Below, in pieces: positions 1-37,164 of a stretch of 37,164 nt of DNA. Positions within the stretch are counted from its first letter, which is position 1, and the number at the start of each line of letters is the position of its first letter. This DNA is from an uncultured Pseudomonadota bacterium (lineage in GTDB: Bacteria > Myxococcota_A > Polyangia > Nannocystales > Nannocystaceae), in the NCBI GenBank assembly GCA_913061055.1, contig CAJXVA010000031.1, positions 1-37,164 on the forward strand. Reading direction: 5' to 3'. The notes under the pieces are model-generated. The model saw only the letters and a list, made by a program, of their open reading frames with translations, had not been told where the DNA came from and made no database searches. The translations under genes and the position numbers were made by a program.

Positions 1-2
1 CC

Positions 3-158
3 ACCACCGATGGTGACTATCGCGTTGAACTCTCACCGGACGGAGCGCTCATCGACTTCGCACCCGACGAGCCATGGGGTGTCACCGTTCGGCGCTTTCC
101 TGCACCTGGGTCTGAACCCACGAAACTGTGGCTCGTCGAGGCCACGACGTCACATTGA
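3..158 (+). CDS. C-terminal end of an unidentified protein (partial)
   Basis: An open frame enters from the left edge in phase 3 and reads 51 codons before a TGA stop at 156-158; the start lies outside the window. The residues (TTDGDYRVELSPDG near the left edge, DEPWGVTVRRFPAP further on) have an ordinary protein composition and a strong bias to G/C in the third codon position, unlike the frames that overlap it. The pattern GDYRVELSPDGALIDF suggests a beta-rich domain, but no family can be assigned from so short a piece. There are 283 bases without a recognisable gene between this stop and the end of the next, oppositely oriented gene. Confidence 0.6.
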   Translation, partial: TTDGDYRVELSPDGALIDFAPDEPWGVTVRRFPAPGSEPTKLWLVEATTSH

Positions 159-441
159 CCCCACTGACTCTGCCCCCACCTCCGCGTCTTCTCTAGCAGA
201 CCTCATGCGCCCGACGAGACTCGAGTTCGTCGCGCTCCGGTCCTGGCAGTGTCGGGATGCCAAGACGTCGGGACCTGCGATGGCCTCGAACGGGGACCCT
301 GGCGAAGAGAGCAGAGCAGCTTTTCCGCGAGACTGCCGGGGACTGCGGTTCATCTTCGGCGTTGGGCCACGCCTGCAACGAGAGCGCGCCCTCATGGGGC
401 GGGGGCAGACGGGTCCCCACACCCCGCCGACTCGCAGGAAC

Positions 442-1068
442 TCACCTGTATTCGACCTTCTCGTCGTACTCCGGCCTGACACCGAGAATCTGCCCGATCG
501 TCTCCGTAACCTGGACGGAGCGCTGTCGATTGCGCGACATGCCCAGGGTGTAGGTCCCGCCGAGATAGGCGGTCGCCGCCAGCATCATCTTGTCAGCGAG
601 CGCGCTCGGCATCGGGTCGTCGGATGACGCTGATGCCGACCAGGCCTCGAGCTCGGCCTTGCACTCCGCGCCCAGGGCCTTGCCACGCCCGACGGCGTCC
701 TTGCGGATGACGACCAAGCTGTACATCAGGAACTTGCCACCCTCTGTGCCCTCGTGCTCGGACGCGTCCAGACGGACTTCCCCGATGTGGTCGTAGGAGA
801 GCTCTATGCCGTCGGCCTCCAGCGTGCGGCGCTCCGGATCGAAAGTCGCCGTCACCTTGACGAGCGAGAGCAGATAGAAGCCCGCCAACAGAAACGAGAA
901 AACAGCCATGCCTGCGAACAGCAGCCCGAACAGCCATGAGCCCATCACGAAGTAGGCGAGCGACGCGAATCCGGTGGCACCGACCAAGATCACCGCCGCG
1001 ACGAAGACCATCCACTCGTTGCCACTCGCCCGTACGAGCATCTTGGAACCGCGTTGCACGAGGCGCAC
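442..1068 (-). CDS. two-pass membrane protein with cytoplasmic PH-like domain
   Basis: The 208-residue product has two adjacent hydrophobic helices (about residues 20-45 and 47-70, WMVFVAAVILVG and WLFGLLFAGMAVFSFLLAG) and then a soluble C-terminal domain of about 135 residues. The start of that domain (VTATFDPERRTLEADGIELSYDHIGEVRLD) resembles the strand pattern of bacterial PH-like domains that sit behind a membrane hairpin, but the match is by eye. The first codon taken is GTG at 1068; an in-frame ATG at 1041 would lose only nine residues, and neither has a clear ribosome binding site. The gene stands alone, diverging from the lipoprotein gene at 1535. Function is unknown. Confidence 0.72.
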   Translation of the reverse strand: MRLVQRGSKMLVRASGNEWMVFVAAVILVGATGFASLAYFVMGSWLFGLLFAGMAVFSFLLAGFYLLSLVKVTATFDPERRTLEADGIELSYDHIGEVRLDASEHEGTEGGKFLMYSLVVIRKDAVGRGKALGAECKAELEAWSASASSDDPMPSALADKMMLAATAYLGGTYTLGMSRNRQRSVQVTETIGQILGVRPEYDEKVEYR

Positions 1069-1534
1069 GTCTTGAGTCTAGCGTTCGAAATCGCGTCCCG
1101 CCCTGATGGCAGCGTCCGAGGGACACCCCCCAGGGCCTTTTCTCGGGAGAGGTCTCGTGACCTACGTGGTGGCCAGGATCAAGTTGCTCCCGGGCCCAAA
1201 CAACCAACGCGAATGGACGAGCCAAGGGCGTGTCGCGGAGATTCTTGTGGTCGCGGATTGAGCGATGCGTCGGTCAAGCGCGTGAAGTAATTCATGCTCA
1301 CGTTTCCGAGCGGCTCGGCACTCGCAGCGACCTCGGATGGGAAAGGCGCGACGCTCTTGAGCCTTTCCCATCACAGGGCATCGGTCTCGATGGCGTTCCA
1401 GCGCACGCGCTGCCTGCACACTGAGACTGCGGGGCGGCCACGATGCAGCGCCAGCGTCCCCAACCCGCACCCAAAGAGCCATCCAAACGCCCCACCCGCC
1501 CCAACCAGCTACGCTCCGACTCGTTGGACAACCC
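1069..1534. other. intergenic stretch with a perfect hairpin, no gene
   Basis: These 466 bases separate divergent genes. The short frames on both strands have no recognisable composition or start signals. The only clear structure is a perfect 12-base inverted repeat at 1336-1372, listed separately. Confidence 0.55.
1336..1372. repeat. perfect 12-bp inverted repeat (hairpin)
   Basis: GATGGGAAAGGC at 1336-1347 is exactly reverse-complementary to GCCTTTCCCATC at 1361-1372, with a 13-base loop. No T-run follows on the + strand, so it is not a textbook intrinsic terminator. It lies 163 bases upstream of the lipoprotein gene at 1535 and could be an operator, a leader hairpin or part of a small RNA. 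Confidence 0.7.
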
Positions 1535-2722
1535 ATGAACTCCGCCTTCAGGATTGGTGCTGCGTTGACCCTGCTGCTCGCATGCGGACCACCGGAGGTG
1601 GCAGGCGAAGCTGAGGACACCGACACGAGCAGCTCCGGCGGCACGACGGCGATTCCCCTGCCCGAGGCCACGGGCGAGAGCTCCGAGTCCGGCGAAGCAC
1701 CCCCTCCCCCGTCGGGCGAAGGCTGCACGCAAACCGACTGGGGCACCTGGCAACAAGAAGCCAGCCTTCCCGGCGACGCCCTCAGCGCCCGACTTCACTC
1801 CGACCCTCTCGAAGTTGTCGTCCTCGGCGCGGGAACTTCAGACGATCCGCTCGCGCCGGTCTACGCATGGCTCGGCCCCGGCCAGCCTTGGGAAGCACGA
1901 CAACCTGCGCCGCTCTCCACCGCCGTGTCCGCGAGCGCGAGACTCACCGACGGCCGGCTGCTGCTTCTGGGCGACGACGAACCCCGCTCGGTCCTCCGCT
2001 CGGTCGGCGACACCTGGGAGCACCTCGGGACCCTCACACTGGAGCCCGGGCGCATCGTGTTGGGCCAAACCTCAGTCGGGAGCCTCGTCGTCTATCACCC
2101 GTCTTCGGGCGAGCTTTCCGTCTCGGTCGACGACGGCGAGAGCTGGACCGCCCTGCCTGCTGCACCCCGTCCTTCTCATTCACAGGATCACTTCCGGATG
2201 GACCCCTTCGGCCCCGTCGCGGTTCTCGTCTCCGGGCCCGGCGTGGTCTTCGGGTACGAGGTCGCGCTCGGGGAGTCGATCCCGACCGGGTATCCACGCT
2301 TGCCCTACGCCACGGCTTCGGCTCCGTGGCCTGACGACCGACGCTTTGCCATCGATCTCGGCCTGGCCAGAGACGCTGACCAGAGCGAGATTGCCCAGGT
2401 GTCGCCCCGCGCCGCGCTCTATGACAAGGAGGGGGACGGGCAATCGCTGAACGGTCCGTGCTCCCCACCTGTGGTGACGGAGTACATGGGGCTCGAGTAC
2501 CAACTACTCACCGTCGGGGAGGGTCGTGTCGCATTGTGGGGTGGCGCCGCATCGGACTTCACGGGCAAGCAACTGTCGATCTACGACGAAGACATCGGCT
2601 GGGCCAAGGCGCCCATGCCCGGAGACTCGACCCACGCCCGCCTCACCATGCTGAGTGACGGCTCGATTCTCGCGGTCGGCGTGGACAGCCCCGAGCAGGT
2701 CTGGCGCTGGGCACCGGACTGA
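1535..2722 (+). CDS. beta-propeller lipoprotein with a BNR/Asp-box
   Basis: The 395-residue protein begins with a lipoprotein signal whose lipobox LLAC puts the lipidated Cys at residue 17. A Ser/Thr/Glu/Pro-rich linker runs to about residue 60. The rest is repeated beta-strand sequence with Gly/Asp turns, including SVDDGESW near residue 190, a BNR/Asp-box (S-x-D-x-G-x-x-W) typical of sialidase-type and other beta-propellers. Related strands (RLTDGRLLLLGDDE, LTMLSDGSILAVG) look like kelch or propeller blades. The ATG has a weak GGA eight bases upstream. Such proteins are expected on the outer membrane or cell surface. No catalytic residues of sialidases are evident, so a binding or structural role is more likely, but this is inference. 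Confidence 0.85.
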   Translation: MNSAFRIGAALTLLLACGPPEVAGEAEDTDTSSSGGTTAIPLPEATGESSESGEAPPPPSGEGCTQTDWGTWQQEASLPGDALSARLHSDPLEVVVLGAGTSDDPLAPVYAWLGPGQPWEARQPAPLSTAVSASARLTDGRLLLLGDDEPRSVLRSVGDTWEHLGTLTLEPGRIVLGQTSVGSLVVYHPSSGELSVSVDDGESWTALPAAPRPSHSQDHFRMDPFGPVAVLVSGPGVVFGYEVALGESIPTGYPRLPYATASAPWPDDRRFAIDLGLARDADQSEIAQVSPRAALYDKEGDGQSLNGPCSPPVVTEYMGLEYQLLTVGEGRVALWGGAASDFTGKQLSIYDEDIGWAKAPMPGDSTHARLTMLSDGSILAVGVDSPEQVWRWAPD

Positions 2723-3175
2723 GGCTGGCGATGAGCGGTCAGTCGCTCCCGGCAGTCGTGCCCCGTGTGTACGAGCGTCGTCCGTGCTTCTGACCGCGGA
2801 CCTCCAGCCCGACCACGCCCTCCTACGCCACGAAGAATCGGGGCGGGGTCGGCTCGTAGTTCAGTAGAAGGTAGAAGGTAGAAACTGACGTTGACCGGCT
2901 TGGCCTGCGCAAACCTCGGCCGGGAACTCGCCAACGCTGAACGCGCCCTGGACTCCGTCAGCCCTGAACACCAACGTTCGCACGCCTCCGGCCTCCGACG
3001 TCTTTGGCACCGCTCCGGCCGAGCTGTCACAGTTGGGCACAGTACGTGCTCTGACCCATGGCCCGGTCTGCGGACATTGGCCGCGTCGCCTTCGCGAACG
3101 TCCTGCAGTAGTGGTTCCTGGCGGTACTCGCAAACTGTAGACTCGGCTCGCTCGACTCCCGGGTACGAGGAACGC
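2723..3175. other. intergenic stretch with a short heptamer tandem repeat
   Basis: These 453 bases contain no convincing gene. An open frame runs into the following lipoprotein gene from 2891, but its first 95 codons lack a signal peptide and look random. At 2864-2884 there are three copies of GTAGAAG in tandem, the last ending in A. Confidence 0.5.
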
Positions 3176-4648
3176 ATGACCCACAAGACTTCGATTTCTT
3201 GCGCGATCACCCTTCTGTTCGTGTTCGCATGCCAGACCGATCGGGGCGGCGTTCCTGCGCTCGAACTCGAAGAGTGCAGCCCCGGAGGCTCACCTCGCGA
3301 ACTGCTGCGCATCGAGAACGCGAGCGAGTACAGAGTCTACGATGTCGTCGATGGGGTGACCGTCGTGGGCGACGGCGGAGAGTTTGGAGGCGCCCTCCTC
3401 GTTGACAACTGCGGCGGTGAGCCGATCCGCCTGGAGGATTCCTATGGGCTCTTGGCTGGAGCGGCGTATCTGGACGGCCAAGTTGTGCTCTGTAGCCCCA
3501 ACGGGCCGTTTGGCGAGCAGGGGGTCTGGGAGATCCTTGAAAATGGTGCCAGGGGGGCAGGTCTCGACGTGGCCAATGTGTGCGCACCCGGGACGGCTTC
3601 CTCGTTCGGTTTCGCATACACGGACGACGGTCTCGTGCAGTACCTGCCCGGAGGTGGGTTGCGTACGATTCCGTCGGTCGAGCGTCCGACGTTGACGTGG
3701 CTCGGAGACGCGGGGGTCATCCGTGGCCGTAACGCGGAAGATGGGTTGATCGTCCTTCCGCCCGGGGGCGCAGACGCCATCGTTGTCGATGGTCTTCCCT
3801 CCATCGAGTTCGTGGTGACGCAGGGTAACGCGTCGTCTTGGGTGTTCCTCGCAGCGTATACCGAGGGTTCGACCCCGCCGTCATCGTTCATTGAACTCGG
3901 CGAGCCAGCCTTGTTCGCGCTCGACCTCGAAACCGGGGCGTGGTTCGAAACAGGAGTCGTGACGGGCAACGGATTGCTCTCGAGAAACTTTGCCAGCGCG
4001 GAAGACGGACTCGCTGCTGTGGTCGACGGCAGCCTGACTCTCTGGCGAGCATCGTGGGGCGGACCGCTGGTTGCTGATCTCCCGAGCCCCCAGGGAGTCA
4101 GCCTGATCGATGGGGAACGAGCGGTCGTCGCTACGGCGAGCGGACTTCAACTCGTGAGGGTTCCACTCGACCGGCTTGAGGATGTAGACGAACCCGTCGC
4201 GCTCGAAGTGATCTGGTCACGCGCCCTCGCGGAGGGGGACGTGACGCGCGAGTCGGCGGGCGTCCCCTGGAAGGATGTGGTGCTCGTCGAGGCCGCCGAC
4301 AACGTGTGGGCCTATCCTCTCGATGGAGCCGACCCGTACCCATTTCTTCCTTCTCTGGGCTTCGCAGAATCGGCGTTCCCTACGCTGGGCTACACGCACC
4401 TCGGCTCAGAGTTCGTCACGGCCCTCGCCCGAAACCCCAGCGACGAGGCCGACTTCTGGCTCTTCCGAAACCGTCTCGGCGGCGAGCTGGAGGTGCTGGA
4501 CACCGACATTCAAGGAGCACCCCCGTTGAATAGCTCCGGTTTTATCCCCGAGGAGTTGTATCGCTGGACGCCGCAGTTGGGACGTATTCTCTACGTGGTC
4601 CGGGACGGTGGCTCCGTCAGCGTTCGTCAACACGTGTTGACCGATTGA
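3176..4648 (+). CDS. large exported lipoprotein, probable beta-propeller
   Basis: The frame is open from 2891, but the ATG at 3176 is chosen because GAGG lies just upstream and the product then begins with a clean lipoprotein signal, MTHKTSISCAITLLFVFAC, lipidated at Cys19. The 490-residue protein lacks the long Ser/Thr linker of its neighbours. Its body is beta-rich with repeated blocks of the form G.LLV...G, V.GNGLLSR and LVEAADNVWAYPLDG, as in streptogramin-lyase-like or WD-type propellers. A short Cys-containing segment (C31 and further Cys near residues 80, 105 and 135) may form disulfides. Codon use fits a native gene. Function is not known; a surface-exposed role is inferred from the lipobox. 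A 22-base sequence right after its stop recurs after the RCC1 gene. Confidence 0.85.
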   Translation: MTHKTSISCAITLLFVFACQTDRGGVPALELEECSPGGSPRELLRIENASEYRVYDVVDGVTVVGDGGEFGGALLVDNCGGEPIRLEDSYGLLAGAAYLDGQVVLCSPNGPFGEQGVWEILENGARGAGLDVANVCAPGTASSFGFAYTDDGLVQYLPGGGLRTIPSVERPTLTWLGDAGVIRGRNAEDGLIVLPPGGADAIVVDGLPSIEFVVTQGNASSWVFLAAYTEGSTPPSSFIELGEPALFALDLETGAWFETGVVTGNGLLSRNFASAEDGLAAVVDGSLTLWRASWGGPLVADLPSPQGVSLIDGERAVVATASGLQLVRVPLDRLEDVDEPVALEVIWSRALAEGDVTRESAGVPWKDVVLVEAADNVWAYPLDGADPYPFLPSLGFAESAFPTLGYTHLGSEFVTALARNPSDEADFWLFRNRLGGELEVLDTDIQGAPPLNSSGFIPEELYRWTPQLGRILYVVRDGGSVSVRQHVLTD

Positions 4649-4664
4649 GTCTGGGGGAGCGACA

Positions 4665-4680
4665 ACCAGTCTGGGAGTCG
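4665..4680. repeat. 16-bp direct repeat, copy 1
   Basis: ACCAGTCTGGGAGTCG here is identical to 5440-5455. The two copies flank the small lipoprotein gene at 4788-5309 in the same orientation, 775 bases apart. Confidence 0.6.
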
Positions 4681-4787
4681 CGTGTGGCACTTGAGGGTCC
4701 CATGCACCGAGCGACCAGCCACGCCAACCTCGAGTGCCTCGAACGGCCGAACGCCCTGTCTCTCAGAGGGGTGACGCGGCGTTCAGC

Positions 4788-5309
4788 TCACGGGCAGGCC
4801 GCGTTGTTGGGCCAGCACAAGAACGGCTCGCAATGGCAGCTCTGCCCACTGGGGCAGCTGTCACACGGGTTCCCGCCGGGGCCCGCGGTCGCGCTTCCGC
4901 CGTCGTCATCACCATCATCATCGACAGGGCCGCCGTCGTCGCCACTGCTTCCCCCGCTGAAGATGTCGAAGCAGTCCGCTTCGCAGGCGCGAGAAGCCCC
5001 CCGACACTCGCGGAGCTGGTAGGAGCAGCTGTCCTCGGGGATCGGAAGGAATGACTGCTCTCCGTAGATATCGCATCCGGCCAGCACGTCAACGATGCAC
5101 TCCTCGTTGTCGATGTTGCACCCGGCGAGGCACCCACTGAGGCCGTCTTGCATCGGGTTGAGAGGAGCTGCCAACCCCAGCCCATCGTGGGATGGACGGA
5201 CGCCATCGGGGCGCAGGGGGGATGACACCTCGTCCCGTGGCTCGGCGGAGTCACAGGCGCTCACTCCGAGAAAGGCCGCGACGATGAAGATGAGTTTGGC
5301 TCTGAGCAC
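4788..5309 (-). CDS. small Cys-rich lipoprotein
   Basis: The frame is open from 5528, but the first 70 or so codons do not resemble a signal peptide. A GTG at 5309 gives a product beginning VLRAKLIFIVAAFLGVSAC, a good lipoprotein signal with Cys at about residue 19. GGAGG sits only two bases before it; a TTG six codons upstream is an alternative. The mature 155 residues are rich in Cys: C-x3-C, C-x7-C patterns in SGCLAGCNIDNEEC and LAGCDIYGEQ, then CSYQLREC, CEADC, and a C-terminal CDSCPSGQSCHC segment. An Asp/Gly linker (about 15 acidic residues) separates the two Cys clusters. The pattern suggests a compact disulfide-bonded exported protein. No family was recognised. The gene is bracketed by 16-bp direct repeats. 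Confidence 0.7.
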   Translation of the reverse strand: MLRAKLIFIVAAFLGVSACDSAEPRDEVSSPLRPDGVRPSHDGLGLAAPLNPMQDGLSGCLAGCNIDNEECIVDVLAGCDIYGEQSFLPIPEDSCSYQLRECRGASRACEADCFDIFSGGSSGDDGGPVDDDGDDDGGSATAGPGGNPCDSCPSGQSCHCEPFLCWPNNAACP

Positions 5310-5330
5310 GACCTCCGTTTGCCGCAAAGC

Positions 5331-5344
5331 CGTCAAATCTGACG
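5331..5344. promoter_or_regulatory. palindrome CGTCA-N4-TGACG, candidate operator
   Basis: CGTCA AATC TGACG is a perfect 5+5 dyad 22 bases upstream of the GTG start of the Cys-rich lipoprotein gene. A further CGTCAGATT at 5388-5396 is the exact inverse of 5336-5344, and GATTC-N8-GAATC lies between at 5360-5377. Nested dyads this close to a start suggest a regulator site; no regulator is identified. Confidence 0.35.
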
Positions 5345-5439
5345 TTCCTGACCGAGCGTGATTCGGTTCAATGAATCGACCAACGCCCGTCAGATTCTGG
5401 GGCGAGGACGCGAAGTCCTCTTGAGCGTAGCTGAAGAAG

Positions 5440-5455
5440 ACCAGTCTGGGAGTCG
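5440..5455. repeat. 16-bp direct repeat, copy 2
   Basis: This is identical to 4665-4680 (ACCAGTCTGGGAGTCG), same orientation, on the other side of the small lipoprotein gene. Confidence 0.6.
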
Positions 5456-5606
5456 TGTCCGGCGCGTACGGCGACGGCGAGGACATCTGCATCCTGGTTG
5501 CGTTGAAGCTCGCGACTGCTCGAGACACCCGAGCCGGAGTCGATTCCTGCGCCGTCGCTGCTCCTGGGTTTGGGTGCAGAGCGCACCCAAAGGAGACACC
5601 GGCGTG

Positions 5607-6143
5607 CTAGCCCCCCGGCGTCCAAGCGATCACGGCGGGTGTGTCTGACGTTCCGTACGTGCTCACGTTGCCGTGGAAGTCCTCCGCCCAAACCCGCCAC
5701 TTCAGCTGCACCACGTCTGGTGTCCCGCCCCCACACCGCCAGAACTCAGATGAGGCGTTGAACGGCTCGCCGAGCCACAGGCCGTTGGACACTGTGCTCC
5801 CGACTCCGCCTGTCTGGGTCTTGACGTAGATCTCTTCATCGTCGATGAGACCGACTCCAGGACAGCTGACACGGATCTGGCGCCACATCGAAAGCTCGCG
5901 CACCCCGCCGACGTCGTAGGCGGCTCCGATCCCAACAAGCCACGCGTCCGCATCGTGGGTGAGGTAGGCCAACCCGCCGCCGCCGCCGAGGCGATAGTCA
6001 AACTCGATGTACTCGCCGTCCGAGAATACGGAGGCAATGGCGGCCGGAGGGCCCGTGTCCGTACCCGGTACGGTCACCTCGGAGAAATAGTCGCAGCCGG
6101 GGAGGCCCAGGGCCACGGCGAGGAGTAGGCGTCGCTTCGTCAC
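5607..6143 (-). CDS. small lipoprotein, beta-sandwich-like
   Basis: The 178-residue product starts with GTG at 6143 and has a short lipoprotein signal, MTKRRLLLAVALGLPGC, lipidated at Cys17. There is almost no linker. The body is a single compact domain with alternating hydrophobic residues (EYIEFDYRLGGGGG, LKWRVWAEDFHGNVSTYG) and two Cys (about residues 95 and 138) that could pair. The last stretch, LKWRVWAEDFHGN, resembles an Ig or fibronectin-type strand. No ribosome binding site is obvious. It is oriented like the Cys-rich lipoprotein gene 298 bases downstream. No family was recognised; an exported, membrane-attached protein is what the sequence supports. Confidence 0.72.
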   Translation of the reverse strand: MTKRRLLLAVALGLPGCDYFSEVTVPGTDTGPPAAIASVFSDGEYIEFDYRLGGGGGLAYLTHDADAWLVGIGAAYDVGGVRELSMWRQIRVSCPGVGLIDDEEIYVKTQTGGVGSTVSNGLWLGEPFNASSEFWRCGGGTPDVVQLKWRVWAEDFHGNVSTYGTSDTPAVIAWTPGG

Positions 6144-6786
6144 ATTCGCTTGGTTGCCTCAGCTCGCCAACCGTTCCCGAAAATCTCGTGCTTTCGTGCA
6201 GGCCCGCTTGGAGACGAGCGTGGGCGAGTCACCCCGGCCGAACGCCCCCCGACCTGCTTCCCCCTCGATCTCCGGCGCCGGCGCTTGCGAGGTCGTCGTC
6301 TGCGGTCCGTGGACGCTCCGGTCTCGGTCCTCGCGGACGTGCTTCCACCTGCCCCGCACGCCGCGACGGTGAGGACGCTGGTCTCGCTCAGGCGACGACG
6401 CCGGGCCACATTCGCGGTGCAACCCACGGGCTCCTGGGTCGTCGTAGGCTTTGAGTCGAAGCGCGCATGCCGAGTCCTCCCTCCTCAGGCCCCTCGATCC
6501 GGCATCAACCTCCGCGCGCTCCCGATCACACGTCTCACCGCCACAGGCTGTGCGCAGACTGGGCGGCCGGCGACGTGGACATCGCTGCGAGCCGCTACGC
6601 CCAGACCAACCGCGAGGTGCCAGACGACGCGGATGGCCATGACCGCTGGTGTCTCGTCTCCCGCGGGCTCCGGGGCGAACGTTCATTGTGGACTCTCCTT
6701 GGGACCGGCGAGGAACCGCCGAAGATCGTTCCCGCCGCCGCGCCTTGGGCGAGTGCATCGCAGCCCGTCGACCCTTTCGAACACCC
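6144..6786. other. 643-base stretch with no supported gene
   Basis: The region separates divergent genes. Open frames cross it on both strands, but their translations are Arg/Pro-rich and read like random GC-rich sequence. One - strand frame (6140-6427) has a vaguely lipoprotein-like start (VLTVAAC followed by a Ser/Thr stretch) that soon turns into poly-Arg, and could be a decayed lipoprotein gene. Nothing else is seen. Confidence 0.45.
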
Positions 6787-8520
6787 ATGACCCCCGTATC
6801 TCTCTTCCGGCTCGCAACTCTCGTCACGTGGGTCCCCCTAGGGTGGGCTTGTGCCACGCAATCAGAGGCGCCCACGCCGGGTGACGAGGTCGATGCCCCG
6901 ACTTCCGACCCGGCACCGGGTGATGGGAGCTCGCCAGGTACGGCCTCCCGGTCGCTGGCCACGAGTGCAGCCGATCTCGAGTACGTCTCCGCGTTCCCCA
7001 CCCCACCGAAGACGTTCACGCTTCTCAGCGGAGCACCGCCCAACATCTGCGCGATCGAGAAAGGCGGGGCACTGTGGTGCCGTTCCCACCGGGGCTGGAG
7101 CGATGCGGGGTGGAACGCTGGGGCGGACCTCAGCAAGTTCCTCTCGGTGGGCGACACACACTGTGTCCTCTCGGACGGAAGAATCCGCTGCTCCGGCCGT
7201 TCCCCGTTCCCAGACGAACAGAACATCCGGGACTTCGCGATCTCGCGCGGAGGTATCTACGCCGTGAGCAAGAAGGGCGAAATCCTGCGTGAAACATCTG
7301 CGGGCGCGGCACCACTGCCCAGCGGGCCATTCGTCGCGATCGCATGTGACTCCGAATGCTGCGCGACGAAGGAGGACGGTGGCGTCACGTGTTGGGGTGA
7401 GCGCTCCGTCGCCGCACCGAAGCTCGAGCTGTCGCACGTCCGCGTCGGCGCCAACGGAAACTGCGGCCTGGACCCAGCCGGAAATGCCCACTGCTGGGGC
7501 CAGTACAGCCCGCATGGACACGAGGGACCGTTCAACTCGCTCCACGTCGGCCGGGCCTCTGCGTGCGGCGTCCGAGCAGACGGACACAGCGACTGCTGGA
7601 ACCTCGCGACTGCCGAACCCTTCGCACTCCCGCCGGTCCACCCGACTGGTCTTGCGATCGGAGGCGACGCCAGCTGCGTCCTCGATGCGCAGGGAGGCCT
7701 CACGTGCTCGGACAAGTTGTCGTTTGGCCCGATCCCGACCGGGGCATTCGACAAACTCTCCGGGGGGCTTGGAACCGTGTGTGGCTTGCGTCGAGACGGT
7801 GAGGTGTTGTGCTGGGGATGGGACAGCGCCAAACAGGTGGGGATCCCACAGGGTCGTCACAGAGACCTCAGCGCCGCCATGGCTCACGCTTGCGCGGTCG
7901 GTCACCGCGGTGAGCTCCGTTGTTGGGGCTCCGGGTTCGGCGGAGGCCTCGACACCCCCCCGGGACTCTTCGCCTCCGTCGTGGCGGGAAGCCTCCCGTG
8001 TGCGCTGGACGGCAATGGCAAGGCCACGTGCTGGGGGGCGAACAACAATGGGCAACTCGGCGGTCAGTACCTCTCTCTCGCGGCCGGAAGCGCATACACC
8101 TGCGGACTTGGGACGGATGGAACGATCGACTGTGCCGAGGGCGATGATTTTCTCGCCGGCCGCACTGATGCGACACCTCCGGGGGACGCCCGGTTCGAAC
8201 GGGTGTTCTCTGGCTACGAGCACATGTGTGGCCTCGACAAGAGCGGACGGGCAACCTGTTGGGGCCGAGACGTTGGTGGCGAGACAGTGCCGCCGGCCGA
8301 CATCCGGTTCGCGACCCTCGCCTTGGGTGAGAAGCGCTCGTGTGGCGTGACCAAGAAACTCGCAATCCATTGCTGGGGTGGCAGCCCAAGCGCCCCACAT
8401 CGCGGGCCGTTCATCGACGTCGCGATGACCGAGAACACCGCGCTCGATGAGCCGGCATACGTGTGCGGCATTCTCGAGGAGACGGCCACGGTGAAGTGCT
8501 GGGAGTACGGCCGGGGGTGA
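6787..8520 (+). CDS. RCC1-repeat exported protein with 14 repeats
   Basis: The open frame begins at 6649, but the ATG at 6787 directly precedes a hydrophobic signal ending in WAC (Cys22), a somewhat atypical lipobox with Trp at -2. A short Pro/Asp/Ser linker follows. From about residue 85 to the C-terminus the 577-residue protein consists of repeats of the form C-[AG]-L-x(3)-G-x(2)-x-C-W-G (for example CGLDKSGRATCWG, CALDGNGKATCWG), the bacterial RCC1 or ATS1-like type with a Cys pair in each blade. I count thirteen repeats with the Cys pair and one without (YAVSKKGEILRE), fourteen in all. That fits two seven-bladed propellers. Members of this family are common in myxobacteria and have no assigned function. 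Confidence 0.88.
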   Translation: MTPVSLFRLATLVTWVPLGWACATQSEAPTPGDEVDAPTSDPAPGDGSSPGTASRSLATSAADLEYVSAFPTPPKTFTLLSGAPPNICAIEKGGALWCRSHRGWSDAGWNAGADLSKFLSVGDTHCVLSDGRIRCSGRSPFPDEQNIRDFAISRGGIYAVSKKGEILRETSAGAAPLPSGPFVAIACDSECCATKEDGGVTCWGERSVAAPKLELSHVRVGANGNCGLDPAGNAHCWGQYSPHGHEGPFNSLHVGRASACGVRADGHSDCWNLATAEPFALPPVHPTGLAIGGDASCVLDAQGGLTCSDKLSFGPIPTGAFDKLSGGLGTVCGLRRDGEVLCWGWDSAKQVGIPQGRHRDLSAAMAHACAVGHRGELRCWGSGFGGGLDTPPGLFASVVAGSLPCALDGNGKATCWGANNNGQLGGQYLSLAAGSAYTCGLGTDGTIDCAEGDDFLAGRTDATPPGDARFERVFSGYEHMCGLDKSGRATCWGRDVGGETVPPADIRFATLALGEKRSCGVTKKLAIHCWGGSPSAPHRGPFIDVAMTENTALDEPAYVCGILEETATVKCWEYGRG

Positions 8521-8540
8521 GCTGGGGGGAGCCAACCAGT

Positions 8541-8696
8541 CTTCTCCCTGTACCTCGAGGACACGACCGCGAAGGCAAACCGGATGACCTCGTTGACGCG
8601 TTTCTTGGGGACGAGCCGGTAGCTGCGGTGGACCGCGCGAACGGTGATGTACAGCGTGGTGTCAGGATAGAGGTTTCGAGGCGGGTTCCCCCCCAT
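8541..8696 (-). pseudogene. N-terminal remnant of a REP-associated tyrosine transposase
   Basis: From an ATG at 8696 the - strand reads about 50 residues including YPDTTLYITVRAVHRSYR, LVPKKRVNEVIRFAFAVV and SSRYREKTGWL. This matches the beginning of Y1/IS200-like REP-associated transposases (pattern PGTTYLITRR...FLLRP......F.YCLA.AA..), as known for the family. The next expected parts, the HUH motif (SNHYH) and catalytic Tyr, are absent: the frame runs straight into the antisense of the RCC1 gene. It is therefore a truncated copy, not a functional gene. Identification is by pattern memory. Confidence 0.5.
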
Positions 8697-8716
8697 CGTG
8701 GGGCGAGGACGAATGG

Positions 8717-10060
8717 CTACCGCGCGAACCAGCCGAGCCAGGTTTCGTGGTCTGCGGTTGTTGTTGTGACCACGACGTTCTCATCTGCGGTGAGGCCGAT
8801 GTGGCAGTGGTAGCCGAGAGGCGGCTCCTGGACCAGCATCGAGCTCCACTGGACATCCCCGCTCTCGGTGAGTCGTAGGATGAGTACGAACTCGTTCTCC
8901 GGATCTTCGTCGACGTCGATACACGCGAACACGTTGCCCTCTGCGTCTACCGCCAGGTCCTGAGCCCCTCCGGCCACATCGTGCTCCCAGATCCAGTCGA
9001 CCTCGCCGCCCCCGGTGAGCTTGGCGATGAACGCGGTATTGCGGAAGGACTCGAGGTCCTCGAACCCTCCGGCGACGTAGATGCTGCCGTCGGTACCGAC
9101 CTGGATCGACTTCGGAACGTCGCGCCCGCCGGCGCTGAGGTTGATCGTCGATTCCCACAACAGATCCCCGAGCGCGTCGTAGGCCTGCAATGCCGTGACC
9201 CGATCGTTGTCTTGGATCCGGCTGAACAGCAGCACCGCTTCACTGCTGGGGCCGGCACCGACGAAGGTCGTGTTCGGGTAGCCGTCGTTCAATGGCGTCT
9301 CGCGTGTCCACAGCAGCGTGCCGTCAGCATCGAGCCTTCGAAGGACCGCGCTGACCGTGCGGTGACTGGCGATGTAGATGCCCCCCGCTGCGTCGATGTC
9401 CGCACCGTATGCGCCCCTGTCCGAGCCCGGCCCCTCGGTGTCCTCGTTCGTCCACAGCAGGGCCCCATTTGGGTCGAGGGCGCGTGTCCAGGCGTACTCG
9501 TCGCTGGATACGCTGCCAAGTGCATGGCGGGCGCGGCCGGAGTAGACAACAGTGCCGACCGGGTCGACCGCGAGATCCTGAGCGGACGCATACTGCGTCT
9601 CGGGGTCCTCCCATTGGTGGGACCACTGCGTCGCGCCAGCGCTGTTGAGCTTGGTGACCTGAGTCGACCAAGTGTTGGTGCCGCCGATGCACCTGTGCTC
9701 GAGCACCACGACGTTGCCGAGCGCATCACCGAGCACCGCCTGCCCGCCGCACCCGCCGACGATGATCTCGTTCAGCAACGACCCCGGCCGCTGACAGAAC
9801 TCGTTGCACACATCGCTTGCGCCGCCTGAGTCGCACGCTTCGCCGGGATCGACGAAACCATCACCGCACGTGCTCGGAGCATCGATCGTCCCTTGTGAGC
9901 CGTCACTGTCCGTCCCCCCTGCATCGCCCGCGTCGGAACCGGCGGTCGGCCCAGAACCATCACCTGTGCCGGCACCGCTTTCGGAGTCGGACTCGAACGC
10001 GACTTGAGGGCCGCAGCCCAGTCCCACGCACAAGAAGAGTCCAAGCCACCGAACCAACAT
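8717..10060 (-). CDS. lipoprotein with Myxococcus Cys repeat and beta-propeller
   Basis: The ATG at 10060 is chosen over an upstream open frame because it starts a typical lipoprotein signal (MLVRWLGLFLCVGLGC, Cys16). A Gly/Ser/Asp linker of about 35 residues follows. Then comes a myxobacterial Cys-rich repeat, CGDGFVDPGEACDSGG with CNEFC. The remaining 370 residues contain six blade-like repeats of the form [LA]x.YDA.G.LLW and D.AVDA.GN.[FY]VAG (for example IAKLTGGGEVDWIWEHD and DLAVDAEGNVFAC), as in SBBP or PQQ-like propellers. Total length is 447 residues. The same order of parts occurs in the second half of the fusion protein at 14890-17766, so the two are paralogues. A surface-exposed role is inferred; no enzyme motif is seen. 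Confidence 0.85.
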   Translation of the reverse strand: MLVRWLGLFLCVGLGCGPQVAFESDSESGAGTGDGSGPTAGSDAGDAGGTDSDGSQGTIDAPSTCGDGFVDPGEACDSGGASDVCNEFCQRPGSLLNEIIVGGCGGQAVLGDALGNVVVLEHRCIGGTNTWSTQVTKLNSAGATQWSHQWEDPETQYASAQDLAVDPVGTVVYSGRARHALGSVSSDEYAWTRALDPNGALLWTNEDTEGPGSDRGAYGADIDAAGGIYIASHRTVSAVLRRLDADGTLLWTRETPLNDGYPNTTFVGAGPSSEAVLLFSRIQDNDRVTALQAYDALGDLLWESTINLSAGGRDVPKSIQVGTDGSIYVAGGFEDLESFRNTAFIAKLTGGGEVDWIWEHDVAGGAQDLAVDAEGNVFACIDVDEDPENEFVLILRLTESGDVQWSSMLVQEPPLGYHCHIGLTADENVVVTTTTADHETWLGWFAR

Positions 10061-10325
10061 CACACGCCACAAGACAGACGACAGACTCGCACGCGGTCCA
10101 GCAAGCTGAGGTTGGCGGCAACGCGGTGGACCTCGGAACGGCCGAAGTTCAACTGCGTCGGCTCCGGGCAAGATGCAGCACGTTCGCCGCACGATGGGCC
10201 CGCCCGAGCCCCGCGGCGTCGCGGTCCCGCCAACCCGGTTCGGTGCTCCCGCCCTGCACGCACTGCGGTGCAGCGATCCGCCGGGCCTCGGAGGCCGATG
10301 AGGCACGCGGTCGCCCCGCCCCTCC

Positions 10326-12368
10326 TCATTCACAGGGGCGCGCGTTCCAGACACGAGATCCGTCCTCTGCCCATAGGGCGCTACCGTCCTCGGCGACCGA
10401 GATGCGTGCCCCGCGATGCAGGCCTTCGGGGAGCTCCAACTGGGTCCAGCCTTCGCCCTGGTAGACCCACAGTTCGTCGGGACTTCCATCATCCTGGAAC
10501 CCCGAGAGGCTCATCGAGAGACTCAGATAGATGCCTGCAGTCGCGTTGCCGAAGAGCCGCGCCGGACCGGTGACTCCGGCGAGCTCCGGCCATACATCGG
10601 CGGCAACGCTCCAGGTCGAGCCGTCGAGAACGAGCAGGGTGTCGTTCGCGTCCAGCACGAACACCGCCTCCGTGGAGTAGGCTCGGATTGCGTAGAGTTC
10701 GACGAATGGGCTGAGTGACGCAGTCGACTCCCAGACGCTCCCATCCCACCGGTATACGCCGAGCGGGGTCTTCACGTAGAGGTGACTGTCGGTCCCGTGC
10801 ATGTCGATCCGCCCTCCAACGTTCTGGAGGTCCGGCGAGACGTCGTGCCACTGGTTGCCATCCCAGTGCGCGACCAACAGTTCGTTGGAAACCCCCGCCT
10901 GCCCAACGGTACGGACGCCGCACACAAAAACGTCGTCGTCGGCGGTTCCCCACACGGCGATCAAACCAGGGTCTTCGACCGGGAAGTCAACCGGAGTCGT
11001 GACTCCATCGACGATCCGTAGCAAACGTCGGTCTCCCGAGACGGCCCACAACGCGTCCGCCGAGGTTCCCCAGACGGACAAGAAGTCGGTGTCGAGCGTG
11101 GCCCACCCTCCATCTTCGAGGAGCTGCGCTCGCCGGTTCGGCCGCAGTCCCAGCACTGTCTCCGCTTGCGGCGCGAACATGTCGAAGAAGTCGCCCACGT
11201 CGTCGAGTGCGAACTCCGTCGTGACGGTCGCGCTCGCATCGAGATTGGTGACGCGATGAACGTACAGCCCCTCGTTGCCGAACACGGGGAAGGCTCCTGT
11301 CTCCCCACGCCCGCCGACCAGCACTTCGTCTCCGTTTCCAACGGCCACAGCGGCGGCGTCCGGTACGTTGCCCTCCGGCACCCAGCCGTCCTCTCCGACG
11401 GATCCCAGGGTTGCGAACTCAGACTCGATCGGCATCGCGACCCACCAGCTGTTCCCGTCGGCCCCGACGGTCATCGCTCGGCTTCCGAGGACGGAGCCTT
11501 GGGCCCATTGTCCGTCCACGTAGTGCCACCAGTCATCTCCGCCTCGGATCCACGTCTCCGTCGCGGAGACGGCGTGAACCTCATTGGCGAGGCCTCCGGC
11601 CCCAAGGGGCAGGAGTTGCCAGGGTCCGCCATCCAGACCCGCAGTGCCCACTTCCCCGGCCGTGCCGAGCCCCCAGATGGTGTCGTCCGCGATGTCGACC
11701 TGCTCGAGCCACTCCGCATCCTCGGTCTCCGACCACGTGTCCCCGTCATAGCGGAAGAGCTGAGAAGGCCCCTCGGAGCAAGGTCCGAGTGTGCATGGAG
11801 GCGATGGCCGCAGAAGCACCCAGGGGAAGCCCTCCGAGTCGACGCAGAGGGACAAGACCCGGACCTCGTCGACGGGCAACTCGACCCCCAGCAACTCGTC
11901 CCCGCTCAGGTGCACGATCTGCCCGGCATGGGGGCTGGTGAACCACGCATCATCAAAAGCCGAAACGGCCAGCATCGACACCGAGGGCAAGGGAACCTCG
12001 AGCCGGTGGTGCACCCAGGTACGACCGTCGAAAGCGAGGATGCTCGAGCCGCCTGCCGCGAGGGCGTGCGTGTCGTCGGTCCACAGGTCGGTCACGACGT
12101 TGGCATCGGTCCAGGTCCCCGACCAGCACCAGTCCACCTCGCTCGGTCCACCTGTGCTCGGGGAGCTCTCACCGGTGGACTCGTCGAGCCCAGCAGATGT
12201 GCTTGTAGACCCCGTGCTCTCCTCCCCCGCGCTCTCGCTTGTCGACGGGCTCGTCGTGGAGGCGGTCCCATCGTCCGCCTCCGTTCCGCCAGCCGTGCCT
12301 GTCGCCACCGAAGGCCCACAGCCCGCGAGGACAATCAATGAAAGCTTAGCACAACTAACAAAACGCAC
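10326..12368 (-). CDS. large beta-propeller lipoprotein, probable leaderless GTG start
   Basis: An open frame begins at 12608, but GTG at 12368 gives a 680-residue product with a precise lipoprotein signal, MRFVSCAKLSLIVLAGC (Cys17), followed by a Thr/Ser/Glu linker of about 50 residues. The body is built from Trp-rich repeats: VWGTADDDVFVCG, LLVAHWDGNQWHDVSP, YRWDGSVWESTAS, LVLDGSTWSVAAD, LWAVSGDRRLLRI. These are typical of myxobacterial propeller proteins with blades of the form W.....DVWAVG....I..[WY]DG..W. No ribosome binding site precedes the GTG. Instead, a promoter-like pair sits where transcription would start at the GTG itself. It is divergent from the gene at 12518. Role unknown; location on the outer membrane is inferred. 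Confidence 0.85.
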   Translation of the reverse strand: MRFVSCAKLSLIVLAGCGPSVATGTAGGTEADDGTASTTSPSTSESAGEESTGSTSTSAGLDESTGESSPSTGGPSEVDWCWSGTWTDANVVTDLWTDDTHALAAGGSSILAFDGRTWVHHRLEVPLPSVSMLAVSAFDDAWFTSPHAGQIVHLSGDELLGVELPVDEVRVLSLCVDSEGFPWVLLRPSPPCTLGPCSEGPSQLFRYDGDTWSETEDAEWLEQVDIADDTIWGLGTAGEVGTAGLDGGPWQLLPLGAGGLANEVHAVSATETWIRGGDDWWHYVDGQWAQGSVLGSRAMTVGADGNSWWVAMPIESEFATLGSVGEDGWVPEGNVPDAAAVAVGNGDEVLVGGRGETGAFPVFGNEGLYVHRVTNLDASATVTTEFALDDVGDFFDMFAPQAETVLGLRPNRRAQLLEDGGWATLDTDFLSVWGTSADALWAVSGDRRLLRIVDGVTTPVDFPVEDPGLIAVWGTADDDVFVCGVRTVGQAGVSNELLVAHWDGNQWHDVSPDLQNVGGRIDMHGTDSHLYVKTPLGVYRWDGSVWESTASLSPFVELYAIRAYSTEAVFVLDANDTLLVLDGSTWSVAADVWPELAGVTGPARLFGNATAGIYLSLSMSLSGFQDDGSPDELWVYQGEGWTQLELPEGLHRGARISVAEDGSALWAEDGSRVWNARPCE

Positions 12369-12375
12369 ACCGATA

Positions 12376-12405
12376 GGTATACTTGAAGAGACCCCAATCC
12401 TGCAA
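12376..12405 (-). promoter_or_regulatory. candidate promoter for a leaderless mRNA
   Basis: Read on the - strand, TTGCAG (12405-12400) and TATACC (12381-12376) are 18 bases apart, similar to sigma-70 boxes. Only seven bases separate TATACC from the GTG start at 12368, so transcription would begin at or next to the start codon. The patch is noticeably more AT-rich than its surroundings. Evidence is by pattern only. Confidence 0.4.
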
Positions 12406-12517
12406 ACGAGCTCGGACTCGGTCAGACTCACGCCCTTTGGGGCTCCCCCCGCCCCTTCGCGAAGAAAGATCGCCGCCGGATGAAGCGGCAGGCCACTGAG
12501 ACGGACGGAGTAGAGGA

Positions 12518-13471
12518 ATGTTCTCCATCGCTCGAACACTTCTCCGGCCACTTCTCGTTGCCACCGTGGTGTCGGTGGCCTTCGTTCCGACCGCATTCGC
12601 TGGCGCAAAAGACCAGCCGACGAGCGTCGGGGACCTGGACTCGTACTCCTTCGTCGTCGAGAAGGACGGCAAGTACACGCGAACCATGCGGATCAAGGAC
12701 CGCGACCTCGGCGTCCTTGGAGACTCTCGCAGTGGCTTCATCATCTACGACGTCATCACGCACGGCGGCAAGAACATCGTCATGATCCGGGACATCAAGG
12801 GGATCCGGGAGATCAAGGGTGTCGGCAAGACCCTCAAGAAAGAGGTCCTGCGGCGTTTTCCAAAGCGAGAGGTGACCTCCGACCTTGTCGACAAGAACTA
12901 CGAGACCCTCCTCAAGGCCTGGGCCAAGAGGTATCCGCACAAGTCCGGCAAGGCAAAGGCCGAGTCCTTGCGCAAGACTGTTCCGGCGCTGCAGTTCGAG
13001 GGTTTCATCTACACGATCAAAGCAGTACCGAAAGCAGGCGGCGGACGCATCGAGCTGAAGATGAAGCGCGCCCGAAAGGGAAGTAAGGGGCGCATCATCG
13101 TCGAGAACGCCGCCGATCTCGACAAGATCCTCGTCGCCGCGGTGCCCCAATACATCCCCGCGAGCAAGCGGCCGATGTCGGCGGAAGAAAACGAAGACAA
13201 CGCCGAGGACGCAATGGAGCTGCTCGAGGAACTCGCAGAAGAAGTGAGCGACGACGAAGGTGTCGACGAAGACGATCTCCTCGAACACCTCGTCGAGGCG
13301 ATGGAGGACGAGTGCGGCAACGGGGGCTCGAGTGGCTCGGGCTGGGCCGACGAATGCCAGTTCACATCCAAGGGAGGGAAGATCACCGTGTCCCCGAAAC
13401 GGGGCAAGAGCTTCAAACTCGAGGGCACGATGGAAGACGAAGCCGAGGACTTCGTCGACGACAACAAATAG
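12518..13471 (+). CDS. exported acidic protein of unknown function
   Basis: The ATG at 12518 has GGAG ten bases upstream. The first 29 residues form a Sec signal (MFSIARTLLRPLLVATVV, then SVAFVPTAFAG) with likely cleavage after AFA. The mature protein starts basic and beta-rich (SYSFVVEKDGKYTRTMRIKD, IIYDVITHGGKNIVMIRDIK), with a Lys-rich centre, and ends with a very acidic helical segment at about residues 225-270 (EENEDNAEDAMELLEELAEE type) likely to be a coiled coil. Two Cys (about residues 266 and 276) flank a Gly/Ser stretch. Final residues are again acidic. The absence of a lipobox and of a Ser/Thr linker sets it apart from its neighbours. No family was recognised. It is convergent with the Cys-rich gene at 13551. 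Confidence 0.82.
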   Translation: MFSIARTLLRPLLVATVVSVAFVPTAFAGAKDQPTSVGDLDSYSFVVEKDGKYTRTMRIKDRDLGVLGDSRSGFIIYDVITHGGKNIVMIRDIKGIREIKGVGKTLKKEVLRRFPKREVTSDLVDKNYETLLKAWAKRYPHKSGKAKAESLRKTVPALQFEGFIYTIKAVPKAGGGRIELKMKRARKGSKGRIIVENAADLDKILVAAVPQYIPASKRPMSAEENEDNAEDAMELLEELAEEVSDDEGVDEDDLLEHLVEAMEDECGNGGSSGSGWADECQFTSKGGKITVSPKRGKSFKLEGTMEDEAEDFVDDNK

Positions 13472-13550
13472 CCCCCGGCATCGGATCGGGGACGTCGGGG
13501 CCGGTCGTGCTCGAGGGCCAACACGGACCGAAACACGCGGAACTGGGCAT

Positions 13551-14255
13551 TCAGCAGGCGGTGGCTTCGTCCGAACAGCAGTCGCCGAAGTCCGAACACA
13601 GGGCGTCGCAGAAACACCCGCCTCGGGCCTGGCCTCCGCAGCTTCCTTCGCACGAGTTGGCCGCGGCCTGGGCGGTGCACACGAAGTAGCGCTTGTTGTC
13701 GCAGTAGGAACCGTTGCACTCCACGCCAGTGATGAAGTCGCCGTACGCCGCGTAGAACGGTGGGTCCTCCTCGGAGTACTCGTCGGTCCAGTAGCAGGAT
13801 TCGTACTCGACCGGCTCAGAGACGCCTTCGAAGTTCGTATGAGGAATCGCGCACTCGAGCGAGATGTTGTCACAACTGTCACCCGAGCACCGGATTCCGG
13901 TAAGGATGCCGGCCGTATTGGAGCGGTAGCAGACCTCGGAGAAGCTGTTGTCGGAGCGGTACCAGCCCTCGGACGTGACCGAGCCGATGCCGCTGTCTTC
14001 CTCGGAGTAGAACGGCGTGAAGTTGTACGACCCCACCGTGATCCCGAACGGAAGCGAGTCGCAATACAGCCGCACGTCGTCGCAGTAGCCTCCACGGCAG
14101 TCGAAGCCTCGCGCCGCCTCCGCTATGCCGCAAAGTGCGGGGGGGCTCCCGCCCTCCTCGGAGACCCAGTTTGTCCATGATGCCGCCGAGGCGGTGATCG
14201 GAAAGAGCAAACAGGCCGCGAGGCAGGCAAGTGAAGGGATTCTCGATGGAGCCAT
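13551..14255 (-). CDS. secreted Cys-rich protein with somatomedin-B-like C-terminus
   Basis: The ATG at 14255 begins a Sec signal ending near ITASA|ASW; an open frame upstream to 14684 has no protein-like composition. The 234-residue product has three copies of a motif G-[FIV]-x-C-x-G-x-[SY]-C-D-[DN] (residues about 53-59, 123-129 and 180-186), each followed by a further Cys. Between them lie Tyr/Glu/Ser-rich stretches with SEED. The last 34 residues (about 201-234) contain eight Cys in the spacing of somatomedin-B domains: C-x3-C-x7-C-x-C-x3-C-x5-CC-x6-C. In animals this domain mediates protein binding (vitronectin, ENPP). Here it probably makes a stable extracellular knot. The start codon has only a weak upstream signal. 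Confidence 0.8.
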   Translation of the reverse strand: MAPSRIPSLACLAACLLFPITASAASWTNWVSEEGGSPPALCGIAEAARGFDCRGGYCDDVRLYCDSLPFGITVGSYNFTPFYSEEDSGIGSVTSEGWYRSDNSFSEVCYRSNTAGILTGIRCSGDSCDNISLECAIPHTNFEGVSEPVEYESCYWTDEYSEEDPPFYAAYGDFITGVECNGSYCDNKRYFVCTAQAAANSCEGSCGGQARGGCFCDALCSDFGDCCSDEATAC

Positions 14256-14889
14256 CTCGGCTGGTAGTCGCACCAAGCCCCCAAACGTTCCGAGGTTCTT
14301 TCGCACCTCGGCTGGCTCAAGCCGCTGAGCAGGGGAACGTTCCCGACTCGGTTTGCCAGCGGTGCCAGGGGCCGATGCCCGTCCTGCGCGCCGTGACCTC
14401 GCCCGATGAAACAGCCGAAGCGCTGCATGCCGCCCGGCCCCCACCGCGCCCCTCACCTCGCGCACAACTGCTGTTGTTTCCGGCCTGGGCTCCGGCCCGA
14501 TCACGCCCTCGCTCACCGCGAGTCCGTCGCCACCCGTACGCGCAGTTGAGCAGGGCGCCGCATCGGCCGAGGCTACACAAGCAGCCCGGTTGGCCTCCCG
14601 GCTTGTTTGGTCCGCCGTCCATCGTACCCGGCCTCTCCTTCGAGTCGATGATGGTGCCAGTAACGTCCCGCTCCGCCGGGCCACACCAGGTCCGCAGGTG
14701 TCGGGAGGGAGTCGCGCGCCGTGGGGCCATCTCCTCCGTTGGCCTCGGCGGTCTCGTGTTGGTTATGCGGACGCGGCCGATTTCCGCAAGCGTCGGACCG
14801 TTGCCACCATCGCGGTCATCGTCCTGGCAGAAATACGCCGAGTGCAACGATCATGGCGTTTGCAGAGCTTCGAGAAACCCGCCCCCGGC
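14256..14889. other. 634-base stretch with no supported gene
   Basis: Several overlapping frames are open on both strands, as expected at this GC content, but none has a signal peptide, known motif or credible start. The largest, on the - strand at 14317-14847, is Gly/Arg-rich without hydrophobic periodicity. No repeat or hairpin stands out. Confidence 0.45.
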
Positions 14890-17766
14890 CTAAGGCGACA
14901 GCTTCGCGATCCACGACGCAGCGCCGGCACGCCCACCCACGATGAGCATGTCCGCCTCATCGACGAGCAGCGCAGTCGCGAAGTCTGTGCGCGTCGTGGT
15001 CGGCTCGCCGTACTGGCGGGTCCACAGCAGTTCACCTTGCGGCGACAGCTTCCACACCATGGCCTGCCAACCGCGGTCACCATCGAATGCCTCGCCAGCC
15101 ACCGCAATCCGCCCGACGGAGTCGATCACGACCCGCCTGGCCGCATCGTTACCAAAGCCCGGCTGGGGGAGTTTCGCCTGCCACAGAAGCTCGCCCTCCG
15201 AAGAGAACGCCATGCAGACCGGCCCGATCGCACTCCCCCGAAGCAAGCGGCCGCACGTCACGAGATTCTCCTCGTCATCAAGCGTGGCCCCCAGCATGAA
15301 GTATCGCGTCAGGATCTCCCGGAACTCGAACGCGGAAAGCTCGACGCCATCATCGTCGTAGCGGCTCACCCACAGCGAGGCCTCCGCCCCATAGTCTCGG
15401 GTCCCGACGACGACGTTGTCGCCCGAGGGAGCACGGAGCAGTGTGTACCCGTACCCCTGAGAGTCCAACCCGACGTCGTCGGAGACGCTCCAAACGAGCG
15501 CTCCGGCGGCATCGTAGCGACGCAACGCAAACGTGAGCTCCGCGGGGTCGGGATCGCCCGCCACCCCCAAAGAGCCTGTGACGAGGTGTCCCCCATCGCT
15601 CATGGCCATGACATCGCGCCATGACTGATCGAGGTCGGTGAACTCGTCTTCCGATTGCGCCCAGACGATCTCCCCTTGGGCATCGCACCGTACAGAAAGC
15701 GCAGCCCGCTGCGCATCCCCCTGCGGTTGAGACACTCCGACAATGTGAATGCCACCGTCATCCCCCACCGACACACCGTCGTAGGACGACCAGCGAACCG
15801 CCGGGTCGGGGTGTTGACGAAGCCACACCTCCTCGCCATCGGGCGTGAACTGAGCGACGAACGGCGCGGCGTTTTCGGCCTTGTCTTCGTACCACCCCAC
15901 CGCGATCACACTCCCGCCGGGGTCAAAGGCGAGGTCGGTGATCTGGCGTTCGGACTCTCGCGCGTGTTCCCAGACCGGTTCCCCCGACAACGTGCAGTCG
16001 GGATTGCAGCCGTCTCCCTCCACGTCGTTGCCGTCGTCGCACACCTCCCCCTTCTGCAAGACACCGTCCCCACAGCCGGGCTCGACCGCCTCTCCCGTGG
16101 ACGTCGAGTCTGCTGTGTCGCTGCTCGATCCGCTTGAACTCGAGGCGTCCTCGGAGAGCGTCGAGGAGTCAGGTTCGCTCGAGGATCCCGTGGTGCTCGA
16201 GGTCGAGGAGGTTTCGCTGCCATCGCCCGGCGTCGAGCTGGGGTCGGAGCCGCACCCGACGGCGGTCGACGCCGCAACGATCGCGGCCGCAGCCGAGACC
16301 CGGCGGCGACGCAAGAAGCCCCACAGGGGGATCACCAGCCACCAGGCGTCCCAAGGGGACGAGCCGTCCACCACGCAACCGCAGCCGGAGTCCCCGCTGG
16401 CAGAGGCGCCATCGGTCGCGCTCCCCGAGGAGCCCGACGACCCGCCCGGTTCAGGCTCACTGCCGCTGCTCGACCCATCGTCGTCGCCCTCGGTGCCATC
16501 CCCGCCCCCACCCTGCGAGGTGGAGGACGTCGCGTCCTCATCTTCGGGGCGCTCTGGCGGGTCGACATTGACCCCAAAGATCGCCTCCTGAGGCTCGGCT
16601 TCGTTCCCGGCACGGTCCACGCCCTCCGCCCGCACGGTGAACACCCCCTCGGGGAACTCGAGGTTGTCGAACGCGAACGGTGCCGCGTGATCGGTCGCCT
16701 CGAACACGACCTCGTCGCCGGAGAGGATCTGCAACGTCAGCGTCTCCACTCCCCAGCCCCCGTCATCGTCCACCTCCACCCGAACCGGGACGGTGACGGT
16801 CGATTCTCCGAAGTTCAGGTTGAACCGCTCGCCATCCGAGGGGCTCACCACCTCGAGCAGGGGCGCGGAGGTGTCGACGAGATCGGGGTCGAAGGGGTCG
16901 CCGCAGCTCGAGATCTCGGCCACCGACGGCCCGAAGGAACACCCTGCCGCCCAGGTGCCCGAGGCGTCGGCAGGATCGCCGGGGAGTCCGGCGCACTGTG
17001 GTCCAGGATTCCAGCGACCGTCTCCGTCGTGACACGGGGTGATGTCGATGTTGCTGTCGCTTTCGATCCACGCGAGCCCGTTGTGGATCATGGAGTAGTA
17101 GGTCCCGATCCCGCAGCCCCCCTGCCCCCAAGAGGCGATGCCGAACACGCGCCACGAGCCGTCCTCCAACTGCACCAACGCCGGCCCACCGGAGTCTCCA
17201 TTGCATGCACCGGCGGTCTCATCTCCGATGAAGACCTCATCCCACGAGAACGCCGTGATCTGCGTCTGCACCCAGCGCTTGATCCCATAGTTCTCTTCGG
17301 GGTCGTCGTTGATGCCGAATCCCACCAGCGTCACATCGCGGCCCTCCTGCAAGTACTCGTCGACCTCGCATCCCATCAGCGGTGGCACGGTCGGGATGTC
17401 CTCGATGGGCTCGGGGAGCAAGCAGTAGGCGAAATCGGTACCGACCCCCCATTCCCCGGTGGGATGGACGACGCAACGCTCCGGGATCACTTCCCGCGCT
17501 GTTTCGTCGATCGTATCCCCGAATCGGATGTATGGGACATCCTCGCCACAATGGGCGGCATAGATGACCACCTGCGGATGCACGAAGCTTCCGGTACACG
17601 ACCCCCCCATGCTGACCGCAGCCGGCCAACCGCAAGGGTCGACGACGTCGCCGCCAAGGATCGCATTTGGTTCGCGCCCCGAGTTCAGCGAGCCGGCCTC
17701 CGCGATCCCCGGTGCGAGCCACGTTCCGCACATCAGAGCTGAAAGCAAACCAAGGTGTCGGAACAT
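14890..17766 (-). CDS. trypsin-like protease, MYXO-CTERM-like anchor and lipoprotein propeller fused in one frame
   Basis: One 958-codon frame with an ATG at 17766 encodes a Sec signal (1-24), an S1-family serine protease (about 37-235; activation site NA|ILGG, catalytic His72, Asp111, Ser192 in GDSGGP, Cys57-Cys73 around the His), and a beta-sandwich segment (about 300-405). A Gly/Ser linker leads to a MYXO-CTERM-like tail: GCGC at 461-464, hydrophobic 472-485, then RRRR at 486-489. Normally a protein ends there. Here the frame continues with VSAAAAIVAASTAVGC, a lipobox at Cys505, a Ser/Thr linker, a Myxococcus Cys repeat (565-591) and a propeller. Gly186 occupies the S1 pocket position that is Asp in trypsin, so trypsin-like specificity is unlikely. 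The second half is a paralogue of 8717-10060. A TTG at 16314 could be an internal start. Confidence 0.85.
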   Translation of the reverse strand: MFRHLGLLSALMCGTWLAPGIAEAGSLNSGREPNAILGGDVVDPCGWPAAVSMGGSCTGSFVHPQVVIYAAHCGEDVPYIRFGDTIDETAREVIPERCVVHPTGEWGVGTDFAYCLLPEPIEDIPTVPPLMGCEVDEYLQEGRDVTLVGFGINDDPEENYGIKRWVQTQITAFSWDEVFIGDETAGACNGDSGGPALVQLEDGSWRVFGIASWGQGGCGIGTYYSMIHNGLAWIESDSNIDITPCHDGDGRWNPGPQCAGLPGDPADASGTWAAGCSFGPSVAEISSCGDPFDPDLVDTSAPLLEVVSPSDGERFNLNFGESTVTVPVRVEVDDDGGWGVETLTLQILSGDEVVFEATDHAAPFAFDNLEFPEGVFTVRAEGVDRAGNEAEPQEAIFGVNVDPPERPEDEDATSSTSQGGGGDGTEGDDDGSSSGSEPEPGGSSGSSGSATDGASASGDSGCGCVVDGSSPWDAWWLVIPLWGFLRRRRVSAAAAIVAASTAVGCGSDPSSTPGDGSETSSTSSTTGSSSEPDSSTLSEDASSSSGSSSDTADSTSTGEAVEPGCGDGVLQKGEVCDDGNDVEGDGCNPDCTLSGEPVWEHARESERQITDLAFDPGGSVIAVGWYEDKAENAAPFVAQFTPDGEEVWLRQHPDPAVRWSSYDGVSVGDDGGIHIVGVSQPQGDAQRAALSVRCDAQGEIVWAQSEDEFTDLDQSWRDVMAMSDGGHLVTGSLGVAGDPDPAELTFALRRYDAAGALVWSVSDDVGLDSQGYGYTLLRAPSGDNVVVGTRDYGAEASLWVSRYDDDGVELSAFEFREILTRYFMLGATLDDEENLVTCGRLLRGSAIGPVCMAFSSEGELLWQAKLPQPGFGNDAARRVVIDSVGRIAVAGEAFDGDRGWQAMVWKLSPQGELLWTRQYGEPTTTRTDFATALLVDEADMLIVGGRAGAASWIAKLSP
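16252..16386 (-). other. anchor-to-lipobox hinge inside the protease fusion
   Basis: These codons (residues 461-505) carry GCGC, a Trp-rich transmembrane stretch, four Arg and then a 15-residue hydrophobic stretch ending in the lipobox TAVGC. If both stretches span the membrane, the Arg cluster is cytoplasmic and both flanking domains are outside. The Arg cluster would serve as the stop signal of the first anchor and as the n-region of the second signal. Confidence 0.7.
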
Positions 17767-17922
17767 GGAGTTCTCATAACACGCAGCGAGCCCGCGGGCG
17801 GTCTCCGCGTGACGGCTCGGTGGGTACGCAGAAGATTCGTCTGACTGTGGAACAAACCAGGCCCACTGCGTGTCCTCGGGTTCCTCGAATGAACTCCGGC
17901 TGTCCAGACCGGTTCCTCGTCG

Positions 17923-18936
17923 TTAGAACACGACGCGCAGCTCAAACGCGACAGTCCAAGGGCGGGGACGCGCGAGCCGGACGAACCGGCTGTCGACCGT
18001 GTTGAGGTCCTCCGTTTGGTCGGACCAGTCCTCGCACTCCTCGACTCCATCTGGGGCCTGGCCATCGATCGTCGCGCAGACCTTTCCCGCGATGGCGAAG
18101 CTCTTGTCGTAGCGCAGGCCCAACGCGACGCGGTCTGTGACGTAGACCGGGATGCCTGCACCCAGGGTGGCTCCGGCTCCTGACTCCCAGTACTTCACCT
18201 CGCCGGAGATCCCGTCAACGTCTGCGACGTCGACGGCTCTGCGAAATCCGATGCCGACGGACGCGTAGGGGTCAAAACGGCCTGCGGCGATAGGGAAGAA
18301 CTGCAGGACCGGCCCGACGTGGAAGAAACGAGTACTCCCCGAAGCCTCAACGGTGAAGTAGATGTCCGAGTTTTCTGAGGCTGGTGTGTCGTACGTCCCG
18401 CCCGCCAGCGACGCGCTCGCCCCCACAGCGACAGTTCCCCAGCGGTAGCCGGCCTCGAACCGACCCGATCCCAGCGCTGCCATATGGCTGCACCACGTCC
18501 CGCAGTGTCCTGCGCCCACACTCACCGAGATGAACCCTCCCTCTCGGTTTGGGTTCTGAACGCTCGTGGGCTGGAGTTCCTCCTCGGCGTAGCCCGGTCG
18601 AGAGTCGAGTGGGGGCCGCTCGTCCTCGGTGACGTTCGCGACGGGTTCCGAGAGCGGCTCTGGATCATCTGCGACTGTCGCGGGCGTCGCTTCGGATGCC
18701 GCTTCGGGCTCAGCCGAGACCTCTGCCGCCGCGCCCGCCTGCGCTGCCGCCTCAGGCTCGACTTCAGTCGCGCTGCCGGTCTTGGGCGCCGCCGGTACGA
18801 CAACGTCTGACGCTTCCGCCTCCGGCGCGGGTGCAGCGTCCGTCGGTTCGACGTCCTGCGGCGGACTCGGTTCGGTTCGTGGTGCCAGGGGCACCGGCTG
18901 GCCGGCTAGCAGCACCGCTAGAATTGCAACATCCAT
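17923..18936 (-). CDS. outer-membrane beta-barrel-like protein with Ala/Glu/Pro linker
   Basis: The ATG at 18936 is preferred because a short hydrophobic signal (MDVAILAVLLAGQPVPL) follows; the upstream open frame to 19209 is not protein-like. Residues about 22-115 are a low-complexity Ala/Pro/Glu/Ser spacer. The C-terminal 220 residues alternate aromatic and small residues in strand pattern (FISVSVGAGHCG, FEAGYRWGTVAVGASASLAG, RFFHVGPVLQFFP, YASVGIGFRRAV, ATLGAGIPVYVTDRVALGLR, WTVAFELRVVF) and end in Phe, the usual C-terminal signature of outer-membrane barrels recognised by the BAM complex. Eight strands would fit an OmpA/OmpW-sized barrel. Two Cys pairs (CGTWC and C..EEC) are in loops. Function unknown. 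The gene lies 156 bases upstream, on the same strand, of the protease fusion gene. Confidence 0.78.
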   Translation of the reverse strand: MDVAILAVLLAGQPVPLAPRTEPSPPQDVEPTDAAPAPEAEASDVVVPAAPKTGSATEVEPEAAAQAGAAAEVSAEPEAASEATPATVADDPEPLSEPVANVTEDERPPLDSRPGYAEEELQPTSVQNPNREGGFISVSVGAGHCGTWCSHMAALGSGRFEAGYRWGTVAVGASASLAGGTYDTPASENSDIYFTVEASGSTRFFHVGPVLQFFPIAAGRFDPYASVGIGFRRAVDVADVDGISGEVKYWESGAGATLGAGIPVYVTDRVALGLRYDKSFAIAGKVCATIDGQAPDGVEECEDWSDQTEDLNTVDSRFVRLARPRPWTVAFELRVVF

Positions 18937-19022
18937 GTCCCGAGGACCTGTATCAGAACAAGCCCAGAGATGGGCGGGGAGATCAATCGCTGGGACGTGT
19001 GGGGCCGAGGTCAGACCCGGGC
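18937..19022. other. intergenic, no gene seen
   Basis: Together with the doubtful small gene at 19023-19334 this makes a 372-base stretch between two firm genes. It shows no promoter or hairpin that I can support. Confidence 0.35.
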
Positions 19023-19334
19023 TCAGCCGCACGCCTCGGAGATCGACGCCGCCGTTGCGTCCCGATCGAGGTCCGCCCTGGATACGTATTCGTCGCCGGT
19101 GACAACCGCCAATGTTCGGAGCCGCGCGGACCCTGGGCTTCGCGGCGGACCCATCGAAAAGCAGCACAAAACGACCCTCCCGGTGATCACGACGACCCTC
19201 TGGGGGCACTGGAAGGAGGCGAGCGGACGGGCGATGCGGGTGCAGACCGAGACGACCAACGACGCCTCATCCTCGCTGTACCGTTCCGCGACCCGCTCGA
19301 ACGACGGCCTACCGGCAGACCGTAGCGTCCCCAT
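19023..19334 (-). CDS. possible small protein, weakly supported
   Basis: A 103-residue frame starts at ATG 19334, overlapping the end of the propeller lipoprotein gene by 26 bases. GGGGAG lies five bases before the ATG, which is a good ribosome binding site. Third-position G/C is high but lower than in its neighbours. The translation (RPSFERVAERYSEDEASLVV, then a Cys/Val-rich centre, then GDEYVSRADLDRDATAASIS near the C-terminus) reads partly like a protein, with one hydrophobic stretch around residue 50. No signal peptide and no family. It may be the third gene of the cytochrome operon or a chance frame. Confidence 0.3.
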   Translation of the reverse strand: MGTLRSAGRPSFERVAERYSEDEASLVVSVCTRIARPLASFQCPQRVVVITGRVVLCCFSMGPPRSPGSARLRTLAVVTGDEYVSRADLDRDATAASISEACG

Positions 19335-20658
19335 CTCCTCTCCCCGCGTACAACACCCCGAACTTCCTCTGAACCTTCCGCCCCTTCGTGTACCGCGAGT
19401 ACTTCCCCGCGACCCACACGTCCCCCATCCCGGCCGCCTCCGCCTGCAGCACCTCCACCCGCGTCCCCTTCGGATCGGGCTGCTCCAAGGCGATCGGATG
19501 CCACGCTCCGTCGTCAGTGCGCGCATGCAAATCCCCCATCGAGTCCACGACCAGCGGGCTCGAGCCCTCGATGCCCGAGAGAGTCTTGACCTTCTCGATC
19601 GACTCTTTTTCCCACCCATTCTCGTTCTGGCGGAACACGCTGCCCCCGGACAAGAGCCACACGGATCCGTTCGCATCGACGGCCAAGTCCTTCACCCAGG
19701 TCCCGGCACCTTCGAGCTTCGTCAGCGCACCGTCCTGCAGACGATACAGCCCCACCCCGTACAGCGAGACGTACCCGTTGCCGTCGGGGTCCAGCTCGAA
19801 CTCGCCGCCCTCGATGCCGTCACCAAGCGCGGTGAGGGTCCCATCCAGGTCGTCAGGACTCCAGCGGGCCAGCCACCACTGGTCACATTTCGCCAGGGCG
19901 GTGACGGGGCCTTGCTCGGAGACGTCGACGGCACGTAGGGAGACACGTTTGCATCCGGGCTTGCTGCGGAGGATGTCGAGGGAGGGGCCCTTGCCCGAGC
20001 CACGGATCACGGGCAGACGGGTCTCGTAGGTGCCATTGCGCTTCCAAGCATCGACGAGGGCCAGCGTGGATCCATCGGCCCAGGGCCAGACACCGCCCCA
20101 CACGGCGTTGGGACCGAGCATGCGAATCATCGTCCACGATCCGTTCTTGCGCGAAGCAATGCGCACGCCGTCGATGTCGCGAAACGCGTAGTCGACGATT
20201 GCGAACAGATCGTCCGGCGAGCGCCCTGCGAACTGGACCAAGCGCCGCGGAGGGAAGCGCAGCGCCTCCCCCTCGAACGGCTGCGCCCAGGAGAGCTCAT
20301 AACGCAGATCCTGCGCCACGGTGCCGTCGGGGCCGATGCGCTGGATGATCGGGTCGAAGGCGGGATACCCCGAGCCCTGGTGAAACTCGTGGTGCACCGT
20401 GAACAGCTCGTCGCCCAGGATCTGAATGCTCGGGTAACGGCACTCGCCCCACGCGAACACCCGCACGGTGGGCGGATCGGCCGGCGCGATCGGCTTGAGG
20501 GCGGGCCCTGGTTGCGGCTGAGGTGTTGGCGCCTCTTCGACAACCTCAGGCGAGACTTCGTCGGACGCCAAGGCGTCGGTGCGCTCGGGAGGCGTGAGAC
20601 CCTGCCCCTCGGGGGCACAGGCGGTGAGCAGGACGAGGACGGTCGCGAGACGGTTCAT
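19309..20658 (-). CDS. propeller lipoprotein, coupled to the multiheme cytochrome gene
   Basis: The start ATG at 20658 overlaps the TGA stop of the upstream cytochrome gene (ATGA), a sign of translational coupling. The signal MNRLATVLVLLTAC is lipidated at Cys14 and followed by a short Pro/Glu linker. The 449-residue body contains propeller-like blades: DDLFAIVDYAFRD, ADGSTLALVDAW, GEFELDPDGNGYVSLYGVG, KDLAVDANGSVWLLSGGS and VVDSMGDLHARTDDG. The pattern A.VDA.G.VWLL is typical of two-component-sensor-like or NHL-type propellers. A C-terminal Lys/Arg-rich stretch (SRYTKGRKVQRKFG) precedes the end. A role alongside the cytochrome at the outer membrane is inferred from the coupling; there is no catalytic motif. 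Confidence 0.85.
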   Translation of the reverse strand: MNRLATVLVLLTACAPEGQGLTPPERTDALASDEVSPEVVEEAPTPQPQPGPALKPIAPADPPTVRVFAWGECRYPSIQILGDELFTVHHEFHQGSGYPAFDPIIQRIGPDGTVAQDLRYELSWAQPFEGEALRFPPRRLVQFAGRSPDDLFAIVDYAFRDIDGVRIASRKNGSWTMIRMLGPNAVWGGVWPWADGSTLALVDAWKRNGTYETRLPVIRGSGKGPSLDILRSKPGCKRVSLRAVDVSEQGPVTALAKCDQWWLARWSPDDLDGTLTALGDGIEGGEFELDPDGNGYVSLYGVGLYRLQDGALTKLEGAGTWVKDLAVDANGSVWLLSGGSVFRQNENGWEKESIEKVKTLSGIEGSSPLVVDSMGDLHARTDDGAWHPIALEQPDPKGTRVEVLQAEAAGMGDVWVAGKYSRYTKGRKVQRKFGVLYAGRGDGDATVCR

Positions 20659-21686
20659 GGGAGGGTGCCTTGGTACACAACGATGCGATCGAAGACGTGG
20701 GGAGCGTCGCGGTCGAACGTGACGTCGACGCGCTCGTAGGCGAGACGCCAGAGCACGGTGGAAGCATGGGCGTCACCCAGCTCGAAGCGGTGGACGGGCT
20801 CGAAGTCCTCACCGCCGACGCGGGTGTCGGCCCGCTCGCGCGCTTCCTTGAAGAAGCCGACCCGCTGAGTCTCGAACGCCCGCGTCAACGCCCGACGCTC
20901 CAGGGGTACGAGGCCCTCGGGCGTCACCGCATCGAGCTCGAGCAGCAGCCGCCGAAACGGGTCTCCTGTGGGAAACGTGTGCCCCACCCGGCCCAGGCTC
21001 AGCGTCAGCGTGACCACCTCAGCCTCGGGCCGCGCGGCGACAACCGACACCGCCGAGCGAAGCATGTCCGGGTCGCGCGACGCGATGAAGCCGTGGCTGC
21101 GCCGCACGGGCCCCACCTGCGGCATGTGGCAAGACTGGCAGCTCTCTCCGGCCAGCGCAGACCCGGCGTGCTCGATGAGCGTCGTCTGCATCATGAACCC
21201 GGGCTGCCGTTGGGACTCGAACTCATGACACCCTGCGCACGCCTGGGCGGTCGCAAACGCTGGGTCACGGACAACCGGATGCGGTGAAGGACCGCGCGAG
21301 AGCGCGTCCGGACTGCCGAGTACTGCCTCGCCCGGCAAGCCCATCTCCGCGGGGGCGTGGCATGTCACGCACGCCACCCCCATCGCCGCCTCCTGCGCCG
21401 AGGGCTCCGCCAGCGGATCGGCCTCGGGCGCGTGGCAACTGCGACACAGCGGGTTCGGCTCCCGCACGGAGGCGAAGTCGGCATCGGTCCACGAGCGCTG
21501 GTGTAGCGATCCGCTCCAAGTCTGCGCCACGTCCCGGTGGCACCGCACGCAGGCGGCGTTTCGAACGGCGCGAGAGGGCGACGGCGTGCGAGGGGTTGAG
21601 GACGTGACGCGGGGTTCGGTCCGGTCACACGCGGACAGGAGGGCCAACGCCAAGCAAACGACTCCGATCCGCATCACCAGGCTCAT
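20655..21686 (-). CDS. five-heme cytochrome c lipoprotein
   Basis: The open frame starts at 21773; ATG 21686 is chosen because it opens the lipoprotein signal MSLVMRIGVVCLALALLSAC (Cys20). An ATG four codons later is also possible. The 343-residue protein contains five CxxCH heme-attachment motifs at residues 46-50 (CVRCH), 81-85 (CRSCH), 106-110 (CVTCH), 150-154 (CAGCH) and 183-187 (CQSCH), with additional His at 62, 136 and 173 as possible distal ligands. The C-terminal 130 residues are a beta domain that includes VGHTFPTGDPFRRLLLEL, a motif often found behind multiheme modules. The product is expected to be exported, matured by the cytochrome c system and membrane-attached, passing electrons in respiration or to extracellular acceptors. 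It is coupled to the lipoprotein gene downstream. Confidence 0.9.
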   Translation of the reverse strand: MSLVMRIGVVCLALALLSACDRTEPRVTSSTPRTPSPSRAVRNAACVRCHRDVAQTWSGSLHQRSWTDADFASVREPNPLCRSCHAPEADPLAEPSAQEAAMGVACVTCHAPAEMGLPGEAVLGSPDALSRGPSPHPVVRDPAFATAQACAGCHEFESQRQPGFMMQTTLIEHAGSALAGESCQSCHMPQVGPVRRSHGFIASRDPDMLRSAVSVVAARPEAEVVTLTLSLGRVGHTFPTGDPFRRLLLELDAVTPEGLVPLERRALTRAFETQRVGFFKEARERADTRVGGEDFEPVHRFELGDAHASTVLWRLAYERVDVTFDRDAPHVFDRIVVYQGTLP

Positions 21687-21865
21687 GGCAAGTCTACCGC
21701 GACTGCGGGAATGGGACGCGGGAGGGCACGAGGAGTATTCCGATGGGACGGCGCTTCTTCCTATCGGACACAAGCCCGCGCCCGGGGACGCGATCCCCAG
21801 ACTCCCGCGGCTCGGGTTCGCGGTACGATGACCGCGTGCTGACTCCCCACCAGGGTCATCGTCCT

Positions 21866-23080
21866 ATGCTCCCCCTGTTGCTCGCGGGTCTGCTCGTCTC
21901 GGGCGCGTGCACAGACCAGCCCGCCTCGGCGGCCGAGTCGAGCGCGAGTACATCCTCGGACTCCGGCCCCCCCGGCACGAGCGACCCAGGCCCGACCACG
22001 ACAGCAGCGGGCTCCAGCAGCACCAGCGCCAGCCCTGGCGTCAGCACCAGCACCGGCTCTCCCGCTACCAGCAGCTCTGCAGAGACCAACCTGAGCACCG
22101 ACACCGGCGGGGACACCAGCACCGGCGATCCTCCCGACCCTGTGAGGCTGCCCTTGTGCGGCACCACGCCTCCCCCCGGAGCGACCCTGGCCCCCGAGCT
22201 CCCCTCATTCGGCGGCGGCGGGATGTGCCCGGTAATCGAGACCGACGGATCGCTCAACGTGATGAGCACCGGCGGTGGCGACCGGGAGTTCATCGCGGTC
22301 GTCCCCAGCGACTGGGAGCAGGGCGAACAGCTCCCGGTCATCGTGCTCTATCACTGGCTGGGCGCCTCGGCGCAGAGCTTCTACAACCGGGCCGAGGCCC
22401 AGGCCGCCGCCGACCACTACCGCTTCATCGCGCTGATCCCCGAGGGTCGCGAGATCGAGGACCTGGTGCCCTTCCGCTGGCCCTTCGCGGTCTCGGATCT
22501 CGACTTCCTGATGGATCAGGACTTCCAGTTTCTCGACGACATGCTCGCGTGCGCCCACGAACAGTTCGGGGTCGACAAGGAGTGCGTCTCGGTCATGGGC
22601 GTCAGTGCAGGCGCGATGTTCTCGAGCATGATCGCCTCTCGCCACGGCTCACGCATTGCCAGCATGATCTCGCTGTCGGGCGGCGTGGGCGGGCTCATCA
22701 AACCCTGGCAGGCTGCAGAGCACGTAATGCCAGCAATGGTGTTGTGGGGTGGTCGACAGGATTTCTGCATCGCGATCGACTTCGAGGTGGCCTCACTGCA
22801 GCTCGAGCAGGATCTCGAGGCGGGTGGCCACTTCGTGATGGAGTGCATCCACAACTGCTCGCACGCGACCCCGCCCTTCGAACCCGACGACCCCGAGCTG
22901 CCCACGTTCGCGCCCGCGTGGGAGTTCTTCCTCGACCACCCCTACTGGCTCGAGGACGGTGAGTCGCCGTACCAGTCGCTCCCTGCGGGACTGCCCGACC
23001 AGTATCCGGACTGGTGCGCGATCGGGGCCGGCAATGCCGACATTCGAGAGGGCGAGTGCGCAGGCTCCGAGTGCCAGTGA
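21866..23080 (+). CDS. exported lipoprotein esterase (PHB-depolymerase/feruloyl-esterase-like)
   Basis: The ATG at 21866 begins MLPLLLAGLLVSGAC, lipidated at Cys15, then a Ser/Thr/Gly linker to about residue 95. AGGG lies some ten bases upstream. The catalytic domain is an alpha/beta hydrolase: VIVLYHWLGASAQSFYNRAE carries the oxyanion loop, GVSAG at about 245-249 is the nucleophile elbow with Ser247, GGRQDFC near 295-301 supplies the likely Asp (299), and ECIHNCSHATPP near 326-337 the His (329 or 333). This arrangement resembles the secreted Esterase_PHB/LpqC group that includes poly(hydroxybutyrate) depolymerases and feruloyl esterases. Several Cys are present that could stabilise the exported fold. 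Substrate cannot be read from the sequence. Total length 404 residues. Confidence 0.86.
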   Translation: MLPLLLAGLLVSGACTDQPASAAESSASTSSDSGPPGTSDPGPTTTAAGSSSTSASPGVSTSTGSPATSSSAETNLSTDTGGDTSTGDPPDPVRLPLCGTTPPPGATLAPELPSFGGGGMCPVIETDGSLNVMSTGGGDREFIAVVPSDWEQGEQLPVIVLYHWLGASAQSFYNRAEAQAAADHYRFIALIPEGREIEDLVPFRWPFAVSDLDFLMDQDFQFLDDMLACAHEQFGVDKECVSVMGVSAGAMFSSMIASRHGSRIASMISLSGGVGGLIKPWQAAEHVMPAMVLWGGRQDFCIAIDFEVASLQLEQDLEAGGHFVMECIHNCSHATPPFEPDDPELPTFAPAWEFFLDHPYWLEDGESPYQSLPAGLPDQYPDWCAIGAGNADIREGECAGSECQ

Positions 23081-23135
23081 GTTCCTACCGCGTCGGGTGC
23101 TTGGGAGCGCTGAAGCGCGAAACGGGGCGTGGCCC

Positions 23136-24011
23136 TCAGCCCGACACCACGAGGTTCACCGTGCCATCCACGCACGTCACCACATCGCCACCGATCCAGA
23201 TCTTCGGGCCGACCTGGTCCACGAACACCCGGCCCTTCCGCCCCAGCGCGGTTCCCTGCGCAGCGACGTAGGGTGCGCTCAGCGTCCCGTCTCCCAACAG
23301 CCACTGCGCCACGGCGGCGTTCAAGCTGCCGGTCACGGGGTCCTCGACTGCCATCTCCCCCGACCGGAAGAACGCTCGGACCTCGAGGTCCGTGTCTTGC
23401 GCGGGGCTGCTGCCCACGACGCCCACCTTTCGCGGTCCCACGACTCCGATGTCGAAGGCGTTCGCAGCCGCGAAGTCCGGTCTGAGTCCGAGGACAGCCT
23501 CGGCAGTCGCCAGACGCACGGCGATCCACCCTGGCCCGTTGTCGGCCCATGCCGCATCGACGACCTCGGTCGTGTCGATTCCCAGCACCCGGCACGTCCG
23601 CTCGAGTTCTGCGGTGCGAAGCGGGCCCGACTTCAACAGCGGCGGGGCGACGAAGGCCAGCCGCCCTTGTGCGCGCCGTAGCTCGACCAACCCGACTCCG
23701 CACTCCTGCACGATCGACCCCGGCGTCTTGGGCGTGCCACCAGCCTCGAGCCACGCGTGAGCGGAGCCCAGCGTGGGATGCCCCGCAAACGGAAGTTCGC
23801 CGCTGGGGGTGAAGATCCGGACCTTGTAGTCCGCGGCGGGATCCGCCGGGGGGAACAAGAACGTCGTCTCACTCAGGTTGGTCCAGCGTGCGAACCCCTG
23901 CATGTCCTGCTCGCTGCAGCCGCGCGCATCCAGCACGACGGCGAGCGGATTTCCCAGGTACGGCACCGCCGTAAACACATCGACCTGCTTGAACGCCCGA
24001 ACCGAGTCCAT
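23136..24011 (-). CDS. PhzF-family isomerase
   Basis: The 291-residue cytoplasmic protein matches the PhzF/YddE family over its full length. The N-terminus KQVDVFTAVPYLGNPLAVVLDA is the family signature. The catalytic Glu is Glu48 in TNLSETTFLFPP (Glu45 in PhzF), followed by FTPSGELPFAGHPTLGSAHAW with the conserved His78, and EDPVTGSLNAA in the second half. In phenazine producers PhzF isomerises trans-2,3-dihydro-3-hydroxyanthranilate. No other phenazine gene is in this window, so the substrate is open; many members act on unknown metabolites. The ATG has AAAGGG upstream. The gene is convergent with the esterase gene and divergent from the Cys-module gene at 24076. Confidence 0.92.
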   Translation of the reverse strand: MDSVRAFKQVDVFTAVPYLGNPLAVVLDARGCSEQDMQGFARWTNLSETTFLFPPADPAADYKVRIFTPSGELPFAGHPTLGSAHAWLEAGGTPKTPGSIVQECGVGLVELRRAQGRLAFVAPPLLKSGPLRTAELERTCRVLGIDTTEVVDAAWADNGPGWIAVRLATAEAVLGLRPDFAAANAFDIGVVGPRKVGVVGSSPAQDTDLEVRAFFRSGEMAVEDPVTGSLNAAVAQWLLGDGTLSAPYVAAQGTALGRKGRVFVDQVGPKIWIGGDVVTCVDGTVNLVVSG

Positions 24012-24075
24012 CAGCCCTTTTACCAGCCGCCCGACGTTCGCCTGTCATTGCCCCGGCTCTCGCTGCGAACGATCC

Positions 24076-24711
24076 ATGCCCATGTTTCGACCGTGTATCC
24101 CGGAGCAAGTCTCCGTCCCCGTCTCCGCTGTCCCCCGCTGCGCGCAGGCGGGTTGGCTCGCGTTCGCTCTGGCCGCCATTTCCGGGTCTGCACCAGCGTG
24201 CGCCGAGCCCGATGACGTCCCCGAACTCACCACGGCCGCGGATGCATGGGAGGGCGAGGCCCCGAGCGAGGCCGCCTCGGATGAACCGTGCCAGCCGAGC
24301 GCGCATTCGGTCTCCGGATCGGTCGCCGTATTCGGATGCGATGCGCAGGTCGACGGGCTGACGCTTTCGGAGGACCACGAAGAATCTCTCGACTCCCTGG
24401 CCGCAAACGCAGGCGACCCCCTCTCTGCGACGACGGGGCGGCGGTTGAAGGACTGCCGGTGGTCTTCATTCATCGACAGCGCCAACACGATGCTCGTGAT
24501 GTGCCCCGGCGAGCGTCACGTCGTCTCCGGCGGCTGCTTTTCGCAAGCCACCATGCTCAACAGCGCACCGTTCGAGTTCCAGACCGCAGGCAATCTTCCA
24601 GAACAGGGCGAGCGCTACCAGGACCTCGGGGCGACGAGCGGCTGGATGTGCACCTACGACGGACCCCTGCAGTCCGCCGGCCAACAAGCGGCCGCCCTGT
24701 GCTGCAGTTAG
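24076..24711 (+). CDS. secreted protein with one Cys module ending in CC
   Basis: The frame is open from 23878, but a signal-like hydrophobic stretch (WLAFALAAISGSAPACA) fits a start at ATG 24076 or 24082, with a longish n-region of about 26 residues. The 211-residue product has a short acidic spacer and then a module: KDCRWSSF, LVMCPGERHVVSGGCFSQA, GWMCTYDGPL and a C-terminal ALCCS. The same module recurs in the next gene, where it ends in LCCQ. C-x6-V-x-SGGC, GWxC and LCC are the shared positions, suggesting a disulfide-bonded beta fold. No named family could be assigned. The two genes are 39 bases apart on the same strand and probably form an operon. Confidence 0.78.
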   Translation: MPMFRPCIPEQVSVPVSAVPRCAQAGWLAFALAAISGSAPACAEPDDVPELTTAADAWEGEAPSEAASDEPCQPSAHSVSGSVAVFGCDAQVDGLTLSEDHEESLDSLAANAGDPLSATTGRRLKDCRWSSFIDSANTMLVMCPGERHVVSGGCFSQATMLNSAPFEFQTAGNLPEQGERYQDLGATSGWMCTYDGPLQSAGQQAAALCCS

Positions 24712-24750
24712 TCCTCCCCCCTCGCCGAGCAACCCACAGACCCCTTCGCC

Positions 24751-25692
24751 ATGCACTCCAGCTTCAAAATCGCCATCACGGTCGGTCTCGCCGCCGTTGT
24801 CAGTCACTCCCACGTGCGCGACAGCGCGGCGCATTCGGTGCACGCCCACCGGTCGCCCGTCAGTCCTGGAGCGGCGGCCGCTCCGCACGCCATCGATGTC
24901 CCCGTCCCCAACCCCGGCGGACTCGGGGGCGGGACGTTGTTGCTCGACTCGCCCTTCGACACGGTCGGGCGCTGTCGGTGGCGCGGGGCCTCCTCCACGA
25001 CGGCCACGGGCGGAACCCAGGCCGTCTGTGAAGATGGGGAGTTCCCCTTTTCGTCCGGCCTCTTCGTCGGCGAGTACGAACAAACGGACCACCGGGGCAT
25101 CGTCAACCTCTCTCCGGCGTGGTGGGAAAACAACGGCGTCCAAACCGACGGGCTTCTGGATGGCGAAGGCCTCTCAGATTCACATCCGGAGGTCCACGGC
25201 GAGCCACCCCCCGACGGCGTGGCCACCGAGAACTTCGATCCGGATTGGGGGGGAAGCGGCGTCCACTTCGAGCTTGGAACGGGCGCACCCACGCGCGACA
25301 ACGAGATCCGAACGCTGTGCTGTGACGACCTGCCGGCAAAGCTCGGAATCGGAGCGCTGACCGACTGCCACTACGAGTCCGCCCTCGTCTTGGTCGACCC
25401 CGAGTCGGATCCCGCCCTCGCCGGGCAGTACGTTGCCTCGCTGGCCTGCAGTCAGGGACGCGTGACGTCCGGTGGCTGTCACGCCCAGTTTCTGCACGAT
25501 ACTGGGGAGTGGGCGCTGACGGGCAGCCACCCCTACGTGGGTGGCGACCCGATGCAGATGCCCAGCGGTGCCCACGACAGTACGCCGACCGAGACGGGTT
25601 GGGCGTGTCGGCTCGACCAAGAGCCGAGCATGTACTCCGACCCCGACGCCTACGATGAAGGGATCGGGGTCACCGTGTTGTGCTGCCAGTAG
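24751..25692 (+). CDS. secreted protein with two Cys modules ending in CC
   Basis: The 313-residue product begins at ATG 24751 with a weak signal (MHSSFKIAITVGLAAVVSHS). A His/Pro/Gly-rich stretch follows to about residue 65. Then the Cys module of the previous gene appears twice: GRCRWRGA...AVCEDGEFPFSSG...RTLCCDD (about 73-195) and TDCHYESA...LACSQGRVTSGGC...GWACRLD...TVLCCQ (about 205-313). The second copy is the closest match to 24076-24711. The first copy has lost the GGC Cys. Both end with a CC pair, and the last is at the C-terminus, as in the neighbour. The product is probably extracellular; function unknown. Confidence 0.8.
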   Translation: MHSSFKIAITVGLAAVVSHSHVRDSAAHSVHAHRSPVSPGAAAAPHAIDVPVPNPGGLGGGTLLLDSPFDTVGRCRWRGASSTTATGGTQAVCEDGEFPFSSGLFVGEYEQTDHRGIVNLSPAWWENNGVQTDGLLDGEGLSDSHPEVHGEPPPDGVATENFDPDWGGSGVHFELGTGAPTRDNEIRTLCCDDLPAKLGIGALTDCHYESALVLVDPESDPALAGQYVASLACSQGRVTSGGCHAQFLHDTGEWALTGSHPYVGGDPMQMPSGAHDSTPTETGWACRLDQEPSMYSDPDAYDEGIGVTVLCCQ

Positions 25693-25794
25693 CAGCTCGG
25701 TAGCACCTCGGTGCGGCTATCCCACACGCACCCATCTCGGAGCCCCGGCACCGACTTGCGCAACATGCCGCCGACAAGCGAAATTGGGGGGGCC

Positions 25795-27216
25795 ATGCGG
25801 ATGCCCACCACCGATCGCGTGCCCTTCTCCGCGCCCATGCTGCTCGCCGTCGTCGCGTTGGCAGCTTGTGGCAGCACTTCACCGAGTGACACCGCGTCCG
25901 AAGACGGTGGTCTCACGCTCGGGACCCTCTCCGACTCGGGGACGATGGGCGGCACCGACTCCAACGGCACCGACTCCAACTCGAACGCCGACGACTCGAA
26001 CGCGGATGGAACCGGTTCCAACGCCTCAGACACCGCGGACTCGACCACGGACGACGCGCCGAAGTTCGACCTTGGCGGGGCGCCGGACGTTCCCGGGGGC
26101 TGCGGTGCGGGTGGTGATGTCGAGGTCGACGAGAGCTTCATCTGGGTGCCCGGCACCAGCGACGGCACGGTGGCCAAGATCGACACCCGCACGATGCTCG
26201 AGGTTGCGCGCTACACCATCGGCCCCAGCGGCGGCGTCGAGAGTGCCTCGCGAACGGCGGTCTCCGGTGATGGCCGCTTCGTGGTGGTCAACTCGCGCGG
26301 CACCGGACGCTCCACGGCCGTCGCAGCCAACATCGCGGACTGCGTCGACAAGAACGCGGACGGCATGATCACCACGTCGCAAAACGCGACCGACATCTTG
26401 GCCTGGGACACCGACGAGTGTGTCGTGTGGACCACCGTGCACGCCGACTGGGGCGGAGCCGCGACCGCCGGTCCCCGCGGCATCACGTGGACCATCGGCG
26501 ACTGGAACGAGGCGACGTGCTCGTTCATCGAGCAGAAGGTTTGGCTCGGCTACCTCGCCGCGGCCGGCAACGCACACCTCGTCCGGCTCGACGGGACCAC
26601 GGGGATGCTCGAGGAGGACCTCATCGTTCCGGGTTGGGTCGGCAGCGGCTACGCCCCGTACGGCGGTGCGCTCGACCCCCAGGACCGGCCGTGGTTCACG
26701 GGTCTGCGGGGCGAACTGGTCCGCGTCAACACCGACAACGACCCGATCGACGTCACCCGGATCACGCAGCCGGGGAACATCCAGTCCTACGGTATGACCG
26801 TCGACCCCAACGGAAACCCCTGGATGGCGGGCTGCTCGGGACCGGTCTCGACCTACGACGTCCCAACGGCCGCGTGGGTCTCCATTCCCGACACCTCTGC
26901 GTGTTACCGCGGGATGGCCGTCGACCAAGACTTCCACGTCTGGGTGGCTTCCAATGGCCCCTGCGAACTCCTCGAGATCGACGGCGCGACTCGGACCCTG
27001 GTCGCCCGACACGCGCTCGCCCAATGCTCGACCCCGATCGGCGTGAGCGTCGACGTGGACGGCTTCGTTTGGCTCGTCGATCAAGCCGGCTGGGCATGGA
27101 AGATCGATCCCGACAACGTGGCGGCGATGCAGCAGATCACCATCAGCGGCGACCACTACGTCTACAGTGACATGACCGGCGGACAGCTCAAGAGCGTCAC
27201 CAACCCGCCGGGCTGA
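25795..27216 (+). CDS. NHL/streptogramin-lyase-like propeller lipoprotein
   Basis: Of several possible starts the ATG at 25795 (GGGG upstream) gives a usable signal, MRMPTTDRVPFSAPMLLAVV followed by ALAAC, lipidated at Cys25; ATG 25801 is also possible. A linker with repeated TDSN/ADDSN units follows to about residue 95. The propeller body has blades such as TVAKIDTRTMLEVARYTIGP, HLVRLDGTTGMLEEDLIVP, GGALDPQDRPWFTGLRGELVRVN, GMTVDPNGNPWMAGC and GMAVDQDFHVWVASNG, characteristic of streptogramin-B-lyase-like or NHL propellers. A DKNADGMITTS loop around residue 205 resembles an EF-hand or dockerin calcium site. Total length is 473 residues. The tag gene starts 15 bases after its stop, so the two may be cotranscribed, without an obvious functional link. 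Confidence 0.85.
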   Translation: MRMPTTDRVPFSAPMLLAVVALAACGSTSPSDTASEDGGLTLGTLSDSGTMGGTDSNGTDSNSNADDSNADGTGSNASDTADSTTDDAPKFDLGGAPDVPGGCGAGGDVEVDESFIWVPGTSDGTVAKIDTRTMLEVARYTIGPSGGVESASRTAVSGDGRFVVVNSRGTGRSTAVAANIADCVDKNADGMITTSQNATDILAWDTDECVVWTTVHADWGGAATAGPRGITWTIGDWNEATCSFIEQKVWLGYLAAAGNAHLVRLDGTTGMLEEDLIVPGWVGSGYAPYGGALDPQDRPWFTGLRGELVRVNTDNDPIDVTRITQPGNIQSYGMTVDPNGNPWMAGCSGPVSTYDVPTAAWVSIPDTSACYRGMAVDQDFHVWVASNGPCELLEIDGATRTLVARHALAQCSTPIGVSVDVDGFVWLVDQAGWAWKIDPDNVAAMQQITISGDHYVYSDMTGGQLKSVTNPPG

Positions 27217-27231
27217 CCGGCCGCGACTGTC

Positions 27232-27840
27232 ATGACCTTGTTCAAAGCACCCGACGGAAAGAACCGATGCCAGTGGGCGGGAGGCGCTCCCGATTTCCTC
27301 GCGTACCACGACACCGAGTGGGGATTTCCCGTCGATGATGACCGTCGGCTGTTCGAGAAGATCTGTCTCGAAGGGTTTCAGTCGGGCCTCAGCTGGCGGA
27401 CCATCCTGACCAAGCGCGAGAACTTCCGGGCTGCGTTTCACAACTTCGAGTTTGATCGCGTCGCCCGGTTCAACAGCCGTAGCGTCGAGCGGCTGCTTGG
27501 AGACGCGGGCATCGTGCGTCACCGCGGCAAGATCGAAGCCGCGATCAACAACGCCCGCCGGGCTCAGGAACTCATCGCCGAGGCGGGTTCCCTTGCGGCC
27601 TACGCGTGGTCGTTCGAGCCCGAGCCGGCGACGCTTCCCGAGCCCCAGAGCGTCTCGATCTCCGATGTGTCCAAGACCATGTCCAAGGACCTCAAGCGCC
27701 GCGGTTGGAAGTTCGTCGGACCGACCACCGTGTACTCATTCATGCAAGCGATGGGTCTCATCAACGACCACTCGAAGGGGTGCGTGGTCCGTCCCCGGGT
27801 CGCCAAGGCCCGGGCGAACTTCTCATCTCCGGCGCCGTAG
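27232..27840 (+). CDS. tag: DNA-3-methyladenine glycosylase I
   Basis: The 202-residue protein is a clear Tag. It removes 3-methyladenine from alkylated DNA in the cytoplasm, the first step of base-excision repair. All key residues are present: RCQWAGG..DFLAYHDTEWG at the N-terminus, ICLEGFQSGLSW with the conserved Glu47 and Trp55 of the base pocket, HRGKIEAAINNAR, and RRGWKFVGPTTVYSFMQAMGLINDHSKGC. The four zinc ligands of the family are visible as Cys13, His26, His180 and Cys184. Length and order match the Escherichia coli enzyme (187 residues) apart from a nine-residue N-terminal extension. It is the only clear housekeeping enzyme in this part of the window. Confidence 0.96.
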   Translation: MTLFKAPDGKNRCQWAGGAPDFLAYHDTEWGFPVDDDRRLFEKICLEGFQSGLSWRTILTKRENFRAAFHNFEFDRVARFNSRSVERLLGDAGIVRHRGKIEAAINNARRAQELIAEAGSLAAYAWSFEPEPATLPEPQSVSISDVSKTMSKDLKRRGWKFVGPTTVYSFMQAMGLINDHSKGCVVRPRVAKARANFSSPAP

Positions 27841-27906
27841 ACCGCGATACGCGACGCGGCTTCGGGGGCCCGAACACGCGCGGCTGATGTGCTCTAGACT
27901 CGACCG

Positions 27907-28581
27907 ATGCGGGTGAGTTTTTGCGGGTCTGTCGCGATTTGTCTCGCGCTCGGGCTGGGCTGTACCCCAGGGGGGGAGGCTGAGACGGACTCCGGCACGG
28001 ACACCGATGCCGCGACAACCTCTGGCCCCGGCACGACGCGCGGAAGCACGAGCCCAACCGGCAGCCCGACCACGACCGGCGACGCTGCGACGGCAAGTGG
28101 AGAGTCGACAGACACCGATCCCTCGACGTCCGGGAGTTCGACGACGACCACCACCACGACCTCCAGTCCCCCGACCACCAGTCCCCCCGACGACGATGGC
28201 GGGCCGCCTCCGCTGGGTCCGGGGTGCAGCGTTCAGGTGGTGACCCAAGGCGGCGAGTTCGATCCCCTCCCGCGCGGCGACGCTGGCGAGTTTCCGGCAC
28301 CGGTCGCGGACGTCTTGGAGGACTACTGCGGATGCCACACGCTGTCCGACAACAGCGAGAACATCGAGTGGAAGTTCCTGCTCCCGCCCGGTGGCACGCT
28401 GTTCTTGAGCTATGCAGATCTGAGTCGCTCGTACCAGGGATCGACGCTCGGCGAGACGATGGGCGCGGTGACGTTGAAGGAGATGCCACCGGGAAGCTGC
28501 CCGCGGCCCAGCGGCCCACTCGCCGTTCTCACCGACTGGTTCGAGCAGGGGCTGCCCGACGGCGCGGACTACGTAGAGTGA
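27907..28581 (+). CDS. small cytochrome-c-like lipoprotein with a shortened heme motif
   Basis: The signal MRVSFCGSVAICLALGLGC is lipidated at Cys19. Residues about 20-100 are a Thr/Ser/Asp linker with a run of seven Thr. The remaining domain has the layout of a small cytochrome c: VADVLEDYCGCHTLSDNSEN where CxxCH is expected, then a Tyr/Ser-rich middle, KEMPPGSCPRPSGPLAVL carrying a possible axial Met193, and a C-terminal LTDWFEQGLPDGADY helix, very like the usual W...G.P.GA ending. The attachment motif reads CGCH (141-144), one residue short of CxxCH. It may bind heme by one or two Cys, or it may have lost heme. The gene is 224 codons long and lies between tag and the zinc-ribbon gene. Confidence 0.78.
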   Translation: MRVSFCGSVAICLALGLGCTPGGEAETDSGTDTDAATTSGPGTTRGSTSPTGSPTTTGDAATASGESTDTDPSTSGSSTTTTTTTSSPPTTSPPDDDGGPPPLGPGCSVQVVTQGGEFDPLPRGDAGEFPAPVADVLEDYCGCHTLSDNSENIEWKFLLPPGGTLFLSYADLSRSYQGSTLGETMGAVTLKEMPPGSCPRPSGPLAVLTDWFEQGLPDGADYVE

Positions 28582-28641
28582 CCCCGCGGCCGGTCCGCCA
28601 CCATATTGTCGACGCAGCCGGGCTCGTGCGATCGTGTGTCC

Positions 28642-29088
28642 ATGGCTGGAAAACTCGTAGCTTGCCCAGCGTGCGCAGAGTATGTGCACGCCTCCGAACC
28701 TCGTTGTCCTCACTGCGACGCGCACGTTCGTGACGGCGGTGGACAGGTCCTGGGCCGAACCGCCGGCGCCGTGCTGATGGGGCTGGCGCTCACCGCATGC
28801 CCGTCCGCCGACGACACCGACGACACCGCAGGCACGAGCGCGAGCAGCAGCGGCACCACCAACGGCACCAGTACCAGCGAGGGCAGCACGTCCGACCCCA
28901 CCGACGTCACCACGTCGGCCCTGTACGGCGGCCCCGCCACGGGCGAGCTCCCCACGTCGTCCAGCTCGACCGGCGACAGCAGCTCGACCCGCGGAGCGGA
29001 CACCGACGGCTCCAGCAGCGGAACCGCGGGCGACAGCGGAAGTACGAGCCTTGGGCCCGACTATGGTGTGCCCTCGACCAGCGAGTAG
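28642..29088 (+). CDS. zinc ribbon followed by a lipoprotein-like signal and Ser/Thr tail
   Basis: The ATG at 28642 is preferred because the ribbon then starts the protein. Residues 8-25 are a four-Cys zinc ribbon (CPAC, then CPHC; Cys8, 11, 22, 25). A short Gly/Arg stretch leads to a hydrophobic helix at about 40-52 ending in LTAC with Cys53, which matches a lipobox. Everything after it (about 95 residues) is Ser/Thr/Gly/Asp with two copies of a YG.P.T motif (LYGGPAT, DYGVPST). Topologically the ribbon should remain in the cytoplasm and the tail be exported. If the lipobox is cut, the ribbon would be released or left behind as a signal peptide. Zinc-ribbon/lipoprotein layouts occur in myxobacterial genomes, to my recollection. 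It overlaps the next gene convergently by 28 bases. Confidence 0.75.
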   Translation: MAGKLVACPACAEYVHASEPRCPHCDAHVRDGGGQVLGRTAGAVLMGLALTACPSADDTDDTAGTSASSSGTTNGTSTSEGSTSDPTDVTTSALYGGPATGELPTSSSSTGDSSSTRGADTDGSSSGTAGDSGSTSLGPDYGVPSTSE

Positions 29089-29774
29089 TCCGCACTCGGA
29101 TCGCGGGGCGGTGGGCTCTGCGTCCGTGCCCGAAGCTCTACGGCTCGGGCAATGATCTGGGCGCTCACGGCCTCGTACATCGCTGGAAGCTGACGGAGCG
29201 TCCACCACAACGACCCGAGGTAGATCAAGCCCCAGATCGCGAGCCCCGGCACGATGGGGAAGTTCGCGCCAAACGAGAGCCGGGAGGACACCACCAGGAT
29301 CGCGATGAGAGCCAAGGGAGCGACACGGATCACCGGACGCCATCGAAACCGAGTCTGGCTCCCGACGGCTTCGACCTGCACCCGTCCGCTTGCAACCACC
29401 CCGACGCCGCGCAGCACTCGGATGCGGAAGGTGTTCCGGGAGCCGAACCCGATCGCCCAGTACAGCAGGCCGACCCCCGCCGCGTCGATCCAGAACGCGC
29501 TGCGGTAGTCCTCCAGGTCGAACGCATGAAGTCGCTCGAGCGGATCGGTCAGATCACCCGAGATTCCCTCCGGCAATGAGACGTCGAGGGTCTCGGCTTT
29601 CCAAGGCAACGGGATCCCGAACACGAACGCCCATCGCGCACCGCGGCTGAGCGCGACGCCCTCGATGAGCAACAAGGCGAGGGCGAGCCCTCCGAGCGCT
29701 TGCGTCTGCCAGGGAAACGCCTCCACGCTCCAAGGGTATCGCGCCCCGGACCGATACCCAACGCCGCCGGCCAT
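29061..29774 (-). CDS. four-helix membrane protein of unknown function
   Basis: The 237-residue product has four likely membrane helices: about residues 26-40 (LGGLALALLLIEGVAL), 45-56, 96-112 (IDAAGVGLLYWAIGFG) and 145-162 plus 170-188 (APLALIAILVVS; VPGLAIWGLIYLGSLWWTL). Soluble parts include DLTDPLERLHAFDLEDYRSAF and the C-terminal LRARTQSPPPRDPSADYSLV. A segment with RIRVLRGVGVVASGRVQVEA suggests a small cytoplasmic beta domain between helices. The ATG at 29774 is used. Its 3' end overlaps the convergent zinc-ribbon gene by 28 bases. No transporter or enzyme motif is evident. Confidence 0.75.
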   Translation of the reverse strand: MAGGVGYRSGARYPWSVEAFPWQTQALGGLALALLLIEGVALSRGARWAFVFGIPLPWKAETLDVSLPEGISGDLTDPLERLHAFDLEDYRSAFWIDAAGVGLLYWAIGFGSRNTFRIRVLRGVGVVASGRVQVEAVGSQTRFRWRPVIRVAPLALIAILVVSSRLSFGANFPIVPGLAIWGLIYLGSLWWTLRQLPAMYEAVSAQIIARAVELRARTQSPPPRDPSADYSLVEGTP

Positions 29775-29807
29775 CCACTGGCAGACCCGCTGGAGACGAG
29801 TACCGAT

Positions 29808-30980
29808 TCAGTAGTACCGAAACGACTGCTCGACGGCGACTCCGCTGAGACAACCCATGAAGTTCGGAACGGCGGTCTCGGACGCGTGATAGTGGTACGT
29901 CCCGTCGGGGAACTCGGTGGTGGAGTGGGTATGTCCGCTGCAGGCATCCAGGTCGCCCGGAAGCTCGCCCGCTTCGTCACGCGACGCGTAGATCGGGAAC
30001 CCGTCCTTGGCAAAGCCGTAGACCGCCGTCGGTTCCTGGTCGTACCGGGTGCATTCCACATCGGATGCGGCGATGCCATTGGCATCGAGGACCGCGTTCA
30101 TCACTTGCGGAACGAAGTGATCGTGCAGGTAGCCCGCGGGGTCTGGGTGCGCCCCGCAAGACCCGATCGAAGGCACGTTGATCGACCCGGTGAGGCCCCC
30201 GGGCGGGCCGCCCATGCTGGGGCCGAGGGTGGCCGATGGAGGGTGTCCGGTACCCGGTGTCCCCATGAGCGAGACGCCGAGGTTCTCGACTTCTCCGATC
30301 TCACTCGGCCCCGAAGCCAGCGTTGGCGACAGAGGCACGTTGACCTCGATGGTGAGGCCGAAGTCCTGGTCGATCGCCAGACAGTTCGAGTCCTCGCTTG
30401 CACCTGGCCCAAGCGCTGTGACGACGTTGGTGTCTCCATTTTCATCGACCATGGGCGCGTAGCCGTCGGCCTCGATGTCGTCCAGGTAGTCCCCGTTGAA
30501 CGCTCGCAGCCCCGGGTTTGTCGCCCCGTCGTAGACCGACAAGCCATAGGGGGGCGCAGAGGTCCGACTTGGGGGGCAGTACGGCCCGTCCTCAGCCAAG
30601 TCCGAGCTGAAGGTGAAACGGCAGCATGTCACCAGGGTGCCATCGACGAGGTCGCACTCGACGGCCTCGGTGCTCGCGGGCGCATTGACGAAGAACGCGG
30701 CCATGTCCTCGCAGGTCTCGATCCCCCCGGCAGGTTGACCCGTACCATCCTCGGACGAGGTCAGGCCCGGGTTGCTGGTACTCGTAGACGACGACGTCGA
30801 AGACGACCCCATCGGCGTGCCGTCCGTAGACTCACCGCTCGTCGAGCCCTGTGTCGTTGTACCCAAAGATGTGCTTCCGGCGTCCTGGGCGGTGGTGTCG
30901 TCGGCGGGGCAACCCAGTGCGATCGGTGACAGCGCCAAGCACAGCGGAAGGAGGACACGGGAGGTGTTGGTGCGGTTCAT
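29808..30980 (-). CDS. YHYH-domain lipoprotein (third of the locus)
   Basis: The ATG at 30980 overlaps the stop of the gene upstream (ATGA), so translation is probably coupled. The signal MNRTNTSRVLLPLCLALS ends in PIALGC with Cys24, followed by a Ser/Thr linker to about residue 80. The Cys-rich part includes VECDLVDGTLVTCC and DGPYCPPS, aligning loosely with CTLSNGE..SCY and GP.CPR in the two other YHYH proteins here. The C-terminal part has the family signature: DGFPIYASRDEAGELPGDLDACSGHTHST, then GTYHYHASETAVPNFMGC. Only one YHYH motif is present, against two in the paralogues, and the C-terminal Cys knot is missing. YHYH is a widespread domain of unknown function; the dense His suggests metal binding. 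Length 390 residues. Confidence 0.86.
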   Translation of the reverse strand: MNRTNTSRVLLPLCLALSPIALGCPADDTTAQDAGSTSLGTTTQGSTSGESTDGTPMGSSSTSSSTSTSNPGLTSSEDGTGQPAGGIETCEDMAAFFVNAPASTEAVECDLVDGTLVTCCRFTFSSDLAEDGPYCPPSRTSAPPYGLSVYDGATNPGLRAFNGDYLDDIEADGYAPMVDENGDTNVVTALGPGASEDSNCLAIDQDFGLTIEVNVPLSPTLASGPSEIGEVENLGVSLMGTPGTGHPPSATLGPSMGGPPGGLTGSINVPSIGSCGAHPDPAGYLHDHFVPQVMNAVLDANGIAASDVECTRYDQEPTAVYGFAKDGFPIYASRDEAGELPGDLDACSGHTHSTTEFPDGTYHYHASETAVPNFMGCLSGVAVEQSFRYY

Positions 30981-31516
30981 TTCGTGGGTTCTCCGGTAGC
31001 GTTCCAACGCAGAACGAGTCCGGTCTCATTCGAGCGGTGCAGCATGAAGCGCTCATGTCCGGCGTCGTGTTTCACAAAAACGAGGTGGTGCTGGTTTCTT
31101 CTCGACGAGACCTCCGAGAGGTCAAACGTGAATGCCTCGAGGGGCGACAAGCGCCGCCTTCGAAGCCGGACGGTGGCCGTGACCTCGTGCCCAAGGTTCA
31201 CAGCTTCGACCTTGACCGGGAGCCGTCGACCATCCGCGCGGAAGTCGACCGCCTGTTCGAGGAAGGCGTCAATCCGAGCCCGGTACGCCTCGCTCGACAT
31301 CCCATCCCAGTCGGCGTCCGGGTCTTGGGCCCTGAGCTCGGAGAACAGCCCCGCCCCCGAGGTTCGCACCGCGATCGACACGGTGCGGCCCTTCGCCGAG
31401 ATATCCCATCGGGCGAGGTTCGGGTCATGCGCAAGCGCGGATGGTGTCCCCCCGGCGACCCAACTCAGCAGCACGACGAACGCGAAGAGGACGGCGGTTC
31501 TGCATTTCCCAGTCAC
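30977..31516 (-). CDS. exported protein with a predicted N-terminal His after cleavage
   Basis: The frame is open from 31594, but its first codons lie inside the repeat described at 31578-31593, so the GTG at 31516 is preferred; GGAG is just upstream. It then starts VTGKCRTAVLFAFVVLLSWV, with a Sec signal and a likely cut ALA|HDPNLARW. The 150-residue mature protein is beta-rich (RTVSIAVRTSG, VKVEAVNLGHEVTATVRLRRR, NQHHLVFVKHDAGHERFMLH) with one central helix (EAYRARIDAFLEQAVDF). This layout, with AHxP at the start and late QHH, resembles the exported N-terminal domain found before HupE/UreJ-type metal permeases, but no membrane domain follows. The match is weak. Coupled to the YHYH gene downstream. 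Confidence 0.75.
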   Translation of the reverse strand: MTGKCRTAVLFAFVVLLSWVAGGTPSALAHDPNLARWDISAKGRTVSIAVRTSGAGLFSELRAQDPDADWDGMSSEAYRARIDAFLEQAVDFRADGRRLPVKVEAVNLGHEVTATVRLRRRRLSPLEAFTFDLSEVSSRRNQHHLVFVKHDAGHERFMLHRSNETGLVLRWNATGEPTK

Positions 31517-31577
31517 AGCTCCAACGTAGTGCGACGGCGACTGAGTTCGTCCTTGGCAAACACTCGCGGGCGAAGAA

Positions 31578-31594
31578 CTAACAATCGCTAACAC
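31578..31594 (-). promoter_or_regulatory. direct repeat TGTTAG-N4-TGTTAG, candidate operator
   Basis: Read on the - strand, TGTTAG (31593-31588) and TGTTAG (31583-31578) are spaced with a 10-bp period, one DNA turn. Fourteen of fifteen bases around the two core copies match the site at 34622-34637. It lies 61 bases upstream of the GTG at 31516. Direct repeats with this period are typical of OmpR/PhoB-type regulators. Confidence 0.5.
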
Positions 31595-31657
31595 CGCAGC
31601 GGCAGTAGCGGCCGTCCCCTAGCAGACTCGCCCCGGGTGCAACGCGGTGCGTGGCCG

Positions 31658-33250
31658 TCACTTCGCCGCGCAGTCGGTCGCGCAGGTCTCCGCCGTCTCC
31701 GGCCCGTCGCAAACGCCATCGCCACAACAACGAGTCGAAGACACATCGGCACAGGCTGCAACCCCGCCGGCAGCGCCCGCGGGGCCGCGCCCACCACCTG
31801 GAGGAGGCGGACCTCCGCCTGGGCCTCGGGCGTTCGCACCCTGGGCGACCTCGCCCTTGAGGCAACCCACGAACATGTTCTCGCCCGGACCGGCCACGTG
31901 ATAGTGATACCCGCGAGTGGCATCATCATGCCCTCTGCAGACATCGAGTTCGTCAGCCTCTCGCCCTTGAGCGTCGGTCATCGCGTGGATCGGGTACCCG
32001 TCGACCGCATACCCAATCAGCGCAGCGTGGCCGTCTGCCTCGAGGCGAGACTTCGAGCAGCCCTGCGCACCATGGTAGTGATATCCGACGTGAAGGTTTA
32101 CGTGACCTCCACAGTCATCGAACGCTGCGATCGTATGGGCCGCTAAGATTGCGTGGACCGGCGCTGGCCCCTCGAACTTGACTCCATTGAGGGCAATACC
32201 GACGCTACCGCCCCGCCCGAGTTCGGCCGGCTGGGCACGTGGCACGGGTCTCGCCGGAATGAGTATCGTCTCTGCGACCTCCTCACCGATGTCGTCCACC
32301 GAGCACTCGACGCAATGGTTCTGGTACGCCTCTTCCACGTCGGGGCGAGCAGCCGCGGCGCAAGACTCTTTCGTATCCGTGACGCGGACCTTCCGAGTCG
32401 TCTCGTCGAAGAGCTTCCACTCCGGGTCTCCGTACAGCTCCGCGAGGCCCGTGATGAACGCTCCGTCCACGTCGAGCACCTTGCCTTCGTGAATCCAGGT
32501 TCCGACGAGTTCGGGACCGTCGTCGATCGTTCGGGGACAGAAAGGGCCAGCGTCATGGTCGGCCGGCGTGGTCTGAACTTCGAAGCGGTAACACTGCGCC
32601 TGCTCGCCGTTGCTCAGCGTGCAGGACTCGGTCTGCGTCGGCGCCGTGGCGAAAGCAGTTGCATCGAGGCCAGCCTCGGCGACCGGAGTCTCGACGCCTG
32701 GTTGCTGGGCCGCGGGCTCCTCGATGCCGCGACAGCCGCTATTCCCCGTGACGCTCAATAGGCCCAGCGCCGCGACGAGGGTTGAGGACGCACGCCTCTC
32801 ACGCGACCAGCCCCACAATCCCAACAGGCCGAACAGCCCAACGCCGAACAAACCGACCCCTCCGATCAGCAGCGGCGAAGGACCGGCATTCGGACACTCA
32901 ACGTCGGTCACCAGGGTCTCGGCGGCTTCCAACGGAGGCGGAGAGCCTTCATGGTCCCCGTGCCCGGGGGTCTCGTGTTCGTGCGCCACGCCGTGCTCAT
33001 GCTCGTGCGCCCCATGCTTCACGATGGGCTTGTTCCGAACGCACAGCAGCGTGTCCGAGACCTCTCTGCAGGTACCAACGTAGAGGTCGCCGGCGTCGTT
33101 CGTCCACGCACACGCATCGCTCAGCGTGGCGTCTTCGCAGACCTGCCAGGGCTCCTGCATCGTGTGACCGCTGTGTGCCGCCGCGACGGCGGGGCCGAGC
33201 AAAGCCCCGGTCCCAAAGACGAGTCCGAGGACGGAGCGCCAGAGTTTCAT
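31658..33250 (-). CDS. His-rich exported domain, membrane hinge and YHYH domain in one frame
   Basis: The ATG at 33250 overlaps the upstream stop (ATGA) and has GAGG eight bases before it. The 530-residue product starts with a Sec signal whose likely cut leaves His first (AAA|HSGHTMQ). An exported Cys domain (about 38-72) and a His/Glu/Gly run (HEHEHGVAHEHE and GHGDHEG, about 80-102) follow. Next are a hydrophobic segment (125-148), SRERR (149-153) and a second hydrophobic segment ending in a lipobox-like NSGC (Cys173; Asn at -3 is unusual). The rest is homologous to the gene upstream: CTLSNGE, PADHDAGPFCPR, two YHYH motifs (390-393, 448-451), a Pro/Gly linker and a Cys knot, CCGDGVCDGPETAETCATDC. 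No in-frame ATG or GTG lies in the hinge. Confidence 0.85.
   Translation of the reverse strand: MKLWRSVLGLVFGTGALLGPAVAAAHSGHTMQEPWQVCEDATLSDACAWTNDAGDLYVGTCREVSDTLLCVRNKPIVKHGAHEHEHGVAHEHETPGHGDHEGSPPPLEAAETLVTDVECPNAGPSPLLIGGVGLFGVGLFGLLGLWGWSRERRASSTLVAALGLLSVTGNSGCRGIEEPAAQQPGVETPVAEAGLDATAFATAPTQTESCTLSNGEQAQCYRFEVQTTPADHDAGPFCPRTIDDGPELVGTWIHEGKVLDVDGAFITGLAELYGDPEWKLFDETTRKVRVTDTKESCAAAARPDVEEAYQNHCVECSVDDIGEEVAETILIPARPVPRAQPAELGRGGSVGIALNGVKFEGPAPVHAILAAHTIAAFDDCGGHVNLHVGYHYHGAQGCSKSRLEADGHAALIGYAVDGYPIHAMTDAQGREADELDVCRGHDDATRGYHYHVAGPGENMFVGCLKGEVAQGANARGPGGGPPPPGGGRGPAGAAGGVAACADVSSTRCCGDGVCDGPETAETCATDCAAK
32732..32881 (-). other. anchor-to-lipobox hinge inside the YHYH fusion
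   Basis: These codons cover a 24-residue hydrophobic stretch (PSPLLIGGVGLFGVGLFGLL and on), SRERR, and a second stretch ending in Cys173. The layout equals that at 16252-16386, although the first anchor lacks the GC motif of MYXO-CTERM and the lipobox is weaker. Confidence 0.6.
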
Positions 33251-34485
33251 CAGCAATCCTCGGAACAGTTCGCCGCGGTTTCAGGGCCGTCACAGGCATC
33301 GTCGCCGCAACAGGGCTGCCCTGCGTCGGCGTCATCGCAGCTCAGCACGTCACCACCGGGACCACCGTCCGCTTCCCCCGCGACCTCGCCGTGGAAGCAC
33401 CCGATGAACATGTTCTCGCCCGGACTTGCCACGTGATAGTGATACCCGCGCACGTCATCGGTTTGACCGCGACACTCGTCGAGGTCGCCGGCTTCATTGC
33501 CCTCGCTATCTTCCATTGCATAGATGCCGTATCCGTCGAGCGCGTAGCCGATGAGAGGGGCGTGCGTGTCGTCTTGTGCGACCTCGGCAGGGCACCCGGT
33601 TGCAGCGTGATAGTGATATCCCTCGAAAGGGTTCACGTGCCCGCCGCAGTCATCGAAGGTCGCGATCGTGTAGCCGGCGAGGATGTTGGCAACTGGAGCT
33701 GGCGGATCCATGACCACGCCGTTGAGCGCGAGTCCCACGTGCTCGGCAGTCCCAACCTCCGCTGGAGCATCCCTGGGTACCGGCGTGACGGGGATCAACA
33801 CCGTCTGCTCGACGCCCCCGCCAAAGTCGTCAAGCGAGCACTCGACGCAGTAGTTGTTGTACTCCTCGGGCACCTGCGGCACCGCAGCGGCCTGGCAGGC
33901 TGCCAGAGAATCCGTCACGTTGATGTCCCCGGTCTGGGGGTTGAACAGCTGCCACGTGGCGTCGTCGTAGAACTGGTCGAGGTTCTCGATGAACGCTCCG
34001 TCCGCGTCGTAGACCTCCCCCGACTCGATCCAAATCCCCGAGACATCCGCGCCATCGGAGATGTTGCGAGGACAGTACGGGCCGGAGTCGTGGTCCGCGG
34101 GCGCACCACTGAGGACGATTTGATAGCAGGACGATTCCTCGCCGTTGCTCAACGTGCAGTCCACGACCTCGATGTCCTCGTTGAGGCCATCGGGGTTGAA
34201 GTGCGAGGGGTCCAGGCCGCTCGGTTCTTCACCGCCGGTGCCGCTCGAAGAGCCCGTCCCGTCCCCGGCGGTGCCCGTCGTGCCGTCCTGGGTCGTGCTC
34301 GTCTCGGTCGTCGCCGTCCCGGTCGTGACAGGGCCGGTGGAGGTCGAAGCCGCGGTCTCGGTCCCCTCCCCGCCGGTCGACGAACTGCCGGCGTCAGTCG
34401 TGGAGGCATCTCCAGAATCACAGGCCCCGCCGAAGACGCAGAGGCTGGCGAGCAAGGGGTACAGAGCGTTCAGTTTGCGCTTCAT
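33250..34485 (-). CDS. YHYH-domain lipoprotein (first of the locus)
   Basis: The frame opens at 34638, but the ATG at 34485 begins a lipoprotein signal, MKRKLNALYPLLASLCVF followed by GGAC, lipidated at Cys22. A Thr/Ser/Gly/Glu linker runs to about residue 90. The 411-residue protein then has CTLSNGEESSCYQIVLSGAP, ADHDSGPYCPRNISDG, a central beta region, TFDDCGGHVNPFEGYHYHAA with the first YHYH, and RGYHYHVASPGENMF with the second. A linker leads to the C-terminal Cys knot CCGDDACDGPETAANCSEDC, which ends the protein. It is a close paralogue of the second half of the next gene, evidently a tandem duplication. The ATGA overlap at 33250 couples the two. Function of YHYH proteins is unknown. Confidence 0.87.
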   Translation of the reverse strand: MKRKLNALYPLLASLCVFGGACDSGDASTTDAGSSSTGGEGTETAASTSTGPVTTGTATTETSTTQDGTTGTAGDGTGSSSGTGGEEPSGLDPSHFNPDGLNEDIEVVDCTLSNGEESSCYQIVLSGAPADHDSGPYCPRNISDGADVSGIWIESGEVYDADGAFIENLDQFYDDATWQLFNPQTGDINVTDSLAACQAAAVPQVPEEYNNYCVECSLDDFGGGVEQTVLIPVTPVPRDAPAEVGTAEHVGLALNGVVMDPPAPVANILAGYTIATFDDCGGHVNPFEGYHYHAATGCPAEVAQDDTHAPLIGYALDGYGIYAMEDSEGNEAGDLDECRGQTDDVRGYHYHVASPGENMFIGCFHGEVAGEADGGPGGDVLSCDDADAGQPCCGDDACDGPETAANCSEDC

Positions 34486-34601
34486 CGAGGGGTTTCTTTG
34501 CGGTTGCGCTCGAGGACTCTCGGAGCGACTTGGGTCCGGCCCGTCGCGAACAATGGCCGTATCCCACTGTAGGGGTGCCGTCGCCCCGACACTCCGCTCC
34601 G

Positions 34602-34619
34602 AAACGCTTGCACGCGTTT
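34602..34619. repeat. inverted repeat AAACGC-N6-GCGTTT
   Basis: A perfect 6+6 dyad next to the direct repeat at 34622-34637 and downstream of it in the direction of transcription of the YHYH operon. It could be a second regulator site or a leader hairpin; no equivalent lies by the copy at 31578. Confidence 0.4.
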
Positions 34620-34621
34620 GG

Positions 34622-34637
34622 TTAACAATCCCTAACA
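34622..34637 (-). promoter_or_regulatory. direct repeat TGTTAG-N4-TGTTAA, candidate operator
   Basis: On the - strand TGTTAG (34637-34632) and TGTTAA (34627-34622) have a 10-bp period. This is the second copy of the site at 31578-31593. It lies 136 bases upstream of the first YHYH gene. Confidence 0.5.
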
Positions 34638-34667
34638 AGCCGGCGCGTCAGGGGAGTGCAACGACGT

Positions 34668-34994
34668 TCACTCGTCGAGCAAAGGCGCAGGTGGCTCGTC
34701 CACAAGCCAGGCGTCGATCTCCTCCAGAAGGTCTCGGTCGGCCGCACAGGTGCCCGCCTCGAGGAGACCCCGGCGTGCCTCTCGGGCGAGCCCCACCGCC
34801 CGCTCGGTCTCCCCCAAGTCCCGGAGTGCACGCGCGAGCTTGTACCTGACCACCGCACGAGAGCTGGGCCGGAGCTCGCCTCGATCCACTCCGCCCAGCG
34901 CGCGCTCGAGCAGCGGGACCGCCTCACGAGGGCGACCCACGATGGTGAGCAACTCCCCGACCGTTTCCCAGAGTTCGTCGCCATGCCCCGAACC
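34668..34994 (-). pseudogene. C-terminal remnant of a TPR protein
   Basis: The - strand reads about 108 codons of clear TPR-type helical repeats: GDELWETVGELLTIVGRPRE, AVPLLERALGGVDRGEL, AVVRYKLARALRDLGETERA and VGLAREARRGLLEAG, ending with EEIDAWLVDEP. In myxobacteria this sequence is typical of the C-terminus of TPR-containing Ser/Thr kinases or signalling proteins. A TAG stop sits directly upstream in frame (34996-34998) and what lies beyond is not TPR, so the N-terminal bulk is missing. There is no ATG or GTG with a binding site near the beginning; a TTG at 34952 could start a 94-residue protein. Decay remnant is the more likely reading. Confidence 0.55.
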
Positions 34995-35157
34995 CTAGGT
35001 GCGCACCTGCACGCAAACATCGGTCGCAATACGTACGCAACGAACGTAGACAGGCCTCGGACCCCCGCCAGATCGGGTGCTTTGCACTCGTCGACCGCGG
35101 CCGCGGCGCACGTTATACCCGCACCGTTGGTCGCATCCACGACCCTGACCCGCGCGA

Positions 35158-36186
35158 ATGGCATACGCGACCGCACTGCTGGCTCTCCTCGCCATCGCGC
35201 CGCCCACGGACACCACCGTCCGGGAGCGCTGGTTCTGGAACGCTCCGCCGCAGTGCCCCAGTGGCGAGACGGTGCGCGCCGAGATCGAAGAGCACCTCGG
35301 CGAGCCGATGGCGCAGCTCCCCTTGACCACCTGGTCCGTCGTCGGGACCGTCACCCACGACGAGGATGCAGGCTACGCCGTGGCGCTGGTCATCGAGACC
35401 CCCGACGGCCGGCACGATCGGTTGCTCACCGATCCGTCGAGCTGCGAGGCACTGTCGAGTTCAGCCGCGCTGTTGGTCGCCCTGGCGCTGAGCCCGGACC
35501 CTGAGGCGTTGGGTCCGGAGCCGGAGCCGGACCCGGACCCGGACCCGGAGCCAACACCCCCGCCCAACCCAAAACCAAAGCCCACCCAAGAACCTGAACC
35601 CATCGATCCCGCATCCGGAATCGAGCCGGCGGAGCCGCCACAGAGCACGTCCACCCCTGACCCGCTCACCTTCGCCATCAGCCTCGCCCCGGGGCTCGAC
35701 TGGGGCACGCTGCGCGGCGTCACCCCGCACAGTCGCCTCGCGCTCGCGTGGCAACCACGACGCCTGCGAGTCAGCGTCGCCGCGCACTTCGGCGCCAACC
35801 CAGCCTTCGAGTTGCCGGGCCTGCCGCTCAAGATCCGGCTGTGGCGCTGGAGCCTGGCTGGGGAGGTCGGACCGGTCCCGACGCTCGGTCGCTTCGAGTT
35901 CCCGCTGATGGCGGGCATCGAGGCGGGCCAGCTGCTGCTCACGCCGAGCGCGCTCATCCCCCGATCGTCCCAGGTCGCGTGGGCTGCGCTGCTCGTCACC
36001 CCCGGGGTCTCTTGGGTGCCTCTGGAGTGGTTTGCGGTGACCGCGCGGGCCGGAACGACGGTCGCGTTTGTGCAGCCAACGTTCGAAGTGACCGGTTTGG
36101 ACCCGATCCTGGTGCCATCGCGGATCGGGGTTCGCGCCTACCTTGGTGTCGAATTCCGTGTCCCCCTCATCATGAAAACAGACTGA
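35158..36186 (+). CDS. exported protein with Pro-rich linker and barrel-like C-terminus, linked to an ECF sigma operon
   Basis: The 342-residue product has a short N-terminal signal (MAYATALLALLAIAPP). An N-terminal domain follows to about residue 115, with PPQCPSGETVRAEIEEHLG and SSCEALSSSAALLVALALSP, a Cys-paired layout frequent in myxobacterial exported proteins near ECF operons, from memory. Residues 118-160 are a Pro/Asp/Glu/Lys spacer. The C-terminal 180 residues alternate in strand pattern (SLAPGLDWGTLRG, RLRVSVAAHFGAN, AWAALLVTPGVSWV, FAVTARAGTTVAFV, GVRAYLGVEFRVPL), suggesting an outer-membrane barrel. The sigma factor frame starts one base after its stop, so both should be cotranscribed. 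A role as envelope sensor or as target of the sigma factor is inferred. Confidence 0.8.
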   Translation: MAYATALLALLAIAPPTDTTVRERWFWNAPPQCPSGETVRAEIEEHLGEPMAQLPLTTWSVVGTVTHDEDAGYAVALVIETPDGRHDRLLTDPSSCEALSSSAALLVALALSPDPEALGPEPEPDPDPDPEPTPPPNPKPKPTQEPEPIDPASGIEPAEPPQSTSTPDPLTFAISLAPGLDWGTLRGVTPHSRLALAWQPRRLRVSVAAHFGANPAFELPGLPLKIRLWRWSLAGEVGPVPTLGRFEFPLMAGIEAGQLLLTPSALIPRSSQVAWAALLVTPGVSWVPLEWFAVTARAGTTVAFVQPTFEVTGLDPILVPSRIGVRAYLGVEFRVPLIMKTD

Positions 36187-36187
36187 A

Positions 36188-36772
36188 GTGGGAACGAACC
36201 CCCAGAGCATGGATCCCCCGAAGGCAGACGCGGCGGACCGCATCGATCCCGACCTCGCGAAGACGTATCGCGAGCAGTACGGGTTCGTATGGCGCAGCCT
36301 GCGTCGCCTCGGTGTGCCCGACCATGCCGTGGATGATGCCGTGCACGACGTATTCGTCGTCGCCGCCCGGCGCCTGCACGAGTTCGAAGGCCGCGCCGCC
36401 ATCACCAGCTGGCTCTTCGCCGTCGCGATCCGGGTCAGCAAACACCAGCGGCGATCCCTGGCTCGGCACCGGCGACGCAAGGAAGCACTCGCCGCGGAAC
36501 AGGGCGCGGTGTCCCCCACGGGCACCGGGCAATCTGGGGATTTTGATCGACAAGATGCGGCCAGGACTCTGCACGGGCTGCTCGAGCTCATCGACGACAA
36601 GCTCCGCCACGTCTACATCCTGATGGAGCTCGAGCAGATGACCGGACGCGAAGTCGCAGCCCTCCTTTCGATCGCCGTGCCCACGGTTCACTCGCGGCTT
36701 CGGTCGGCCCGACAACAACTGCGTCGCCACGCCGAGGCGCTGCAAAGCGACCCCGTCCGGAGGTCGGCATGA
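36188..36772 (+). CDS. ECF-type RNA polymerase sigma factor
   Basis: The 194-residue protein has region 2 at about residues 28-90 (YGFVWRSLRRLGVPDHAVDD, AVHDVFVVAARRLHEFEG, AAITSWLFAVAIRVS) and region 4 at about 128-185 (LLELIDDKLRHVYILMELEQ, MTGREVAALLSIAVPTVHSR, LRSARQQLRRH), the minimal two-domain form of extracytoplasmic-function sigma factors. It would direct RNA polymerase to a small regulon under control of the product encoded next. The GTG at 36188 is one base after the previous stop; the ATG at 36209 is an alternative and neither has a strong binding site. Its stop overlaps the next start (ATGA), the usual sigma/anti-sigma arrangement. Confidence 0.92.
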   Translation: MGTNPQSMDPPKADAADRIDPDLAKTYREQYGFVWRSLRRLGVPDHAVDDAVHDVFVVAARRLHEFEGRAAITSWLFAVAIRVSKHQRRSLARHRRRKEALAAEQGAVSPTGTGQSGDFDRQDAARTLHGLLELIDDKLRHVYILMELEQMTGREVAALLSIAVPTVHSRLRSARQQLRRHAEALQSDPVRRSA

Positions 36773-37164
36773 GCACCGAAACGCGAAAGAATGACCCGGG
36801 CGCGCATGCGAGCGGAGGCGAGCCAGGGCTCCTGGACGCGCTGGTCCAGGCCGAGCGGGCGTCGATGGAGCCGCCTGCCGATGGCGAGCGGCAGAGTCAG
36901 ACCTGGACGCGCGTGGTCGCTTCGGTCGCCGTCGGAGGACCGCCACCGGTGGCGCCGGCGAGCATCTCGGGACCGGCGACGACCGTCACCTCGTTGTGGG
37001 TGAAGATCGTGCTCGGCGTGATCGTTGGGGGCGTTGTCGCAGCGGCCGGGTTCGGGCTCGCGCCAGACCCCGAACCCGAGCCCGTCGCGACCGCCGTCGC
37101 GGGCTCGCAGACCGAGTCGCGCCAGACTCCGCCCTCCCCAGCGTCTGGCTCTTATACACATCTG
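36769..37164 (+). CDS. putative anti-sigma factor, N-terminal part (runs off the window)
   Basis: Starting with the ATG that overlaps the sigma factor stop, 132 codons are open to the right edge. The N-terminal part is acidic/polar (RKNDPGAHASGGEPGLLDAL, VQAERASMEPPADGERQSQT) and would be cytoplasmic. A transmembrane helix lies at about residues 81-102 (LWVKIVLGVIVGGVVAAAGF). A Pro/Glu-rich exported segment follows. A short cytoplasmic part, one helix and an exported tail directly after an ECF gene is the classic anti-sigma layout, although no zinc-binding (HxxxCxxC) motif is present. The final six codons come from probable adapter sequence and should not be trusted. Confidence 0.75.
   Translation, partial: MSTETRKNDPGAHASGGEPGLLDALVQAERASMEPPADGERQSQTWTRVVASVAVGGPPPVAPASISGPATTVTSLWVKIVLGVIVGGVVAAAGFGLAPDPEPEPVATAVAGSQTESRQTPPSPASGSYTHL
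37145..37163. other. Nextera transposon-end adapter remnant
   Basis: The 19 bases here match the Tn5 mosaic end used in Nextera libraries (CTGTCTCTTATACACATCT) at 18 positions, with G instead of T at 37148. It is at the very end of the window. It is a library-construction remnant rather than genome sequence. Confidence 0.85.

Follow-up and report, generated by a model that had tools for sequence, protein, structure and literature searches.

In bacteria, polyproteins with cleavage at an internal sorting signal are rare. The fbcH cytochrome b/c1 precursor of Bradyrhizobium gives rise to two proteins through a cut at an internal signal peptide and in this resembles the precursor described here, from which it differs by the use of signal peptidase I, the lack of a C-terminal sorting signal and the delivery of a single complex. 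In Myxococcota, proteins with a MYXO-CTERM tail (TIGR03901) are sorted to the surface by the myxosortases MrtX, MrtC and MrtZ (PMC11980579). Processing by MrtX is cysteine-dependent and works in E. coli, and the proposed lipidation of MYXO-CTERM proteins is still hypothetical (PMC11980579). The same work reports that internal sorting signals are functional, calls ORFs with an internal MYXO-CTERM rare and mentions MXAN_5598 of Myxococcus xanthus. This protein, presented there as an isolated case that is rare and atypical, carries an internal MYXO-CTERM for which processing is proposed and is read as a two-gene fusion; its second half is a beta-barrel (adhesin plus outer-membrane beta-barrel/OmpA) and not a lipoprotein (PMC11980579).

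In archaea, two once-separate genes were found to be fused in HVO_0405 of Haloferax volcanii, and its central PGF-CTERM is cleaved by the archaeosortase ArtA. This protein is archaeal and strain-specific and depends on an unrelated enzyme; in the part of the source that was available, a second lipoprotein signal is not described (PMC7157517). Finally, the MYXO-CTERM gene of the TraA/TraB pair of M. xanthus shares 4 nt with the envelope-protein gene that follows it (PMC3325183).

Layout of the protease-lipoprotein frame

The window analysed here is a 37,164-nt stretch of DNA from an uncultured bacterium of the Nannocystaceae. A protease-lipoprotein fusion in one frame had been proposed in the initial annotation. 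The frame reads on the minus strand from an ATG at 17766 to a stop at 14890 with no internal stop, and the order GCGC-hydrophobic-RRRR-hydrophobic-TAVGC is as described. Its parts are listed below.

14890..17766 (-): complete ORF of the fusion, 958 codons and a stop; L258 and L259 are colinear with it
17695..17766 (-): N-terminal Sec signal peptide, about residues 1-24, sequence MFRHLGLLSALMCGTWLAPGIAEA; assigned by inspection
17086..17655 (-): S1 (chymotrypsin-like) protease domain, residues 38-227; PF00089, E 4e-17
16558..16875 (-): Ig-like region, about residues 298-403; weak PF19077 match, beta strands, pLDDT about 70-90
16387..16557 (-): Gly/Ser/Asp-rich linker, residues 404-460; read from the sequence
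16375..16386 (-): MYXO-CTERM signature GCGC, residues 461-464; within the TIGR03901 match at 459-489
16312..16353 (-): first hydrophobic segment (MYXO-CTERM helix), about residues 472-485; from the sequence and alignment A2
16300..16311 (-): shared Arg cluster RRRR, residues 486-489; conserved in alignments A2 and A4
16312..16314 (-): in-frame TTG, codon 485; sole candidate lipoprotein start adjoining the Arg cluster, without conservation in the remaining fusions
16255..16299 (-): second hydrophobic segment (lipoprotein h-region), residues 490-504; from the sequence
16252..16266 (-): lipobox TAVGC, residues 501-505, with predicted lipidated Cys505; Gly504 and Cys505 invariant in three orthologues
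16081..16251 (-): Ser/Thr-rich linker, residues 506-562; from the sequence
15988..16080 (-): myxo_disulf_rpt / DUF4215 Cys repeat, residues 563-593; TIGR02232, E 1e-10
14893..15972 (-): beta-propeller, residues 599-958; delta-60 and SBBP-type matches, AF2 model and Foldseek
8717..10063 (-): remote free-standing lipoprotein related to the second half; lipobox VGLGC, 23% identity

The protease half matches chymotrypsin C and tryptase in the PDB, and the intact S1 triad that had been claimed for it is in place (H72, D111, S192). Residue 186, which occupies the S1-pocket position six residues ahead of the catalytic Ser, is a Gly that is invariant among the window ORF and its two orthologues. The S1-pocket Asp of trypsin-like specificity is thus absent, as the initial annotation had argued.

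In the same way as in described MYXO-CTERM proteins, a signal peptide, an ectodomain, a linker, a Cys motif, a helix and an Arg cluster are found in the window ORF, together with a cognate MrtZ in the genome. The Cys signature, hydrophobic helix and Arg cluster form a complete tandem. It differs from those proteins (PMC11980579) in that the signal is internal, with 469 residues beyond the Arg cluster, in that a lipoprotein-type signal and a second protein follow directly, and in its TIGR03901 score of 16.8 bits (E 0.007), which does not reach the cut-off of 20, versus 26.3 for a related fusion at G000:C106. The features of a signal peptidase II substrate (positive n-region, uncharged h-region, lipobox Cys) are present as RRRR-VSAAAAIVAASTAVGC, but within the translated chain, at Cys505, and not at its N-terminus. 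Downstream, the Cys repeat scores 41 bits against TIGR02232 at 564-593, above the cut-off. The C half is predicted to be all-beta and its AF2 model matches PDB beta-propellers in Foldseek, for example 6flu (TMt 0.70) and the surface lipoprotein BtuG2 (TMt 0.61). This model has a mean pLDDT of 53, is of low confidence except for the Ig-like region and the propeller, and is uninformative on the hairpin.

The view that the two modules also occur alone was supported. A free-standing paralogue of the second half had been placed at 8717-10060; a relative does exist there, but it is remote (23% identity, E 7e-7 in a single comparison), and its lipoprotein start lies near 10063, within a longer ORF. 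The fusion gene is preceded on its own strand by two genes, at 20655-21770 (-) and 17923-19206 (-), for a product that resembles multihaem cytochromes and has an MtrC/MtrF-type match and for a beta-barrel protein of the outer membrane.

A check for a missed stop or indel at the junction had been proposed, and it is answered by a scan of named genomes, in which a colinear fusion with an open junction was found in MAGs of two other species, L258 (genome G007, the same locus as L129) and L259 (G008), at 38-40% identity. All three proteins keep the RRRR cluster, Gly504 and Cys505 unchanged, and L259 contains one Cys (GGCRV) where the window ORF has GCGC. Because the fusion is colinear in two other species, sequence comparison indicates that the window fusion is real, neither a missed stop or indel nor an oddity. 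In L129/L258 the first 66 protease residues are displaced and the frame is intact from residue 67 to the end. Residues 32-66 match the other strand immediately ahead of the remaining gene (G007:C39, around 413461-415500), and no strong inverted repeat flanking the displaced segment was found; this 5' end reflects an inversion or a misassembly.

Recurrence of the architecture across Myxococcota

A junction profile built from six sequences (A1) was searched in all 29 genomes of the family and an enlarged one of 16 sequences (A2) in 284 Myxococcota genomes, counting only stop-free frames with a Cys motif, a helix, an Arg cluster and a lipobox. At least about 39 MYXO-CTERM-to-lipobox fusions were obtained in total: at least 19 in 12 of the 29 family genomes and in six of its 12 genera, and at least about 20 in other Myxococcota families. 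These counts are lower bounds, the phylum search having scored no more than a few candidates per genome. With the same profile search, no fusion was detected in the seven genomes of genus g9 of the family. A degenerate DNA pattern (GCGC-RRR-GC) yielded mostly chance matches in these GC-rich genomes, with control counts equal to the real ones; it was uninformative, and protein profiles were therefore used instead.

The window genome itself contains two more in-frame fusions. L091, a 755-aa frame, joins an S1 protease to a Cys-rich lipoprotein half, and L088 joins a DUF11 protein to a vWA-like lipoprotein half that bears the motif FLFVIDSSESM and has no Pfam match. Partners are mostly unrelated, and for several fusions conservation extends over different genera or families. 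The sets below were grouped from shared sequence by eye and Pfam, with no trees.

S1 protease + propeller: window, L258, L259
S1 protease + Cys-rich: L091, L092, L124
DUF11 + vWA-like: L088, L089, L128, L131, L132
GH15 glucoamylase + alpha-amylase: L126 (Pfam), L125 (by similarity)
'WGEIxNPYGP' C half: L130, L166, L167, L176
MopE + ASH domains: L168, L187
Cys-rich pair, about 1400 aa: L165, L175, L181, L184, L188

Across these unrelated partners, nearly every fusion of the A2 alignment retains both cysteine landmarks, the Cys motif and the lipobox Cys. In three other fusion pairs dN was lower than dS in the N half, the junction and the C half, with dS near saturation in two of them, and purifying selection thus acts on these fusions. 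Beyond what the initial annotation had considered, the predicted tandem is a recurrent, phylum-wide architecture and not one odd gene.

Stop-free matches lacking a lipobox were left out of the count. L134, L135, L178, L183 and L189 are short or low-complexity extensions, L186 is doubtful, and L190-L192 have beta-barrel or other non-lipobox partners. In these last three, the frame runs on from the MYXO-CTERM into a signal that lacks a lipobox and then into a second envelope protein; they are the barrel-type cousins of MXAN_5598 in this survey, and L191 joins a subtilase to a TonB-dependent receptor. Some fused partners act together, such as this pair and the glucoamylase and alpha-amylase of L126. 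L126 and L125 each place two starch enzymes in one precursor, as a MYXO-CTERM GH15 glucoamylase and a lipoprotein alpha-amylase.

In a literature search, which did not reach the main in silico myxosortase study, no report was found of the tail-to-lipoprotein class, its recurrence or its conservation. What is known comprises the rare internal MYXO-CTERM and a cleaved central ArtA site; the lipoprotein-linked class is apparently new. For annotation, many ORFs of 700-2500 aa labelled 'MYXO-CTERM' or 'hypothetical' are probably two proteins.

Proposed processing of the precursor

The reading that we favour, with a probability of about 0.72, is that of a bipartite out-in-out precursor cut by a myxosortase and by Lgt/LspA into two lipidated proteins. 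The N-terminal signal peptide would export the protease, and the MYXO-CTERM helix would then span the inner membrane from outside to inside. The Arg cluster, which had been described as common to both signals and is indeed conserved, would form a minimal cytoplasmic turn, from which the lipoprotein h-region would span back from inside to outside and bring Cys505 to the outer face. This topology, already part of the initial annotation, is implied by the opposite orientation of the two hydrophobic signals. Once the GCGC cysteine or cysteines are lipidated, MrtZ may release the protease near GCGC, while Lgt and LspA would act at Cys505 and free the propeller as a separate lipoprotein, the leftover two-helix hairpin being degraded. 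The output would be two differently anchored surface or envelope proteins in equal dose from one translation event. Lgt is nearly universal in Gram-negative bacteria. We know of no characterised lipoprotein signal that is cleaved 505 residues into a chain and behind another membrane span.

The myxosortase-type enzyme and signal peptidase II that had been anticipated are both encoded in the window genome, in the form of one clear myxosortase, MrtZ (NF040915, 388 bits against a cut-off of 325), and three homologues of LspA (PF01252). Two of the latter lie in tandem at G000:C20:16209-18146 and the third elsewhere in the genome. In M. xanthus, lspA redundancy was linked to antibiotic TA, according to a title cited in PMC11980579. 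A CPBP protein, L198 (G000:C44:11768-11995), resembles the archaeomyxosortase MrtA at 100 bits, below the cut-off of 200.

Uncut, the chain would keep protease and propeller together in one membrane protein, anchored by the two helices of the hairpin and with both domains on the periplasmic side, and a hairpin with a four-Arg turn could well be a stable anchor. A mere anchor needs neither the Cys motif nor the lipobox Cys, yet both are kept across unrelated partners. Moreover, the window genome encodes a myxosortase and LspA, and internal C-terminal sorting signals in other proteins are functional or are cleaved (PMC11980579, PMC7157517), so that an uncut chain appears unlikely. Processing of one signal only, with LspA freeing the lipoprotein and the protease keeping its helix as an anchor, or the reverse, would fit the weak MYXO-CTERM scores of the window ORF and some relatives as well as the single Cys of L259. 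It is at odds with the retention of both cysteine landmarks in nearly all fusions and is likewise improbable.

Re-initiation within the frame, from TTG 16314 or some other codon, would make the lipoprotein also or mainly a separate product and the fused frame incidental. The TTG that had been singled out does exist and directly precedes RRRR, giving a plausible lipoprotein signal M-RRRR-VSAAAAIVAASTAVGC, and translationally coupled MYXO-CTERM/lipoprotein pairs are present in the window genome. Nevertheless, the 36 fusions read at codon level have no start codon in common at the Arg cluster, and five of them (L089, L164, L169, L174, L176) are free of ATG, GTG and TTG all the way from the Cys motif to the lipobox Cys, so that the lipoprotein there cannot start alone with a usual codon. 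Whether or not re-initiation occurs, the frame is free of stops and the protease half would still be made fused. By codon-level comparison, re-initiation is thus not the general mechanism; for the window gene, which does have its TTG, it is unlikely, and as an account of the fusion it is given quite low odds. An assembly or sequencing error joining two adjacent genes through a missed stop or indel could be suspected in a fragmented draft of 913 contigs. As the same open junction recurs in other species that were assembled independently, and in dozens of further fusions, this explanation is largely refuted; GC3 is moreover even along the whole ORF, and an artefact is very improbable.

If the bipartite precursor is indeed cut at both signals, a C-terminal sorting signal can be joined directly to an N-terminal one, phylum-wide and with mostly unrelated partners, and two surface proteins would be supplied in matched doses. 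The fusions would then be natural reporters for MYXO-CTERM processing, including Cys lipidation, the enzyme responsible and the order of cuts. The data suggest a little-noticed way of making two anchored surface proteins from one chain. A broader view is that Myxococcota repeatedly use the MYXO-CTERM/lipoprotein hairpin with its shared Arg cluster as a standard polyprotein device, which would yield a fixed-ratio pair through myxosortase and LspA and be selected for functional pairs; its chances are about even. Retention of the fusions may be due to dose matching of the partners, such as glucoamylase and alpha-amylase or, in the non-lipobox L191, subtilase and TonB receptor, or to a neutral ratchet, in which loss of the internal start makes a fusion hard to undo.

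Unfused neighbours and the probable origin of the fusions

The fused state is a minority, with three of about 59 MYXO-CTERMs in the window genome. None of the other 56 tails is fused, and in all of them the frame ends 0-27 aa past the match. For about eight of these 56 a lipoprotein ORF was found within some 60 nt downstream, a count drawn from a chance test that served for counting and not as a null model, its matches being mostly real neighbouring lipoproteins. In L226 (ATG) and L234 (GTG) the MYXO-CTERM gene overlaps the lipoprotein ORF by 4 nt. TraA/TraB shows the same overlap, likely the precursor state, but differs from the window gene in that it consists of two separate ORFs and TraB is not a lipoprotein (PMC3325183). 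A MYXO-CTERM gene just before or overlapping a lipoprotein ORF is a plausible ancestral state, and the precursors probably arose many times from such tightly spaced or overlapping gene pairs by loss of a stop and a start.

Profile matches that contain a stop were used as a negative control, and 13 of the 14 had no lipoprotein signal beyond the stop. In the remaining one, L304 (G256:C453:3016-3180), RRRR is followed by a single TGA and then by an in-frame lipoprotein signal. This locus is an apparent fusion intermediate one codon short, or a candidate for stop read-through.
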